A DNA stretch of 64,000 nt from Fervidobacterium sp. (GCA_026419195.1 JANZZV010000001.1:124001-188000); one strand, 5' to 3'. Positions 1-64,000 are shown, counted from the first letter of the stretch. Notes: generated by a model from the letters alone, not told the origin. Program-made: numbers and translations.

Positions 1-135
1 ATCAAGCTGTACAAATGCACTTACACCTTTTCCCGGGTCGATGATGTAGTTAACACCGTTGATACTCAGTAGATACGTATTTGTTCTCAGCTCTCCAGAA
101 GTTTGGAAAACTTTAAAATCCTGCATCATTTCCAT
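1..135 (-). CDS. MBL-fold metallo-hydrolase, N-terminal fragment
   Basis: Partial gene running off the left edge; only the first 45 codons are visible. The ATG at 135 follows a GAGGAAG ribosome site at about 143-149 on the minus strand. The N-terminus has the pattern NTYLL..(I)NG..YIIDPGKG, typical of the first strands of glyoxalase-II-like metallo-beta-lactamase-fold hydrolases, in which the IDPG turn precedes the HxHxDH zinc motif (not visible here). It starts 18 bases after the stop of the upstream membrane protein, so the two are probably one transcript. The substrate cannot be deduced. Confidence 0.6.
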   Translation of the reverse strand, partial: MEMMQDFKVFQTSGELRTNTYLLSINGVNYIIDPGKGVSAFVQLD

Positions 136-153
136 ATTTGTACTTCCTCACTT

Positions 154-1290
154 TTAAAATAATAAATTGTAAATAAGATTTGCACTGAACCCCGCGATGA
201 GTCCACCAAGTGTGTGTGAAAGGATGGCTTTGCTTGTTAAATATCTGTAACCAAGAGCATCCATCATACCCACATGAGTGCTCAGATAACCACTCCACGT
301 CATACCTATTGCGGTAAAGACTGCAACGTCGCTAGGTTTTACTAAGCCATGTTCCATGAACCTTGGAACGAGTGCAAGAGCGGCGCCAGTTGAACCAAGG
401 CATGTTATAGGAAAAGCTATTAACTGCGGAGAATCGAATCCGAAAAGAAGCTTAAAAGGTACAAACAACCATTTACCAATTTTATCAAACAACGCTATCC
501 CTTCGTAAGCCAATCCTTGGTAACCTATGTTAGGGTCTTTTGGACCGAACGTAAACATCATTACTATTGTACTTATCGTTAATACACCTGGTATAATTCC
601 AATACCTATATCTACTCCTGTTTTACCGCCATCAAGCATTGCTTCGAGGAATCTTTCAAAAACATTTCCTTCCCTGATTTCTCGATACCTTAGGTTTGCA
701 TGGTCTATCTCTTTATGGATACTGCCAAGCCGTTTTTTTGTCCAGTATGAAAACAAACGCACACTTATTATACTTCCTATTATAGTTGCAATATTTCCTA
801 CGATGACGGCTGGAACTAAGTTAATTCCAGCCCTACCACCCTGAGCTATGAAGAACGTTGAAACTATCATTCCCATACCAAATGCTGTGCCAAGGTTACA
901 CAGAAGAGGTTCCTGCCATCTCTCAAAATGCGAGATAAATGATTTATCTTTTGCTAAAGCAATTATGGCTGGGTTATCTGAGAAATAAGTTGATAAAATA
1001 CCCATAGCAGCAATACCTGGCATATTGTAAAGCGGTTTCATAAGTTTATCAAGCAGCATGTGAATCCAGTGAACAATTCCAAACTCTGTTAAAAGGGAGG
1101 CAAACGCACCGGTAAGTACCGCTACAGCCATGATGAAAAAAACAGTGTTCAGTAGCAAATCATGGGCAGTAGCCATGAGGGTTTTGAAAAAATTCGCACT
1201 ACCCATAGTGTGGATAAATGCCCAGAAAAAGAGTAATAAAAAGAATAAGAAAATGAAGGATTCAAAAGAAAATATAGGTTTTCTCTCCAC
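154..1290 (-). CDS. Nucleoside-recognition (gate) domain membrane protein
   Basis: A 378-residue, very hydrophobic protein with about eight or nine membrane segments and two gate-like halves, with motifs such as GILSTYFSDNPAI and GTAFGMGMIVSTFF in the first half and STGAALALVP and WSGYLSTHVG in the second. These resemble the nucleoside-recognition/gate family (PF07670), related to concentrative nucleoside transporters and spore maturation proteins. I place the start at GTG 1290, behind GGAGGAAAAACC. An in-frame TTG at 1356 coincides with the -35 box of a good promoter, so the longer reading frame cannot be fully translated from that promoter. It is probably cotranscribed with the MBL-fold gene that follows. 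The transported substrate is unknown. Confidence 0.75.
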   Translation of the reverse strand: MERKPIFSFESFIFLFFLLLFFWAFIHTMGSANFFKTLMATAHDLLLNTVFFIMAVAVLTGAFASLLTEFGIVHWIHMLLDKLMKPLYNMPGIAAMGILSTYFSDNPAIIALAKDKSFISHFERWQEPLLCNLGTAFGMGMIVSTFFIAQGGRAGINLVPAVIVGNIATIIGSIISVRLFSYWTKKRLGSIHKEIDHANLRYREIREGNVFERFLEAMLDGGKTGVDIGIGIIPGVLTISTIVMMFTFGPKDPNIGYQGLAYEGIALFDKIGKWLFVPFKLLFGFDSPQLIAFPITCLGSTGAALALVPRFMEHGLVKPSDVAVFTAIGMTWSGYLSTHVGMMDALGYRYLTSKAILSHTLGGLIAGFSANLIYNLLF

Positions 1291-1327
1291 GGTTTTTCCT
1301 CCTTCTGCTTTTTCTTCTTTCAATAAA

Positions 1328-1356
1328 AGGATACCATCTAAAAATGCTAAGGTCAA
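1328..1356 (-). promoter_or_regulatory. Sigma-A type promoter for the gate-protein operon
   Basis: On the minus strand, TTGACC (1356-1351), a 17-base spacer, then TATCCT (1333-1328). Transcription would start near 1321, upstream of the GTG start at 1290. Confidence 0.55.
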
Positions 1357-1387
1357 AGTACTTTAGGAAATGAAATAGAGAAGATTT

Positions 1388-1416
1388 TTGCTCTGTAGTG
1401 AGATTAATGATATAAT
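1388..1416 (+). promoter_or_regulatory. Sigma-A type promoter for rnr
   Basis: TTGCTC (1388-1393), 17-base spacer, consensus TATAAT (1411-1416). It lies about 70 bases upstream of the rnr start and is divergent from the gate-protein promoter. Confidence 0.6.
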
Positions 1417-1488
1417 ATCCTTGTACACTCAAATATCTTGAGATTAAGAGTGGCTGGCTTATTTAGTAAATCGTGGGGAGGAAGTTTA

Positions 1489-3690
1489 ATGCCTAAGAAA
1501 ACAGAACTGAAAAAACTATTCAAGCAATCAGATTATAAACCTATGACTTACAAAGAAATATGCCGGTATTTTAATGTTACCGATGGTAAAGAGAAGCAAC
1601 TTTTGAAGAAACAACTCGAAGAGCTTGTTAATTCCGGTTATATATTCAGGGGAGATGATGGAAGATATCAACTGACAAGAGGAAACTTACTCATAGGAAT
1701 AATAGAATTCACAAGAAGTGGGAATATAGCATTTGTTACCACCGACGATGGTCAAGAGATAGCTGTTCCGATAGAAAAGACCAATCTTGCAATGCACAAG
1801 GATAAAGTTCAAGTGCAAATCATAGGAAAGTGGTATGATCTTCCAGAAGGAAGAGTCACAAAGATCTTAGAAAGAGGTATAAAGCAATTCGTAGGTGTTT
1901 TCGAAACCAGAGGGCAGTTTGCGTTTGTAATACCTGATGATCCAAAATTACCATATGAGTTCAAAGTACAAGTAGAGGATATAAATGGTGCGAAACCAGG
2001 AATGAAAGTTGTGGCACAAATAACGAAATATCCTTCCATGAAACGCTCACCAGAAGCGCGGATTGTTGAGGTACTGGGACGTGTAGAAGATCCTGCAACC
2101 GATTTTCCCACCGTTGTTGTCAAGCATAGTCTCCCAGTTCAGTTTCCAGATGATGTTATGGAAGAGGTATCAAAACTTCCAGATAAAGTTTCTGAGAAAG
2201 ATCTGGAGGGACGATGGGATTTTAGAGATGAAATCATCGTAACAATAGATGGAATTGATGCGAAAGATTTTGATGATGCGGTCCAAGTGAAAAAATTGTC
2301 TAACGGAAATTACCTTCTTGGCGTACACATTGCAGACGTTTCACACTATGTAAAACCGAACACAGCACTTGATAAAGAAGCATTTAATCGTGCAACAAGT
2401 ATTTATCTTGCAGACAGAGTGATTCCCATGTTGCCCTTCAAATTATCAAATGGTCTATGTAGCTTAGTTCAAGGGGAAGATAGATTAGTTATGTCTCTTT
2501 TAATGGAGATTAACAAAGAAGGTGACGTGGTAAATTACAAAATAGGCAATGGTGTGATAAGAAGCTATAGAAGACTTGTTTACGATGATGTTAATGCATT
2601 CTTAGAAGGGAAGCCAGAAGGAGATAAATTGAAAGATTTGGCTGAACACATATATGTAATGAAAGAACTTAAAGATATTCTTAGGGAAAATAGAAGGCGG
2701 CGAGGAGCTATATTAGATATAGAGGGTGACGAAGTTAAAATCATTTTGGACGAGAATGGACATGCTGTTGATATTATTCCGAGAAGACGTGGCGAATCTG
2801 AGGTTATAATTGAAGAGTTTATGATAAAAGCAAACGAAACTGTTGCTGAAATATTCCACAATGCCGATATACCATTTATCTATAGAGTTCATGAAGAACC
2901 AGATTTCGACACACTTTTGCAACTTAAGAACTACCTTAGCGCAATTGGTATAAACATGAAACTACCTCAGCGAGTACATCCGAAAATTTTACAAGAACTA
3001 CTTGAGAAAACAAAAGACCATCCGTTGAGAAGCAGTATTCAAAGGTTGATGGTAAGATCAATGAAGCGTGCAATATATTCGTCAAGCAATGTTGGGCACT
3101 TTGGATTGGCATCAGAGGCTTATACACATTTTACTTCACCCATTCGTCGATATCCCGATCTCATAGTACATCGTTTACTGAAAACCTATCTTGAGAAGGG
3201 CGGAAAATTGTCGAAAAAAGAAATTAAAGCACTCCAAAAGTATCTTGAAAAAGCAGCCATTCACTGTAGTAAGAGAGAGAGAATTGCAGATGAAGCAGAA
3301 TGGGATTACGATGCACTTAAAAAGATCGATTACATATCAAATCACATTGGAGATGTTTATAAAGTTGTTGTAACTTCAGTTACCAAATTTGGGTTGTTCG
3401 TGGAGATACCAGATAAGTATATTTCTGGTTTAATTCATATTTCCACACTTGATGACTATTACTACTACGATGAACAAAAAAGTATTCTTGTAGGGAAACA
3501 CACAGGAAAGGTATACAGAATAGGCGACGTGCTAAATGCGAAGGTGGTAAAAGCAGATAAAATACGAATGGAAATCGACTTTGTTGAAGTTTCCGAAGAT
3601 GAAATAAAAATTTATGCAGATAATAAAATTGATAAACGCACTGATCAAATTAATTCTTCGAAAAAGACCAAATACAAAAAGAAAAGATAA
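1489..3690 (+). CDS. rnr: Ribonuclease R (RNB-family 3'-5' exoribonuclease)
   Basis: A 733-residue protein in the size range of RNase R. Order of domains: an N-terminal winged-helix-like region (about residues 15-65), cold-shock/OB domains (about 70-220), the RNB catalytic core with the acidic motif DGIDAKDFDDA (near residue 260), and a C-terminal S1 domain beginning near KVVVTSVTKFGLFVEIP, followed by a lysine-rich tail. It degrades structured RNA processively from the 3' end. The start is ATG 1489 behind GGGGAGGAAG; the in-frame extension to 1438 lies between promoter and ribosome site. First gene of a housekeeping run. Confidence 0.95.
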   Translation: MPKKTELKKLFKQSDYKPMTYKEICRYFNVTDGKEKQLLKKQLEELVNSGYIFRGDDGRYQLTRGNLLIGIIEFTRSGNIAFVTTDDGQEIAVPIEKTNLAMHKDKVQVQIIGKWYDLPEGRVTKILERGIKQFVGVFETRGQFAFVIPDDPKLPYEFKVQVEDINGAKPGMKVVAQITKYPSMKRSPEARIVEVLGRVEDPATDFPTVVVKHSLPVQFPDDVMEEVSKLPDKVSEKDLEGRWDFRDEIIVTIDGIDAKDFDDAVQVKKLSNGNYLLGVHIADVSHYVKPNTALDKEAFNRATSIYLADRVIPMLPFKLSNGLCSLVQGEDRLVMSLLMEINKEGDVVNYKIGNGVIRSYRRLVYDDVNAFLEGKPEGDKLKDLAEHIYVMKELKDILRENRRRRGAILDIEGDEVKIILDENGHAVDIIPRRRGESEVIIEEFMIKANETVAEIFHNADIPFIYRVHEEPDFDTLLQLKNYLSAIGINMKLPQRVHPKILQELLEKTKDHPLRSSIQRLMVRSMKRAIYSSSNVGHFGLASEAYTHFTSPIRRYPDLIVHRLLKTYLEKGGKLSKKEIKALQKYLEKAAIHCSKRERIADEAEWDYDALKKIDYISNHIGDVYKVVVTSVTKFGLFVEIPDKYISGLIHISTLDDYYYYDEQKSILVGKHTGKVYRIGDVLNAKVVKADKIRMEIDFVEVSEDEIKIYADNKIDKRTDQINSSKKTKYKKKR

Positions 3691-3764
3691 AATGTGTGAG
3701 ATGGATTATAGTTTGAAGCTTACCGTTTGTAACTTAAAACCAATCAAACTCCCGGAGGTGTTTT

Positions 3765-5798
3765 ATGGTTCCGGAGAAAATTAAGCAAGAAGTCGAAAGA
3801 CTAAGAAAACAAATAGAATATCACAACTATAGATATTACGTGCTTGCTCAACCTGTTATAAGCGATGAAGAATACGATAAGATGATGAAAAGATTGATCG
3901 AACTGGAAGAGAGATATCCTGAACTCAAAACTGCTGACTCTCCAACACAAAGAGTTGGTGGCCAGCTTTTGGAAGGATTTGAGAGCGTTGATCACAGCGA
4001 ACCAATGCTGAGCTTGGATAATACTTACAACGAGCTGGAGATCTTAAATTTTGATGAAAGAATAAAAAAGAGCGTTGGTGAGGTTGAATACGTGGCCGAG
4101 CTCAAAATAGATGGTGTATCTATCGCTTTACGATACGAAAATGGAGTTTTGATAAAAGCAATAACTCGAGGGGATGGTATCAGAGGGGATGACGTTACGG
4201 CAAATGTAAGAACTATAAAATCTATTCCACTCCGACTGCCAGAACCACTAACAATTGAAGTACGTGGAGAAATATTTATGCCAGTACAATATTTTGAACA
4301 ATTCAACCAGCAAAGGGAAGAGGAAGGATTTTCTCCATTTGCAAATCCGCGTAATGCAGCGGCTGGAACATTGCACTTACTTGATCCAACTGAAGTTGCA
4401 AAAAGAAGACTTGATGCATTTATTTATTACATTGTAAAACCACAAACGTACGGCTTAAAAACCCAATGGGAGGCATTAAAATTTTTAGAAAATCTTCATT
4501 TTAAAGTTAACCCACACAGTAAATTATGTAGCAATATAGGCGAAGTTGTGGATTATTGGAAGCAATGGACAGAAAAAAGAAAAGATCTTGAATACTGGGT
4601 TGATGGAGTAGTGGTTAAGGTAAACGAATTCGAAAAGCAAAATGAACTTGGGCAGACAGCAAAATCTCCACGTTGGGCAATCGCATTTAAATTTCCAGCT
4701 CATCAGGTTAGAACAAAGATAATAAACGTTACTTACCAGGTTGGTCGAACCGGGGTGATAACACCTGTCGCCGAATTTGAACCAGTTGAACTGGAAGGAA
4801 CTATTGTTAAAAGAGCTTCTTTACATAACTTTGATTACATTTTGGAAAATGACATTCGCTTAGGTGATTACGTTTTTATAGAAAAAGCAGGCGGAATAAT
4901 TCCACAAATTTCTCATGTAATAACTGATTTGAGAAGCGGAAACGAAATACCTATAAATCCACCAAAACAATGCCCTGTTTGTAACGGAGAAGTTGGGAAG
5001 GAATCAAAAGAGTACGTTGCGTACAAATGTCTTAATCCACATTGCCCAGCAAAACTTAAAAGACATCTTGAAGTTTTTGTATCAAGACAAGCGTTAGACA
5101 TACAAGGACTTGGTCCGAAGATAATTTCGAAGATGGTTGATGGAGGGTTAGTAAATGATATTGCAGACATATTCTATCTCACTCTATTTGATCTATCCCA
5201 AATCAGCGGTCTTGGTCCTAAGATGATTTCAAACATACTAAGTGAAATAGAAAAGGCAAAGCAAGTGTCTTTTGATAAATTGATTGTCGGACTTGGGATA
5301 CCAAATGTTGGAGAAAAGATAGCAAAAGTTTTGGCAAAAAAATTCAAAAATATTGAGAGTCTCATGAGCGCAACTATCGAAGAACTGCTTGAGATTGAAG
5401 GTATAGGCATGGATATAGCTCAAAGCATTGTCAATTATTTCAAACAACCGAAGACAAAAGAGATAATACAAAAACTAAAAAGTGCCGGTATAAAGATGGA
5501 ATCAGAAGAGAGTGAAGTAAAAAATGTGCTGAATGGTCTCACGTTTTGTATAACAGGTACTCTTAAAAATTTTTCTCGAGAAGAAGCCAAAAAGCTCATA
5601 GAGCAGCTTGGAGGACATTTTACAGATAATCTAACAAAGAAGACAGATTATTTAATCATTGGTGAAAATCCTGGTAGTAAAGTACAAAAGGCCGCTAAAT
5701 TTGGTGTAAAAGTAATAAGCGAGGAAGAATTCTTAAAGATGATTAACCAGAAAGGAGTAGATGCGGAAGAGTGGATACGAAAAAATACGCTATTTTAG
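3765..5798 (+). CDS. ligA: NAD-dependent DNA ligase
   Basis: A 677-residue protein, the standard LigA length. The adenylated lysine is Lys114 in the motif ELKIDG. An NTPase/OB core is followed by a four-cysteine zinc finger (CPVC...CLNPHCP), helix-hairpin-helix repeats ([29 protein letters not shown]) and a C-terminal BRCT domain (LTFCITGTL...). It seals nicks in replication and repair using NAD. The start follows GGAGGTG with a good spacing. The last 28 bases overlap the next gene, ispD, suggesting translational coupling. Confidence 0.97.
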
Positions 5799-6478
5799 CA
5801 TTTGGAGGGATGGGTACCCGATTTGGCTGGATAAAACCCAAACAATTTTATCCAATACTTGGTGAAAAGACTATTATCGAGTATCTCGTTGAAAAATTTC
5901 TTTCGTTTGATATCTTTGATAAAATTGTGGTAATCTCACCTTCAAGTTACATTGAAGAAACAAAAAATATTCTATCGAAACATTTGATGTTAGTAAGCGT
6001 AGTTGAAGGAGGTGATACAAGAGAACGGTCGATATGGAACGGTCTGTCTTTTTTAAAAGGTAGTGCAAAAGAAGACGATATAGTTCTAATCCATGACGGA
6101 GCACGGCCGTTGATTAGTAAAGAATTAATAAAGGCAAACATTGACTTGTGCGTTAATTTAGGGGCTGTGGTAACTTCCGTTGTCTCGACTGATACGTTGA
6201 GTTATTCCGAAAATGGTGAATCAATAGACAAGGTTGTTGAAAGAAATAAAGTACGTTTGCACCAAACACCGCAAACTTTCAAATTTGGAATAGTAAAAAC
6301 AGCTATGGAAAGGAATTTTCAAAGACTGGACACATTTTCAGATGATGCATCAGTAGTACTTGCAAGCGGTTACAAAGTTTATTATATCGAAGGACACAGA
6401 TTAAACATCAAAATAACGACACAAGATGACTTAGACATACTTCGGTACATAATAAACAAAGGAGGGAGATCTGTCTGA
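5771..6478 (+). CDS. ispD: 2-C-methyl-D-erythritol 4-phosphate cytidylyltransferase
   Basis: A 235-residue nucleotidyltransferase of the IspD family, which joins CTP to methylerythritol phosphate in the non-mevalonate isoprenoid pathway. Diagnostic motifs are the N-terminal nucleotide loop ([11 protein letters not shown], with Phe-Gly where Ala-Ala-Gly is usual), IHDGARPL, a TQ-type segment QTPQTF, and the closing region with DDASVV and the KITTQDDL ending. The GTG start at 5771 lies inside ligA; an AGGAG sits 14 bases upstream, so coupling to ligA translation is likely. No IspF domain is fused. Confidence 0.92.
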
Positions 6479-7497
6479 ATTTTAAGAGAATATTGATAAA
6501 CATAATAATAGCACTAGCAATTGGACTGTCTATAATCAATATAGTTGGTATCTTCTTTGCTAAGCAAAATCCGTTTAAAGCTATTTTGTCCTTTCCAATT
6601 AAAATTATTCCAGTGCTAATTTTTTTATTGTCTGTTGACTACGTTGTTCATGCGTTAAGGTTGATGGTCGTAGTCAAAAGCATGGGCTATAAAATAAGCT
6701 TTTTTCAAGCACTTGAAAATGTGTTTTTCAACATTTACTTTTCCTTTGTAACCCCTATGTCAATTGGTGGACAACCTTTTCAGATATATCATCTTTCAAA
6801 AATCGGTGTTTCAAGTTACGATGCAACAAACATAGCTATAAGCAGGATGTTTATCGGAATTTTGGTTGTCTTTGCGATTGACGTCACACTCATAAGTAGG
6901 GTAATTGGGATTCTTAGAGGTACAGTTGGGTTAACATTTGTACTACTCGGTTTTTTGGTAACCTTGGTGATAAGTCTCGCTGGATTTTTTGCATTTATGA
7001 ACAAAAAGTTTTTGTTTGGTGTATTCAAATTTATAAATAAACTGACAAAATCACAAAAGCTTAAAGATAAAGAAAAAGCAGCGATAGAGTGGATAGATAA
7101 AATGAGTACATCCACTAAGACTTTGTTCTTTAAAAATTACTGGGCGCTTATAATTGATTTTGCATTGGGTGTCTTGACATCGTTAATTACCCCTTTACAA
7201 CTGAAACTATGTATAGAAGCCATTTCAAATACTGAAATACCGTTAAGTTTTATATGGGGGATTTTGATGATGTTGAATACCATTGTGTATTACATTCCTA
7301 CTCCAGGTTCAAGCGGAGGTATTGAAGGTTTCTATCAACTTGTGTTTTCACATTTTTATGATACAAGATCTGCGATGACTGGTATATTGGTGTACAGAGT
7401 CATAACTTATTACCTTATAGTATTCGTAGGCACGATTCTTATTTGGAAATTTGCACGGTTCAGAGAAGACACGAATATTTCATCTACTAAAATTTAA
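6475..7497 (+). CDS. Lysylphosphatidylglycerol synthase-type (flippase-like) membrane protein
   Basis: About 340 residues with roughly eight hydrophobic segments, matching the flippase-like integral membrane domain family (PF03706, formerly UPF0104). Typical motifs are FFNIYFSFVTPMSIGGQPFQIY and, near the C-terminus, a glycine/proline turn TPGSSGGIEGFY. No catalytic soluble synthase domain is attached, so it more likely handles a lipid or polyprenyl intermediate than makes aminoacyl-lipid. Start choice: the only strong ribosome site, GGAGG at 6461-6465, is nine bases before CTG 6475, whose TGA overlaps the ispD stop. The next conventional start is TTG 6493, 27 bases from the site. I prefer CTG but mark it uncertain. 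Confidence 0.75.
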   Translation: MNFKRILINIIIALAIGLSIINIVGIFFAKQNPFKAILSFPIKIIPVLIFLLSVDYVVHALRLMVVVKSMGYKISFFQALENVFFNIYFSFVTPMSIGGQPFQIYHLSKIGVSSYDATNIAISRMFIGILVVFAIDVTLISRVIGILRGTVGLTFVLLGFLVTLVISLAGFFAFMNKKFLFGVFKFINKLTKSQKLKDKEKAAIEWIDKMSTSTKTLFFKNYWALIIDFALGVLTSLITPLQLKLCIEAISNTEIPLSFIWGILMMLNTIVYYIPTPGSSGGIEGFYQLVFSHFYDTRSAMTGILVYRVITYYLIVFVGTILIWKFARFREDTNISSTKI

Positions 7498-7521
7498 GGC
7501 TGTGCTTTGGAGGGAGATTAT

Positions 7522-8013
7522 ATGAATTCAAAAAGTCCATGGCTTATACTAAGTGATTCACATGATAATATACCAAAAATCAAAAAGATAATAGATATAG
7601 CCGTCGGTAAAAATGTAAGCAGAATAATCCATCTTGGTGATATAGTTTCTCCTTTTATTGCTCCTTATCTACTTGTAGAAGGTATAGAATTTACCGGTAT
7701 TTTTGGAAACAACGATGGAGAAAGAGTGTTTTTAATCCAAAAATTTCAGAATAAACTCCACAATGGTCCGTACGAAAAACAGGTAGATAACTATCGCTTG
7801 TTCTTAATGCATGAACCATATGCACTACTACCAGCGGTGAAATCACAACTTTACGACTTTGTATTTTACGGTCACACCCATCAAATGGATATAAGAACGG
7901 AAGGAAGAACGTTAGTTATAAATCCTGGTGAATCGTGTGGTTATCTTACAGGGAAGGCAACAGCAATCTTATTGGAACCATCTACCAGAGAATATGAAAT
8001 TATTGAAGCTTGA
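7522..8013 (+). CDS. YfcE/MJ0936-type metallophosphoesterase
   Basis: A 163-residue calcineurin-like phosphoesterase. All metal-ligand blocks are visible: LSDSHDN, HLGDIV, FGNNDGE, LMHEP and YGHTHQ, followed by INPGESCGY. This is the small bacterial phosphodiesterase family of YfcE and MJ0936, active on artificial phosphodiesters and of uncertain natural substrate. ATG 7522 follows GGAGGGAG; an upstream in-frame TTG at 7507 overlaps that site and is rejected. The 3' end overlaps the next gene by 20 bases. Confidence 0.88.
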   Translation: MNSKSPWLILSDSHDNIPKIKKIIDIAVGKNVSRIIHLGDIVSPFIAPYLLVEGIEFTGIFGNNDGERVFLIQKFQNKLHNGPYEKQVDNYRLFLMHEPYALLPAVKSQLYDFVFYGHTHQMDIRTEGRTLVINPGESCGYLTGKATAILLEPSTREYEIIEA

Positions 8014-8647
8014 TTTTGAAAATGAAATATCAAATATTATTAAGTTAATCACAAATACATGTTGTATAGTCTGTGGTACAGAAAGCAAAGGTCACAGGCT
8101 TTGTGAAAAGTGCGCTGAGAAAGTAAATAGTCTCTCTCCTGCTTTCTTAATTCATAACAACATGAGGATATATTACTATGGACTTTACAAAGAGACGTTA
8201 AGTGATTTTATAATCGCGTATAAATACAACAATCATCACTCACTATCAAAAGAATTCTCTAAGATGCTTTATAAAGCAATAGTTGCACACAATATTAGTT
8301 TTGAAATTGTTGCTTACGTACCTGCAACAAAATCCGCGAAGAAAAAAAGAGGGTACGACCACATGAAATTGATAGCCAAAGAATTTTCCAAGATAACAAA
8401 GATCCCATACATCAACGCGCTTATAGCAGTTCGTGAGACAGATCAGTTGACAGCAAAAAACAGGCAAGAAGCCGTTAAAGGAAAATTTATGTTGCGTGAA
8501 GATAGAAGCTACATAATCAAAGATAGGTCCGTTTTGTTGATTGACGATGTTTACACTACAGGAAGCACTATGAGAGAGGTTTTCAATATTCTGAAAAGAT
8601 ATGGTACAAAAGAAGTAATTCCGTTGGTAATAGCCATGAACAGATAG
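7994..8647 (+). CDS. ComF-family phosphoribosyltransferase-like protein
   Basis: A 217-residue protein with an N-terminal zinc-binding four-cysteine motif (CCIVCG...CEKCAEKV) and a C-terminal phosphoribosyltransferase fold with the PRPP loop LLIDDVYTTGST. This is the ComF/GntX architecture. ComF is needed for DNA uptake during competence in Bacillus and Haemophilus, where it acts on single-stranded DNA inside the cell; whether this protein does so is inference. The start is ATG 7994, inside the end of the phosphoesterase gene, with no strong ribosome site, so coupling is likely. The longer reading frame from 7928 lacks family similarity. Confidence 0.82.
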   Translation: MKLLKLDFENEISNIIKLITNTCCIVCGTESKGHRLCEKCAEKVNSLSPAFLIHNNMRIYYYGLYKETLSDFIIAYKYNNHHSLSKEFSKMLYKAIVAHNISFEIVAYVPATKSAKKKRGYDHMKLIAKEFSKITKIPYINALIAVRETDQLTAKNRQEAVKGKFMLREDRSYIIKDRSVLLIDDVYTTGSTMREVFNILKRYGTKEVIPLVIAMNR

Positions 8648-8666
8648 AAAAAAGGAGGGACAACTG

Positions 8667-8909
8667 ATGGGAGAAAGGCACATAACTGAAACAACGTCTT
8701 TTGAATACATCGCCGAGCACTTTCCATATCTAATACAACCTCTTCTTGAGATGGGGATTAAAGTAATAGTTTGCGGTGATATAAAATGGGGTACTTTGGG
8801 GGAAGAACTCGAGAAAATTAATCTGGAAAAGGAAGAAATTTTGAGAAAATTGAATGAAATCGTTGAAAAGCAAGGTGGACCTGTTTTTTCTTTAAAATTG
8901 GACCTTTAA
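8667..8909 (+). CDS. Small DUF1858-like protein
   Basis: An 80-residue protein starting at an ATG behind AAAGGAGGGACAACTG. The N-terminal half (TSFEYIAEHFPYLIQPLLEMGIK) resembles DUF1858, the short helical domain that also forms the front of ScdA/RIC-type proteins. Here the usual cysteine pair is reduced to one (VIVCGD). The C-terminal half is an amphipathic helix (ELEKINLEKEEILRKLNEIV). It closes the rnr-ligA-ispD run. Function unknown. Confidence 0.6.
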   Translation: MGERHITETTSFEYIAEHFPYLIQPLLEMGIKVIVCGDIKWGTLGEELEKINLEKEEILRKLNEIVEKQGGPVFSLKLDL

Positions 8910-8914
8910 ATTTC

Positions 8915-8943
8915 TTAACAAAATTATGCTAAAATAATATGCT
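8915..8943 (+). promoter_or_regulatory. Possible promoter for the solute-binding protein gene
   Basis: TTAACA (8915-8920), 17-base spacer, TATGCT (8938-8943). An alternative -10, TAAAAT, lies at 8930-8935. The match is moderate. Confidence 0.3.
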
Positions 8944-8991
8944 CAGGTGTAGTATGCTCTTTCCAATTCACTTTATCAGGAGGTGTAGTGT

Positions 8992-10254
8992 ATGAAAAAG
9001 TTTGTACTTTTGGTGCTTTTAGTACTTTCAGTAACATTTTTTGCCGCAACGAAAGTTGTTTTTTGGCATGCCATGGGTGGTGCCCAAGGCGAAACACTGA
9101 ATCAGATCGTGAAAGCTTTCAACGAATCGCATCCGGATATCGTAGTTGAAGCAGTTTACATAGGAAACTACACAGCTTTACAACAAAAACTTTTAGCAGG
9201 TGCGCAAGCCGGTCAACTCCCAACGATAAGTCAGGCATATGCAAATTGGACAGCCAAGTTATTGCAAAGTAAGATAGTTGAACCTTTAAACAAATACATG
9301 AATGATCAAAAGATTGGTATAACAAAAGCCGAGTGGGAAGATGTATTCAAAGCTTTCAGAGACAACTGCACGTGGGGTAATACTGTTTATGCTGTACCAT
9401 TCAACAAAAGTCTTTACATATTCTATTACAATGCAACAGCCCTATCAGCTGCTGGTATCACCGTACCAAAATCAATAAATGAACTTCTTTACTCATCAAA
9501 AGCTTTGACAAAAGACAAAAACAAAGATGGAAAACCAGATGTATATGGCTTCGCATTTAGAACAACTGTTGATACGTTCCAAATATTCCTCATGATGCGC
9601 GGTGGAGATATAGTTAAGTACGATGCAAAGTCTGGAAGATACGTCTCTGCAATTGATTCACCAGAAACTAGAGAAGTGTTGGCATTTTTCAAGAAACTTC
9701 TTGATGATAAAGTGGCGTTTGCACAGGGTGGGTATCTGAATGATATATTTGGTCAAGGGACAGTTTTAATGTACATAGACACGATCGCAGGTAGAACTTA
9801 CGTGGAGCAGTCCGCAAAAGGCAAGTTCCAATGGGCATGGGCACCTGTTCCGGTATGGAAAACAAGAAACGTACCATTTGCTGGAACTGATGTGATCATG
9901 TTCACTACTGCAAAAGAAGAGGAAAAGAGAGCAGCCTGGGAATTTATGAAATACCTAATTTCACCAGAAGTAACAGCCTACTGGGCAGTTAATACTGGAT
10001 ATCTACCAGTAAGAAGAGCAGCACTTCAAACAACGATTTGGAAACAAGCCGCTAAATCAGATCCGTTGCTTGAAATACCCCTCCAACAAATCGACAATGC
10101 AAAGATGGATCCACAACTCAGCGTCTGGACAGAAATCAGAAACGTTGTAAGCACGATGTTTAATGATTTTATAAATGGAAAGGTGGACATGGAAACAGCT
10201 ATAAAGAAAGCCGATGCGGAAATCAAAAAGTACTTGGCCGAGGAATATAAGTAA
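8992..10254 (+). CDS. Extracellular solute-binding protein family 1 (sugar type)
   Basis: A 420-residue secreted binding protein. A signal peptide of about 18 residues ends at FFAA, and the mature protein begins with the family-1 pattern VVFWHAMGG...LNQIVKAFNESHPDI. It has the usual internal motifs YAVPFNKS, a DKNKDGKPDVYGF loop and the late AAWEFMKYLISPE block. Family members deliver sugars or glycerol-3-phosphate to ABC permeases. The signal sequence has no lipobox cysteine, so retention may be by the toga or the uncleaved signal. No permease genes follow; a terminator does, so this receptor must work with a transporter encoded elsewhere. Strong AGGAGGTG ribosome site. Confidence 0.9.
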   Translation: MKKFVLLVLLVLSVTFFAATKVVFWHAMGGAQGETLNQIVKAFNESHPDIVVEAVYIGNYTALQQKLLAGAQAGQLPTISQAYANWTAKLLQSKIVEPLNKYMNDQKIGITKAEWEDVFKAFRDNCTWGNTVYAVPFNKSLYIFYYNATALSAAGITVPKSINELLYSSKALTKDKNKDGKPDVYGFAFRTTVDTFQIFLMMRGGDIVKYDAKSGRYVSAIDSPETREVLAFFKKLLDDKVAFAQGGYLNDIFGQGTVLMYIDTIAGRTYVEQSAKGKFQWAWAPVPVWKTRNVPFAGTDVIMFTTAKEEEKRAAWEFMKYLISPEVTAYWAVNTGYLPVRRAALQTTIWKQAAKSDPLLEIPLQQIDNAKMDPQLSVWTEIRNVVSTMFNDFINGKVDMETAIKKADAEIKKYLAEEYK

Positions 10255-10286
10255 TAAATCTTTGTTTAAACTTTACTTTAGTATTC

Positions 10287-10320
10287 AATGCGGGCGCATA
10301 AGCCCGCATTTTTTGTTTTT
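10287..10320 (+). terminator. Rho-independent terminator after the binding protein
   Basis: Nine-base arms AATGCGGGC and GCCCGCATT with a six-base loop, followed by a T-rich run. The next gene's promoter begins directly after it. Confidence 0.88.
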
Positions 10321-10326
10321 TGGTGG

Positions 10327-10332
10327 TATAAT
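10327..10332 (+). promoter_or_regulatory. -10 box for the ABC exporter pair
   Basis: A consensus TATAAT 37 bases before the ATPase start codon. The -35 region overlaps the T-run of the preceding terminator and is poor. Confidence 0.4.
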
Positions 10333-10368
10333 TTTAGTAAAGACAAAAATTCAAAAGGTGGTGTTGCA

Positions 10369-11253
10369 ATGTCTGAGAAATTTTTAGAAATTCTTAACTT
10401 AACAAAATTTTATGGAAAGAGATTGGCTATTAAAGATATTACCTTGCACGTTTCGGGTGGAGAAATTGTTGGTTTTATTGGACCAAATGGTGCTGGTAAG
10501 ACAACTACGATGAGAATTGCCTTGGGATTTCTCAAACCGACAAGAGGGGAAATTTACCTATTTAGTGAAAGATTAACAAGAAGAAACATAGCCAAGTTAA
10601 TTACGAAAGTAGGTTACGTGCCAGGTGAAGTTAATTACTATGGAGATGTAACTGTGCAGAAAATTTTGGAATTTTATGCTTCTTTCTACAATGAGTTTGA
10701 TAGTGAATACTGTGAGTGGTTATGCAAACAATTTGATGTACAGCTAAATAAGAAATTTGAAGAACTTTCCTTAGGTAACAAAAAGAAAGTATCAATTATC
10801 CAAGCACTTGCCCACAAACCACGTTTATTGATACTTGATGAACCGACAAATTCGCTTGATCCTTTCGTGCAAAAGCGATTATACAACATTTTAGAAAATT
10901 TAAAAGAAAGCGGCGTTGGGATACTCTTATCTTCGCACGTGCTAAATGAGGTTGAAAAACTTTGTAACAGGGTTGTGTTTATAAAAGATGGAAAGATTGT
11001 CAATCCACCTTTATTTAATAAAGCCACAAAAAAGATAACACTTGTAACAGATAGTGATTCAAAAATTGTTGAAAACATTGAAAATTTGTTTCCAGAAATC
11101 GTCGAATTGAATAGTCAAAATTCGAATTTGTTAATTTATTTCAACGGTTCTACACAGCGATTGGTAGAATTATTGAATTTGTTTAAATTCAAAGATATCT
11201 TAATTGAAGATCTATCACTGGAAGATGTTTTTGACAAGCTTTATGAAGAATAG
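10369..11253 (+). CDS. ABC-2 type exporter, ATP-binding subunit
   Basis: A 294-residue ATPase. Walker A is GPNGAGKTT, the signature is LSLGNKKKVSI (a variant of LSGGQ), Walker B is LLILDEPTNSLDP, and the switch histidine is in LLSSHVLNEVE. The domain after about residue 210 is the extension seen in ABC-2 drug or antibiotic exporters. ATG 10369 is preceded by AAAAGGTGG; the longer frame begins inside the terminator. The permease gene follows after about 30 bases. Substrate unknown. Confidence 0.9.
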   Translation: MSEKFLEILNLTKFYGKRLAIKDITLHVSGGEIVGFIGPNGAGKTTTMRIALGFLKPTRGEIYLFSERLTRRNIAKLITKVGYVPGEVNYYGDVTVQKILEFYASFYNEFDSEYCEWLCKQFDVQLNKKFEELSLGNKKKVSIIQALAHKPRLLILDEPTNSLDPFVQKRLYNILENLKESGVGILLSSHVLNEVEKLCNRVVFIKDGKIVNPPLFNKATKKITLVTDSDSKIVENIENLFPEIVELNSQNSNLLIYFNGSTQRLVELLNLFKFKDILIEDLSLEDVFDKLYEE

Positions 11254-11285
11254 TCTTCAAAAGTTTAAAACTGGAGGGAAATAAC

Positions 11286-12086
11286 GTGAAAATACTGAGA
11301 TGGGAAATTAAAAGAAATTTTAGGGCATTTTTGTTATGGACAACGTTCATAGTTGGTATTCAGTTTATGTATTTCGCACTTTTTCCATCTTTTGCAGGAG
11401 ACGATGGATTGTTTTCATCTAAACTTCAGCTACTTCCAAAGACTTTCTTAAGGATATTTGGCGTTGATCGGATAGACTTTAGCGATATTCTTCACTTTTT
11501 TTCAATGCAGGGACAAATATGGATTTTTCTCTTTGCTACTTTTTATCTAACAAGACTCGCTTCGTCAATATTTGTTAAAGAGGAAAATGAAAAGACAATT
11601 GAATTCATATTATCAAGACCTATAAGCAGAAAGCGATATTCCATTGAGAAGTTTGTCTCTGTAACATTTTACTTATTGACTTACGATTTGGTCATAACAT
11701 TCTCTATTCTTGGAATGTTCAACAAATACAAAGTTAAACCTTTCGACATGGGGCTATTTTGGAAAATTGCATTTTCCTTTTGGGCAGTTCATATCTTTAT
11801 GACGGCGGTTGGTATAATATTTTCTGTTATTTCAAGAAGAAAGGCAACAGCTGATACATCAACATTCTTCGCACTTGGGTTTTTTTATGTTTTATCGCTC
11901 ATTGCCAGAGTTTATGAGAAGTACAAGTATCTACGAAACATAACTCCATTTGGAATATTTGACCCAGCAGAGTTGATAAAAGGCGCAACTTTTAATAAAA
12001 TTGCCTTTTTGCTTGTAGTTCTGATTTACCTGGGAACTTTGCTATTTAGTATTTTTTATTATGAGAGAAAGGACATATACATTTAA
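11286..12086 (+). CDS. ABC-2 type exporter, permease subunit
   Basis: A 266-residue membrane protein with about six hydrophobic segments and the motif KEEENEKTIEFILSRPISR after the second segment, which is the hallmark cytoplasmic elbow of ABC-2 (NatB/BcrB-like) permeases. The GTG start at 11286 follows GGAGGGAAATAAC. It pairs with the ATPase upstream and ends at a bidirectional terminator. Likely role: export of a lipid, peptide or drug. Confidence 0.82.
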   Translation: MKILRWEIKRNFRAFLLWTTFIVGIQFMYFALFPSFAGDDGLFSSKLQLLPKTFLRIFGVDRIDFSDILHFFSMQGQIWIFLFATFYLTRLASSIFVKEENEKTIEFILSRPISRKRYSIEKFVSVTFYLLTYDLVITFSILGMFNKYKVKPFDMGLFWKIAFSFWAVHIFMTAVGIIFSVISRRKATADTSTFFALGFFYVLSLIARVYEKYKYLRNITPFGIFDPAELIKGATFNKIAFLLVVLIYLGTLLFSIFYYERKDIYI

Positions 12087-12088
12087 AA

Positions 12089-12124
12089 AAATAAACGTCT
12101 CCAGTTGCGGAGACGTTTATTTTA
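12089..12124. terminator. Bidirectional terminator
   Basis: Twelve-base perfect arms (ATAAACGTCTCC and complement) with a six-base loop, A-run before and T-run after, between convergent genes. Confidence 0.9.
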
Positions 12125-12133
12125 GAATAGAAA

Positions 12134-13315
12134 TTATAAACTCCCTGGGAAATGACATGCAACAAAGTGTTCTTCTTTTATTTCCTTCAAAACAGGCTTT
12201 TCGTTCGAACATATTGGCTTTGCAACGGGACACCTTGGGTGGAATGGACACCCCTTGGGTGGATTAACAGGACTTGGTACATCACCTTGTAAAATGATCC
12301 TCTGTTTTTTAAACTCGGGATTCGGCACAGGAATAGCGCTCATTAAAGCCTTAGTGTAAGGGTGCAATGGCTCATCAAAAAGATCTTTCTTGCGTGCTGT
12401 TTCAACAACTTTGCCAAGATACATTACTACAACACGGCTTGATATGTACTTTATTAAAGATAAATCATGTGAAATGAACAAATAAGTTAAGTCATGTTCT
12501 CTTTGAAGATCCATCATAAGGTTTATTACTTGCGACCTTATTGAAACATCCAACGCAGCAACGGCTTCATCGGCAATAATAAGTTTTGGATTCATCAAGA
12601 GCGCTCTTGCGATTCCAATTCTTTGCCTTTGACCTCCGGAAAATTCATGTGGAAAACGATACATATGTGTTGGATGTATACCAACCTCTTCGAGTGCCTT
12701 GCCAATTTTATCTATTACTTGTGATTTTCTTATCATACCATGTGCTAAAGGACCTTCGGCAAGTATATTTTTGATCCTCATTCTCGGATCAAGTGAACTG
12801 TATGGATCTTGAAAAACTATTTGTATGTCTCTTCTAAACTGAAAGCGTTTTTCCTTTAGGTTGCCAAGAAGATATTCCATTAAACCGTTTTCACCTTTGC
12901 TTTTGAAAATCTCGTAATATTTTGCGTCGACATCATCCTTAGGGGAAAACTTACTATCTTTAAACCTTTCTAAATACATCTTTCGGACATAATTCTTAGC
13001 CTTCCATACCGGTAAGAAATAGTGTGTAGTGTCTTCGCCTGAGACAATTATTCTTCCAGATGTTGGTTCGTACAATCTAAGCAAAGTCATACCAACAGTT
13101 GTTTTTCCGCAACCAGATTCTCCCACAAGACCCACAGTTTCGCCTTTGTACACCTCAAAACTCACGCCATCAACAGCTTTGACCCACGCAACAATCCTTT
13201 TGAACACTCCCGCTCTTATAGGAAAATATTTTACAAGGTTATCTATCCTAAGAAGAACTTCTCTTTGTTCCTTTTTTCTATTCGCTTTTACTTCGGAGAC
13301 TATACTTCCATTCAT
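12134..13315 (-). CDS. Oligopeptide-type ABC importer ATPase (OppF/DppF class)
   Basis: A 393-residue ATPase. Walker A is GESGCGKTT, the signature is [13 protein letters not shown], Walker B is [12 protein letters not shown], and the family-specific C-terminal block is [14 protein letters not shown], a cysteine motif shared by Opp/Dpp ATPases. About 60 extra residues, rich in charged and aromatic residues (near residues 95-160), sit between Walker A and the Q-loop [11 protein letters not shown], longer than in E. coli OppF. Its ATG overlaps the stop of the upstream ATPase by four bases. Last gene of the permease-permease-ATPase-ATPase operon. In Thermotogae such systems often carry oligosaccharides, so peptide specificity is not certain. 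Confidence 0.92.
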
Positions 13316-14346
13316 GCACCTTCACCAGCCTTTACATACTTTTGTGCTTCTTCGACTTTCTTATAGAAGAAACACCTTGAGAAGTGGTCTGGTTCAACTT
13401 CAACTAGTCCGGGCATTTCGAGATTACACTTTTCTTCTTTAAACTCACATCTGTTACTAAATCTGCACCCTGGTGGAAAATGCAAAGGATCAGGTACCAT
13501 ACCTGGTATGCTATACAATCTGTCTTGCTCAACATCAAGCCTGGGGATAGCATTTAACAGTCCCCACGTGTACGGATGTTTTGGTTTTTTAAATAATGTT
13601 TTAACATCTGCTGTTTCCATAACTTTTCCACCATACATCACAACAACTCTATCAGCATTTTCTGCTATAACCCCCACATCATGTGTAATAAGTATTATAG
13701 CCATCCCATATTCTCTTTGGAGCTCCTTCATAAGCTCAAGGATCTGAGCCTGGATAGTAACATCGAGTGCCGTTGTTGGTTCGTCAGCAATCAATAGTTT
13801 TGGTCTACAAGAAAGTGCCATTGCTATCATCGCTCTTTGCCTCATACCACCTGAAAGTTCGTGTGGATACTCATCAACACGCTTTTCAGGCTCAGGAATA
13901 CCAACTTTACGTAGCATATCTATTGCCATTTGCCTTGCAGTTTTTTTATCCACGTCCTGGTGTAACAATATTGCTTCCATTATCTGTTCTCCAACTGTGA
14001 AAACAGGGTTTAAGGCAACCATCGGTTCCTGAAAAATCATAGCTATTTCGTTGCCTCTGATCATTCTCATTTCATCATCGGTCAATTCAAGTAAGTTCTT
14101 ACCGCTGAAAATAATTTCGCTACCTTCCTCTATTTTACCTTTTGGATCAAGTAACCTAAGAATTGTGAGTGATGTAACACTCTTTCCACTTCCAGATTCT
14201 CCCACTATACCAAGTGTTTCTCCTTCGTATACATCAAAATCCACACCGTCAACAGCCTTAACAACGCCATCTTCTGTATAAAAATACGTCCGAAGATTTC
14301 TAACAGTTAATAGCGGTTTCTTTTCCAAGATCTCCACCTCCATCAT
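13312..14346 (-). CDS. Oligopeptide-type ABC importer ATPase (OppD/DppD class)
   Basis: A 344-residue ATPase with Walker [11 protein letters not shown]-loop [11 protein letters not shown], signature [14 protein letters not shown], Walker [15 protein letters not shown] and the C-terminal cysteine block [14 protein letters not shown] that in this family can bind an iron-sulphur cluster or zinc. It pairs with the following ATPase as the heterodimeric motor. Four-base overlaps with both neighbours show tight translational coupling. Confidence 0.93.
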
Positions 14347-15275
14347 TTCAATCTCGGATCGAATACGTCTCTCAATGCATCACCGACAAGGTTCCATGCG
14401 AGCACAAATAGTACCATAGCCATACCAGGATAAAACACAGCATACCAATAAGAGAATGTAGAGCCACTTGTTCCAAGTATCCAATTTCTTGTAAAATTAA
14501 GCATTGAACCCCAATCAGCATATCCGAGTGGTGCACCGAGTCCCAAGAACGATAAACCAGCTGCTGTTATAACAAGTGAACCCATACGCATTGATGCTTG
14601 AATTAACACAGGGAATATAGTGTTGGGTAGTATATGTCTTAGGATGATGAAGAAATCCTTAACCCCCAGGGCTTTAGCAGCTAGCACAAATTGTTCCTCT
14701 TTTACTTGCAAGATATTTGCTCTAATAAGTCTTGCAGCACCCATCCATCCAAAAACGGTCATAGCTATCATGACTTTGTCAAGTCCATTCCCAAGTATAG
14801 TTGTAAGAACCATAGCTGCAAGCAGGAAAGGTATGGACATAAATACATCAGTTATTCTCATTAAAATTTCGTCCACCCATCCACCATAATACCCAGAGAT
14901 GGAGCCTATAATAATACCGAATATGGTGGAAACTATAGTAACCGTTAGACCTATGTAAAACGCCGTTCTTGTTCCCCACACAACACCGTAGAATATGTCC
15001 CTACCTTGTATCATTCCAAATGGATGTTCAGCAGATGGTGGAACCGGTTCAGAGCTCCAAGTTATGATTGGCATAATATAAGGATTATCAAGTTTCGTGG
15101 GATTCCCGTGATCATCAAGCATCATAGGATTTATAGGCTTTGCTATTAAAGGTGCAAAGATAGCAACAAGTACAAAGAAAATTAAAAGTGAAAATCCCAA
15201 AACTGCCGATGGATTTTTAAAAATCTTTCTCGCTATCCGCTTAAATTCAGTGTTTTGCTTTCTTGGTTCGCTCAT
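14343..15275 (-). CDS. Oligopeptide-type ABC importer permease (OppC/DppC class)
   Basis: A 310-residue permease with an N-terminal cytoplasmic stretch, one membrane segment, a periplasmic loop with [12 protein letters not shown], and five further segments. The EAA-like coupling loop is near [21 protein letters not shown]. The start is ATG 15275 behind AAGGAGGTGCCACAT; an in-frame start at 15323 overlaps the upstream gene and is rejected. Confidence 0.92.
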
Positions 15276-15288
15276 ATGTGGCACCTCC

Positions 15289-16326
15289 TTAGCCAAGTCT
15301 AACTCTTGGGTCAAATACTGCATACAGTATATCTATGATGAGGTTACCGAGAACTAAAAGCGTTGAATAAAAGAGTGTACTTCCAAGGACTGTTGCATAA
15401 TCAAGTTGAACAGCCGCTTCAGCAGCTAGTCTACCAATACCTGTTCTATTAAATATAACTTCGATAATCACCGTACCTGATAATAACCCTATAACCATAG
15501 CACCTGCAACAGTTACAACAGGAATCATTGCATTCCTTTTCGCATGTTTGTGAATAACTTCTCTTTCAGGAACGCCTTTTGCTCGAGCTGTTCTTACGTA
15601 TTCTTTTGACAACACTTCAAGCATACTTGACCTTGTGATTCTAAGTAAATATGCCCACCACAAAAATGATAACGTCAAAACAGGACCAATAATGTGCCTC
15701 AGAGCATCCCAGAATATGTCAAACCTTCCATTTATAAGAGCATCTATTGTAAGTATGTGCGTAACTTTTAAATAAGATGGTGACTTGATAATTTCTTCAG
15801 CCCATTGAGAAAGATTTCCCGGCGGGAACCATCCGAGCACAGAATAAAATATCATCAATACGAGCAAGCCAAACACAAAGTCAGGGAAAGACCAACCGAT
15901 AATCGCTACTATCCTTATAAAATGGTCTAAGAATTTATCTCTGTTTACTGCAGCGGCAACACCAAGCCAAATACCTACTCCCACAACAGGTAAGAGAGCG
16001 TAAAGTGCAAGTTCAAGCGTGTACGGGAACCTACTCCAGATGGCTTTCAAAACAGGTTCCTTACCTACTTGAGACCAACCAAGGTCTCCTTTCAATGCAT
16101 TATAAAGCCATTTGCCGTATCTTTCAACAAAGGGCTTGTTTAAACCATACTTCTCTTTCAATGCCTCAAGCTCAACGTTTGTCAACTTGTCGAACACGTT
16201 TGGATTTACATACGACGCAAGTAGCTTGTCTGGTCCAAGTATCTGAAAAAGACTAAAGATAATCAGTGATACACCAAGTACTATCAACGGTAACAAAAGC
16301 AGCCTTCTTACGATAAACGTAGTCAA
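15289..16326 (-). CDS. Oligopeptide-type ABC importer permease (OppB/DppB class)
   Basis: A 345-residue permease with six membrane segments, the first preceded by MTTFIVRRLLLLPL, typical of the family, and the coupling motif VRTARAKGVPEREVIHKHAKRNA. The TTG start at 16326 follows GGAGGTGGCTATAG. First gene of the importer operon. No solute-binding protein is present in this operon; the nearest one in the window (8992-10254) belongs to a different family. Confidence 0.92.
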   Translation of the reverse strand: MTTFIVRRLLLLPLIVLGVSLIIFSLFQILGPDKLLASYVNPNVFDKLTNVELEALKEKYGLNKPFVERYGKWLYNALKGDLGWSQVGKEPVLKAIWSRFPYTLELALYALLPVVGVGIWLGVAAAVNRDKFLDHFIRIVAIIGWSFPDFVFGLLVLMIFYSVLGWFPPGNLSQWAEEIIKSPSYLKVTHILTIDALINGRFDIFWDALRHIIGPVLTLSFLWWAYLLRITRSSMLEVLSKEYVRTARAKGVPEREVIHKHAKRNAMIPVVTVAGAMVIGLLSGTVIIEVIFNRTGIGRLAAEAAVQLDYATVLGSTLFYSTLLVLGNLIIDILYAVFDPRVRLG

Positions 16327-16405
16327 CTATAGCCACCTCCTAAGGCAATTTGAAATTTTAAGACAATTTAATGTGAATTAAGTTTTCCTGAAAAATTCCA
16401 ATAAG

Positions 16406-16433
16406 ATTATAACACTCACGAACATTTTATCAA
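16406..16433 (-). promoter_or_regulatory. Sigma-A type promoter for the peptide-type importer operon
   Basis: Minus strand: TTGATA (16433-16428), 16-base spacer, TATAAT (16411-16406). It lies just past the uvrC stop codon. Confidence 0.6.
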
Positions 16434-16449
16434 CTTATTTAACATGAAC

Positions 16450-18135
16450 TTAAAAGTTTCTACGTAAAGATAATTCACTTAACAAACTATCAGTAGCTTT
16501 CTTGCCAATTAATTGTTCAATTTCATCTCTTGACACTGACAAGATATCTTCAACGGAAGTGTAACGTTCCAGAAGTAATTTTTTCTTTTTTGGGCCTATC
16601 CATTTTATTTCATCGAGTATGCTTCTTAGCGATCGATTTATTGTTAGCTTTCTTGTAAACTCATTTGCCACACGATGTGTTTCGTCCCTAATTTTCACAA
16701 GTAATCTCAGGACAGGGTGATCATACGGAAGTTTAATTTCACCATATCTTGTAACAATAATCTCCTCTTGTTTAACTAACCCTACAACATCACATTCTTT
16801 GCTAATCTGAGTTAGTGCATCATACGCAGCATTCACTTGACCAATTCCTCCATCCACAAATAGCAAGTCTGGCAACTTATGTTTTGTGTATCTTCTTTTT
16901 ATAAACATTCGTATGCTTTCAAAGTCATCAAGAATGTTACCTAACTTATATCTGCGATATTCATCTTTTTTTATCTCACCATTTTCTAAAACGACAAGAG
17001 AGGCTACTGTATCTTTTCCATGTAGATGGGAGATATCTACACCTTCTATTCTCTTTGGTATCTTACTTAAACCAAGTAATTCTTTCATCTGCTTTAAAAT
17101 ACTTCTATTGGAGAGTATTAAACCTATTTCATAATTCAAATTAGTTATAGCCTTATCAAGTAGTTGCTTTTCAGTACCAGTTTGAGCTTGTAGTATTCGA
17201 ATACCAAGCGTATTAGATACCACATCCAAGGCCTTAGTTTTCTTTTCAACAATTACCTTCTCAGGCAAATCGTTGTAATTGTTTACGTAGAATAGTTCTA
17301 TGAAATCGTCAACCCCTCCATTATATTCGTACACAAGTTTTGACAACAAATAACCTGAACGTATCTTAAACACGAGGAATGTGTTATGTCTGCCAACTAC
17401 AACGTCTAAATTCACAGGTTCAGTTAAAACCACACCTTGAGACTCCATAAGTCTGCTAAAATTAAGAAGAATATCACGATACTTTGCTGCATTTTCAAAA
17501 TCAAGTAATTTAGCATGTTGCTCCATTTTGAACTTTACGAAATCCATTACATGCGAGAAATTCCCTTTCAAAACATCAGCTAATTGGTTTATTCTGTTGT
17601 TATAGCTTTCAGGATCATCTTCTCTTACGCATATACCTTTGCACAGGCCGAGATGAAAATCCATACAGGGTTTAGTAATCCTTGACATATCACGGCGACA
17701 GGTTCGAAATTTGTAAATTTTTCTGAGCACTTCCAACAGCTGACGCGTAAATTGGACATTAGTAAATGGTCCATAAAACTTGCCTGTACCTTTCCTGTTC
17801 CTTACAATCTCAACGTACGGTATTTCGTCGTCACTTATTTTTATGTAAGGGTACACTTGTGTATCTTTAAGTACTGCGTTGTACTTTGGTTTGTGTTCGA
17901 ATATTAGATTTGCTTCAAGTATCAATGCTTCCTTTTCGTTGTCAAGGATTATTACTTCCAAGTTATCAGCTTCTTCAACAATGACTTTACTTTTTCCTTC
18001 TTTCGCTTTAAAATGTGAAGAAAGACGCTTTTTTAGATCCTTTGCCTTTCCTATGTAAATGTATTCTCCTGCTTTTTTGAAAAGGTACACTCCTGTTTTA
18101 TGTGGTATATTTTCAATTACACTGATTTCAAGCAT
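16450..18135 (-). CDS. uvrC: Excinuclease ABC subunit C
   Basis: A 561-residue UvrC. It has the N-terminal GIY-YIG nuclease (TGVYLFKKAGEYIYIGKAKDLKKR) for the 3' incision, a cysteine cluster (CRRDM...CMDFHLGLCKGIC), a UVR motif (ENAAKYRDILLNF), the RNase H-like domain for the 5' incision (GVDISHLHGKDTVASLVV with later LLFVDGGIGQV), and C-terminal helix-hairpin-helix (IKWIGPKKKKLLL). The ATG start follows CAGGAGTGAAAGTTTT. UvrA and UvrB are not in this window. Confidence 0.96.
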   Translation of the reverse strand: MLEISVIENIPHKTGVYLFKKAGEYIYIGKAKDLKKRLSSHFKAKEGKSKVIVEEADNLEVIILDNEKEALILEANLIFEHKPKYNAVLKDTQVYPYIKISDDEIPYVEIVRNRKGTGKFYGPFTNVQFTRQLLEVLRKIYKFRTCRRDMSRITKPCMDFHLGLCKGICVREDDPESYNNRINQLADVLKGNFSHVMDFVKFKMEQHAKLLDFENAAKYRDILLNFSRLMESQGVVLTEPVNLDVVVGRHNTFLVFKIRSGYLLSKLVYEYNGGVDDFIELFYVNNYNDLPEKVIVEKKTKALDVVSNTLGIRILQAQTGTEKQLLDKAITNLNYEIGLILSNRSILKQMKELLGLSKIPKRIEGVDISHLHGKDTVASLVVLENGEIKKDEYRRYKLGNILDDFESIRMFIKRRYTKHKLPDLLFVDGGIGQVNAAYDALTQISKECDVVGLVKQEEIIVTRYGEIKLPYDHPVLRLLVKIRDETHRVANEFTRKLTINRSLRSILDEIKWIGPKKKKLLLERYTSVEDILSVSRDEIEQLIGKKATDSLLSELSLRRNF

Positions 18136-18185
18136 AAAACTTTCACTCCTGGTTTGATAAATGACAAATTCCTTGCTAGTTAAAT

Positions 18186-18214
18186 ATTATACATCACACT
18201 TTCTCCAAGGTTAA
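18186..18214 (-). promoter_or_regulatory. Sigma-A type promoter for uvrC
   Basis: Minus strand: TTAACC (18214-18209), 17-base spacer, TATAAT (18191-18186), about 50 bases upstream of the uvrC start. Confidence 0.5.
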
Positions 18215-18245
18215 GAAAATTAACTATAAATTAATGAGTTTTTCC

Positions 18246-18274
18246 TTGAAATTACTTACAAATAACTGTAAACT
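18246..18274 (+). promoter_or_regulatory. Possible promoter for pyrG
   Basis: TTGAAA (18246-18251), 17-base spacer, TAAACT (18269-18274) within the divergent uvrC-pyrG intergenic region. No attenuator is obvious before pyrG. Confidence 0.35.
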
Positions 18275-18371
18275 TGATTCGGAATTTATGATACACAATC
18301 TACGACAATGCTTAGAACTCTTGAATTTTATCATCTTAGTTTTATCTGAGAGTTTTGTTGGAGGTGCAATT

Positions 18372-19949
18372 ATGCCTGAAAAGTACATTGTGGTTACTGG
18401 AGGGGTGCTAAGCGGAATTGGTAAGGGAATATTTTCAGCTTCTTTAGCGAGAGTTTTAAAAGAAGTTGGAGTTGACATAAACGTATTGAAAATAGATCCG
18501 TATTTGAACGTTGATGCGGGAACCATGAACCCTAATCAACACGGTGAGGTTTTTGTAACTGATGATGGATACGAAGCAGATCTTGACTTAGGGCATTACG
18601 AGCGGTTTTTGGGTATAAGTATGTCACGAAAAAACAACATTACGGCAGGGCAGATATATTCAACTATAATTCAACGCGAAAGGCAAGGAAAATACCTCGG
18701 ATCAACTGTCCAGGTAGTACCACACGTCACATCTGAAATCAAAGAGCGTATAACTTCGATGCAAGGAAAAGTTTTATCAATAGAAATAGGCGGTACAGTT
18801 GGAGATATCGAAGGTGAAGTATTCCTCGAAGCAGTAAGGGAATTAGCTTTCGAAACAAATAGAAACAATTTTCTTTTTGTCCACGTTACCTACGTACCTT
18901 ATCTAAGAGTAACAAATGAGTTTAAAACCAAGCCAACACAACAATCAGTTCAACTTTTACGAAAGATAGGGATACAACCTGATGTTATAGTAGTCCGGAG
19001 CGAACTGCCTATAGATTCTCAAAGCTTATACAAAATAGCGCTGTTCAGTGGTGTGCCAAGAGACATGGTTATAAATCTTCCGGATGTCGGAAATGTTTAT
19101 CAAATACCAGAAACGCTTTACGAAGCTGGTATACACAGACTTGTAGCAAGAAAGCTCGGATTAGAGATAGAAGAAAGACCTTTGAACTGGTCATATCCAA
19201 AATCTTTTAAACCCTACAGAATAGCTTTAATAGGTAAATATCTTGGTACGGACGATGCGTACAAAAGTATTATTGAATCCATATTCCTCTCAGGGGTACA
19301 AAAACCAGTAGTTGTTGATTCACAAGAACTTGAAGAACTCGATGATAATGCAGTTGCTCAAAAATTAGGTTCTTTCGATGCATTGATTATCCCTGGTGGT
19401 TTTGGAAGAAGAGGTATTGAAGGGAAAATAAAGGCTATAAAATACGCGAGGGAAAGTAAAAAACCCATTCTTGGAATTTGTCTTGGAATGCAGCTTATGG
19501 CAATCGAATTTGCTAGAAATGTTATGGGGCTTGAAGGTGCAAATTCCACAGAATTTGATGAAAAGACACCTTATCCAATTGTTAATATGATGGAAGAGCA
19601 AAAGAAGATCATGAACCTTGGTGGAACGATGAGGCTTGGTGCACAAAAGATGAAAGTTCTTGAAGGTACTAGACTTTACAAGTTGTACAATCAACACGAA
19701 GTTTACGAAAGACATAGGCATAGATACGAAGTTGATACGGAAAATTTTTCTGAGATGTTCAAGAGACCCGGTGAGATAGGGTATAGGTTTACCATCGCTG
19801 GTGAATCGGAATTTCTTGAAGCAATAGAACTTGATGATCATCCATTTTTCTTGGGAGTGCAATATCATCCTGAGTACCGTTCAAAAGTTGGAGCTCCACA
19901 CCCTATCTTCACCGCACTTGTAAAAGCTATAGAGGAGGTTAGCAAGTGA
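18372..19949 (+). CDS. pyrG: CTP synthase
   Basis: A 525-residue enzyme converting UTP to CTP with glutamine or ammonia. The N-terminal synthetase domain has the P-loop GGVLSGIGKGIFSASLARVLK and the DPYLNVDAGTMNP block. The C-terminal class I glutamine amidotransferase has the nucleophile motif GICLGMQ and the His-Glu pair in YHPEYRS. ATG 18372 follows GGAGGTGCAATT; the in-frame upstream extension to 18234 lacks any family pattern. It overlaps the next gene by four bases (GTGA). Confidence 0.97.
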   Translation: MPEKYIVVTGGVLSGIGKGIFSASLARVLKEVGVDINVLKIDPYLNVDAGTMNPNQHGEVFVTDDGYEADLDLGHYERFLGISMSRKNNITAGQIYSTIIQRERQGKYLGSTVQVVPHVTSEIKERITSMQGKVLSIEIGGTVGDIEGEVFLEAVRELAFETNRNNFLFVHVTYVPYLRVTNEFKTKPTQQSVQLLRKIGIQPDVIVVRSELPIDSQSLYKIALFSGVPRDMVINLPDVGNVYQIPETLYEAGIHRLVARKLGLEIEERPLNWSYPKSFKPYRIALIGKYLGTDDAYKSIIESIFLSGVQKPVVVDSQELEELDDNAVAQKLGSFDALIIPGGFGRRGIEGKIKAIKYARESKKPILGICLGMQLMAIEFARNVMGLEGANSTEFDEKTPYPIVNMMEEQKKIMNLGGTMRLGAQKMKVLEGTRLYKLYNQHEVYERHRHRYEVDTENFSEMFKRPGEIGYRFTIAGESEFLEAIELDDHPFFLGVQYHPEYRSKVGAPHPIFTALVKAIEEVSK

Positions 19950-20668
19950 GAAGAAGAATATTAGCAGACTATCATATTCATAGCAACTATTCACCAGATT
20001 CCGAAGCAACTGTTGAAGATATTATACAAACTGCTCATGAAAGAGGAATTGAGCATATTATTATCACGGATCATTATGAACTTGCTGATGAACATGCCAA
20101 CGTGATAGATGTGGAGAATTACAGAAAGGAGATGGAAAAATATTCTCTGCTTGTGGGGGTAGAACTTGGCTGGGATGGCGTAAAACAATTAGATGTTGAC
20201 ACGAAGAAATTTGATTACGTGCTTATCTCTCATCATTACGTCGAAGAGCCCATAACGCAACAAAGCTATAAAAATTATCTTCTCAGGTTGCTTGATATAA
20301 TACAACGATTTGACGGTTATCATGCACTAGCACATCTTGACTTTCCAAGGAGGTATCACAAAGAAAAAGAACCTTTTTCTCACGAACTTTACGATATAGT
20401 ATCAGAAATATACAAGATACTGATCAAAAATGGCAAGGCTTTAGAAGTTAACACGGCATCAATAATAGCATACGGAGAACCTAATCCATCCGTCGAATTG
20501 CTTAAACTTTACAGATCACTTGGTGGGAGAAATATAACAATAGGTTCTGATGCCCATAGACTAGAAGATATAGGAAGAGGAATCGAAAGAGGTATTGAAA
20601 TACTAAAAGATATAGGTTACAATTATATCTTAGTGCTTGATGCAGAGTGGAGAGAAATGAAAATATAA
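19946..20668 (+). CDS. PHP-family phosphatase, histidinol-phosphatase like
   Basis: A 240-residue PHP-domain protein. All metal motifs are present: DYHIHSNYS, ITDHYE, GVELGWD, ISHHYV, ALAHLDFPRRY, LEVNTAS and IGSDAHR. This is the HisJ/HisK class of histidinol-phosphatases, but many PHP proteins of this size act on other phosphoesters, and no his genes are nearby. The GTG start overlaps the pyrG stop, preceded by GAGGAGG inside pyrG. Confidence 0.8.
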   Translation: MRRRILADYHIHSNYSPDSEATVEDIIQTAHERGIEHIIITDHYELADEHANVIDVENYRKEMEKYSLLVGVELGWDGVKQLDVDTKKFDYVLISHHYVEEPITQQSYKNYLLRLLDIIQRFDGYHALAHLDFPRRYHKEKEPFSHELYDIVSEIYKILIKNGKALEVNTASIIAYGEPNPSVELLKLYRSLGGRNITIGSDAHRLEDIGRGIERGIEILKDIGYNYILVLDAEWREMKI

Positions 20669-20704
20669 AATCTCGGAATTCAGCATAAAGGAGGCATAGA
20701 AGTT

Positions 20705-21298
20705 ATGGAAATTAGCGCACAGATGGTAAAAGAACTAAGGGAAAGAACAGGAGCAGGAATGCTTGATTGCAAAAATGCACTTACAGAAGCAAACGGTGAC
20801 TTCGAAAAGGCTATAGAAATTCTCAGAAAAAAGGGACTTGCTAAAGCTGCCAAAAAAGCTGGTAGAGAAACGAAAGAAGGTTTAATCATATCGTACGTAC
20901 ATCACAACGGAAAAATAGGTGTACTTCTTGAACTCAACTGCGAGACGGATTTCGTTGCAAGGACTGATGAGTTTAAGGAACTTGGTAACAAAATAGCGAT
21001 GCATATAGCGGCAATGTCTCCAAGGTGGTTAAGTAGGGAGGAAGTACCAACCGAGGTAATTGAAAAAGAAAAGGAAATATATAGAGAACAGCTCAAAGAT
21101 TCTGGTAAGCCAGCTCAAGTTATAGAAAAAATTATCGAAGGAAAACTTGAAAGTTTTTACCAGGATAATTGTTTGCTTGAACAAAAATACGCACTTGATC
21201 AAACGATTACCATAAAAGACATGATTCAGCAAGCAATAGCAAAAATAGGAGAAAATATCCAGGTGTCACGATTTGTAAGAATGCAAATTGGAGAATGA
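20705..21298 (+). CDS. tsf: Translation elongation factor Ts
   Basis: A 197-residue short-form EF-Ts, the nucleotide exchange factor of EF-Tu. The N-terminal UBA-like domain includes [19 protein letters not shown], and the core motif [11 protein letters not shown] contacts EF-Tu. The ribosome site is AAGGAGGCATAGAAGTT before ATG. It is not preceded by rpsB, the usual partner in most bacteria; here the PHP phosphatase is upstream. Length is typical for the single-core-subdomain forms of thermophiles. Confidence 0.96.
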
Positions 21299-21306
21299 CG
21301 ATAAGC

Positions 21307-21354
21307 TAAATTAAATCACGCCATGCGTAAATTTGCATGGCGTGATTTAATTTA
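21307..21354 (+). terminator. Long perfect hairpin after tsf
   Basis: Twenty-base perfect arms (starting TAAATTAAATCACGCC) and an eight-base loop GTAAATTT. The AT-rich base of the stem supplies the T-tract on the 3' side. It is unusually long for a terminator. Confidence 0.8.
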
Positions 21355-21402
21355 ACAGTCAAAACAAAATAAAGGTCGTTTCGAGATGAAAGGTGAGAAG
21401 CT

Positions 21403-21945
21403 ATGATTCTTATTGGTAGCAAGCCTGTAGAAGTTCATTTTGTTGTTGGGGACATAACGATACAAAAAGTGGATGCTATAGTAAACGCTGCAAATCCATA
21501 TCTAAAACATGGTGGAGGTGTCGCTGGCATTATCGTTCGAAAAGGCGGTTCTCAGATTCAGAAAGAAAGTGATGAATATGTGAAAAAATACGGGCCAGTT
21601 AAGCCCGGTAATGTTGCAGTAACTACAGCAGGTTTATTAGATACAAAATATATTATTCATGCTGTTGGACCTACTGGGGATCTACCAGAAAACGATCAGA
21701 TAATGGAAAGTTGTTTTGAAAACATATTAAAAAAATCCGATGAACTTGGATTAAAAAGTATAGCTATACCTTTCGTTGGAACTGGCATATTCGAATATCC
21801 ACTTGAAAGGTTCGTTCAAGTTGCAAAAAAGTTCATCAATAAATATTTTCATGAATACTCAGGTAGTGTAGAAAAGGTAATTTTTTGCGACATAGATAGC
21901 AGAAAAATTCAAACCCTCGAAAAGCAGTTTCAAGAAAAACGTTAA
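21403..21945 (+). CDS. Macro-domain (ADP-ribose binding) protein
   Basis: A 180-residue single macro domain. Diagnostic motifs are VDAIVNAANPYLKHGGGVAG, the ADP-ribose loop, and IPFVGTGIFEYPLE near the C-terminal half. Macro proteins of this size bind ADP-ribose and often hydrolyse O-acetyl-ADP-ribose or mono-ADP-ribosyl groups. It stands alone between a terminator and a convergent gene, so context gives no partner. ATG 21403 follows GAAAGGTGAGAAGCT. Confidence 0.88.
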   Translation: MILIGSKPVEVHFVVGDITIQKVDAIVNAANPYLKHGGGVAGIIVRKGGSQIQKESDEYVKKYGPVKPGNVAVTTAGLLDTKYIIHAVGPTGDLPENDQIMESCFENILKKSDELGLKSIAIPFVGTGIFEYPLERFVQVAKKFINKYFHEYSGSVEKVIFCDIDSRKIQTLEKQFQEKR

Positions 21946-21959
21946 GTTGTACAAGCAAT

Positions 21960-23879
21960 CTAAAACTTCCAAACTCCAAGCTTCAACTTAACGTCGAAAA
22001 TTTTTCCTTCTCTGTCTATTGTAACAGATATTTCATCACCGATTTTCTTACCTGAAATCGCCTTTACAACGTCTTCTTGTGTTTTTACAGCTTTTTTCTC
22101 AACAGCTACAACAATATCTCCCTGCTTAATACTACTTAACTGTGCCGGTGAACCGACTTCAACAAAAGCAACGTACAAGCCATCAGATTTGACATTATAC
22201 TCTTTCTTCACCCTTTCGTTGACAGAAAACCAAGTAACACCAAACAGTTTATTGTTCAATGGACTACTTATAACTTTAAATATACTATCTGCATCAACAA
22301 CAACCCTGAAGGTAAAATCATTACGAATTTCAGAAGGATTAACTGATATTCTGTCTGTGATTCGATTAAGAATTGCACCTGTTCTACCTACGACTAAATT
22401 ACCTGACAAATTTACCGGGTTTTCAGCAGGTAATTTTTTATACGCATTTGGGTCATAGTAGTCCTGACAATATTCAATGGGTAAACCAAACATGTTTACA
22501 ACTCCATAAGGAGAAATGTCCGTTGCCTCAAAGGCTTTAACATCATAGTCTAATTTTCCATCATTGTACTTTGTAGGTTTTGAATTTCCCCAAGGATACA
22601 TCCGTCCATCTACTCCCCGCGCAGCCTTTTCCCATTGTGCTTCTGTTGGTAGCTGATAGCCAGCCCACTCGCAATATGCCTTTGCTGAAACCCAATTGAT
22701 GCCTGTTATCGGAAAACTTAAACTTCCATTATCTGCCGAAAAGCTTACACGTATCTTAGTACCTAAGTATGTTTGCTCTACTGGGGTTATACCTTTTCCA
22801 AGTGCGACGTTCTGGTTTTGACCTGCCCTTAAAAAGTCAAGATACTGTTTTACCGTGATTGGGTATTTTGAGATATAAAAGCCAGAAACATAAACATTTC
22901 GAGTTGGTAATTCATCCTGATCAACCTTTTCCCAAGATGGATCCGCTCCCATCTTAAAGATTCCACCAGGGACAAAAACAAAAGTTACTCCTGTTCTTGG
23001 ATCCACAACTTCAGATGGATATACTTTAATGAGTTTTATCTCTTTGTTATCGACCTTAATCGGGTGTTTAACTACTAAAGTAGCTGTGTTGTCTTTGTCA
23101 TAAAACAACGAATTTAAAGATATTTCCTTTTCAGTTTCAGTCTTTTCAGATGTTTTTAATGTGGTGAATAAGATTTCGTTTCGATCGACTAAAACTTTAC
23201 CCCAATCACCTGAGATTTCTACTTTACCCGAAACCACGTCTCTCATCTTACCGTACAACTTCCTTCCTGTTTTCAAAATGAAAAGGTCGTAACTCGTTGC
23301 TTTATTATAGGGAAGGTATATATTTTCAACAAAATCATAATTAAAGTGGTACTCGTTTTGCATCTTATCTATGAGTATCAAAGTAGTATCTGTGTATTTT
23401 AGCACAGTTCCTGTAAAAACATCACCCAAACTGGTTATAACACTGTACTGGTCTGCTATGGAGATTTCTACAGAAAATCCGGCACTCTTTTTACCTTCTA
23501 AAAATGACACGGGTTCAAACGAAAGATAATCTACCGAATCAAGTGACTTTATTCTAACTTTTCCAAACATTGTGTTTAGAACAACATAACCTTGCTCAAC
23601 CTGAGCTACGTACGCATCGAATCTTCTACCGTAAATGGACACTTTCCCAACTTCTGGTGTAGCAATTTGCTTAAAAATTAGGAATTTCACTTGGTAAAGT
23701 GGGATGTAAACCATTCCTAACTGCGTCTCAACTGCAACATAAGAGGTCAACAATTCAGTAACTTTTCCTTCAACTCTCTCACCGTTCTTATAAACCACAA
23801 CATCCGCAAACAAAGTTGATGAAAAAACCGCTAAGCAGAAAAATAAGACTATAGCAATGCAATTAGAAAACTTTACCAT
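21960..23879 (-). CDS. Secreted multidomain protein: four Sm-like repeats, FGE-sulfatase fold, PDZ
   Basis: A 639-residue secreted protein. A signal peptide ends near residue 25 (TLFA/DVV). Four similar units of about 45 residues follow (roughly 26-70, 79-122, 146-190, 197-242), each of the form YKNGERVEGKV...VAVET..GMVYIPL, suggesting small SH3/Sm-like beta barrels. An FGE-sulfatase (SUMF1-like) domain spans about 292-545 (FVPGGIFKMG, QLPTEAQWEKAARG, YPWGN, then FTFRVVV). A C-terminal PDZ domain spans about 563-639 (VGSPAQLSSIKQGDIVVAVEKK). The catalytic cysteine pattern and the usual RGGSW block of formylglycine enzymes are not evident, so a binding role is likelier than catalysis. ATG 23879 follows AAGGAGGAGTGATC; GTG 23885 overlaps that site. 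Confidence 0.78.
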   Translation of the reverse strand: MVKFSNCIAIVLFFCLAVFSSTLFADVVVYKNGERVEGKVTELLTSYVAVETQLGMVYIPLYQVKFLIFKQIATPEVGKVSIYGRRFDAYVAQVEQGYVVLNTMFGKVRIKSLDSVDYLSFEPVSFLEGKKSAGFSVEISIADQYSVITSLGDVFTGTVLKYTDTTLILIDKMQNEYHFNYDFVENIYLPYNKATSYDLFILKTGRKLYGKMRDVVSGKVEISGDWGKVLVDRNEILFTTLKTSEKTETEKEISLNSLFYDKDNTATLVVKHPIKVDNKEIKLIKVYPSEVVDPRTGVTFVFVPGGIFKMGADPSWEKVDQDELPTRNVYVSGFYISKYPITVKQYLDFLRAGQNQNVALGKGITPVEQTYLGTKIRVSFSADNGSLSFPITGINWVSAKAYCEWAGYQLPTEAQWEKAARGVDGRMYPWGNSKPTKYNDGKLDYDVKAFEATDISPYGVVNMFGLPIEYCQDYYDPNAYKKLPAENPVNLSGNLVVGRTGAILNRITDRISVNPSEIRNDFTFRVVVDADSIFKVISSPLNNKLFGVTWFSVNERVKKEYNVKSDGLYVAFVEVGSPAQLSSIKQGDIVVAVEKKAVKTQEDVVKAISGKKIGDEISVTIDREGKIFDVKLKLGVWKF

Positions 23880-23953
23880 GATCACTCCTCCTTAAATTAT
23901 AACAATGTTATTGATTCCATAATTAATTATACCAAAAGAATGGAAAAAAATCC

Positions 23954-23983
23954 TTCACTTATACTGGAATTTTGTGGTAAAAT
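23954..23983 (+). promoter_or_regulatory. Possible promoter for the ftsQ-like/ftsA/ftsZ operon
   Basis: TTCACT (23954-23959), 18-base spacer, TAAAAT (23978-23983), about 49 bases before the GTG start. On the minus strand, TATAAT boxes at 23901-23896 and 23931-23926 could serve the divergent gene. Confidence 0.35.
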
Positions 23984-24031
23984 TAATTGTGAAAACATAA
24001 AAAAAGCATATTCAATTTAGGTGATACAAAC

Positions 24032-24556
24032 GTGAGTATTAAAACAAGCAATAAACGATATAGGATCGCACTTGTTGTCTACACTACGTTGATCTTGTGG
24101 TCAATATTTCTAAGTACAATAAGAACTAAAGATGTCGAGGAACTTTTTAAATATCCATCAAGAGGAGAGAATTCTACCTCCTCCGATTATTGGTTTCTAA
24201 TATATTATGTTGATAGGTTTTGGTATGTCAACAAAGATGGAAAAATATACGATTTGTGTCAAGAATATGGAAATGTTTGCAACAACATCTCACCATTTGT
24301 TACGGGCATAAAAATAGACAACGAAACTGGGGAATTAGATAGGCGGATGCTTACTTTTATTCCAAAAGATATACCGAGGATAATATACGAAATAAACCTC
24401 AATGAAAAGTACATCACCACGACGAAATCAGCGATCATTTACTTCACAGATATCAACGATATTGATGAATGCTCAAGTGTTTTGAAAACAGTTGGAGACT
24501 ATCTCGATTCCGGGAAAATTTTTTTATTCAAAAATGGAAAATTATATTTGCTATAG
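24032..24556 (+). CDS. Probable FtsQ/DivIB-like division protein without POTRA domain
   Basis: A 174-residue bitopic protein with a short basic N-terminus, one membrane segment (about residues 12-28) and an extracytoplasmic domain. The stretch WFLIYYVDRFWYVNKDGKIY, then PFVTGIKI, then IIYFTDINDIDECSSVL and a final FLFKNGKLYLL follows the strand pattern of the FtsQ/DivIB beta domain (Pro-Val-Ala..DG.vf, lP.i.G, v.lG, vd.r...kv.v). The POTRA domain normally between membrane segment and beta domain has no room: about 30 residues are available. Position directly before ftsA-ftsZ is the classical place of ftsQ. GTG 24032 follows AGGTGATACAAAC. The assignment rests on context and weak pattern, so no symbol is given. 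Confidence 0.6.
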   Translation: MSIKTSNKRYRIALVVYTTLILWSIFLSTIRTKDVEELFKYPSRGENSTSSDYWFLIYYVDRFWYVNKDGKIYDLCQEYGNVCNNISPFVTGIKIDNETGELDRRMLTFIPKDIPRIIYEINLNEKYITTTKSAIIYFTDINDIDECSSVLKTVGDYLDSGKIFLFKNGKLYLL

Positions 24557-24568
24557 AGGGGTGAAAGT

Positions 24569-25843
24569 ATGCCAAAAAGTCGTGAGATTGTCTCGTTAGA
24601 TATTGGCAATGACAGTATAAAAGCTATAGTTGTAGATTACTCGGAAGGTTATGGGAACGTCGTTGCGTTTTCAAATGTGAAAACCAGGGGGATTGAGAAC
24701 GGGGAAATAAAAGATGTAGTTGCTTTAAACGAATCAATGGTTCAAATAGTGGAAGATCTTGAAAGACAAATTGAGAAAGAACTTAGAGGAGAACTCTTAG
24801 TTTCTTCAAGTTGTGGGGACTTTACACTCACCGAAGTTACCGAAGAGCTTTTACTGAATGAGAAAGATGAGACTGTAGTTTCAGAAGAACATGTGTCAAA
24901 ACTTACGGAAAATTTACTCAACGATATATCACCTTCGAATGAGAAAAATTCGTTGCATTTGTTTGTGAAAAAATACATATTAGATGATAAAAAAGTTGTT
25001 GTTAATCCAGTAGGTATGAAAGCCAAAAAACTTTCGGCAGTCTTTACCATAGTAATGGGGTCTGAAAAATACAGAAACGTTGTCGAGTACGCCACAAAAG
25101 ATATCCTAGGTGAGGCTGAATATTATATATCTTTCGTTTCAAATGCAGAGGCTGTACTCTCCCATGTTGAAAAAGACAGAGGGGTTCTACATGTTGATTT
25201 AGGTTACCATTCAACCGTTGTAACGCTCTATTATGCAAACACTCCATTGGAAATGAACAGGATAGATATAGCTATGAAGAATGTCATCAAAGATATAGCG
25301 ATCGTACTTAAGACATCTTTACAAGAAGCGGAAAGGCTTTTAAGAACCTATGGTGTAGCTGTATATTTGGATGTTGAACCTGTGATTATAGAGTACAAAG
25401 GTTTAGATGGCAGAAGCATACAACGAACCGATAAAGAATATCTTTCAAGAATAATTTATGCAAGATTGAGGGAGATCTTTATGAGAATTAGGAAGCTTTA
25501 CAAAGATTACACATTGAAATATCCTGAATTTTCAAATGTCGGTATTCCTGGAGGTATAGTCCTCACAGGTGGAGGTGCGATGCTACAACGTATTGAATCA
25601 TTGGCAAGTGATGTTTTTAGGTGTCCAGTGCGAATAGGTAATCTTTTCGATTCAGACAAATTCAAATGTGAATCTGATGAAACAATAGTATTTTCACCAC
25701 TTTATTCTTCTGCTTTTGGGAACATAATTGTTTATGAAAAAGAACAAAATATGTACAGTTCCATGTTAGGTGAAAGGACAAGACGTTCAGGTACGGACTT
25801 TTTAAGAAAAATAGCAGACGCTTTTGGAAAGATATTTGGATAA
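24569..25843 (+). CDS. ftsA: Cell division protein FtsA
   Basis: A 424-residue actin-like ATPase that tethers FtsZ to the membrane. It starts with the phosphate-1 loop VSLDIGNDSIKAIVVD. The SHS2 insertion spans about residues 85-165. Phosphate-2 is LHVDLGYHSTVVTLY, the adenosine motif is GGIVLTGGGAML, and the last residues (FLRKIADAFGKIFG) form the amphipathic membrane-targeting helix. The sequence is divergent from enterobacterial FtsA, as expected for Thermotogae. ATG follows GAGGGGTGAAAGT; ftsZ begins 14 bases after the stop. Confidence 0.93.
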   Translation: MPKSREIVSLDIGNDSIKAIVVDYSEGYGNVVAFSNVKTRGIENGEIKDVVALNESMVQIVEDLERQIEKELRGELLVSSSCGDFTLTEVTEELLLNEKDETVVSEEHVSKLTENLLNDISPSNEKNSLHLFVKKYILDDKKVVVNPVGMKAKKLSAVFTIVMGSEKYRNVVEYATKDILGEAEYYISFVSNAEAVLSHVEKDRGVLHVDLGYHSTVVTLYYANTPLEMNRIDIAMKNVIKDIAIVLKTSLQEAERLLRTYGVAVYLDVEPVIIEYKGLDGRSIQRTDKEYLSRIIYARLREIFMRIRKLYKDYTLKYPEFSNVGIPGGIVLTGGGAMLQRIESLASDVFRCPVRIGNLFDSDKFKCESDETIVFSPLYSSAFGNIIVYEKEQNMYSSMLGERTRRSGTDFLRKIADAFGKIFG

Positions 25844-25857
25844 AATAAGGAGGGAAA

Positions 25858-26919
25858 ATGATGCCGTTCATGATAGAAAAGGAACATAAACAGCACTTTG
25901 AGAGGATACCAGGAATACCAATATTAAAAGTCGTAGGTGTTGGCGGAGCAGGATGTAATGCAATCAACAGGATGGCGGAGATGGGGTTGAAGGGAGTCAC
26001 ATTGATAGCTGTGAACACAGATGCCCAAGTGCTTGAAATAAGTAAAGCGGATATAACTGTTCAAATTGGTGAGAAATTAACCAAAGGGCTTGGTGCTGGT
26101 GGAAATCCCAAGGTAGGTGAGGAAGCCGCACTTGAGGACCGGAAAAAGTTAGAAGACATGCTTCATGGTACGGATATGCTTTTTATAACAGCTGGATTTG
26201 GAGGCGGAACAGGAACAGGTGCTGCACCAGTTATTGCTGAGATTGCAAAAAACCTTGGTATTCTAACCGTGGCGATTGTGACGATGCCATTTTTCTTTGA
26301 AGGCACGCCACGCTGGAATGTAGCACTTGAAGGTGTTAAACGTATATCTGGAAAAGTTGATACACTGATAAAGATAAGTAACAACAAACTGTTAGAACAA
26401 TTGTCACCAAGTACTACAATTGTTGATGCATTCTCAACGGCGGATGAAATACTACATCAAGGTGTGAAAGGAATTTCCGATCTGATAATGAAAAGAGGTT
26501 ATATAAATCTTGATTTTGCCGATGTTGAATCAGTTATGAGAAATGCAGGTAATGCCATGCTTGGTATCGGTATTGGTAAGGGTGAAAAAAGGGTTTACGA
26601 TGCTGCTCGAAAGGCACTTGACAGGAAATTTCTGGATTATCCAATCGAAAATGCACGTTCTTTAATATTGAATATTTCAGCACCGCGGAATGCAACATTG
26701 CAAGAAATGCAAGAGGCTGCGATGATTGTTAAGCAAACCTGTAGTGAGGATGCTGATATGAAATTTGGAATGGTAATAGATGATGAACTTGCCGAGGATG
26801 AAATGAGGGTTACAGTAATTGCCACAAGATTTGACGTGGAAGAGAAGTTTGCAAAATCCGAAGAAGATATACCGGCTATATACAAATTTGGACTTGACTA
26901 CAAAGGTAGAAGCGAATAA
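25858..26919 (+). CDS. ftsZ: Cell division protein FtsZ
   Basis: A 353-residue tubulin homologue that forms the Z ring. The GTP signature GGGTGTGAAP is at about residues 115-124, preceded by VGVGGAGCNAINRM, and the T7 catalytic segment is NLDFADVESVM. The C-terminal conserved peptide that binds FtsA appears as EEDIPAIYKFG, close to the very end, with a short linker of few residues. The ribosome site is AAGGAGGGAAA before ATGATG. Confidence 0.98.
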   Translation: MMPFMIEKEHKQHFERIPGIPILKVVGVGGAGCNAINRMAEMGLKGVTLIAVNTDAQVLEISKADITVQIGEKLTKGLGAGGNPKVGEEAALEDRKKLEDMLHGTDMLFITAGFGGGTGTGAAPVIAEIAKNLGILTVAIVTMPFFFEGTPRWNVALEGVKRISGKVDTLIKISNNKLLEQLSPSTTIVDAFSTADEILHQGVKGISDLIMKRGYINLDFADVESVMRNAGNAMLGIGIGKGEKRVYDAARKALDRKFLDYPIENARSLILNISAPRNATLQEMQEAAMIVKQTCSEDADMKFGMVIDDELAEDEMRVTVIATRFDVEEKFAKSEEDIPAIYKFGLDYKGRSE

Positions 26920-26952
26920 TGAAATTGCTACTTCATATAGGGGGGGATTTTT

Positions 26953-28653
26953 TTGGAAAAAGAAGCGAAAATTAAAAAGTTGGGAGATGTTTTAATCGAA
27001 AAAAACATAATAACTCCATATGAACTTGAAAGAGCTCTTGAAATGCAGCAAGATTTGAAAAAACCTCTTGGTGAAATACTTGTACAGATGGGGTATTGTA
27101 CATGGGATGATATAGTCAAAGCACTCGCTGAACAATATCAAATACATGCTTGTGTTGGTGAAATAAAATTAAATGAGGAATTCGTCAAATCTTTTCCCAG
27201 GGATGTTTTACATGAACTTAAGATTGTTCCCATCGATGAACGTGATGGAAAACTATTTGTAGGTATATCAAACGTTTATGATATTCCTGTCATAAAAAGA
27301 AGGTTAAAATTCCGCATGGGTAAAGATGTTGATTTCTGTTTGATGCCTCCGAGTACGTTTGAGACACTGTACAACAGCGTGATTCATGGAATAACTAAAT
27401 CTGTATTTACCGAGCAAATGACTGAAGCCATTGTTCAGCAAGAAGAAGTGAAAGAGGAAGAAATTAAAGAAGAGCTCAGTGAAGAGGAAACACCTGTTGT
27501 GAAACTTGTTTCAAACATAGTAAACCATGCTATAGAACTTGACGCCAGTGATATACATATAGAACCACAACGAAAAAACGTTGTTGTCAGATACAGAGTC
27601 GATGGAGTTTTAAGGAGAATAACTGAGTACCCAAGAAACATGCACTCTGCTGTTGTATCAAGGATTAAGATACTTTCTGGATTAGACATAGTTGAGAGAA
27701 GACTTCCGCAAGACGGGAAGTTTTTCATAAAAAAAGGGGAAGAACAATTTGATTTACGTGTTTCAACGATGCCATCTGTTCTCGGTGAAAAAGTTGTTAT
27801 GAGGATTTTAAAAGTCTCCTCATCTAAGAAAAGACTTGAAGATCTTGGTTACTCTCCTTACAACTATGAGCGCATTCAAAAGCTAATAGAACATCCATAC
27901 GGCATAATATTAGTTACAGGACCAACAGGTAGCGGTAAATCAACAACACTGGTTGCAATAATAAATTCGCTGAACTCAGAGGATGTGAATATAGTAACAG
28001 CCGAAGATCCTGTTGAATACACAGTAGATGGTATTACGCAATGTCAAGTAAATGCTGATATCGGATTAACTTTTGCAAAATATCTAAGGGCATTCCTGAG
28101 GCAAGATCCAGACATTATAATGGTTGGTGAAATAAGGGATAGAGAAACTGCTCAGCTTGCTGTGGAAGCTTCGCTTACAGGACACTTAGTACTTTCAACA
28201 TTGCATACCAATACAGCCGCTGGTGCTATAGACAGACTTGTAAACATGGGAATTGAACCATCTCTTATATCTGCCTCTTTAATAGGTGTCATGGGGCAAA
28301 GACTTGTTAGACGTGTTTGCCAAAAATGTAAAGTTGAAGCTGAACTTCCTCCGCAATATGTTGAAAAGGCTAAAAAAATTTTCCCTGATATGAGACCTAT
28401 CCAGTATGTTGGTCAAGGTTGTCAGGCTTGTAATAATACCGGATATAAAGGCAGAACTGCCGTTGCTGAAGTACTTGTTGTGAACGATGAAATGCGCAGG
28501 CTTATTCAAAAAGAGGCATCAACATATGAACTTGACAAGTCGGCGAGAAGAAATGGAATGATTTCAATGTTCCAAGATGGATTGTACAAAGTTCTCAATG
28601 GAGAAACAACGATTGAAGAAGTCCTTGCCATCGTCGGAGAAGAGGAGGAATAA
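26953..28653 (+). CDS. Type IV pilus / type II secretion assembly ATPase (PilB/GspE family)
   Basis: A 566-residue hexameric ATPase. An N-terminal MshEN/T2SE-N domain (LGDVLIEKNIITPYELERAL) is followed by Walker A GPTGSGKSTT (about residues 322-331), the Asp box ITAEDPVEY, Walker B DPDIIMVGEIRD, the His box LSTLHTN, and the zinc finger CQKC...CQACNNTGY characteristic of PilB/GspE and absent from PilT. The TTG start at 26953 follows AGGGGGGATTTT. The platform protein, pilins and retraction ATPase are not here, so the machine must be encoded elsewhere. Confidence 0.93.
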   Translation: MEKEAKIKKLGDVLIEKNIITPYELERALEMQQDLKKPLGEILVQMGYCTWDDIVKALAEQYQIHACVGEIKLNEEFVKSFPRDVLHELKIVPIDERDGKLFVGISNVYDIPVIKRRLKFRMGKDVDFCLMPPSTFETLYNSVIHGITKSVFTEQMTEAIVQQEEVKEEEIKEELSEEETPVVKLVSNIVNHAIELDASDIHIEPQRKNVVVRYRVDGVLRRITEYPRNMHSAVVSRIKILSGLDIVERRLPQDGKFFIKKGEEQFDLRVSTMPSVLGEKVVMRILKVSSSKKRLEDLGYSPYNYERIQKLIEHPYGIILVTGPTGSGKSTTLVAIINSLNSEDVNIVTAEDPVEYTVDGITQCQVNADIGLTFAKYLRAFLRQDPDIIMVGEIRDRETAQLAVEASLTGHLVLSTLHTNTAAGAIDRLVNMGIEPSLISASLIGVMGQRLVRRVCQKCKVEAELPPQYVEKAKKIFPDMRPIQYVGQGCQACNNTGYKGRTAVAEVLVVNDEMRRLIQKEASTYELDKSARRNGMISMFQDGLYKVLNGETTIEEVLAIVGEEEE

Positions 28654-28656
28654 TCC

Positions 28657-29820
28657 TTGTTTGATCCTCAAAAATACAGAGCAGAAAAGGAAAAAGAAAT
28701 AAAAAGTGTATATGGAAGCTTACGGAAAAGGAGCTTTAGGTTTTTGTTTTTGAATATTTTGATGGTAATTTTGATATTTACATTCGTCTTCTTTATCCAG
28801 AGGGTATCTCCCCAAACTTACTCTAATATCGTTGAAAATCTCCAGTTGGTAATTGAGATGACAAAAGTTGAATTCAAATCACCAGAGAAGATAAATGCAC
28901 GCGTTTATATCGTTAATACAAGAAAAACTGCGAAAAGTTTTGTAATAAGCGATTTTTATATAAAAGTATATTCACCCCAGAAGACTTTGTATGAATTTTC
29001 TTATCCTTCTGCAATTGAAAGTACAGTTGATGGATTGTCAAAGAGACTCATTTATGATCTCGGAAAAGAAGTAACACTTTCGAATCTTTCTGGTGGAAAT
29101 TACACAATACATGTTAGATGTAAAATAAACGGTAGAGATGCTCAAATCTACAGAAATTTTACGTACACAGAACAAATCTACTATGAGATAGCAACGGAAC
29201 CATTTTATTTAGTTAATGAATCTATAAATCCAAAAATCGTTATCAAAAACAGAACATCGAAATTGCAAAATATACAGATAAATAAAATTACTTGGAAATG
29301 CAAAGATAAAGAGTACACCCAACACGTAAAAAAACAAATTAATCTTTACCCCGGTGAGATTGAGATAATAGAGTCAGAGTATAAGTTTTCTGTTGAGGAA
29401 AACAAAGATAGTGAGCTTGGCGCTTCAATTCATTTTAAGGATAACACTATAAGAGACATAAAAATTTTAGTACCGGTTACTAGGTCCTTAGAAAAAGACA
29501 CAAAAGGCTTGGACTTCAGTATTGAGGCTGAAGAGTCTGTTATTGTGAACCAAATACCAAAACTGAATGTTTTCGTCATCAATCAACAGAATTCTAAGCG
29601 GTATCTTTACGTGGATAAAATTTCATTCAGCATATCTAACATCGGGTATAACTTTGAAATCGGAAACAGAAGGTTTTTTCTTATCCCGTTTGGAAAAACA
29701 TTCATCACAAAATTGGAACGACTTAAATTCAACGAACCAGGTGTTTACGAAATGTTGATAACTATAAGTTCGGGTAATTCTAAATATCAAAAGAAGATCA
29801 CAATCGCTGTTGGGAGGTAA
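28657..29820 (+). CDS. Membrane-anchored beta-rich protein of unknown function
   Basis: A 387-residue protein with a charged cytoplasmic N-terminus, one membrane helix (about residues 29-48) and a large extracytoplasmic part rich in alternating hydrophobic strands. Two or three segments (near residues 85-110, 185-215 and 295-330) share the pattern VYIVNTRKTAKSF / PKIVIKNRTSKLQN / LNVFVINQQNSKRY, suggesting repeated immunoglobulin-like or BsuPI-like sandwich domains. I recognise no family. The TTG start lies 3 bases after the PilB/GspE stop, behind GGAGGAATAATCC, so it is translated with that ATPase and could belong to the same envelope machine. Confidence 0.6.
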   Translation: MFDPQKYRAEKEKEIKSVYGSLRKRSFRFLFLNILMVILIFTFVFFIQRVSPQTYSNIVENLQLVIEMTKVEFKSPEKINARVYIVNTRKTAKSFVISDFYIKVYSPQKTLYEFSYPSAIESTVDGLSKRLIYDLGKEVTLSNLSGGNYTIHVRCKINGRDAQIYRNFTYTEQIYYEIATEPFYLVNESINPKIVIKNRTSKLQNIQINKITWKCKDKEYTQHVKKQINLYPGEIEIIESEYKFSVEENKDSELGASIHFKDNTIRDIKILVPVTRSLEKDTKGLDFSIEAEESVIVNQIPKLNVFVINQQNSKRYLYVDKISFSISNIGYNFEIGNRRFFLIPFGKTFITKLERLKFNEPGVYEMLITISSGNSKYQKKITIAVGR

Positions 29821-29825
29821 ATCGA

Positions 29826-31031
29826 ATGAGCAAGACTGGTCATCAAAAAATCGAGTGGGTATCAAAGCATATGAAATTACTTAATTTAATACAGAATTCT
29901 AAAGAATACAACTTAAGTAATTTCAGAATAGGTATGTCCATTCACCTTGAGGCGAAAACAGCCTATCTTGCAATAACTTTGAAAAAACTTGGGGCACAAG
30001 TGTTTGTAACAGGTTGTAATCCACTTTCAACGCAAGATGATGTTGCCCATGCGCTCAAAGATTTTGACATTGCAGTCCATGCAAAGAGAACAGAAAGTGA
30101 GCAAGAATATTTTTCGTTTCTTCACAAAATTCTTGACTACCAGCCAGATTTAATACTTGATGATGGTGCAGATTTAACAGTACTTGCCCACACTCAAAGA
30201 AAAGAAGTATTGAACAATCTCAAGGGAGTTTCAGAAGAAACAACCACAGGAGTTCGAAGATTGAAAAATCTTGAAAAAAGTAGACTCTTGACTGTACCAG
30301 TCATAGCGGTCAACAATGCAAAAATGAAATTTATGTTTGATAATAGGTATGGTACTGGACAATCTACATTAGATTCAATAATGAGAAATACGAATTTGCT
30401 TATCGCTGGTAAAAACGTACTCGTTGCTGGTTACGGTTGGTGTGGAAGGGGAATAGCAATGAGAGCCCACGGATTAGGGGCAAGGGTAATGATTAGTGAA
30501 GTAGATCCAATAAAAGCGGTAGAAGCCTTAATGGATGGATTTCAAGTTGGGAAGATAGAAGAACTTGCTCCAAAAGCTGATTTTATAATAACTGCAACAG
30601 GTGTTAGGGATGTGCTTACCAAAGACGTACTTCAAAACCTGAAAGACGGGGTCGTACTTGCAAACGCTGGACATTTCAACGTAGAAATTCCCATGGAAGA
30701 GATAGAAAAAATAGCCTCCGAAAAATACGAAATCAGGCAAAATGTAACGTGTTACAAAATCAATAACAAAAATATATTTGTTGTGGGTCAAGGAAGATTA
30801 GTTAACCTAGCAGCAGCAGATGGACATCCTGTTGAGATAATGGATATATCATTTGCTCTCCAAACTCTCTCGCTTGTGTACTTAGCAAAGAATCATAGCG
30901 TGCTTGAAAGAGTTGTTTACAATTATCCTGAGGAACTTGATAGAAAAGTGGCGCTGTTGAAATTACAAACACTTGGAATCTCGATAGATCAGTTAACCGA
31001 GGAGCAAAAAAAGTATCTGGAGGAGTTTTAA
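29826..31031 (+). CDS. ahcY: Adenosylhomocysteinase
   Basis: A 401-residue enzyme that hydrolyses S-adenosylhomocysteine to adenosine and homocysteine, relieving product inhibition of methyltransferases. Visible motifs are MSIHLEAKTAYLAITL, the DDGADL site, the conserved TTTGVRRL, the catalytic Lys/Asp region VNNAKMKFMFDNRYGTGQS, the NAD-binding loop GYGWCGRGIAMRAHGLGA and the closing GQGRLVNLAAADGHP. The length and missing C-terminal tyrosine tail match the short archaeal/thermophile subgroup. ATG follows GGAGGTAAATCGA. Confidence 0.95.
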   Translation: MSKTGHQKIEWVSKHMKLLNLIQNSKEYNLSNFRIGMSIHLEAKTAYLAITLKKLGAQVFVTGCNPLSTQDDVAHALKDFDIAVHAKRTESEQEYFSFLHKILDYQPDLILDDGADLTVLAHTQRKEVLNNLKGVSEETTTGVRRLKNLEKSRLLTVPVIAVNNAKMKFMFDNRYGTGQSTLDSIMRNTNLLIAGKNVLVAGYGWCGRGIAMRAHGLGARVMISEVDPIKAVEALMDGFQVGKIEELAPKADFIITATGVRDVLTKDVLQNLKDGVVLANAGHFNVEIPMEEIEKIASEKYEIRQNVTCYKINNKNIFVVGQGRLVNLAAADGHPVEIMDISFALQTLSLVYLAKNHSVLERVVYNYPEELDRKVALLKLQTLGISIDQLTEEQKKYLEEF

Positions 31032-31037
31032 AAAAAT

Positions 31038-32423
31038 ATGGTGTTAATATTAAAAAAAGAAGATAGAACACAAGCAGCGTTGCTAGAAAACAATTTGTTG
31101 GCGGAGATATTTATTCCTGACTATGATGATGAAGATACAGTTGCAGGTAGCATCTACGTAGGAAAGATAGAAAAATTTGTGAACGCACTCGAGGCTGCTT
31201 TTGTAAAAATTGCCAACGATCAAAATGCCTTTTTGAGATTGAAAGATATAAAGAGTGAATATCTTAAGTTTTTCGGATTTGAAAAATTGCAAGAAGGACA
31301 AAAAATATTAGTACAAATAAAAAAAGAAGGCGGGCTTACTAAAGGACCCCAAGTAACAACAAATATAGGAATACCAGGACGATACATAGTGTACATGCCA
31401 TTTTCAAAAAACATTGGGATTTCAAGAAGAATCATCGATGAAGAAGACAGAAAAAGATTAAAACAAATAGGAGAAATATTAAAAGAAAAGTACAATGCTG
31501 GATTTATCATGAGAACATCTGCTGCCGAATGTAATGAGGAAAGAATATACGAAGAAGTTGAAGAATTAAAAAAGAAATGGATGATTGTAGTTGAAACATT
31601 TAAGCGTTCCCGTAAACCAAAACTGATTTATAAGGAAACAGATAATGACGAGTTTATGGTAAGGGAATTTCTAAAAAAGGAAGTTTCGGATGTTATAACC
31701 AACTCTTCGAGCATAAAGGAGCTTGTGCGAAATTACAGAAGAGATGTCAACGTAAAAGTTGTTGAATCGGATCCCTTTGAAGATTATAATATATATGCTC
31801 AATTAAAGTCCTCGCTCAGAAGAGTTCATCAATTACCTTCAGGTGGAGAGATTGTTATAGATAGAACAGAGGCTCTAACAATTATCGACGTAAATTCTGG
31901 ACACTGCACAAATACTGAAAACCATGAAGAACTATCAAAAAAAATAAATGCTGAAGCAGCAAAAGAGATATGCAGATTGCTAAGATTGAGAAATATTGGT
32001 GGAATAATTATAATAGACTTTATAGACATGGAAGATGACCAAAGTAAGGATGAAATTATTAGAGTATTAAAAGATGAAACACTCAAGGATAGAAACAAAA
32101 TAGAGATATATGGTTTTACACGACTTGGATTACTTGAGATGACAAGGAAAAGAACAAGCAAATCCTTAGATGAACGTTTAAACTCTCTTTGTCCGGTGTG
32201 TAATGGTACTGGTTACGTTGTGAATCCAAAAATCGTACTTGAAAAGCTATTAAAAGAAATTAACAAAAAACCTAAAGAGGCAAAAGAAGTAATAATCAAG
32301 CTCCATCCATCTTTTAAACAAATTGTCGATAAGGAATTAATAAAGAAAGTTATGAAAGTTACTGTGCACTTACACTTTACACACACAGAACCAGACTCAT
32401 ACGAACTCATTTGGAAGGTCTAA
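31038..32423 (+). CDS. Ribonuclease E/G family protein (RNase G-like)
   Basis: A 461-residue endoribonuclease. An embedded S1 domain begins with GSIYVGKIEKFVNALEAAFVKI. The catalytic aspartates lie in TIIDVNSG and IIIDFIDM, and the zinc-link CPVCNGTGYV that holds dimers together is near the C-terminus. There is no C-terminal scaffold extension, so it is closer in shape to RNase G. It likely acts in rRNA 5' maturation and mRNA decay. ATG 31038 lies 6 bases after the ahcY stop; the ribosome site GGAGGAG is within the end of ahcY. Confidence 0.9.
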   Translation: MVLILKKEDRTQAALLENNLLAEIFIPDYDDEDTVAGSIYVGKIEKFVNALEAAFVKIANDQNAFLRLKDIKSEYLKFFGFEKLQEGQKILVQIKKEGGLTKGPQVTTNIGIPGRYIVYMPFSKNIGISRRIIDEEDRKRLKQIGEILKEKYNAGFIMRTSAAECNEERIYEEVEELKKKWMIVVETFKRSRKPKLIYKETDNDEFMVREFLKKEVSDVITNSSSIKELVRNYRRDVNVKVVESDPFEDYNIYAQLKSSLRRVHQLPSGGEIVIDRTEALTIIDVNSGHCTNTENHEELSKKINAEAAKEICRLLRLRNIGGIIIIDFIDMEDDQSKDEIIRVLKDETLKDRNKIEIYGFTRLGLLEMTRKRTSKSLDERLNSLCPVCNGTGYVVNPKIVLEKLLKEINKKPKEAKEVIIKLHPSFKQIVDKELIKKVMKVTVHLHFTHTEPDSYELIWKV

Positions 32424-32453
32424 TAATACTAATGTATTTAAGGGGGGAATGCG

Positions 32454-34127
32454 GTGGAAAATCTAAAAATATACGTGGAAAACTCAGAATACGAGATCCC
32501 TTACGGTTCAACTCTTGAGGATCTGGCAAAAGAATACAGCGTCAAGTCTGGAAAGGTTGTAATCGGAGCAAAGATAGAAAATAAAATAATAGAACTTTTT
32601 AGACCTATAACAAGATCAGGAGAGGTTTCCTTCATATATCTTGAACATCAAGATGGCATGAGAATTTACCAAAGAGGTTTGTTTTTCATACTACATGCGG
32701 CAGCAAGAAGAATCTTTAAATCATATACACTCAAAATATTACATACGATAGGACACGGCTTTTACTGCGAAATAAGAGATGACGGAAAGCCTGTGAATTT
32801 GACACAAGAGGATATCGAAAAGATTGAGGATGAAATGAGGAAGTGGGTGGAAAAAGATTATAGATTTAAAAAAAGTGAACTTCCAAAAAGTGAAGCGATG
32901 GATTTATTTGCTTCCGCAGGAATGGCAGACAAGGTCAAATTGCTAAAATATAGAAAGAAAAAGACTGTGAAAGTTTACGAAGCAGACGGGCATTTCGATT
33001 ATTTTTACGGATACATGCCTCCTTCCACTGGATATTTGAAATGGTTCAAATTGGTAAAATACGATCAAGGATTTGTTTTGTTACTCCCGATTGTAAAAGG
33101 AAAAGAAATATCTGTCCCAGAGTTTAAGCCATTTCCAAAATTATCCTCTGTTTTTCTCGAATATTCTCGGTGGCTCGAAATAATGGATATCGACAATGTT
33201 GGAGATTTGAATGAGATAATAGCAAAAGGAGAAAGGGCAGTAACAGATTTAATTATACTTGCAGAAGCATTACATGAAAAAAAGATAGCCATGATATCTG
33301 AAGAGATAAAAAACAAAAAAAACGTAAGACTTGTTTTGATAGCAGGACCATCTTCGAGTGGAAAGACCACGTTTTCGAAACGTCTAATGGTTCAGCTCAG
33401 AGCCAGTGGATTAAAGCCAATAACGATATCACTCGATGACTATTTTGTCGATAGAGAAAAGACCCCAAGGGATGAAGAAGGTAAATATGATTTTGAAGCG
33501 CTTGAGGCGATTGATATTGAATTGTTCAATAAAAATCTATTAGATCTATTCGATGGAAAGGAAGTGGAGTTACCAAAGTTTAATTTTGTGCTTGGTAAAC
33601 GTGAAAGCTCTGGGGAAAAATTAAAAATCGATAAGGACCAGATTATCATTGTTGAAGGAATCCATGGATTGAATCCAAAATTGACTGAACTAGTACCTGA
33701 AGAGTTGAAATTTAAAATATACGCAAGTGCTCTAACACAGTTAAACTTGGATAATGTCAACAGACTACACACAACGGATGTGAGGTTGTTAAGAAGAATG
33801 GTGAGAGACAGCAAATTTAGAGGACATGACGCACTTGCAACACTTCGAATGTGGGGTAGTGTAAGAAGAGGAGAAGAAAAGAACATATTCCCATACCAAG
33901 AAAATGCCGACGTAATGTTCAACAGTGCACTTGTGTATGAAGTTTCTGTTTTAAAAATCTTTGCAGAACCATTGTTGACAGTTGTTCCAGACAATGAGAT
34001 TGAATCAATTGAAGCAAACAGATTACTGAAGATATTAGATTATTTCTTGCCAATAACAAACATAGAAGATATTCCAAGAACGTCTATAATAAGGGAATTC
34101 ATAGGAAGAAGTGCGTTTAGATATTGA
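32454..34127 (+). CDS. TGS-domain uridine kinase-like fusion protein
   Basis: A 557-residue fusion. It begins with a TGS-like domain (PYGSTLEDLAKEYSV) and a threonyl-tRNA-synthetase-type editing/SAD-like region (HTIGHGFYCEI), but has no synthetase catalytic core. The C-terminal half is a P-loop uridine-kinase/phosphoribulokinase domain with Walker A GPSSSGKTTFSKRL, the LDDYFVDREKTPRD block, and IVEGIHGLNPKL. This architecture is a recognised conserved family in Thermotogae and Firmicutes, annotated as nucleoside kinase. GTG 32454 follows AGGGGGGAATGCG. Possible roles are pyrimidine salvage or a nucleotide-linked regulatory function. Confidence 0.85.
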   Translation: MENLKIYVENSEYEIPYGSTLEDLAKEYSVKSGKVVIGAKIENKIIELFRPITRSGEVSFIYLEHQDGMRIYQRGLFFILHAAARRIFKSYTLKILHTIGHGFYCEIRDDGKPVNLTQEDIEKIEDEMRKWVEKDYRFKKSELPKSEAMDLFASAGMADKVKLLKYRKKKTVKVYEADGHFDYFYGYMPPSTGYLKWFKLVKYDQGFVLLLPIVKGKEISVPEFKPFPKLSSVFLEYSRWLEIMDIDNVGDLNEIIAKGERAVTDLIILAEALHEKKIAMISEEIKNKKNVRLVLIAGPSSSGKTTFSKRLMVQLRASGLKPITISLDDYFVDREKTPRDEEGKYDFEALEAIDIELFNKNLLDLFDGKEVELPKFNFVLGKRESSGEKLKIDKDQIIIVEGIHGLNPKLTELVPEELKFKIYASALTQLNLDNVNRLHTTDVRLLRRMVRDSKFRGHDALATLRMWGSVRRGEEKNIFPYQENADVMFNSALVYEVSVLKIFAEPLLTVVPDNEIESIEANRLLKILDYFLPITNIEDIPRTSIIREFIGRSAFRY

Positions 34128-34166
34128 ATTTAAATTCTTATGGAGATTGTTGAGAGGTGAGATTTC

Positions 34167-34691
34167 ATGGAAAAATATGCAAACATAGGTTCGACTGAAA
34201 GAAAGTACTTACTTGCTGTTTATTTGACTCTAAACGAAATGGGTTGGACAAGGCTAAAAAGAATATCAAGTTTTTTAAATGTGAAAATGCCATCTGCAAA
34301 ACAATTTCTCGAAAAACTTGTAGAAATGAATTTGATATACTATGAACACAGAGGTGGTATCTCACTTACTCAGGAAGGCAAAAAGCTGGCAATTATTGAA
34401 AATACACGGTTCAACGCCGTCAAAACGTTCTTTTGTGAGATATTACAACTCGATGAAAAAGAATCCAACGAAGCAGCTTGGAATGTTTATTTCAATTTGA
34501 ACGATAAGGTTGTTAACAAATTCTCGGAATTTGCTCGTTTCCTTGTTGAGGACGAAGGTAAGAAAATTGTTGAAGAGTTCAGAACTTTTCTTTCTCAACC
34601 ACGTAAAAAAACAGCTCCCTGCCCTATAAGTAGTGCGTACGAAATAATAGAAAAGGAGGATTCAACAGGTGAATCAAATGAAGAGCGGTGA
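34167..34691 (+). CDS. DtxR/MntR-like metal-dependent regulator
   Basis: A 174-residue protein with an N-terminal winged helix (KYLLAVYLTLNEMGWTRLKRISSFLNVKMPSAKQFLEKLVEMNLI, then a wing YYEHRGGISLTQEGKKLA) as in DtxR/MntR repressors. The following dimerisation helices (RFNAVKTFFCEILQLDEKESNEAAWNVYF) are in place, but the usual Glu-His metal ligands are replaced (WNVYFNL where E-H is expected). A CP dipeptide near residue 153 may be a relic of a metal or iron-sulphur site. No transporter gene is adjacent. It overlaps the following small gene by 23 bases. Confidence 0.7.
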   Translation: MEKYANIGSTERKYLLAVYLTLNEMGWTRLKRISSFLNVKMPSAKQFLEKLVEMNLIYYEHRGGISLTQEGKKLAIIENTRFNAVKTFFCEILQLDEKESNEAAWNVYFNLNDKVVNKFSEFARFLVEDEGKKIVEEFRTFLSQPRKKTAPCPISSAYEIIEKEDSTGESNEER

Positions 34692-34938
34692 AGAACTTTG
34701 TTTTCCTCTTGAATATGACATACTTGTAAAGATTAAAAAAGAGGATGTGCATATTTTAAACTATTTACTTGAAGCCGAGGATCATGTGATGAACATAAGA
34801 AGCTTTGAAGGAGAATTTTTGAAGGTTATATCCCCAAAGGACATGGTCATAGATGCCATAAGATTACTCGAAAGTGCTAAGACAATTGTAGAACTCGAAA
34901 TTGTAGAAATGAAACCAAATACAGGTAGTGCTGATTAA
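34669..34938 (+). CDS. Small DUF4911-like protein
   Basis: An 89-residue protein with alternating strands and helices (YDILVKIKKEDVHILNYLLEAEDHV, then FLKVISPKDMVIDAIRLLES) resembling DUF4911, a small ferredoxin-fold family found next to other genes in Firmicutes and Thermotogae. The GTG start lies inside the regulator gene behind AAAGGAGGATTCAACAG. Cotranslation suggests it works with the regulator, perhaps as a sensor. Function unknown. Confidence 0.6.
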   Translation: MNQMKSGEELCFPLEYDILVKIKKEDVHILNYLLEAEDHVMNIRSFEGEFLKVISPKDMVIDAIRLLESAKTIVELEIVEMKPNTGSAD

Positions 34939-34957
34939 TTAAATTTTTTGAAAATCA

Positions 34958-34990
34958 TCCCCAACGTTTGCGTGCGTTGGGGGTTTTTAT
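34958..34990 (+). terminator. Rho-independent terminator
   Basis: CCCCAACG (34959-34966), eight-base loop, CGTTGGGG (34975-34982), then GTTTTTATT. It separates the regulator run from the acetyltransferase gene. Confidence 0.88.
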
Positions 34991-35012
34991 TGTATTCTTG
35001 GAGGTGGATGAT

Positions 35013-35540
35013 GTGGAAAACATCAAGGTTTTTAACGGATACACAATAAGAAAAGTTGAACAGGAAGATTTAGAAAAAGTTTATACCATGAGAAAACAAG
35101 TTGCTTCTGAGAGTGACACCATTTTGTCGTCTGAAGAGGAGATAACCTTAGATGGGATTAAGAATTGGATAAACAATTGGAAAGACAATCCAAAAAGATT
35201 GTTTCTTGTAGTTGAATGTAAAGGTGAGATTGTAGGACAACTTTGGGTTTGGTTTTTGGATAACAAAATCAAGACATCACATGTTGCTGAATTCGGTTTG
35301 GAAGTTCTCAGACAACACCGCGGAAAAGGACTGGGTACTGAGTTATGTAAGATTGCCGTTGAGTGGGCTGAGAAAACTAAAGCAGTAAGATTGCAGGCTG
35401 AAACGTTGGAAAGAAACATTCCAATGAGAAAAATACTTGAAAAATTATCTTTTAAAATTGAAGGAAGAATGGAAGCATATTTTAAAGGAACTGATCAATA
35501 CGAAGACGTGCTTATATATGCTAAGCTGTTCCACGTTTGA
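35013..35540 (+). CDS. GNAT-family N-acetyltransferase
   Basis: A 175-residue acetyltransferase. The acetyl-CoA binding motif A is QHRGKGLGTELCKIAVEWA (R-G-K-G-L-G), followed by the motif B region ERNIPMRKILEKLSFKIEGR. The substrate amine is unknown; the family includes ribosomal-protein and small-molecule acetylases. The start is GTG 35013 behind GGAGGTGGATGAT; a frame opening upstream at 34968 would begin inside the terminator. It is probably a single-gene unit. Confidence 0.85.
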   Translation: MENIKVFNGYTIRKVEQEDLEKVYTMRKQVASESDTILSSEEEITLDGIKNWINNWKDNPKRLFLVVECKGEIVGQLWVWFLDNKIKTSHVAEFGLEVLRQHRGKGLGTELCKIAVEWAEKTKAVRLQAETLERNIPMRKILEKLSFKIEGRMEAYFKGTDQYEDVLIYAKLFHV

Positions 35541-35590
35541 TTAGCGGTAGAATAAATTCAAATTCAAGTATTTTTTTAGGAATACATCGT

Positions 35591-35619
35591 TTGCTTCTAT
35601 TCTAATTTAAGAGTAAAAT
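35591..35619 (+). promoter_or_regulatory. Sigma-A type promoter for the adenosyltransferase-hutH-chemoreceptor operon
   Basis: TTGCTT (35591-35596), 17-base spacer, TAAAAT (35614-35619), 40 bases before the first start codon. No cobalamin riboswitch fits in the 118-base leader region. Confidence 0.55.
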
Positions 35620-35658
35620 AAATTTTGTAGAACAAACGTTATTAAAGGAGGAAATCTC

Positions 35659-36183
35659 ATGTCTATCACAACAAAAACGGGTGACAGTGGAGAAACGAGT
35701 TTAGCTAACGGGCAGCGTGTTAGGAAAGATTGCACCAGGGTACAATCGTACGGGACAGTGGATGAGCTAAATTCTTTCCTTGGACTTGCTAAACATTATC
35801 TGCCAGATTACGAAAGGGAACTTGTAGAATCAATACAAAGAGATTTATTCAGATTGGCGGCAGAATTGGCTAAGGGTGAAAAATATGTGAAGGTCATCTC
35901 CGAAGAAGATGTTGAAAGACTAACAAGTTTTATCCACCAATATGAGTCGAAAATACAACTTGATTCATTCGTTATTCCAGGCGAGACTATAGCAAGTGCT
36001 CATCTCGATGTTTGCAGAACGATCGCACGACGTGCAGAAAGATTGGTAGTTTCACTTTCAAGTGAAGATAATGTCAGACAAGAGAATATAAAGTATCTTA
36101 ATAGGGTCTCTGATTTGCTTTACATCATGGCAAGATTTCTTGAAGGTAGCCATATAAAAAAGGTAAGGGGAAGTGAGTTATGA
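35659..36183 (+). CDS. Corrinoid (cob(I)alamin) adenosyltransferase, PduO type
   Basis: A 174-residue PduO-family enzyme. Its motifs are the ATP loop TKTGDSGETSL, VQSYGTVDELNSFLG, FVIPGETIASAHLDVCRTIARRAER and YLNRVSDLLYIMARF. It transfers the 5'-deoxyadenosyl group of ATP to cob(I)alamin to make coenzyme B12. In the third motif, the usual PGG appears as PGE. ATG follows AAAGGAGGAAATCTC. The last four bases overlap hutH (ATGA), so a B12-dependent step probably belongs with histidine use. Confidence 0.93.
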   Translation: MSITTKTGDSGETSLANGQRVRKDCTRVQSYGTVDELNSFLGLAKHYLPDYERELVESIQRDLFRLAAELAKGEKYVKVISEEDVERLTSFIHQYESKIQLDSFVIPGETIASAHLDVCRTIARRAERLVVSLSSEDNVRQENIKYLNRVSDLLYIMARFLEGSHIKKVRGSEL

Positions 36184-37649
36184 TAGTAATTGATGGTTGG
36201 CATTTGACTTTGGATGATGTTCATAAAGTTAGTAGAGAGTTTGATCAAGTATGTCTGTCAGACGAAGCCTATAAAGTTATGCTTAAAAGTAGAAAAGCTA
36301 TACAACGACTACTTGATGAAGGTAAACCAGTGTACGGTGTGAATACAGGTTTCGGTGCCCTGGCAAGTGTCAGAATATCTAAGGAAAAACTGCGTGAACT
36401 ACAAAGGAACATAGTACTGTCACATTCAGCAGGAATTGGTGATTATCTTGATGAAGACATAGTAAGAGCAATGCTTCTTATTCGTGCAAATGCTCTTGCA
36501 AAAGGATACAGTGGCGTGAGACCAACGGTTGTGGAAAAACTTTTAGAGTTGTTGAATAAAAGAATAACACCGTTAGTTCCGGAAAAGGGTTCAGTTGGTG
36601 CGAGTGGTGACTTGGCACCACTTTCCCACATAGCCATGAGCATAATTGGATGTGGAAAAGTAATTGTCAATGGAAAAATATTGGACATAACTCAGACAGA
36701 CTACGAACCAATTGAGTTAGAAGAAAAAGAGGGTTTGAGCCTAATTAACGGTACGCAGTTTATGGCTGCGTATTTATCTTTGATTGTAAGGGACCTGGAA
36801 AGACTTATGAAAATTGCTGCACTTGTAGCCGCTTTATCAGTAGACGTACTACTTGGTAGTCCATCTGCTTTTGACGAGCGCATTCAGTTAGCAAGGGCAC
36901 ACCCTGGACAGATAACTATAGCACAGTGGTTGAGAGAATATTTGGAAGGTAGCAAATTAAGAGAGAGTCATAGAAATTGTGCCAAAGTTCAAGATGCGTA
37001 CACGTTAAGGACAATACCACAAGTTTATGGTGCCGTTTACGATACAATTCAGTGGGTAAAAGAAATCGTTTTGCGAGAAATAAACGCGGCAACGGATAAT
37101 CCACTCGTATTTGGTGACGAAGTTATAAGTGGTGGGAATTTCCATGGTGAACCATTGGCACTTTGCGCTGATTATCTGGCTATTGCACTCACCTCTATGG
37201 GGAATATGATCGAAAGAAGAATTGACAGGCTTGTAAACCCAAAAGTAAACGAAGGGCTGCCTCCGTTCTTGGCTGGTGGTGAGGAAGGACTCAACAGCGG
37301 ATACATGATTTGGCAATATACCGCCGCTGCTTTATGCAACGAAAACAAGATACTCTCGCATCCTGCCAGCGCAGACAGCATACCAACATCTGCATACCAA
37401 GAAGATCACGTAAGCATGGGAGCAAATGCGGTTAGGAAATTAAAGGCCATATACAACAACTTAGTCAGCTTAATATCGATAGAAGCCATGCTTGGCTGTG
37501 TAGCTTTAGATTCCAGACGCCCTATGAAAAGTTCGGTTTACATAGAGGAATTTTGTGATAAAATAAAGATAAAATTGGAAAAAGACCAGTACTTTGGTGA
37601 AAACTTTGAATTTGTAAAAAATTTGATACTCAGGGAGGTGTATTCATGA
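36180..37649 (+). CDS. hutH: Histidine ammonia-lyase
   Basis: A 489-residue enzyme that removes ammonia from histidine to give urocanate. The electrophilic MIO cofactor forms from Ala141-Ser142-Gly143 in GSVGASGDLAPLSH. Other family blocks are VYGVNTGFGALA, LINGTQFMAAYL, the Asp-Asn pair ATDNPLVF, and STAEQEDHVSMG-like DSIPTSAYQEDHVSMG. Urocanase and later hut genes are not in this window. It overlaps the adenosyltransferase before it and the chemoreceptor after it by four bases each, so all three are translationally coupled. Confidence 0.95.
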   Translation: MIVIDGWHLTLDDVHKVSREFDQVCLSDEAYKVMLKSRKAIQRLLDEGKPVYGVNTGFGALASVRISKEKLRELQRNIVLSHSAGIGDYLDEDIVRAMLLIRANALAKGYSGVRPTVVEKLLELLNKRITPLVPEKGSVGASGDLAPLSHIAMSIIGCGKVIVNGKILDITQTDYEPIELEEKEGLSLINGTQFMAAYLSLIVRDLERLMKIAALVAALSVDVLLGSPSAFDERIQLARAHPGQITIAQWLREYLEGSKLRESHRNCAKVQDAYTLRTIPQVYGAVYDTIQWVKEIVLREINAATDNPLVFGDEVISGGNFHGEPLALCADYLAIALTSMGNMIERRIDRLVNPKVNEGLPPFLAGGEEGLNSGYMIWQYTAAALCNENKILSHPASADSIPTSAYQEDHVSMGANAVRKLKAIYNNLVSLISIEAMLGCVALDSRRPMKSSVYIEEFCDKIKIKLEKDQYFGENFEFVKNLILREVYS

Positions 37650-39634
37650 GTTTACGAGCTAAACTGATACTATCTTTGGTCTTAGTCGGTGTAGTATCTG
37701 CTTTCGTAAGTGTATTTGTCTCGGTACTTGTTTCAACACCGATTGTTCGAGATGCCTCTGCTCAAATTCAGGCACTTGTTCTATCAACACTGAAAAAAGA
37801 TATAGAAGTTTACCTTAGTGAAATTACAAAACCTTTAGCAGATTATTCGTTCAGTGGAGCCATCTCGCCTTACATGACAAACGTTTCAGATGATCTTGGT
37901 ATAAGTCAGTTGGGATGGGGCGTTAGAAATGCATACAGTGCACTTAGTCAAAAAGGATATGTGGATGTATTTGTTGTACTTCCAGATCAACGTGTTGTTT
38001 CAAAAGATGGATTGGTTCAGTTAAAGTTTCCAACTGATATTCTTGAAAAGGTGTTTACAGGTAAAACGAAAACAGATATCTTCATGCCGTACAATTACAA
38101 TGGCAAAAGTTACATGTTAGTAATTGCTGCCGTTTACGATTTTGGAGAACATGTCATAGGTGCCTTGGCTGGACTTTATCCAATGGAAGGATTGCAAAAA
38201 TTGGTTAGTAATATAAAGATAGGAAAAACTGGATATGTGGTTTTAAGCTATGGAACACTTGTTGTTGCACATCCAAAAACTGAATTTGTTGGAAAATTAG
38301 ACCTTGCAAAAGAAGAAGGTACAAAAATCTTGGCTCAAGAGATACTTTCGAAAACAAAAGGTACGGTTGTTTACAATTTCCAAGGTAAAAAGTTCACTAC
38401 GTTTGAGCGAATTGGTAATTACAATTTAACAGCAATTGGTATAATTCCGTTTTCAGAAATAGCGGAAGCAGGAAACAAAATAATTTTGTCCGGAGTGTTT
38501 GCAGGTACGATAATAGCTCTTGGTGCGGCACTGATTGCAATTTTTCTCACAGATACTATAACAAAACGTATAAACTACGTTGTTGATGTAGCACAAAAAG
38601 TTGCACAAAATGATTTGACAGAAAGTATCCAAGAGGAACATCTTGGTAAGGATGAGATTTCCAAACTTGGACATGCGTTTAAATTATTAATTGAAAGTTT
38701 CAAGCAGACCGTTGCTGAAGTTATGAAATTAAGCACACAAGTTTCTTCTGTTTCATTCATGCTTGATGATTTGGCACGAAATTCAGCCGAGGCTGCGGCA
38801 CATTCTAAGGAAACAGTTCAGAAAACAACACTTGAGGTTCAAGATATTGCAGCGGCAACTGAAGAAGCTAACAGTGGTATGGAGGAGATAGCAGCCGGCG
38901 CACAAAACATCGCAAGGTATTCTGAAAAGCTTTCCCAAAGTGCAGAACTTATGAGGGAAAACGTTAGTGCTGTATCTAACAAGATGTTGGAAGTCGAGCA
39001 TTCCGTGGCAGATATTAGGACGGGTATGGGTGAATCGCTAACAGCCATAATTGAGCTTACAAGATTTTCAAATCAGATTGGAGAGATTGTAGACACTATA
39101 TCAAGTATTGCAGAGCAAACAAATTTATTAGCTTTGAATGCAGCTATAGAAGCAGCACGAGCGGGAGAAGCAGGAAGAGGTTTTGCCGTTGTTGCCGATG
39201 AGATCAGAAAGCTTGCTGAAGAAAGTAGGCAAGCAACAAAAAAGATCGCAGAGATTCTTGGTAAGATCGGTGAACAAGCAAAGAAAGTTGAGAAAGTAAC
39301 AACAAACGTAAGTCAGAGAGTTGATGGCTACGTATCTACAGTTAAAGCAGCAGGAGAAAGTCTCAAGCTTTTGATTACAAAGATAGAGGAAGTATCCAAG
39401 ATGACAACAGACCTTGCAGCTACGGCGCAGGAACAAAGCGGAGCAACTGAAGAAGTTAGTGCGGCTATGGATAAGGTAACCAAGAATGTGCAGGAAGTCG
39501 AACACGATATAGAAGAAATGGCTGCACAAATCTCTAATCAGGCTGAGCAAATAAGCGAAGTTAAAAACTACTCAGATGAACTTGCAAACGCCGTGCAAAT
39601 ATTAAACGATTATATAAAGAGATTCAAAATATGA
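37646..39634 (+). CDS. Methyl-accepting chemotaxis protein with Cache sensor
   Basis: A 662-residue chemoreceptor. Membrane segments lie at about residues 7-30 and 278-301. The extracytoplasmic sensor between them has a Cache-type signature (GKTGYVVL...[14 protein letters not shown]). A HAMP domain (about 302-355) leads to the long coiled-coil signalling domain with the conserved hairpin tip ([24 protein letters not shown] region). The ATG overlaps the hutH stop (ATGA) behind GGGAGGTGTATTC. Translation with hutH suggests a ligand related to histidine or its breakdown, which is inference only. Confidence 0.95.
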
Positions 39635-39635
39635 T

Positions 39636-39670
39636 AAAAATCCCCTCCAAATATTTGGAGGGGATTTTTT
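39636..39670. terminator. Bidirectional terminator
   Basis: AAAAATCCCCTCCAAA and its complement around a short AT centre, with A-run and T-run on either side, between convergent operons. Confidence 0.92.
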
Positions 39671-39684
39671 AGATTTTTATCGTG

Positions 39685-40092
39685 TTATTCTTCATCAGCT
39701 TCTTCTTCCATATCATCGAGTAATTCTTCGTAGGAGTTTTTTATTTCCTCCTCTTCCTCTTCAATGCTTTCAATAGTGCGTTCTTGGAGCTCTTCTTTTG
39801 ATTGACCAAGTGGATGTTGCGGATCAAGTTTTCCAGAAAATATCTCTATCTTGCTGCCATTCTCGTAAATATACTCTTTTGCTTTAACCGGTATCTTCAA
39901 TACTTTGAGTACTTCAACCATAACCTCTTCATCTAAATCCTCATTTTCAGGAAATTGGATAACCAATGCCCCATTTTCATACGCAAGTTTACAACCTTTT
40001 GAATTTGCAAATTCGACAAGTTCAGGGTTTTTCAGTGCAAAATCAGCTCGCTGTTCACTTACTTCAAGTTCCATAACGTAGTAGAATGACAT
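39685..40092 (-). CDS. Acidic protein of unknown function
   Basis: A 135-residue protein. The first 95 residues look folded (YYVMELEVSEQRADFALKNPELVEFANSKG, then strands LAYENGALVIQFP and KEYIYENGSKIEIF). The last 35 are strongly acidic, with a run of six glutamates and an ending DDMEEEADEE. I do not recognise the family. ATG follows GGGGTGTAACG, two bases after the rpsT stop, as the last gene of the hfq-metK operon. The tail might contact basic partners such as ribosomal proteins. Confidence 0.6.
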   Translation of the reverse strand: MSFYYVMELEVSEQRADFALKNPELVEFANSKGCKLAYENGALVIQFPENEDLDEEVMVEVLKVLKIPVKAKEYIYENGSKIEIFSGKLDPQHPLGQSKEELQERTIESIEEEEEEIKNSYEELLDDMEEEADEE

Positions 40093-40094
40093 CG

Positions 40095-40382
40095 TTACAC
40101 CCCTTGTTCTTTAGCAGCTATGTAAGCTTTAACCTTAGCTGCCAATCTTGATTTCCTCCTACTTGCCTGATTTTTGTGTATCGCGCCTCTTCTAGCTGCT
40201 TTATCTATAGCACTCTGAGCTTTTTTGAAAAGTTCTTGAATTTCCTCTACAGATTTTTTTTGGGCGATTGCGGTTAACACTGCTTTTATCTTATTTTTCA
40301 TACTCGTCTTATATGCTTTGTTCAATATTCTTCTTTTTTCAGAGACACGTACCCTTTTTTCAGCAGATTTTATGTTTGGCAT
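40095..40382 (-). CDS. rpsT: 30S ribosomal protein S20
   Basis: A 95-residue, lysine- and arginine-rich helical protein with the S20 pattern: [34 protein letters not shown], and [20 protein letters not shown]. It binds 16S rRNA early in small-subunit assembly. The ATG follows GAGGAGGTAAATAGGCT. It sits between metK and the acidic gene in one operon. Confidence 0.97.
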
Positions 40383-40410
40383 AGCCTATTTACCTCCTCA
40401 GTTTTGAAAA

Positions 40411-41601
40411 TTAAAGATTAAATGCAGCTTTTAATTCCCTGACCATATCGGTCTTTTCCCATGTGAAATCCGGATCGTTTCTACCAAAATGACCATAAGC
40501 AGCTGTCTTTCTGTAGATTGGTCTGAGTAAGTTAAGCTTCTTTATAATAGCACCAGGTCGGAAGTCAAAAAGTTCTGTTATAACTTTAAGGAGTTTTTCT
40601 TCATCTACTTTTGCTGTTCCATAAGTGTTAATCATTATTGAAACTGGTCTTGCAACACCTATAGCATAAGCAACTTGAATCATGAACTTATCAGCAAGAC
40701 CTGCGGCAACAACGTTTTTTGCAACGTATCTTGCAAAGTAATGTGCTGATCTATCCACTTTTGTTGGATCCTTTCCACTGAATGCTCCTCCACCATGTGG
40801 TATTGCTCCACCGTATGTATCAACTATTATCTTCCTACCAGTTAATCCGGTATCGGCCGAAGGTCCTCCAAGAACAAACCTTCCAGTTGGGTTAACAAGT
40901 ATCTTAAGCTTACTGTCTCTTAAATTTTCTGGTATCACGGGTTCAATTACATGTTTAACAAGTGCTTCTTTAATCTCTGGTATGGTTACATCTGGTTCGT
41001 GCTGGGTAGAGATAAGCACTGTGTCAACCCTTACCGGTTTATCATTTTCGTCATATTCCACCGTAACTTGAGTCTTTCCATCTGGTCTCAAAAATGGAAC
41101 TATGCCAGTTTTTCTAACCTCTGTAAGCTTCATGGCGAGTTTGTGTGCAAGCATAATCGGTAATGGCATAAACTCTTCAGTTTCGTTTGTTGCGTACCCA
41201 AACATCATACCTTGGTCACCAGCACCGACCTTTTCAAGTTCATCTTCAGCCTTTTGCCCTTCTTTAAACTCAGCTGCTTCGTCAACACCGAGCGCGATAT
41301 CCGGTGACTGACTGTGAATTGAGGAAAGAACAGCGCATGTTTCACCATCAAAACCGTACTTTGCTCTTGTGTAGCCAATGTCGAGTACAGTCTTTCTAAC
41401 AATGTCCTGAACATCTACATAAGCCTTCGTTGTTACTTCGCCGGCAACAACAGCAACACCTGTTGTTAAAAGTGTTTCAACAGCTACACGTGCTCTTGGA
41501 TCCTCTGCAATAATCGCGTCTAAGATGGCATCACTGATTTGATCTGCCATCTTGTCTGGGTGTCCTTCTGTAACACTTTCGCTTGTGAAAAGTCTTCTCA
41601 T
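40411..41601 (-). CDS. metK: S-adenosylmethionine synthetase
   Basis: A 396-residue enzyme making S-adenosylmethionine from methionine and ATP. Motifs visible are [36 protein letters not shown], the catalytic loop region and the glycine-rich [19 protein letters not shown]. Its ATG overlaps the stop of the zinc-protein gene by four bases, with ribosome site AAAAGGAGGCAGAG. There is no SAM riboswitch immediately upstream because the gene is internal to an operon starting at hfq. Confidence 0.98.
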
Positions 41602-41927
41602 CTCTCTGCCTCCTTTTCATATACTTCTTTTGATATGAACTTTCCACCATCTATTTCGATGCTCACTGGCTTATAAGAACCAGTGAATTTTACTTTTAAT
41701 TCGATTTTGTTAGGACATTTAGAACCAACGTAAACTTTGTCTATCATAAAAGGTGCACTTCTGTCGTCGTAGTTTATTATAAAATCATATCCAATTCTTA
41801 AATGACTTCTGAAAACTTCTCCGCATTTATTGCATTTGATGTACACAACGAGTGCGTTTTTGTCTTTGTAAAAAGGATTCAACTCGAGTTCGTGTTCAGT
41901 CTTTTCTCTTCTTTTGAAAAAAAACAT
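41598..41927 (-). CDS. Small zinc-ribbon-like protein
   Basis: A 109-residue protein. After a basic, aromatic N-terminus (MFFFKRREK) it has [17 protein letters not shown], a CxxC pair likely to bind metal, and a later SKCPNKIEL cysteine that may complete the site. Beta strands dominate the rest. It resembles a conserved Thermotogae family without known function. ATG 41927 follows AAGGTGGGTTAAG; a longer frame from 41954 overlaps that site. It overlaps metK by four bases, so the two are co-expressed. Confidence 0.6.
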
Positions 41928-41962
41928 CTTAACCCACCTTCTTTGAGTCTCCAAAAATGGCT

Positions 41963-42940
41963 TTACCCGCGTTTTATTAGGCTAAATGTAAAGGTCCCTT
42001 GGTTACCAAAGTCATCGAGAATTTCTATCTTAACATTGTAGTTATTCATTTTCTGCTTGTCAACATCATTTACTTTTATAGAACCAAGGTTGCTATCGCC
42101 GTGCAATTTATAGAAACCACGATACATCAAACTTGTCATAATCGTCTTTTCATCGTAAACCTCATATGGTCTTTCCCATAGCTGCATCGGTAGTTCATCA
42201 AATATAATATGATACACTAACTTATTAGAAAAGTACATTCTTATTTCCTTAACTCCAAGTAAATTTTTTGCTAATTCTGTGTAAGCCTCCACAGCTATTT
42301 TGGGATATTCACCTGAGAAATAATACGTACTTGCGTTAGTGTAGGCATATTCTTTTCCTTCGATTAATATACTTTTCAAAATAACATTTGACTGGACCAC
42401 TCTCAGTTGATTTTTCTCTATAAATTTCAGTGGGTTGTAAAGAATTTTCTCGTCTTTGCTTCTCACTTCGAAATGCGCGTGTGGCTTTGCTGCCTCACCG
42501 GTTCGACCAGAATATCCTATTATTTCCCCTCTGGAGAATTTGATGTCTTCATTTTCAAATTCCACTTCTATTCTTTGCTCGCCAAACTCTGATTTGAGCA
42601 TTGAAACCAATTTATCCAGTCTTTCTGAAAATTTTGAAAGATGCGCGTATAAAGTTCGATAACCATCCATATGCTCAAGCACAACGGTCATTCCATAAAT
42701 GCCATTTTTATCTATTTCAAGTCTTACGAGAAACCCGTCGTCGGCAGATTTTATCGGAACACCTTCTTTTAGGAAAGTGCTGAAATCAACTCCCGAATGA
42801 AAATGAGGTGCACTTCCCGTTGAACGAAATTCCATAAACGTTGCGGTAACGTAGCTGTTATCAACAGGTACGGCATACAAGGAGAAAACTAATGAAGATA
42901 AAATAATCAAAAAATACAAAACTCCAACGCTTTTACTCAT
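41963..42940 (-). CDS. Secreted M23-family metallopeptidase
   Basis: A 325-residue LytM-type protein with a signal peptide ending near SLYA (residue 23). The M23 zinc ligands appear as HFHSGVDF (HxxxD), and HAHFEVR (HxH), with YAHLSKF between. The C-terminal third is a beta-rich domain without recognised family. Such enzymes cut peptidoglycan cross-bridges or, when inactive, regulate amidases; all metal ligands seem present here. It lies between hflX and the zinc protein in a single operon. Confidence 0.85.
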   Translation of the reverse strand: MSKSVGVLYFLIILSSLVFSLYAVPVDNSYVTATFMEFRSTGSAPHFHSGVDFSTFLKEGVPIKSADDGFLVRLEIDKNGIYGMTVVLEHMDGYRTLYAHLSKFSERLDKLVSMLKSEFGEQRIEVEFENEDIKFSRGEIIGYSGRTGEAAKPHAHFEVRSKDEKILYNPLKFIEKNQLRVVQSNVILKSILIEGKEYAYTNASTYYFSGEYPKIAVEAYTELAKNLLGVKEIRMYFSNKLVYHIIFDELPMQLWERPYEVYDEKTIMTSLMYRGFYKLHGDSNLGSIKVNDVDKQKMNNYNVKIEILDDFGNQGTFTFSLIKRG

Positions 42941-42973
42941 TTGCGTTTACCTACCTTTCCTCAAACTGTTTTT

Positions 42974-44236
42974 TCAAATTAATAATTGACTTTTACATTT
43001 TTCAACAACATTTCTTGGACCCTTTAGATCCAAAATTAACGTTCCTTCATCAGTTTGGGATTCTTCTACAATATTCCATTCGAGGTATTCGGAGTACTTC
43101 ATTATCTTTCCAAAATCAGATTGTCGAACATATATCCTTGCTCTATAGTCGAACATATCTATATATTTGCTTATCTTTTTGTAAAGTTGTTCAAATCCTA
43201 TACGCTTCTTCGCTGAGATGAAAACGGCATCTGGATATTCATATTTTACCAACTCCAAATAATCCAGGGGAACCAGATCGATCTTGTTGAAAACAACAAA
43301 GATAGGCTTCTCAAGGACACCTATTTCCCCAAGTACGTTGTAAGAGGCATTGATTTTATCTTTATAGTTCCTGTCGCTAAGATCTACAAGAAGCATTATC
43401 ACGTCAGAATATATAATCTCTTCAAGCGTTGAATGAAAAGCTTCTATGAGTGTGTGAGGTAATTTGTTTATAAATCCAACAGTGTCAGATAAGAGAATAC
43501 ATCTGCTATTAGGAAGTTTTACCTTTCGAACAGCTGGACTAAGTGTTGAAAACAGTTTTTCTGATACGACGATGTCTTTTTCATTTGCCAATGCACTCAA
43601 CAACGTACTTTTGCCTGCATTTGTGTACCCTGCTATTGAAAATATATAATAACCACTTTCAATTCTTGTCTTTCTTGAAATTTGACGCGATATTCTTATC
43701 CTACTAAGCTCACGTTTCAAGTAATTTATTCTTTCTTTTATCTTTCTTCTATCCAACTCCAACAAAGTCTCGCCAGGTCCTCTTGTACCTATTCCACCAC
43801 CTGGATTTGAAAGTTGAACACCTTTTCCTCTTAATCTTGGAAGTTCGTAAGACAATTTTGCCATCTCTATTTGAATTTTTCCTTCTTTTGTCGTGGCGTG
43901 TCTGGAGAAGATTTCGAGAATAACTTGAGTTCTGTCAAGCACTTTGAGCTTTGTATATTCCTCTATATTTCTGTATTGAACGGGTGATATTTCATCATCG
44001 ATTACTATCAAATTTATAGCATTTGCGTAACAAAAGTTCTTAATTTTTTCCAATTTTCCTACTCCTACATAGGTTGCCGAATCCGGATTAACCCTTTTTT
44101 GAATAACCTTATCCACCACTTCTATTTCTATAGTGTTGCAAAGTGCTTCAAGCTCTTCGATCGATTCTTCTGCTTTCTTGTTATAAGAACTTTCGACGGC
44201 AACCAAGATAGCTCTATCTTTCAAAAAATCAACCAA
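42974..44236 (-). CDS. hflX: GTPase HflX
   Basis: A 420-residue ribosome-binding GTPase. The N-terminal domain ends with the glycine-rich linker RLRGKGVQLSNPGGGIGTRGPGE, typical of HflX. G1 is GYTNAGKSTLL, G3 is LSDTVGFINKLPH, G4 is VFNKIDLV. HflX splits stalled or heat-stressed 70S ribosomes. The start is uncertain: TTG 44236 lies too close to AGGGG, while TTG 44224 has a spacing of 12 bases. It follows hfq, as in many bacteria. Confidence 0.95.
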   Translation of the reverse strand: MVDFLKDRAILVAVESSYNKKAEESIEELEALCNTIEIEVVDKVIQKRVNPDSATYVGVGKLEKIKNFCYANAINLIVIDDEISPVQYRNIEEYTKLKVLDRTQVILEIFSRHATTKEGKIQIEMAKLSYELPRLRGKGVQLSNPGGGIGTRGPGETLLELDRRKIKERINYLKRELSRIRISRQISRKTRIESGYYIFSIAGYTNAGKSTLLSALANEKDIVVSEKLFSTLSPAVRKVKLPNSRCILLSDTVGFINKLPHTLIEAFHSTLEEIIYSDVIMLLVDLSDRNYKDKINASYNVLGEIGVLEKPIFVVFNKIDLVPLDYLELVKYEYPDAVFISAKKRIGFEQLYKKISKYIDMFDYRARIYVRQSDFGKIMKYSEYLEWNIVEESQTDEGTLILDLKGPRNVVEKCKSQLLI

Positions 44237-44256
44237 CCCCTTTTTGGATATAAAAA

Positions 44257-44523
44257 TTATTGTTGTTGTTCTTCTTCCGCAGAAGATTGTTCTTCTTCTG
44301 TTTTCATTAACATGATATACTCAGATGGTAAAATAGTACTAATCGCATGCTTGTAAATCAACGTTTGCTGTTTTCCGCTTTCGATTAGCACAGTAAAGTT
44401 ATCAAAAGAACGTACTATTCCCTTGGTTTGAAAGCCGTTGACAAGATAAACCTTAACCTCTATCTTTTTTGTCCTTACTATGTTCAAAAACCGATCTTGA
44501 AGGTTGAACTTTTCTTTTGCCAC
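44257..44523 (-). CDS. hfq: RNA chaperone Hfq
   Basis: An 88-residue Sm-like hexameric RNA chaperone. Sm1 is NLQDRFLNIVRTKKIEVKVYLVNGFQTKG with the distal and proximal RNA-binding residues, and Sm2 is the YKHAISTILPS block (the usual YKHAIS motif). The C-terminal tail is short and very rich in glutamate and glutamine. GTG 44523 follows GGGGGGATTTTT; a longer reading frame from 44559 begins between the promoter and that site. First gene of the hfq-hflX-M23-metK-rpsT operon. Confidence 0.95.
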   Translation of the reverse strand: MAKEKFNLQDRFLNIVRTKKIEVKVYLVNGFQTKGIVRSFDNFTVLIESGKQQTLIYKHAISTILPSEYIMLMKTEEEQSSAEEEQQQ

Positions 44524-44563
44524 AAAAATCCCCCCAAATAATATATTAAAGTAACGCATTCAA

Positions 44564-44591
44564 ATTATACCATAAGTATCTCATTTTTCAA
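44564..44591 (-). promoter_or_regulatory. Sigma-A type promoter for the hfq operon
   Basis: Minus strand: TTGAAA (44591-44586), 16-base spacer, TATAAT (44569-44564), about 40 bases before the hfq GTG. Confidence 0.65.
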
Positions 44592-44675
44592 ATACTTAAA
44601 GCATCTACTTTACGCAAAATCATTTTTAGTCCCCACAAATATGCTTACAACCTTTCTTGTAATTTTTTGTCTATA

Positions 44676-44704
44676 TTGACAATTTTTTTGGATAATGATA
44701 CAAT
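44676..44704 (+). promoter_or_regulatory. Near-consensus promoter for the DUF2089-bactofilin cluster
   Basis: TTGACA (44676-44681), 17-base spacer, TACAAT (44699-44704), with the first start codon 19 bases downstream of the -10 box, so the leader must be short. Confidence 0.7.
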
Positions 44705-44722
44705 AATTTTGGAGGTGGTAAT

Positions 44723-45109
44723 ATGCCAATGATGTTACCTAAATGTCCAGTGTGTGGGAAAGCAATGAAGGTGACCCAACTGAAATGTGATGAAGATGGA
44801 GTTAGTGTTAGTGGATATTTTGAAGTTCCGGCTTTTTGTTTTTTGGATGAAGAAGATGCTAAGTTTATAATTATGTTTCTTAGAACAAAGGGTAATTTAA
44901 AGGAAATGGAAAGACTGACGGGGATAGGTTATTTCGCATTGCGAGGAAGGCTTGACAAAGTACTTGAGAAAATGGGATTAACTCCTATAGAAGAAATGAT
45001 AGAGGAAACTCAGGGAACCGATGAAGATGTTTTTAAGCTTCTTAGGGAAAAGAAAATAACGGTGGAAGAGGCTATCGCCTTGTTGAAAAGAAAAAAAGCA
45101 CAAGAGTGA
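44723..45109 (+). CDS. DUF2089-family zinc/HTH protein
   Basis: A 128-residue protein. A CPVCGKAM zinc-knuckle begins the chain, a small beta domain follows, then a sigma-region-4-like helix-turn-helix (RTKGNLKEMERLTGIGYFALRGRLDKVL). The C-terminal helical hairpin DVFKLLREKKITVEEAIALL also occurs at the N-termini of the next two proteins. DUF2089 proteins are thought to be transcription regulators. ATG follows GGAGGTGGTAAT. Confidence 0.85.
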   Translation: MPMMLPKCPVCGKAMKVTQLKCDEDGVSVSGYFEVPAFCFLDEEDAKFIIMFLRTKGNLKEMERLTGIGYFALRGRLDKVLEKMGLTPIEEMIEETQGTDEDVFKLLREKKITVEEAIALLKRKKAQE

Positions 45110-45134
45110 GCTTTTGAAAGTGAGGTGGAGTATC

Positions 45135-45635
45135 ATGGGAGAGATCCCAAACGATATTAGAACAATTCTGGAGGCCTTAGCAAGAAAAGAGATAAGTGTT
45201 GAGGAGGCAGAGAAACTTATTTTGATCATTAAACAAAAAGATAATTACAGTAAGAAAAGTGAGAAACGCAGCAAGAGTTTAATTGGAAAAGATTTCGTTC
45301 TCGAAAGTGATCAGGAGTATTTGGGAAGTATCGTAGCTGTGAACAGTAACGTTGTTATTAAAGGAAAGGTTATTGGAGATCTTGAATTAGTGTTTAGTGA
45401 TGTGTACTTTTCAGGAGAAGTTGATGGAAATGTCGAGGCTGTTGGCTGCAAGATAAAATGGGATGGCGGGACTATAAAAGGGAAGCTCGAAATCGTAGGC
45501 TGCAATTACTCTGGAATGAAGCCACGTGTAAAAGGTACTGTCAATGAAATTAATAATTTGTTTGTTAATGGTGTTCTTGGTACTGTAAAGTTATTCATAA
45601 AACCTATTATATCCGGAATAAAGATAGAAGAATAG
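45135..45635 (+). CDS. Bactofilin-like protein with N-terminal helical hairpin
   Basis: A 166-residue protein. Residues about 6-32 form the hairpin motif DIRTILEALARKEISVEEAEKL seen also in its neighbours. After a lysine-rich linker comes a short right-handed beta-helix of bactofilin (polymer-forming) type, with steps such as GSIVAVNSNVVIKGKVIGDL and CKIKWDGGTIKGKLEIVGC. Bactofilins polymerise as membrane-associated scaffolds. ATG 45135 follows GAGGTGGAGTATC; the TTG at 45114 has no ribosome site. It is a paralogue of the next gene. Confidence 0.72.
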   Translation: MGEIPNDIRTILEALARKEISVEEAEKLILIIKQKDNYSKKSEKRSKSLIGKDFVLESDQEYLGSIVAVNSNVVIKGKVIGDLELVFSDVYFSGEVDGNVEAVGCKIKWDGGTIKGKLEIVGCNYSGMKPRVKGTVNEINNLFVNGVLGTVKLFIKPIISGIKIEE

Positions 45636-45647
45636 GGGGAGTTGGAT

Positions 45648-46586
45648 ATGGAGTTAAGAAAGATACTTGAAGCTGTTGAGAAAGGTGACCTGAGCCCCGA
45701 CGATGCAGAAAAGCTCATAAAAATAATATTTGAGTCGGATGTTTGGGAGGAAAAGGCTTCTAAGTCGGATTCTATTGTCAATACAGTTGTGGAAATTAAA
45801 GAAGGCGAGAAAGTAACGAAGAATCTTTCTCTTACCAATGGTAAATTGGTTCTTAAAGGAGAGTTACTTGGTGATGTGTTTGCCGTCAATTCAGATATTG
45901 AACTTTTTGGAACACTCAGTGGTAATCTCAGTTGTGTACGGTCCAAAATTTTCTGGAAAGGTGGGGAAGTTAAAGGTGACCTGAACGCTGTAATGTGTAA
46001 GGAATTTGGAAATGCGAATGTTTTGGGTAAGAGATACATAGTTTCCTTCAACATTCCGTTTGCTAACAAGATATTCTCAAATAATTCTTTTGTGTTTGAA
46101 GATGGAAATTTTGACCTTGGTGTGATTTCCGGAAAACATAACCTGGATAGTTTGAATCGTGAAAAGGTTGTTATCAATGGTCGAACAAATGTAGAGAACG
46201 TAAAGTGTGAAGAGCTTTTTGTTAATGGACAGCTTAGTGCAAAGTCGATAAGTTCAGAAGTGATTAACATCTCGAAAGATGGTGAAATTAACTCAGACGA
46301 GATTTATGCTGAGAGTGTTACAAATAAAGGAGAATTGAATTCCAAGAATTTAATAATGCAATCAATTAACAACAGTGGGTTAATAAAAGTTGAAAAAGGA
46401 GTTATTGAGTCCTTAGATAATGAAGGAGTGATGTTGTGTGAGACACTCGAGATTGAATCAGTCTCAAATAGTGGAAGGATAGAAACCAAACACCTAAGTG
46501 CCCAAACAATAAGCAACCAGGGTGAGATATTTGCCGAATTATTTGAGTATGAAAGTCTATCAGGTAACCCAGTTATAAAAAGGTAA
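45648..46586 (+). CDS. Bactofilin-like protein with C-terminal 16-residue repeats
   Basis: A 312-residue protein. The N-terminal hairpin is LRKILEAVEKGDLSPDDAEKL. A bactofilin-like middle (GKLVLKGELLGDVFAVNSDI, SKIFWKGGEVKGDLNAVMC) parallels the preceding protein. From residue 207 to 302 there are six exact 16-residue units of the form S-V-x-N-x-G-x-(I/L)..., and ten residues of a seventh end the chain, predicting a regular beta-helix stack. ATG 45648 follows AGGGGGAGTTGGAT; TTG 45642 overlaps that site. No signal peptide, so it is probably cytoplasmic and may bind the membrane. Confidence 0.72.
   Translation: MELRKILEAVEKGDLSPDDAEKLIKIIFESDVWEEKASKSDSIVNTVVEIKEGEKVTKNLSLTNGKLVLKGELLGDVFAVNSDIELFGTLSGNLSCVRSKIFWKGGEVKGDLNAVMCKEFGNANVLGKRYIVSFNIPFANKIFSNNSFVFEDGNFDLGVISGKHNLDSLNREKVVINGRTNVENVKCEELFVNGQLSAKSISSEVINISKDGEINSDEIYAESVTNKGELNSKNLIMQSINNSGLIKVEKGVIESLDNEGVMLCETLEIESVSNSGRIETKHLSAQTISNQGEIFAELFEYESLSGNPVIKR
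46266..46583 (+). repeat. Six tandem 48-base units coding exact 16-residue repeats
   Basis: Protein units are NISKDGEINSDEIYAE, SVTNKGELNSKNLIMQ, SINNSGLIKVEKGVIE, SLDNEGVMLCETLEIE, SVSNSGRIETKHLSAQ and TISNQGEIFAELFEYE, then a partial SLSGNPVIKR. The spacing is exactly 16 residues each time, though DNA identity is low, so the period is kept by selection on protein. Confidence 0.85.
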
Positions 46587-46628
46587 TTCTGATTTACTAC
46601 TATAAACTATTTGGAAGAGGTGATCAGT

Positions 46629-46928
46629 ATGTTTTGGGGAGTTATATTACTTTCTGCTGGTATATTCATATTATTAAGTATTGTGCTTTCAGTTACATCT
46701 CCAGTTTGGCTTGTACTTGGTAGTGTTGCAATTGTCGGTGGTGTTGTTAGTATGCTTAAGAGTTTCCCGAATGGACTTGGTTTGTCGATCTTAGGTGTAC
46801 TTATTGTAATCCAGTCTCTTGGGTATTTGAAGATAGGCTTTTGGGAATTTGTTATTGCTATCATTGCAGCAGGATTGATTGAAATAGGACTGAAGATGAT
46901 ATTTTCATCAAAGAATAAATGGAATTAG
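46629..46928 (+). CDS. Small LiaF/LiaI-like membrane protein
   Basis: A 99-residue protein with three or four membrane segments (FWGVILLSAGIFILLSIVLSV, PVWLVLGSVAIVGGVVSML, LGLSILGVLIVIQSL and FWEFVIAIIAAGLIEIGLKM). Repeated small hydrophobic hairpins with a closing tryptophan resemble the DUF5668/LiaI-LiaF-like transmembrane region linked to envelope stress control. ATG 46629 follows GAAGAGGTGATCAGT. It is the fourth gene of the DUF2089 cluster and its only clear membrane protein. Confidence 0.65.
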   Translation: MFWGVILLSAGIFILLSIVLSVTSPVWLVLGSVAIVGGVVSMLKSFPNGLGLSILGVLIVIQSLGYLKIGFWEFVIAIIAAGLIEIGLKMIFSSKNKWN

Positions 46929-46936
46929 CAGAAAAC

Positions 46937-46964
46937 AAAATCCGGACGGATACGTCCGGATTTT

Positions 46965-46966
<2 letters not shown>
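46937..46966. terminator. Bidirectional terminator with GATA tetraloop
   Basis: TCCGGACG, loop GATA, CGTCCGGA, flanked by A4 and T6. It serves the DUF2089 cluster and the convergent guaB; the guaB stop lies in its T-run. Confidence 0.92.
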
Positions 46967-48512
<1,546 letters not shown>

Positions 48513-48562
48513 TTATTTTTGTGATTTATTCCATTTTGATTGCCTATTTTAATATATAGCTA

Positions 48563-48586
48563 AAGTAGACCCTTATGGGTCTACTT
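48563..48586. terminator. Hairpin downstream of tRNA-Gly
   Basis: Ten-base perfect arms AAGTAGACCC / GGGTCTACTT with loop TTAT. The minus-strand 3' side reads TTTAGC, a weak T-tract. It may end the tRNA transcript or shape the guaB leader. Confidence 0.55.
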
Positions 48587-48619
48587 ATCATTATTCATAA
48601 ATCATTTGTTTGTATTTCT

Positions 48620-48695
48620 TGGAGCGGGCGACGGGATTCGAACCCGCGGCCCTCAGCTTGGGAAGCTGATGCTCTACCAACTGAGCTACACCCGC
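48620..48695 (-). tRNA. tRNA-Gly (anticodon CCC)
   Basis: A 76-base tRNA. The acceptor stem GCGGGTG pairs with CGCCCGC (one G-U pair), the discriminator is U and CCA is encoded. The D-arm is GCTC-AGTTGGTA-GAGC, the anticodon stem TCAGC/GCTGA encloses the loop TTCCCAA giving CCC, and the T-arm is CGGG-TTCGAAT-CCCG. The anticodon reads GGG glycine codons. Every position fits the canonical cloverleaf. Confidence 0.96.
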
Positions 48696-48753
48696 TCAAA
48701 AATATTGTACGAAAAATTTCTATCTTAGTAGCAGAGCAAGATAATTCAACCAA

Positions 48754-48782
48754 ATTATAACACGAAATTCCAATATTTTCAA
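48754..48782 (-). promoter_or_regulatory. Promoter for tRNA-Gly
   Basis: Minus strand: TTGAAA (48782-48777), 17-base spacer, TATAAT (48759-48754), about 50 bases upstream of the mature 5' end. Confidence 0.65.
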
Positions 48783-48822
48783 GATGTCTAAGGTGATCAG
48801 AATTAAGATAGTTTAGAATGTT

Positions 48823-49971
48823 TCAAAAGTTTGCAAACCCACCAACAAATGGTGTCTGTATCCAGTTGGAACCATTCCAAATGTATTTAACACCAGCAAA
48901 GAAGTTGTTGAGTAAGGGGTATGCGATTGTTAATCTCGCATCGGAATTTGTGTCAAGTATTTGACCGTTTTGGAAAGGAGTGTTATCGTACAAATAACCG
49001 TATAAAACGAGACCATTCGTACCAGCAACCGCAGGTATTTTTATTACTCCTTCTCCATTTAATAGCCAATTACCTTGAAAATCTCCTTTAAGTCCAGCAA
49101 GGATCTTTCCGTAAGGTTCAAGTGTGAAGCCGATCTTTACTATGTACCCCATCTCTTCGTTGTAATTTTCCGGTTTAAACTCAGCTGATTTTCTGATATT
49201 AGGATAATTTTTTCCTAAAGCCCAAGGTAAAAATCCATCTGAAGCATAATAAGGTCCAGCTACAATTTGAAGTACACCGAAATCACCGAACAATCCACCA
49301 AACGCTCCATAACCTATCTTACCATTGCGCCACATTTGTATGTCTGCTTCCGTTCCAAGTGAAAAACCAAGAAATGGAACTGTTAAAGAAGCACCTGCAA
49401 TGTATTGGAAAGCCGCATCTTCATCAACTTCCATACCTCCGAACAAAGATAGATCAAAAAACAAAAGTTTTGTAGATACATTTGCCGTGTACAAAGAATC
49501 CGATTGCTCAAACGAAAAATTGGAAAGTTGTTTTAGTCGATAAGGAACATGGACCGAGGTATTCAAATTTCCAAGTCTAAGTCCTGCGTCTAAAACGTGA
49601 GTGTTCGGTACAAAGTATCCGTTGAAAACGAATCCCATACCGTATGTAATTTGTTTCATAGAACCGTATCTGAACCAGAAGGCTCCCAAATCTAATCCAA
49701 ACGAAACTATGTTTATGCCATCTATGATATTTGTACTTGGTGGCTGAGAACCGGGAGCGCCAAAGTAAAACTGGCCTGTTGAAAGATCGCTTGTATAAGT
49801 CTGCAATGTTACACCAAGCAAAACGGGTCCTATAGTGAATTCTGGACCAAATTCATAGACCATGTAATTTACGTCGTTTACTTTAACTGTTCCAACGTTA
49901 AGGTAAAATTGGGAAAAAAGCACTCCTGTTAACAAAACGATAAGTAAGAAAGTTATCTTAAACCTTTTCAT
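48823..49971 (-). CDS. Secreted beta-barrel-like surface protein
   Basis: A 382-residue protein with a signal peptide (cleavage near residue 20, LFS/QFY) and then alternating strands rich in Gly, Phe, Tyr and Trp, ending in GGFANF with a C-terminal phenylalanine, as in outer-membrane barrels. The repeating strand-turn pattern (for example FGLDLGAFWFRYG, LTVPFLGFSLGTEADI, GYIVKIGFTLEPYGKIL) fits 14-16 strands. In Thermotogae such proteins would sit in the toga. ATG follows AAGGAGGTGTTCTTAT. Exact function unknown. Confidence 0.7.
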   Translation of the reverse strand: MKRFKITFLLIVLLTGVLFSQFYLNVGTVKVNDVNYMVYEFGPEFTIGPVLLGVTLQTYTSDLSTGQFYFGAPGSQPPSTNIIDGINIVSFGLDLGAFWFRYGSMKQITYGMGFVFNGYFVPNTHVLDAGLRLGNLNTSVHVPYRLKQLSNFSFEQSDSLYTANVSTKLLFFDLSLFGGMEVDEDAAFQYIAGASLTVPFLGFSLGTEADIQMWRNGKIGYGAFGGLFGDFGVLQIVAGPYYASDGFLPWALGKNYPNIRKSAEFKPENYNEEMGYIVKIGFTLEPYGKILAGLKGDFQGNWLLNGEGVIKIPAVAGTNGLVLYGYLYDNTPFQNGQILDTNSDARLTIAYPLLNNFFAGVKYIWNGSNWIQTPFVGGFANF

Positions 49972-50002
49972 ATAAGAACACCTCCTTGTTTTGGATAATT
50001 AA

Positions 50003-50030
50003 ATTATACCACTTTTAAGTGTAAATACAA
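50003..50030 (-). promoter_or_regulatory. Promoter for the surface-protein gene
   Basis: Minus strand: TTGTAT (50030-50025), 16-base spacer, TATAAT (50008-50003). Its -35 box lies in the T-run of the preceding terminator. Confidence 0.45.
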
Positions 50031-50056
50031 AAAAAGCCGGAGACTTGTCTCCGGCA
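50027..50056 (-). terminator. Terminator of the amino-acid fermentation operon
   Basis: Minus strand: GCCGGAGAC, short AA centre, GTCTCCGGC, then T7. It lies about 50 bases after the last gene of the nine-gene operon. Confidence 0.92.
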
Positions 50057-50105
50057 TAATGCTGGGTTTATCTCATCCGCCTTTTTGAGCCTATCAGCCT
50101 ATTAG

Positions 50106-50645
50106 TTATTTTTTTACCAATTCGTATCCTTTCACAATGGCTTTTTTGTTTATTTCTATTAAAGCTGCTTTGCCACCACTTAGTTTTTTCTCGAGAGCGT
50201 CAAACACGCTATCGACTCTTACAACACCAGTTGCTCCGACAACAGCACCAAGCATTACCATGTTGGCTACTTTTAGATTTCCCAATTCATCTGCTATTTC
50301 ATTACATGGTACTTTTATTACTTTAATATCTTTCCTTGTCACTTCTCTATCTATAACTGATTGATTTAGTAAGAAAAATCCATTCTCTACAACGTATTTC
50401 TCAAATTTTAGTAATGAAGGTATGTTCATCGCGACGATAACTTCTGCTTTGTCCGTAACTGGTGAAGCAACTTCTTCGCTGCTAATTACAACTGTACAGT
50501 TTGCAGTACCTCCTCTCATTTCAGGACCATATGATGGCATCCATGTAACATGTTTTCCCTCAAACATACCAGCTAAGGATATGATCTGCCCCATTAACAT
50601 TACACCTTGTCCACCAAATCCCGCAAAAATCATTCTTGTTGTCAT
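50106..50645 (-). CDS. 2-oxoacid:ferredoxin oxidoreductase, gamma subunit
   Basis: A 179-residue gamma subunit. The start [19 protein letters not shown] is the hallmark of the family, followed by [23 protein letters not shown]. The subunit helps bind CoA in the oxidative decarboxylation of 2-oxoacids to acyl-CoA. It overlaps the beta-subunit gene by four bases and is the last gene of the operon. Substrate class (branched-chain or general) follows from the alpha and kinase partners. Confidence 0.92.
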
Positions 50646-51397
50646 TGTTCATCACCTACTTTGTCTACGAAAATACCAAGAGGATATTCAGGTACCATGT
50701 GTTCTTCAAGCCACTTAAGGGAAGATATAGGATCGATACCCCAGTTTGTTGGACAAGTTGATAATACTTCCACCATCCCGAAACCTATACCTTTTACCTG
50801 CGCTAAAAATGCTTTTCTTATAGCTCTTTTTGTCTTCTGTACATCTTGTGGTGTATTAACTTTTGTTCTGGCAAGAAACGCTACTCCTTTTGTTTCTTTT
50901 ATTAATTCGGCTACGTGCAATGGATAACCATCGTTTGTTGCACTTCTTCCATACGGTGTTGTCGTGGTTTTCATCCCTAGGAGCGTTGTTGGTGCCATCT
51001 GACCGCCGGTCATTCCATAGATAGCGTTGTTAACAAATATTGTGGTTATTTTTTCTCCTCTATTTGCAGCATGAACAATCTCCGCTGTACCTATTGCTGC
51101 AAGGTCACCGTCACCTTGGTATGTGAAGGCGTAAAGGTCAGGTCTTGCTCTTTTTATTCCGGTTGCAACAGCTGGTGCTCTTCCATGTGCTGCAACCGTT
51201 GCGTCAGTATTGAAAAATTGATATGCAAAAACAGAACATCCAATAGGTGCAACTGCTATTGTTTTTTCCCTTATACCAAGCTCATCGAGTACTTCGGCAA
51301 TAAGTCTATGTATAATTCCGTGTGTGCAACCAGGACAATAGGTAAATTCTTTTTCCGTTAGGCTTTGTGGTCTTTTGAAAATTACTTGAAATGCCAT
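50642..51397 (-). CDS. 2-oxoacid:ferredoxin oxidoreductase, beta subunit (TPP-binding)
   Basis: A 251-residue beta subunit. It has the thiamine pyrophosphate motif [30 protein letters not shown] (GDG...NN), preceded by CPGCTHGI with cluster-ligand cysteines and CSVF. It carries the catalytic cofactor. The ATG lies five bases after the alpha stop behind GGGAGGTAATAGCT. Confidence 0.94.
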
Positions 51398-51402
51398 AGC
51401 TA

Positions 51403-52464
51403 TTACCTCCCGATTTTTGACTTCAGAACGTTCAGAATTTCTTCTGGTGTTGGTACAACACCACCAAGTCTGCCATAGTAATCGATTGGTGCGTGGTCTT
51501 TGACAGCCAATTTTACATCTTCAAGCATCTGTCCCATATTCATTTCAACGTCGAATATTAATTTTTTACCTTTTGAAATTTCTTCAAGTGTTTCGTATGG
51601 AAATGGCCAAAGCGTTATAGGCCTGAACAAACCTACTTTTATACCTTCCTTTCTTGCTTGTTCAACAACACTTTTTGCAATCCTACCTACCGTACCAAAC
51701 GCTGTAATGACTATATCCGCATCGTCAAGCCTATACTCTTCCCAGCGTTTCTCTGTGTTTTCAATCTCCTTGTATTTTTGAATAAGCTTTAAATTCATCT
51801 TTTCAAGGACGTGTGGGTCTATGTCAAACGAAACTATTATGTGCTTTTCTCTTCCATTCGCTCCTGTCAATGCCCAGTCTTCGTGTTTTGGAAGTGTATT
51901 TAAATCTCTAAATTCTGGAAATGTAACAGGTTCCATCATTTGACCGATAACACCATCAGCTATTATAACCACGGGTGTTCTGTACTTATCAGCTAAATCA
52001 AATGCAAGAACTGTTAAATCAACGGCTTCCTGAACAGTTGATGGTGCAAGTACGATAAGTTTGTAATCTCCGTGTCCCCCACCCTTTGTTGCCTGCCAAT
52101 AATCTCCTTGAGAAGGTTGGATATCACCTAATCCAGGTCCACCACGCACGACATTGACAAGTACAGCTGGTAATTCAGCACATGCCATGTAAGAAATACC
52201 TTCTTGCATAAGACTAAATCCAGGGGAAGAAGTTGAAGTCATAACCCTCGTACCTGTACACGCAGCACCATACAACATATTTACCGTTGCTACTTCACTT
52301 TCCGTTTGAAGGAATGTACCATTTACTTCTGGCATCCTTTTTGACATATATTCAGGTAATTCATTCTGTGGTGTTATAGGATATCCAAAAAACAGTCTAC
52401 AACCTGCTCTGATTGCTGCTTCTCCTATTGCTTCTGTTCCTTTTACAAGTACCCTTTCGCTCAT
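51403..52464 (-). CDS. vorB: 2-oxoacid:ferredoxin oxidoreductase, alpha subunit (VorB-like)
   Basis: A 353-residue alpha subunit of the VorB class. The N-terminus is [32 protein letters not shown]; the [16 protein letters not shown] segment and the C-terminal swivel domain ([34 protein letters not shown]) follow. The family oxidises branched-chain or related 2-oxoacids such as 2-oxoisovalerate using ferredoxin. ATG 52464 follows GGGAGGGAATATTAA. The operon partners suggest that its product is handed to phosphotransbutyrylase. Confidence 0.93.
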
Positions 52465-52482
52465 TTAATATTCCCTCCCATT

Positions 52483-52713
52483 TTATGCACTTTCTACTTC
52501 TCTGTATACGGTAATACATACATCAGGACACATATTGTAACAAAAACCACATGCGATACACTTTTCAACGTATTTTGCCTCCGCAGGGTGATAACCCTTT
52601 GAATTGAATCCCTCGGAAAATTCAATTACTTTCATAGGACATACGTTGATACACAATCCACATCCTTTACACCTTTCTTGATCGATTTCTATCCTACCTT
52701 TGACTTTTGGCAT
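52483..52713 (-). CDS. Ferredoxin-like delta subunit of the 2-oxoacid oxidoreductase
   Basis: A 76-residue protein with two [4Fe-4S] motifs, CKGCGLCINVCP and CIACGFCYNMCP, each followed by the expected proline. As delta subunit it takes electrons from the TPP site and passes them to soluble ferredoxin. It is separated by 18 bases from the alpha gene and by 12 bases from the P-loop ATPase gene. Ribosome site AAGGAGGAGAGAAG. Confidence 0.93.
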   Translation of the reverse strand: MPKVKGRIEIDQERCKGCGLCINVCPMKVIEFSEGFNSKGYHPAEAKYVEKCIACGFCYNMCPDVCITVYREVESA

Positions 52714-52725
52714 CTTCTCTCCTCC

Positions 52726-53373
52726 TTAGTAATTTTCCATTTTTATAAATCTTTTGATCTTGAACACAGGATACTTGAAATTATCCTCGCTTATGAACTC
52801 AGGTACTACTGTAAATTTTACGGGTATTTCTATCTGCTCTGAGACTTGACCTAGTATCTCCTCGCCTCTTCTTATTAAATCGGCAGTTGTTTCGTAGGAA
52901 AGGTTTGCATTGTTTATCAAATAATCCACCTTTATTCTCGCAACTTTTCTCAATTGATCATATGCTCTAATGATTGAATCTACCGTTGATGAAAAAGGTC
53001 TTGCAATGTTTACGACCATACTGATTTCAATATCTCCAAGGTAGGGTTTCAGATATCCAAGTACTACTATACCGTTTTCTTCGCCACCAACATCTATGAC
53101 CGTCTTGTATTCTTTGTTTGATAAGTATCCGATTGCTCCACCAGTTATGATCGGTAGATCTGCGTTTTTCAGAGCTCCTTTTGGGTAAACTGTGACCAGT
53201 CCCATATTTTCAAGAATTTGAGCAACATCTCTGGTTCTAAAATACGGGGAAATTATATCACCATCGATTATTGCTACTTTGTCATAATCATTCCTGAGCT
53301 TTAACGCCCAATTTATAGCAACTTCCGTTTTTCCGCTACCAAATAAACCTATGAATGCATAATTTTTTGCCAT
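52726..53373 (-). CDS. P-loop ATPase of unknown function in the fermentation operon
   Basis: A 215-residue protein with a Walker A GLFGSGKTE at residues 9-17, a switch-like AIIDGDIISPYFRTRD, and IDVGGEENGIVVLG, as in the MinD/CobQ/ArsA-like P-loop group. The C-terminal part (VDYLINNANLSYETTADLIRRGEEIL) resembles a nucleotide-specificity segment (NNANL) and effector helix. I know no function. It lies between butyrate kinase and the ferredoxin subunit, so it may load the iron-sulphur clusters or regulate the oxidoreductase. This is inference from context. Confidence 0.72.
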   Translation of the reverse strand: MAKNYAFIGLFGSGKTEVAINWALKLRNDYDKVAIIDGDIISPYFRTRDVAQILENMGLVTVYPKGALKNADLPIITGGAIGYLSNKEYKTVIDVGGEENGIVVLGYLKPYLGDIEISMVVNIARPFSSTVDSIIRAYDQLRKVARIKVDYLINNANLSYETTADLIRRGEEILGQVSEQIEIPVKFTVVPEFISEDNFKYPVFKIKRFIKMENY

Positions 53374-53410
53374 TTCGTTTGCAACCTCACTTTTTTCAAC
53401 TCAAAGTCTT

Positions 53411-54511
<1,101 letters not shown>

Positions 54512-54533
54512 TCACTAGAAGCTTAAAGCATTT

Positions 54534-55424
54534 TTATTCGCTCATAAGACAGGTTAAGGCTATCGAAAGTAATTTTGTTTCATCGCTATCAGCTCTTGAA
54601 GTTAAGGCAACGGGACATTTTGCACCAACGATAACAGAAGCTACTTTAGCACCGGCTAAGAAAACCATACTTTTGTAGAAAATATTTCCTGCATTTATGT
54701 CTGGCATTAAGATTATGTCTGCATCACCTGCGACAGGACTTACTATACCTTTATGTTCAGCTGCCTCTTTTGAAACTGCGTTATCAAGTGCGAAAGGTCC
54801 ATCGACCAAACAATTTTTTATCTGTCCTCTTTCGTTCATTTTAGATAAAAGTGCTGCATGTACAGTTGCTTCCATCTTTGGATTGACAACTTCTATAGCT
54901 CCAACTATGGCAACTTTTGGTTTGTCTATTTCGAGAGCCTTCCGTGTTACAAGTACCGCATTTTCAATAAGATGAATTTTTTGCTCAAGGTCTGGTACGA
55001 TAGTCATACCAGCATCTGTTACCACCAGTAGCTTGTGATATAAAGGTGTTTCGAAAATACTTACAAGCGACATAGTCCTACCTGTTTTCAAATTATATTC
55101 GTCTTTGAGAACTGCTTTCATCAAATCACCAGTTTTGATGTTTCCTTTCATTAGAAAGTGAGCTCTTTTCTCAACAATTGATTTTACGGCATCATCGGCT
55201 GGAGTTTTTGAATCAACCAATTCATAATTGGATAAATCAACATTCACTTGATCGGCAGCAATCTTTATTTTATCTTCATTGCCAAAGAGAATCGCATCAA
55301 CGATACCCTCTCTCCTTGCCATTTCGATGGCTTTTAAAACTACCTCATCATCAGCAGCTGCAACAGAGACTATTTTTTTACCAGCTCTTTTCGCCTTTTC
55401 GAGTAATTCGATAAGTTTCTTCAT
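54534..55424 (-). CDS. ptb: Phosphate butyryltransferase
   Basis: A 296-residue enzyme of the phosphate acetyl/butyryl transferase family, converting acyl-CoA and phosphate to acyl phosphate and CoA. The family shows as KKIVSVAAADDEVVLKAIEMA, the MKGNIKTGDLMKAVL block, VTDAGMTIVPDLEQK, and the C-terminal LMPDINAGNIFYKSMVFLAGAKVASVIVGA. Its length is that of Ptb rather than Pta. It overlaps the second kinase gene by four bases, so acyl transfer and kinase are translated together. Confidence 0.93.
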   Translation of the reverse strand: MKKLIELLEKAKRAGKKIVSVAAADDEVVLKAIEMARREGIVDAILFGNEDKIKIAADQVNVDLSNYELVDSKTPADDAVKSIVEKRAHFLMKGNIKTGDLMKAVLKDEYNLKTGRTMSLVSIFETPLYHKLLVVTDAGMTIVPDLEQKIHLIENAVLVTRKALEIDKPKVAIVGAIEVVNPKMEATVHAALLSKMNERGQIKNCLVDGPFALDNAVSKEAAEHKGIVSPVAGDADIILMPDINAGNIFYKSMVFLAGAKVASVIVGAKCPVALTSRADSDETKLLSIALTCLMSE

Positions 55425-56494
55425 TTTACTTCACCCCACACTTTTATGCTTTCTTCACCATTCAAAACACGTAAGGCGCCGTATGCAAGTGCTTCCATTT
55501 CCATTTCACCAGGTACTACAAAAATTGGACCAAATTTGTATATGTAAACCTTTATCATATTAACAAATCTTTCACTGTAAGCCATTCCGCCAGTAAACAC
55601 GATGGCATCAACTTTTCCTTTCAAGGCCACGCACATGGCACCAATTTCTTGAGCAATTTGATAAGCCATAGCTTCGATAACCTCGAGTGCTTTCGGGTCA
55701 TCTTCTGCCAATTTGAAAGCTTCCCTAAGATCATTTGTACCGAGGTACGCAGCAAGTCCACCACGCCCAATGAACATTTTCTTAATTTCATCTTTTGTAT
55801 ATTTTCCCGAGTAACATAGCTTTACAACATCACCAACTGGCAACTCACCCGTTCTCTCAACGCTGAACGGACCTTCATCATTTGCGTTGTTCACATCTAT
55901 CATACGTCCTTTTTCAAAAGGTGCGACAGATATTCCACTTCCAAGGTGCGCAATTACCATGTTAAGCTCACTAAACCTTTTTCCAAGCTCTTCAGCAATT
56001 CTGATACCTACTGCTCTCATGTTTGATATATGTGACAAACTCTTTCGCTGTATATCCTTAATACCTGACAGTCTCGCTTCTGGAATCATTTCATCTACGC
56101 TAACAGGGTCTGTTATATAAACTGGAAGTTCTTTATTGCAAGATTTTGCAAGTTCATAAGCTATTACTGCAGCTAAATTAGAAGCGTGTTGAACCTTTGT
56201 CTTATTCAAAAGATAATCAACCATATTCTCATCAACCAAGTATGTACCACTTTCCACCGGTGGAAGTATTCCACCACGTGCTGCGATAGCATCGAAGTCC
56301 TCTAAAGATAAATTGTTTTTCTCGAGAAAAGTAATTATAGCATTTTTCCTCATTTCTTTTTGCTCTATTATATTTTTGTATCTTTCAAGTTCTTCAACGG
56401 TGTGGTAGAGATTTTCCTGCAGGATTTTATTTTTTCCTTCAAAAACAGCTACTTTAGTACTTGTTGCACCAGGATTTATTACAAAAATTCTCAT
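55421..56494 (-). CDS. buk: Butyrate kinase (second copy)
   Basis: A 357-residue acetokinase-family kinase with the same motifs as the downstream copy ([69 protein letters not shown] and VPGEMEMEALAYGAL), but clearly diverged. Having two kinases around one Ptb suggests different acyl chain preferences. It starts one base after the aminotransferase stop. Confidence 0.92.
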   Translation of the reverse strand: MRIFVINPGATSTKVAVFEGKNKILQENLYHTVEELERYKNIIEQKEMRKNAIITFLEKNNLSLEDFDAIAARGGILPPVESGTYLVDENMVDYLLNKTKVQHASNLAAVIAYELAKSCNKELPVYITDPVSVDEMIPEARLSGIKDIQRKSLSHISNMRAVGIRIAEELGKRFSELNMVIAHLGSGISVAPFEKGRMIDVNNANDEGPFSVERTGELPVGDVVKLCYSGKYTKDEIKKMFIGRGGLAAYLGTNDLREAFKLAEDDPKALEVIEAMAYQIAQEIGAMCVALKGKVDAIVFTGGMAYSERFVNMIKVYIYKFGPIFVVPGEMEMEALAYGALRVLNGEESIKVWGEVK

Positions 56495-56495
56495 A

Positions 56496-57731
56496 TCACA
56501 TCAACCCTTTCTTTCTTCCATATTCTTCAACTACTTCTCTTAATCTCTTCACACCCTCAATTATCTTTTCTTCTGGTGGCAAGCAGAAAGACAATCTCAT
56601 CGAAGAAGATTTGCTATCGTCTATAGTAAATGCTTCACCGGGTATATAATATATCTTTTTCTCTTTCGCAGTTTCAAACATCTCCATTGTATCGAAACCT
56701 TCTGGGAGAGTCATCCACACAAATAAACCGCCTTGTGGATTGACCCATTTTGTGCCTTTTATATGTGAAAAATTTTCTTCCAAAGCCTTTATCATTGTGT
56801 TCTTCTTCCTTCTGTAAAGTTCTATTCCAGGTTTAAGTTGTTCGAATAAATCGTATCTTTCAAGATATCTCGCAGCAATCCTTTGATTTAAACTTGGACT
56901 ACACAAATCTGCAGCCTGCTTTGCCATAGTAGCTTTTCTGACGAGATCAGGTCTACCAACGATCACTCCGATTCTAAGTCCCGGAGTCAAGATTTTACTA
57001 AAGGTGTTAAGTAAAACGACCCTATCTTGTCCAGCCATTTTAAACAATGATGGCAGATGCTCACCTTCGAACCTAAGCATCCCGTATGGATCATCTTCAA
57101 GAATAAGCAAATCGTATTTTTCTGCAATTTCTACTAGCCTCTTTCTCTTCTCAAGACTCATTGTGACACCAGCTGGATTATGGAAATTTGGGACGGTGTA
57201 AATGAATTTAACCTTTGGGATAAGTCCTTTTTCATCCAAAATCTTCAATCTTTTCTCAAGATAATCAACATCCATTCCATCTTCCTCAAGAGGGATGGTT
57301 TCAAATTCAGTAAATGTCATTCTGAAAGCACTTGCCGCACCCAGATAAACTGGAAATTCAACAAAGCATATACTTTCCCTATCTAAGAAAATCCTTGCCA
57401 TAAGATCCAAAGCTTGTTGAGAACCCGTTGTGAACAACAGATGCTCTCTTCCTATTCCTTCAATTCCATACATCTTCTGAAGAAGTTTAGAAATTTGTCT
57501 TACAAGTTCCTCATCACCTTCAGTGGTATTGTACTGTAGTGTATAAGCATAGTCCTTTTCTATAACTTCTTTTGCAATTTCTGCAAGCTCGTGTCTTGGA
57601 AATGTATTTGGATCTGGAACTCCTCCTCCAAAAGAAATGGAGCCAGGAACAGACGCATATTTAAGTAACTCTCTAATAAGCGATGACCTTATGCTCTTAC
57701 CAACTTCAGAAAGCTTGCTTTCTAAGTCCAT
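56496..57731 (-). CDS. PLP-dependent aminotransferase (class I/II, 2-aminoadipate/branched-chain type)
   Basis: A 411-residue fold-type I aminotransferase. The N-terminus SISFGGGVPDPNTFP, FTTGSQQALDLMARIF, the PLP-anchoring NPAG in FIYTVPNFHNPAGV, DDPYG, and the lysine motif LNTFSKILTPGLRIG are all present. It resembles LysN/ARO8-type and MocR-associated transaminases with broad 2-oxoacid use. As the first gene of the operon it likely makes the 2-oxoacid for the oxidoreductase. ATG follows AAGGAGTGAGTTAAGC. Confidence 0.92.
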   Translation of the reverse strand: MDLESKLSEVGKSIRSSLIRELLKYASVPGSISFGGGVPDPNTFPRHELAEIAKEVIEKDYAYTLQYNTTEGDEELVRQISKLLQKMYGIEGIGREHLLFTTGSQQALDLMARIFLDRESICFVEFPVYLGAASAFRMTFTEFETIPLEEDGMDVDYLEKRLKILDEKGLIPKVKFIYTVPNFHNPAGVTMSLEKRKRLVEIAEKYDLLILEDDPYGMLRFEGEHLPSLFKMAGQDRVVLLNTFSKILTPGLRIGVIVGRPDLVRKATMAKQAADLCSPSLNQRIAARYLERYDLFEQLKPGIELYRRKKNTMIKALEENFSHIKGTKWVNPQGGLFVWMTLPEGFDTMEMFETAKEKKIYYIPGEAFTIDDSKSSSMRLSFCLPPEEKIIEGVKRLREVVEEYGRKKGLM

Positions 57732-58122
57732 GCTTAACTCACTCCTTTTTTATGTGTATTCCAAAGGTATTTTAGCAAACATATGCCATACTCGAATGTG
57801 TAGTGGAAAATGCATCTACATTGTTTTTTAAAGAGCAAGAAATAAAAATGAGTGTCTGACAATATTGCAACCTATTGCATGCAAAAGTTTGCAATCAATA
57901 GAATTTTAGGCAACTTAATCATCTGTAGTTAATTTGCCAAACATAACTGAAAAAATGACAGTTACGTACAGAAAATTCTGTTCTGTCAATTAATAGCTGC
58001 AAATTTTACTGTAAAATGACTTTGACAACAAACAAGACAAGGTGGTTACATAATTGTAGTTAGTGTTTTATTATTTTGTTCATTTGTTGTCTTAGGAATA
58101 TAAAATAAAGGAGGGTAAAGGT
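57732..58122. promoter_or_regulatory. Divergent regulatory region of 391 bases with inverted repeats
   Basis: This is the only gene-free stretch over 300 bases. It contains a nested pair of inverted repeats: ACAGAA-AA-TTCTGT (57968-57981) inside TGACAG (57956-57961) and CTGTCA (57983-57988). Another pair is GACAACAAA (58024-58032) and TTTGTTGTC (58083-58091), and TTGCATGCAA lies near 57876. Candidate minus-strand -10 boxes are weak. No ORF of note. It probably holds operators for the two metabolic operons. Confidence 0.6.
58076..58104 (+). promoter_or_regulatory. Promoter for the serine-pathway pair
   Basis: TTGTTC (58076-58081), 17-base spacer, TATAAA (58099-58104). The right half of the inverted repeat (58083-58091) lies in its spacer, so a bound repressor would block it. 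TTGACA at 58022-58027 is an alternative upstream -35. Confidence 0.5.
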
Positions 58123-59265
58123 ATGGTAAAAAAGAACCTACTTTTAGCACCTGGTCCAACTCCGGTTCCGCCTGATATTCTTCTTGAAGGTGCAAGGGAC
58201 ACTATTCACCACAGAACACCGCAATTTGTAAAGATGCTGGAAGAAACGCTTGAATTGACCAAGTACGTGTTTCAAACTCAACATCCTGTGTATGTCTTGA
58301 CAGCATCAGGAACCGGCGCACTTGAAACTGCTATGGTCAATCTTGTCAATCCCGGCGAGAAGGCAATTATAGTTAATGCAGGAAAATTTGGTGAAAGATG
58401 GGTTGAGATAGCAAAATCATACGGTATTATTCCTGTGGAGATTAAGCTTCCGTGGGGTAAAGCAGTTACACCGGAAATGATTGAGAAAGCTATAAGAGAA
58501 AATCCGGATGCAAAAGTAGTCTTTACGACCTACAGCGAAACATCAACAGGTACTGTTATCGACATTGAGAATATCGCAAAACTCACAAAAGACACGGACA
58601 TAATTCTTGTAACGGATGCTGTAAGCGGATTATTGGCAGAGCCGCTGAAGATGGATGAATGGGGTATTGATGTTGTCGTATCAGGTGCTCAAAAAGGTTG
58701 GATGTTACCTCCTGGGCTTGCGTTCATAGCGATTAATGACAAGGCGTACGCAAAGGTCGAAAAGTGCACAAACAACAGATATTATTTTGACCTTAGAAGG
58801 TATAAAAAAAGTTCTCCAGATAATCCATGGACAACCGCTGTTAATCTTATATATATGCTTAACAAGGCTGTTAAAATGCTGAAAGAAGAAGGGATTGAAA
58901 ATGTTTGGGCAAGGCATGCACTCTTAGGTGAAGCGACAAGGGCTGCAATAAAGGCATTGGGATTAACGTTCTTCTCAGAAAGGCCAGGTAATGTTCTCAC
59001 AGCTGTAAATTCTCCAGAAGGTATTCCAGCAAGCAAAATAACAAAAATTATGCGTGATAAATATGGTGTAACAATTGCTGCTGGACAAGAACCTATGAAA
59101 GATGAATTATTCAGAATCTCACATCTTGGTTGGGTGAGTCCATTTGATATAATAACTGGTATTTCTGCCCTCGAGTTTACACTTGCCGAACTTGGGTACA
59201 AACTAGAACTTGGAAAAGGTGTATTGGCAGCTGAGGAAGTGCTTTTCAAAGGGTTGGTGAAGTAA
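58123..59265 (+). CDS. Class V aminotransferase (phosphoserine/serine-glyoxylate type)
   Basis: A 380-residue fold-type I enzyme. The start [36 protein letters not shown], the PLP aspartate in [11 protein letters not shown] and the lysine in [13 protein letters not shown] define the alanine-glyoxylate/serine-pyruvate group. Because serA follows after one base, its likely role is the transamination step of serine synthesis. Alternatives are glyoxylate or alanine metabolism. ATG follows AAGGAGGGTAAAGGT. Confidence 0.9.
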
Positions 59266-59266
59266 A

Positions 59267-60178
59267 ATGAGGATTCATATAAACGATCCACTTGATAAGC
59301 AAGCGACCGAAAAGCTTGCAGGTCTTCCCGGAATTGTTCTAACATCGCAGCATTATGAAAAAGACGAATTAATAAAAATCATGCCTGAAATAGAAGTGCT
59401 TATAGTAAGGAGTGCAACTAAGGTTACTGCGGAAATAATTGAAGCTGGTAAAAACCTTAAGATAATCGGTAGAGCAGGCACAGGACTTGACAACATTGAT
59501 GTAAAAACTGCCGAATCAAAAGGAATAAAAGTAATAAATACGCCGGGAGCTAACAGCATATCAGTTGCAGAGCTTACAATAGGTTTAATGATCGCTTGTT
59601 CCAGACATATAGCAAGGGGTACAAATGACCTAAAGAATGGCAAATGGACTAAGAAAGAACTCGAGGGTCATGAACTGTTTGGCCGAACAGTGGGAATAAT
59701 TGGATTTGGAAACATAGGAAAAGAAGTTGCTAAAAGATTGTCTGCATTCGATATGAAAATTTTAGCTTACGATCCATATATAAAGGAAACAGATATGAAC
59801 GTGAAAATAGTTGACCTTGAAACAATTTACAGAGAAAGTGACTACATAACAATACATGTACCTTTAACTCAAGAAACTAAGAACTTGATAAACAAAGAAT
59901 CAATTTCAAAAATGAAAGATGGGGTAATAATAGTTAACGCAGCACGCGGTGGTATTATAGATGAGGCGGCCTTGTATGAGGGTTTAACAAGTGGTAAGAT
60001 ATACGCAGCGGGGCTCGATGTTTTCGAAGTAGAACCACCAACAGATGACTTGAGACAAAAACTCTTGTCTCTACCAAATGTAGTTGCGACACCACACATT
60101 GGTGCATCAACATACGAAGCACAAGAAAGAGTTGGGATCCTTCTCGTCGATAGGTTAATAAAAGAACTATCAACTTAA
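59267..60178 (+). CDS. serA: D-3-phosphoglycerate dehydrogenase (short form)
   Basis: A 303-residue D-2-hydroxyacid dehydrogenase. The NAD loop is VGIIGFGNIGKEVAKRL, with the catalytic Arg in VNAARGGIIDEAAL, a Glu in FEVEPP and the histidine in TPHIGAST. It lacks the C-terminal ACT regulatory domain, so serine feedback through that domain is absent. It opens the serine pathway and pairs with the class V aminotransferase. Confidence 0.92.
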   Translation: MRIHINDPLDKQATEKLAGLPGIVLTSQHYEKDELIKIMPEIEVLIVRSATKVTAEIIEAGKNLKIIGRAGTGLDNIDVKTAESKGIKVINTPGANSISVAELTIGLMIACSRHIARGTNDLKNGKWTKKELEGHELFGRTVGIIGFGNIGKEVAKRLSAFDMKILAYDPYIKETDMNVKIVDLETIYRESDYITIHVPLTQETKNLINKESISKMKDGVIIVNAARGGIIDEAALYEGLTSGKIYAAGLDVFEVEPPTDDLRQKLLSLPNVVATPHIGASTYEAQERVGILLVDRLIKELST

Positions 60179-60214
60179 TTTTTACCACTAAGATAATTAG
60201 GCAAAAACTTTCTG

Positions 60215-60241
60215 AACGGGTGCGATTGCACCCGTTTTTTT
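60215..60241 (+). terminator. Rho-independent terminator after serA
   Basis: AACGGGTGC, loop GATT, GCACCCGTT, then TTTTT. Confidence 0.92.
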
Positions 60242-60254
60242 CACAACAGTTTTA

Positions 60255-60284
60255 TTGTCATTTATAAGTAACGAGTGCTATAAT
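60255..60284 (+). promoter_or_regulatory. Upstream Hsp20 promoter P1
   Basis: TTGTCA (60255-60260), 18-base spacer, TATAAT (60279-60284). A CIRCE half-site-like GAGTGCTA (60273-60280) overlaps the -10 box. Confidence 0.45.
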
Positions 60285-60357
60285 TTTTAGTTACATATAT
60301 ATTTACAACAATAAGTTACCGTTGACAAATCTACTATAGCAATTCTCGCTATTTGTA

Positions 60358-60384
60358 CTGTCACTCTTGACAATTGAGTGCTAA
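60358..60384 (+). promoter_or_regulatory. CIRCE element (HrcA operator)
   Basis: The right arm is a perfect GAGTGCTAA (60376-60384), the spacer is nine bases, and the left arm CTGTCACTC (60358-60366) matches the consensus TTAGCACTC at six of nine. The -35 box of the downstream promoter lies in its spacer. Confidence 0.75.
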
Positions 60385-60395
60385 TTATATATAAT
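60367..60395 (+). promoter_or_regulatory. Main Hsp20 promoter P2 (full consensus)
   Basis: TTGACA (60367-60372), exactly 17 bases, TATAAT (60390-60395). It is embedded in the CIRCE element, so HrcA binding would occlude polymerase. Confidence 0.85.
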
Positions 60396-60445
60396 ACAAG
60401 TGGTAAGTGTGAGAATCAAAAAACTTAGATAGTGGAGGTGGGAGT

Positions 60446-60871
60446 ATGTTGGCAAGAAAAGATTTCTTTGAACCATTTATGGAACTTCAAAAAGAGATTG
60501 ACAGACTTTTTAGTGAGTTTATGAAACCTCTGAGAACAGACTCCGAATTCTACCCAAGGGTAGATGCTTATGAGACTCAAGATAAAGTTGTACTCGAACT
60601 TGAAGTTCCGGGTGTAAAGAAGGAAGAACTTAAGATTACAGTCGAAGATGGAGTTCTTAAAATAAGTGGAGAAAAGAAGAGGGAAAGAGATGAAAAAGGT
60701 AGGAACTACAGAATCATCGAAAGAAGCTTTGGAAAGTTTGAAAGATCGTTCATCATACCTGATTATGTTGATGTGAAACACATTACAGCAAGATATAACG
60801 AAGGTGTTCTGACATTAGAAATGCCAAAGAAGAAAGAGGAAAAACCAGCTCTTGAAATCAAAATTGAATAA
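60446..60871 (+). CDS. Hsp20/alpha-crystallin small heat shock protein
   Basis: A 141-residue small heat-shock protein. The alpha-crystallin domain (about residues 35-130) runs from YPRVDAYETQDKVVLELEVPGVKKEEL, with VEDGVLKISGEKK and the sheet-pairing FGKFERSFIIPD. The C-terminal I-x-I motif is IKI in LEIKIE. It holds unfolding proteins for refolding. ATG follows GGAGGTGGGAGT. Its promoter has a CIRCE operator, so HrcA control is likely. hrcA itself is not in this window. Confidence 0.93.
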   Translation: MLARKDFFEPFMELQKEIDRLFSEFMKPLRTDSEFYPRVDAYETQDKVVLELEVPGVKKEELKITVEDGVLKISGEKKRERDEKGRNYRIIERSFGKFERSFIIPDYVDVKHITARYNEGVLTLEMPKKKEEKPALEIKIE

Positions 60872-60885
60872 GTTAACAATAGGTT

Positions 60886-60920
60886 AAAAATCCCCTGCTT
60901 TAAAAAGCAGGGGATTTTTG
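60886..60920 (+). terminator. Rho-independent terminator after Hsp20
   Basis: TCCCCTGCTT and AAGCAGGGGA around TAAA, with A5 before and T5 after. Confidence 0.9.
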
Positions 60921-60955
60921 TTTTATTTTTAGATTTCTTAATTTTAATTAAATGT

Positions 60956-60961
60956 TATAAT
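60956..60961 (+). promoter_or_regulatory. -10 box for the surface-protein/VWA pair
   Basis: TATAAT within a strongly AT-rich intergenic stretch, about 90 bases before the start; the -35 (TTTCTT, 60934-60939, 16-base spacer) is poor. Confidence 0.35.
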
Positions 60962-61051
60962 GCTAGTTAAAAATTAATATATAAATTTGAACTAATATAT
61001 TTATTGCAAGGTCAAAATGATTAAGATTCAAAAAACAAGGAGGTGATGGTT

Positions 61052-61531
61052 ATGAAAAAGATATTGGCATTAGTTTTGACTCTAGCAGTGGTGGTTGGTA
61101 TGAGTTTTGAATTATCGGTACTGGGTGGTATGGAACTTGGAGGACGAAGTAGACCATACATTGGTGCAAGGATTGGTACGTTGTCATCTGGAATTTCGTT
61201 CATGCTTGAGTCATATTATCCGTTAGGTAGTTTTCAAGAGGTTGAAGAGATAAACATAGGAGAAATAAACTTATTAGAACTTGATCCTTATATTTACTTA
61301 GCCTTTCCTCTCTTCACCAATCTAATTTATATTGGAGTAGCTCCAATAATTATATTTGACGTGCAAAATTTAAATTTCTTACTTTATTCAATGGAATTAT
61401 TTCATGTTAAAGCAGGACTTAGATTTGGACAAGGTATAGTATTTTTCATTGAAGGTATGACTTCTTTGACAACTTCTTTTCAAACTCTTGGCATCTATGC
61501 AGTTAGCGCGGGCATAGGTATTGGATTTTAG
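61052..61531 (+). CDS. Small secreted beta-barrel-like protein
   Basis: A 159-residue protein with a signal peptide (MKKILALVLTLAVVVGMSF, cleavage near residue 18-20) and then six to eight alternating hydrophobic strands with glycine-rich turns, ending in GIGIGF with a C-terminal phenylalanine. This pattern suggests a small outer-membrane barrel. ATG 61052 follows AAGGAGGTGATGGTT. It lies 13 bases ahead of the VWA lipoprotein, so they may act together on the cell surface. Family unknown. Confidence 0.6.
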   Translation: MKKILALVLTLAVVVGMSFELSVLGGMELGGRSRPYIGARIGTLSSGISFMLESYYPLGSFQEVEEINIGEINLLELDPYIYLAFPLFTNLIYIGVAPIIIFDVQNLNFLLYSMELFHVKAGLRFGQGIVFFIEGMTSLTTSFQTLGIYAVSAGIGIGF

Positions 61532-61544
61532 GAGGTGAATGGAA

Positions 61545-62588
61545 ATGAAGAAAAGTATTATACTTTGTATCATTTTTGTTACTACGATTTTAATATTGTA
61601 TAGTTGTTCAAATATACCAACTGCGCCATCTACAATACCAAAGGATCCTGCTGGAACAACTAAACCGAATGTGTCCAGTTACTCGACGATAGGGATATAC
61701 GCAGTTGTTGATAAACAACCAACACTACTACCCATAGCGGTTCCTGATTACGTTAAGCTCCGTGTTAGTGTACCAGGATTTGAAAGTTTATCTCCATCTA
61801 ATTTTAGAGTTTTTGAAGATAATAAAGAGCAAGGGTTTGTAGTCTATAAAGAGAGTACGGTAAAAAATAAGATAGATATAGCAATAATCCTTGATGTTAC
61901 AGGTAGTATGTCTCCATCAATTCAAGGAGCCAAGAACAGCATAATAGCATTCTCACAGGCTCTTAAAGATAGTGGTCTAGATGTTAGAATAGGTGTTGTA
62001 CCTTTCGATGATTACGTAAATCCACCGAGTGATATCGAAATAGAATTCCCGTATCTTGATCTTTCCTCTCCAGACAAAGCTAAAGACTATGTTTCGGAGC
62101 TTTATGCTGGATTCGGGGGTGATACTCCTGAAAATCCATACGATGCTATTATGTTTGCAGCTACTGCTCTTGAATGGAGAGTGGGTTCGCAAAAATCGAT
62201 GATTATTATCACTGATGCGCCCGCTCATTACAAAGGTGATGGAACTTCGTTTGCACATTTTACTAAATCAGAGCTGTTACCTTATCTTGTTGGGTATTTT
62301 ACGATTCACGGTGCTTTTGTACCGGGTTCCTTTTATTCAACATCTGCCTCAAGTTTTTCTGCCGAGAATGATCCAAGAGAGATTTGTCAAAAAACAGGAG
62401 GGGTTATAACTTATACAGATTCTTATGGAAATGTTGATTTAACTGCTCTCGGAATTGTGGAATATGTTGAGTCTTCCTGGATAGTTGCATTTGAAAGCGA
62501 TTCTTCAGCTCCATCCCATACTATAGAAGTATTTTTCGAGGCTGGAACCACAAAGAAATATACTAAATTAGAAAATGTTACTTACTAA
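61545..62588 (+). CDS. VWA-domain surface lipoprotein
   Basis: A 347-residue lipoprotein. The signal peptide ends in a lipobox LYSC (Cys21), giving a lipid-anchored mature protein. A proline/threonine-rich linker leads to a von Willebrand A domain (about residues 110-320) whose metal-ion site begins with DVTGSMS (DxTxS type) and continues with the TPENPYDAI threonine and IITDAPAHY aspartate. A beta domain before it includes YVKLRVSVPGFESLSPSNF. It may be an adhesin or carbohydrate/protein binder on the outer membrane. ATG 61545 follows GGAGGTGAATGGAA; ATG 61539 overlaps that site. Confidence 0.8.
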   Translation: MKKSIILCIIFVTTILILYSCSNIPTAPSTIPKDPAGTTKPNVSSYSTIGIYAVVDKQPTLLPIAVPDYVKLRVSVPGFESLSPSNFRVFEDNKEQGFVVYKESTVKNKIDIAIILDVTGSMSPSIQGAKNSIIAFSQALKDSGLDVRIGVVPFDDYVNPPSDIEIEFPYLDLSSPDKAKDYVSELYAGFGGDTPENPYDAIMFAATALEWRVGSQKSMIIITDAPAHYKGDGTSFAHFTKSELLPYLVGYFTIHGAFVPGSFYSTSASSFSAENDPREICQKTGGVITYTDSYGNVDLTALGIVEYVESSWIVAFESDSSAPSHTIEVFFEAGTTKKYTKLENVTY

Positions 62589-62601
62589 AAACTGAAAACC
62601 A

Positions 62602-62635
62602 AAAGGCCCCCATATTATTGGGGGCTTTCCATTTT
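62602..62635. terminator. Bidirectional terminator
   Basis: GCCCCCA and TGGGGGC around TATTAT, with A4 before and TTTCCATTTT after, between convergent genes. Confidence 0.75.
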
Positions 62636-62651
62636 GTCTGCTATGACAAAA

Positions 62652-63359
62652 TCATCCAAATATCGCGTATTCTATATCCTTTTTTTCGATTTCTTTCCAT
62701 TCTCCTTTTTCAAGACCGTGGAGAGTTAAATTTCCAATTCTGATTCTTGTAATCTTTTCCCACGAGCTCAAACCAAGTGCGGCACACATACGTTTTATTT
62801 GGTGATACTTACCTTCAACGATGACAATTGAGACAGTTCTTTCGTCCACTTGCTCTATTTTCCCAGGTAACGTTTTTATTCCAGGTTGTATATACAGACC
62901 TTCTTGTATCGTATTTTTCATATGTTCAGTCACTGTTATCTGATTTTGAAATTGTATTATATATTCTTTTTCCACATGGCTTTTCGGTGAAATTACTTTA
63001 TGTGTAAATTCCCCGTCATTTGTTAATATAAGTAATCCTTCAACGTCTTTATCGAGCCTACCGGCTATGTGTAGTTCTTTGATATAAGGATGAACTACTA
63101 GATTCATTACAGTTGGTTCTCTCTCTGATGTTGTTGAAACAAAACCAGCAGGTTTATACAGTATGATGTAAACATTGCGGTGTGGAGCTATTTTTTCTCC
63201 ATCGAACGTTACAACATCGGATGACATTATGTGATACGAAGGATCCGTTATCACTTTTCCATTAACTCTGACTCTTTCTTGCTTTATGTATTTTTTGACC
63301 TCGCTTCGTGTTCCAACATGTGCGTTAGACAAAAATTTGTCAAGTCTTGTCTTATCCAT
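62652..63359 (-). CDS. RsuA/RluB-family pseudouridine synthase
   Basis: A 235-residue rRNA pseudouridine synthase. An N-terminal S4 RNA-binding domain (RLDKFLSNAHVGTRSEVKKYI, then VRVNGKVITDPS) is followed by the catalytic domain with the essential aspartate in AGRLDKDVEGLLILTNDG, and the late EGKYHQIKRMCAALG block. It could modify 16S (RsuA-like) or 23S rRNA (RluB/F-like). ATG 63359 follows GAGAGGAAACGAAA; the in-frame start at 63416 overlaps folP and has no ribosome site. Confidence 0.92.
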   Translation of the reverse strand: MDKTRLDKFLSNAHVGTRSEVKKYIKQERVRVNGKVITDPSYHIMSSDVVTFDGEKIAPHRNVYIILYKPAGFVSTTSEREPTVMNLVVHPYIKELHIAGRLDKDVEGLLILTNDGEFTHKVISPKSHVEKEYIIQFQNQITVTEHMKNTIQEGLYIQPGIKTLPGKIEQVDERTVSIVIVEGKYHQIKRMCAALGLSSWEKITRIRIGNLTLHGLEKGEWKEIEKKDIEYAIFG

Positions 63360-63412
63360 TTTCGTTTCCTCTCGGTGGCTCGCACAAATCATGTACGAGA
63401 ATTTTAGAAATT

Positions 63413-64000
63413 TCAATTGGCATTCTTAATTGCTTCAATGATTTTTATAACTTCAACGTTTTCTTTTACATCATGTACTCTTACGATATTCACGTTTTTC
63501 ATTGCGCAGTAAGCAGTTATCGCGAGCGTACCATTCAACCTTTCCTCAGTCGGTAAGTTAAGAATCGCACCTATCATTGATTTTCTGCTTGCACCTATAA
63601 GGATTGGTTTACCAAGTGTCTTGAATTTATCAATATTTTTTAAAATTTCCAGGTTGTGATCCAAGTTTTTTCCAAAACCGATTCCTGGGTCAATTATTAT
63701 GTCTTTTATACCATTTTTGTGGGCAAATTCTATCCGCTCTTTGAAAAACTCGATTATTTCTTTCACAACGTCATTATATTGCGGGTTTTGTTGCATTGTC
63801 TTTGGGGTACCTTTCATGTGCATCAAAATGACTGGACATTTGTAATGTGCAATTATATTTACCATGTTTTCATCCATTCTAAGAGCACTTACGTCATTGA
63901 TTATGTCTGCACCGTTTTCCAAAGATTGTCTTGCTACTTCTGATTTGTACGTGTCGACGGAGATTGGAATTTCAAAATGCTTTCTGATCGCTTTTACTGC
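63413..64000 (-). CDS. folP: Dihydropteroate synthase, C-terminal part
   Basis: The gene runs off the right edge; 195 residues are visible. Motifs are ISVDTYKSEVA (substrate-binding Asp), ADIINDVSAL, VILMHMKGTPKTMQ, the pterin-binding DPGIGFGKN and ILIGASRKSMIG, ending with RVHDVKENVEV. It joins 6-hydroxymethyl-dihydropterin pyrophosphate to p-aminobenzoate in folate synthesis. The pseudouridine synthase gene follows 53 bases after its stop, probably on the same transcript. Confidence 0.95.
   Translation of the reverse strand, partial: AVKAIRKHFEIPISVDTYKSEVARQSLENGADIINDVSALRMDENMVNIIAHYKCPVILMHMKGTPKTMQQNPQYNDVVKEIIEFFKERIEFAHKNGIKDIIIDPGIGFGKNLDHNLEILKNIDKFKTLGKPILIGASRKSMIGAILNLPTEERLNGTLAITAYCAMKNVNIVRVHDVKENVEVIKIIEAIKNAN

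Follow-up and report, generated by a model that had tools for sequence, protein, structure and literature searches.

Operons that combine a DUF2089 regulator with SHOCT-like, Toastrack and LiaF-TM proteins were reported in a PSP survey by Ravi et al. (2024; PMC11237479), who described the zinc ribbon, HTH and SHOCT-like parts of DUF2089, placed it in Toastrack neighbourhoods that include LiaI-LiaF-TM or PspC, and predicted that the protein links the membrane to transcription. The main text of that survey makes no mention of bactofilin or Thermotoga, and in the open-licence literature we found neither a paper linking bactofilin to DUF2089 or SHOCT nor any experimental study of DUF2089 or published binding site for it.

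Here we describe four + strand genes at positions 44723-46928 of a 64,000-nucleotide stretch (the window) from a 2.06-Mb Fervidobacterium-group genome (Thermotogota). They encode, in order, a DUF2089 regulator, two proteins with a hairpin and a beta-solenoid (Bac1 and Bac2) and a LiaF-TM membrane protein. The locus shares with the DUF2089/Toastrack systems of Ravi et al. a DUF2089 made up of zinc ribbon, HTH and a C-terminal SHOCT-like part, a hairpin on a beta-helix partner, a LiaF-TM protein and predicted membrane-linked transcriptional control, but has bactofilin-like solenoids, with the hairpin N-terminal, in place of Toastrack. Its DUF2089 also belongs to a clade apart, changed in both the zinc ribbon and the recognition helix, and has its own three-repeat operator. 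Bac1 and Bac2 resemble bactofilins (PF04519) in their predicted beta-solenoid, and several of their homologues exceed the Pfam cut-off; they differ in falling below it themselves, in their N-terminal SHOCT-like hairpin, in having a regulator in the operon and, for Bac2, in an additional solenoid whose turns regularly span 16 residues. A LiaF-TM family protein and the theme of a cytoplasmic beta-helix with a SHOCT-like tag are also common to Lia/Psp systems (LiaF-LiaI, YvlB/LiaX type), whereas the window operon has neither a LiaS/LiaR pair nor PspA, and DUF2089 is its regulator. As in the SHOCT domain proper (PMC3581485), a short two-helix module recurs on unrelated proteins, but the window hairpins match the divergent SHOCT-like family PF22746, which is also found N-terminally. 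A first-pass annotation of the locus had called it an undescribed module; this is too strong, because Ravi et al. had given the theme of DUF2089, SHOCT-like domain, beta-helix and LiaF-TM, with Toastrack. What is new here is the predicted operator and regulon of the bactofilin-paired DUF2089 class, its Toastrack-type relative being already described.

Results

All four genes of the first-pass annotation were confirmed. They lie between the divergent hfq/hflX genes on one side and a converging IMP dehydrogenase gene on the other, are separated by gaps of 25, 12 and 42 bases, and are bounded by a single near-consensus promoter (5') and a strong terminator (3'); judging from the sequence, they are probably co-transcribed. 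The terminator (46937-46964; 12-pair stem with a T-run on both strands) is bidirectional and common to the IMP dehydrogenase gene. Start codons were revised using orthologues and ribosome-binding sites, giving ATG at 45135 for Bac1, 45648 for Bac2 and 46629 for LiaF-TM. The DUF2089 protein (44723-45109, 128 aa) consists of a zinc ribbon of the form CxxC...CxxD (PF22747, 2e-12; 47.4 bits against a cut-off of 27.6), an HTH core (PF09862, 4.1e-18; 65.2 bits against 33.4) and a C-terminal SHOCT-like hairpin (PF22746, 2.8e-4). Bac1 (45135-45635, 166 aa) has an N-terminal SHOCT-like hairpin, a short beta-solenoid and a hydrophobic tail, as assigned from Pfam, alignment and AlphaFold2, and the same kinds of evidence define Bac2 (45648-46586, 312 aa; PF22746 3.4e-4, PF04519 7.3e-5 but sub-threshold) as an N-terminal SHOCT-like hairpin followed by two solenoids joined by a linker, the first short and the second long and built of regular 16-residue turns. 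The last gene (46629-46928) encodes a small membrane protein of the LiaF-TM type (99 aa; PF22570, 28.9 bits against a Pfam cut-off of 27, E 2.1e-6), whose orthologues have three to four hydrophobic segments and occur in each of the ten genomes that have the full operon. No PspA or LiaSR was found in the operon and its flanks (hfq/hflX, IMP dehydrogenase), and a search of NCBIfam returned no family.

The first-pass annotation had named two findings that would count against a module, unrelated hairpins and an unconserved neighbourhood; both were checked and neither applied. Of 11 Fervidobacterium/g2 genomes, ten contain the set of four genes; the remaining one is 60% complete. The LiaF-TM gene, however, is not fixed. 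In g3 and g4 (Thermosipho) the operon encodes an MFS exporter after DUF2089 and a single hairpin-solenoid protein, and several of these operons continue with an ABC-2 exporter; the place after the hairpin-solenoid gene is taken by an ABC exporter in g5 and several Thermotogaceae and by an MFS exporter in other Thermotogaceae. In two genomes, one from Dictyoglomota and the other related to it, DUF2089/hairpin-bactofilin forms an isolated pair with no adjoining membrane-protein gene. Since the membrane partners vary across genera, the constant core is the regulator and the hairpin-solenoid protein.

DUF2089 family members occur in 98 of 103 Thermotogota genomes. A tree built from the zinc ribbon and HTH only (86 columns, with long branches, the internal order of which was not relied on) placed all 29 bactofilin-linked DUF2089 proteins, those of the two Dictyoglomota-type genomes included, apart from all 35 others, with branch support of 100/99. 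The two groups also differ at the fourth zinc-ribbon position, which is Asp in 26, His in two and Gly in one of the bactofilin class (n=29) but Cys in 35/35 others, and in the recognition helix, GYF(A/T)LRG in the former and SYPT(A/V) in the latter. The four-cysteine set CxxC...CxxC is a trait of all other Thermotogota members rather than a stated Pfam requirement, and the bactofilin class, which is without it, is by sequence a diverged subclass. In most other Thermotogota, DUF2089 is accompanied by Toastrack (PF13349) together with LiaF-TM or LiaF, small three-TM proteins, and MFS or ABC exporters; one genome, G089, holds both classes (loci L128 and L129). A simple swap of Toastrack for bactofilin inside one operon was rejected, because the DUF2089 classes form separate groups and G089 has both. 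We regard the window system as a sister class distinct from the Toastrack class, with bactofilin-like solenoids in Toastrack's place.

A third DUF2089 subgroup was also seen (L121, L125, L119, L155), in which the partner, of ~125 aa, joins a SHOCT-like hairpin to a small domain of unknown type; at three of these four loci its gene lies just 5' of an apparent aminoacyl-tRNA synthetase gene or a short ORF.

The most telling clue to function is a three-repeat operator. Promoters of the bactofilin-paired class carry three direct repeats, of about AAATATTTTTG, at fixed sites: the first precedes the −35 box, the second occupies the spacer and the third spans the end of the −10 box. The window promoter, TTGACA-17-TACAAT, agrees with the consensus at 11 of 12 positions; its −35 box (44676-44681) keeps its position in orthologous promoters, and its −10 box (44699-44704), preceded by TG, is conserved. 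Repeat 1 (TAATTTTTTGTC, 44660-44671, G at 44669) lies upstream of the −35 box, repeat 2 (AATTTTTTTGGA, 44681-44692, G at 44690) in the −35/−10 spacer, and repeat 3 (AATAATTTTGGA, 44702-44713, G at 44711) overlaps the −10 box and reaches the ribosome-binding site, with scores of 8.2 (matrix from other genera only), 13.1 and 11.8 respectively, all on the + strand. Their TTTTG cores, at 44665, 44686 and 44707, are exactly 21 bp, or two helical turns, apart. As to the strong promoter for all four genes proposed in the first pass, the near-consensus promoter is real and its reach across the genes presumptive, while the operator had been missed.

The triple-repeat pattern has a single match in the window, where 0.125 would be expected, and recurs in DUF2089 promoters of Fervidobacterium, sister genera and Thermotogaceae. 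None was found in the Toastrack-class DUF2089 promoters examined, and Dictyoglomota-type promoters match the operator weakly. With a held-out matrix, trained on DUF2089 promoters of Thermotogaceae and g3/g5 without Fervidobacterium or g2, the window promoter scored 33.1, a value reached in 0 of 1000 shuffles; few of 523 other promoter-like sites attain such scores, and those that do are mostly further DUF2089 promoters. Repeats also lie over the spacer and over the −10/start region of what is a near-consensus promoter. We take this layout to be typical of repression, so DUF2089 would most likely repress its own promoter. Activation would be consistent with the placing of repeat 1 upstream of the −35 box, where activators bind, and with the location of the repeats on one helix face, but given that layout we consider it rather doubtful.

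Two further features of DUF2089 promoter regions may be mentioned. Toastrack-class promoters of family f8 (L141-L144) have AATTTTTGATT and AAAATTGA elements that lie around the −10 box at a distance of ~21 bp from one another, which suggests that DUF2089 of this class may rely on another sequence at a related spacing. In Thermosipho, short similar ORFs with good ribosome-binding sites (examples, MFSLTCLISICSMLLFYRFTM and MSLGCMFSICSMLKFFGFRL) lie between the three-repeat promoter and DUF2089 (L045 400-570, with two in tandem; L046 1015-1080; L047 5365-5430), and these are possible leader or membrane peptides.

The same three-repeat architecture was found at the promoter of an unlinked MFS exporter in 11/11 Fervidobacterium/g2 genomes, strongly in ten, and including that of the window, where the match is at C4:161215-161251. 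Ten of the 11 MFS promoters scored 18-36 with the held-out matrix (0/1000 shuffles each) and the other, in G009, 6.8 (2/1000). This exporter is orthologous to the MFS protein encoded within the operons of Thermosipho and g3 (E 1e-101 to 1e-106), and the likeness of its promoter could stem in part from descent from the operon promoter. An exact pattern run over 20 whole genomes gave 24 matches, at nine DUF2089 promoters, ten MFS promoters and five other sites, and none in the reversed control; designed after these promoters had been seen, it tests specificity but not sensitivity. A stiffer pattern retrieved 11 DUF2089 promoters only, and looser ones (triple TTTTG, or two repeats) gave many chance matches with a non-zero reversed control and were used as leads only. 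In g3/g5 there is a third target, a 72-76 aa three-TM protein with a homologue inside Toastrack-class DUF2089 operons. An operator on a gene outside the operon is good evidence of a shared regulator, for which DUF2089 is the obvious candidate because its own promoter has the operator throughout the class in Thermotogota. A regulon shared by the operon and the MFS exporter is thus well supported in silico, and co-occurrence points to DUF2089 as the putative binder of the repeats. The alternative, in which a different regulator acts on these AT-rich repeats (DUF2089 being a candidate binder only) or such repeats are simply typical of promoters in AT-rich Thermotogota genomes, appears quite improbable, given that 19 of the 24 exact matches fall at two gene families with none in the reversed control, that the repeats are missing from Toastrack-class DUF2089 promoters, and that they withstood the held-out and shuffled controls.

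Other matches were noted in these searches. In G019, three-repeat promoters precede two 41-aa ORFs (L293, C1:1468776; L302, C1:1736737) that end alike, in ...NDLWIIR and ...NDFWVIR, and could possibly represent a small-peptide family of the same regulon. A promoter-like triple repeat with no obvious protein-coding gene close 3' is kept in two g3 genomes (L235, G012 C3:29574; L236, G013 C1:265019). The third pattern match in the window genome (L303, G000 C14:12198), without a good first repeat and followed by a riboswitch-like sequence and then an apparent solute-binding protein gene, is probably due to chance.

Against the bactofilin family PF04519, Bac1 and Bac2 score 16.2 and 23.4 bits, under the cut-off of 27.9, whereas close relatives exceed it (Thermosipho, 33.1; Dictyoglomota, 33.9). 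We call Bac1 and Bac2 'bactofilin-like' because these relatives pass the Pfam cut-off and the window proteins miss it. AlphaFold2 models, obtained from shallow alignments, predict a beta-solenoid fold for both: helices at residues 6-16 and 22-38, a solenoid at 46-139 and a low-confidence hydrophobic tail in Bac1, and in Bac2 two helices ahead of a short solenoid, which a linker connects to a long, regular one with 16-residue turns. Fold searches with the two models gave no match at E <= 0.001; the T. thermophilus bactofilin and BacA were listed among PDB folds as weak matches only, and PDB sequence searches with the solenoid and DUF2089 profiles yielded nothing useful. Pfam and profile searches ruled out a Toastrack identity for the solenoids, no Toastrack (DUF4097/DUF2154) match being found in any of the four proteins.

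Bac1 and Bac2 could be mere targets of DUF2089, structural envelope proteins with no sensing role. Their position inside a presumably autoregulated operon would agree with this, and bactofilins are in general morphogenetic polymers (PMC10945521). We nevertheless think it unlikely: they have a hairpin in common with the regulator, and the bactofilin-like partner and the DUF2089 subclass are co-inherited at 29/29 loci, whereas the LiaF-TM, MFS and ABC targets come and go.

The only other bactofilin-like matches in the window genome are two neighbouring ORFs at G000 C3:311107-312405 (frames of 387 and 420 aa), both without a PF22746 match. In the Thermotogaceae genome G090, the hairpin-bactofilin gene is in two overlapping frames (L130:5476-5977), the result of a frameshift or sequencing error.

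The hairpins of the three soluble proteins proved to be related, as proposed in the first pass, and most probably belong to the SHOCT-like family PF22746 (SHOCT-like domain of DUF2089). They map to residues 102-125 of DUF2089 (45026-45097), to 45150-45248 in Bac1 (PF22746 match at residues 11-29 within the two modelled helices) and to 45654-45734 in Bac2 (helices 3-12 and 17-29), the last being the best PF22746 match in the genome. Although all three are below the cut-off of 27 bits (20.8, 14.1 and 20.6), the DUF2089, Bac1 and Bac2 genes are the three best PF22746 matches in a whole-genome scan (E, in order of rank, 4.8e-5, 3.5e-4 and 0.027; next, 0.42), and the domain was found in 21/21 and 10/10 hairpin-solenoid homologues of alignments A6 and A3, many of them above the cut-off. 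Profiles made separately from orthologues of each protein scored 23.7, 22.2 and 51.6 when compared, against maxima of 15.3, 16.4 and 18.0 for 100 column-permuted control profiles each. The motif given in the first pass, with an x(3,5) spacer, fits both solenoid proteins, but the DUF2089 copy needs x(2); relaxed to x(2,5), it gave exactly three matches in the six-frame window, the three hairpin proteins. In the two Dictyoglomota-type genomes, the adjacent DUF2089/SHOCT-bactofilin pair provides the only PF22746 matches among those listed at E<=0.05. The Toastrack proteins of the sister class bear the same hairpin type at the C-terminus, as against the N-terminus in the bactofilin-like class.

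The main rival to mutual binding of the hairpins is that each is an independent membrane-anchoring tag, which would bring regulator, scaffold and membrane protein next to one another on the inner membrane. Membrane anchoring is what Ravi et al. favour for SHOCT-like domains (PMC11237479), the canonical SHOCT domain showed no self-oligomerisation in one published test (PMC3581485), and the same hairpin also occurs on unrelated partners and small solo proteins. The Dictyoglomota-type pair without an adjoining membrane-protein gene speaks against this reading, and the N- versus C-terminal placing of the hairpin is compatible with either. Separate anchoring is in our view possible, if somewhat doubtful.

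Discussion

On balance, we lean slightly towards the four genes being the core of a self-regulating envelope-stress/export circuit, with a DUF2089 operator on its own and the MFS promoters and a hairpin-linked scaffold. In such a circuit, DUF2089 would bind the three 21-bp-spaced direct repeats of its own promoter, on the same helix face and over the −35 and −10 boxes, and the same operator would control the unlinked MFS exporter in the window genome, both promoters most likely being shut by the bound protein. Bac1 and Bac2, whose polymerisation is putative, would assemble into a bactofilin-like scaffold on or close to the membrane, and their hairpins would bind that of DUF2089 or gather all partners at one membrane site. 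The state of membrane and scaffold would then set whether DUF2089 sits on DNA or is held off, envelope disturbance leading to its release or capture via the hairpin-bearing scaffold. LiaF-TM would be the membrane partner in this genus, and an MFS and/or ABC exporter in sister genera. Within this scheme we infer the binding of DUF2089, repression as opposed to activation, hairpin tethering and the stress signal; for the last, the family name of LiaF-TM is the one pointer in the sequence. More tentatively, and with less than an even chance in our judgement, a bactofilin-type polymer might do the sensing for a transcription circuit in which matching hairpins dock DUF2089 on it reversibly, so that changes in polymer or membrane move it to or from the operator of scaffold and exporter genes.

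With these data, a candidate operator and a small regulon open to direct test can be proposed for DUF2089, a widespread regulator family, and two classes of system can be told apart by their different beta-solenoid partners. The findings suggest a variant of a known membrane-stress control circuit in the heat-loving Thermotogota. If the scaffold does control the regulator, a bacterial filament protein would feed directly into transcription, and the little-understood SHOCT-like hairpin would acquire a concrete role.
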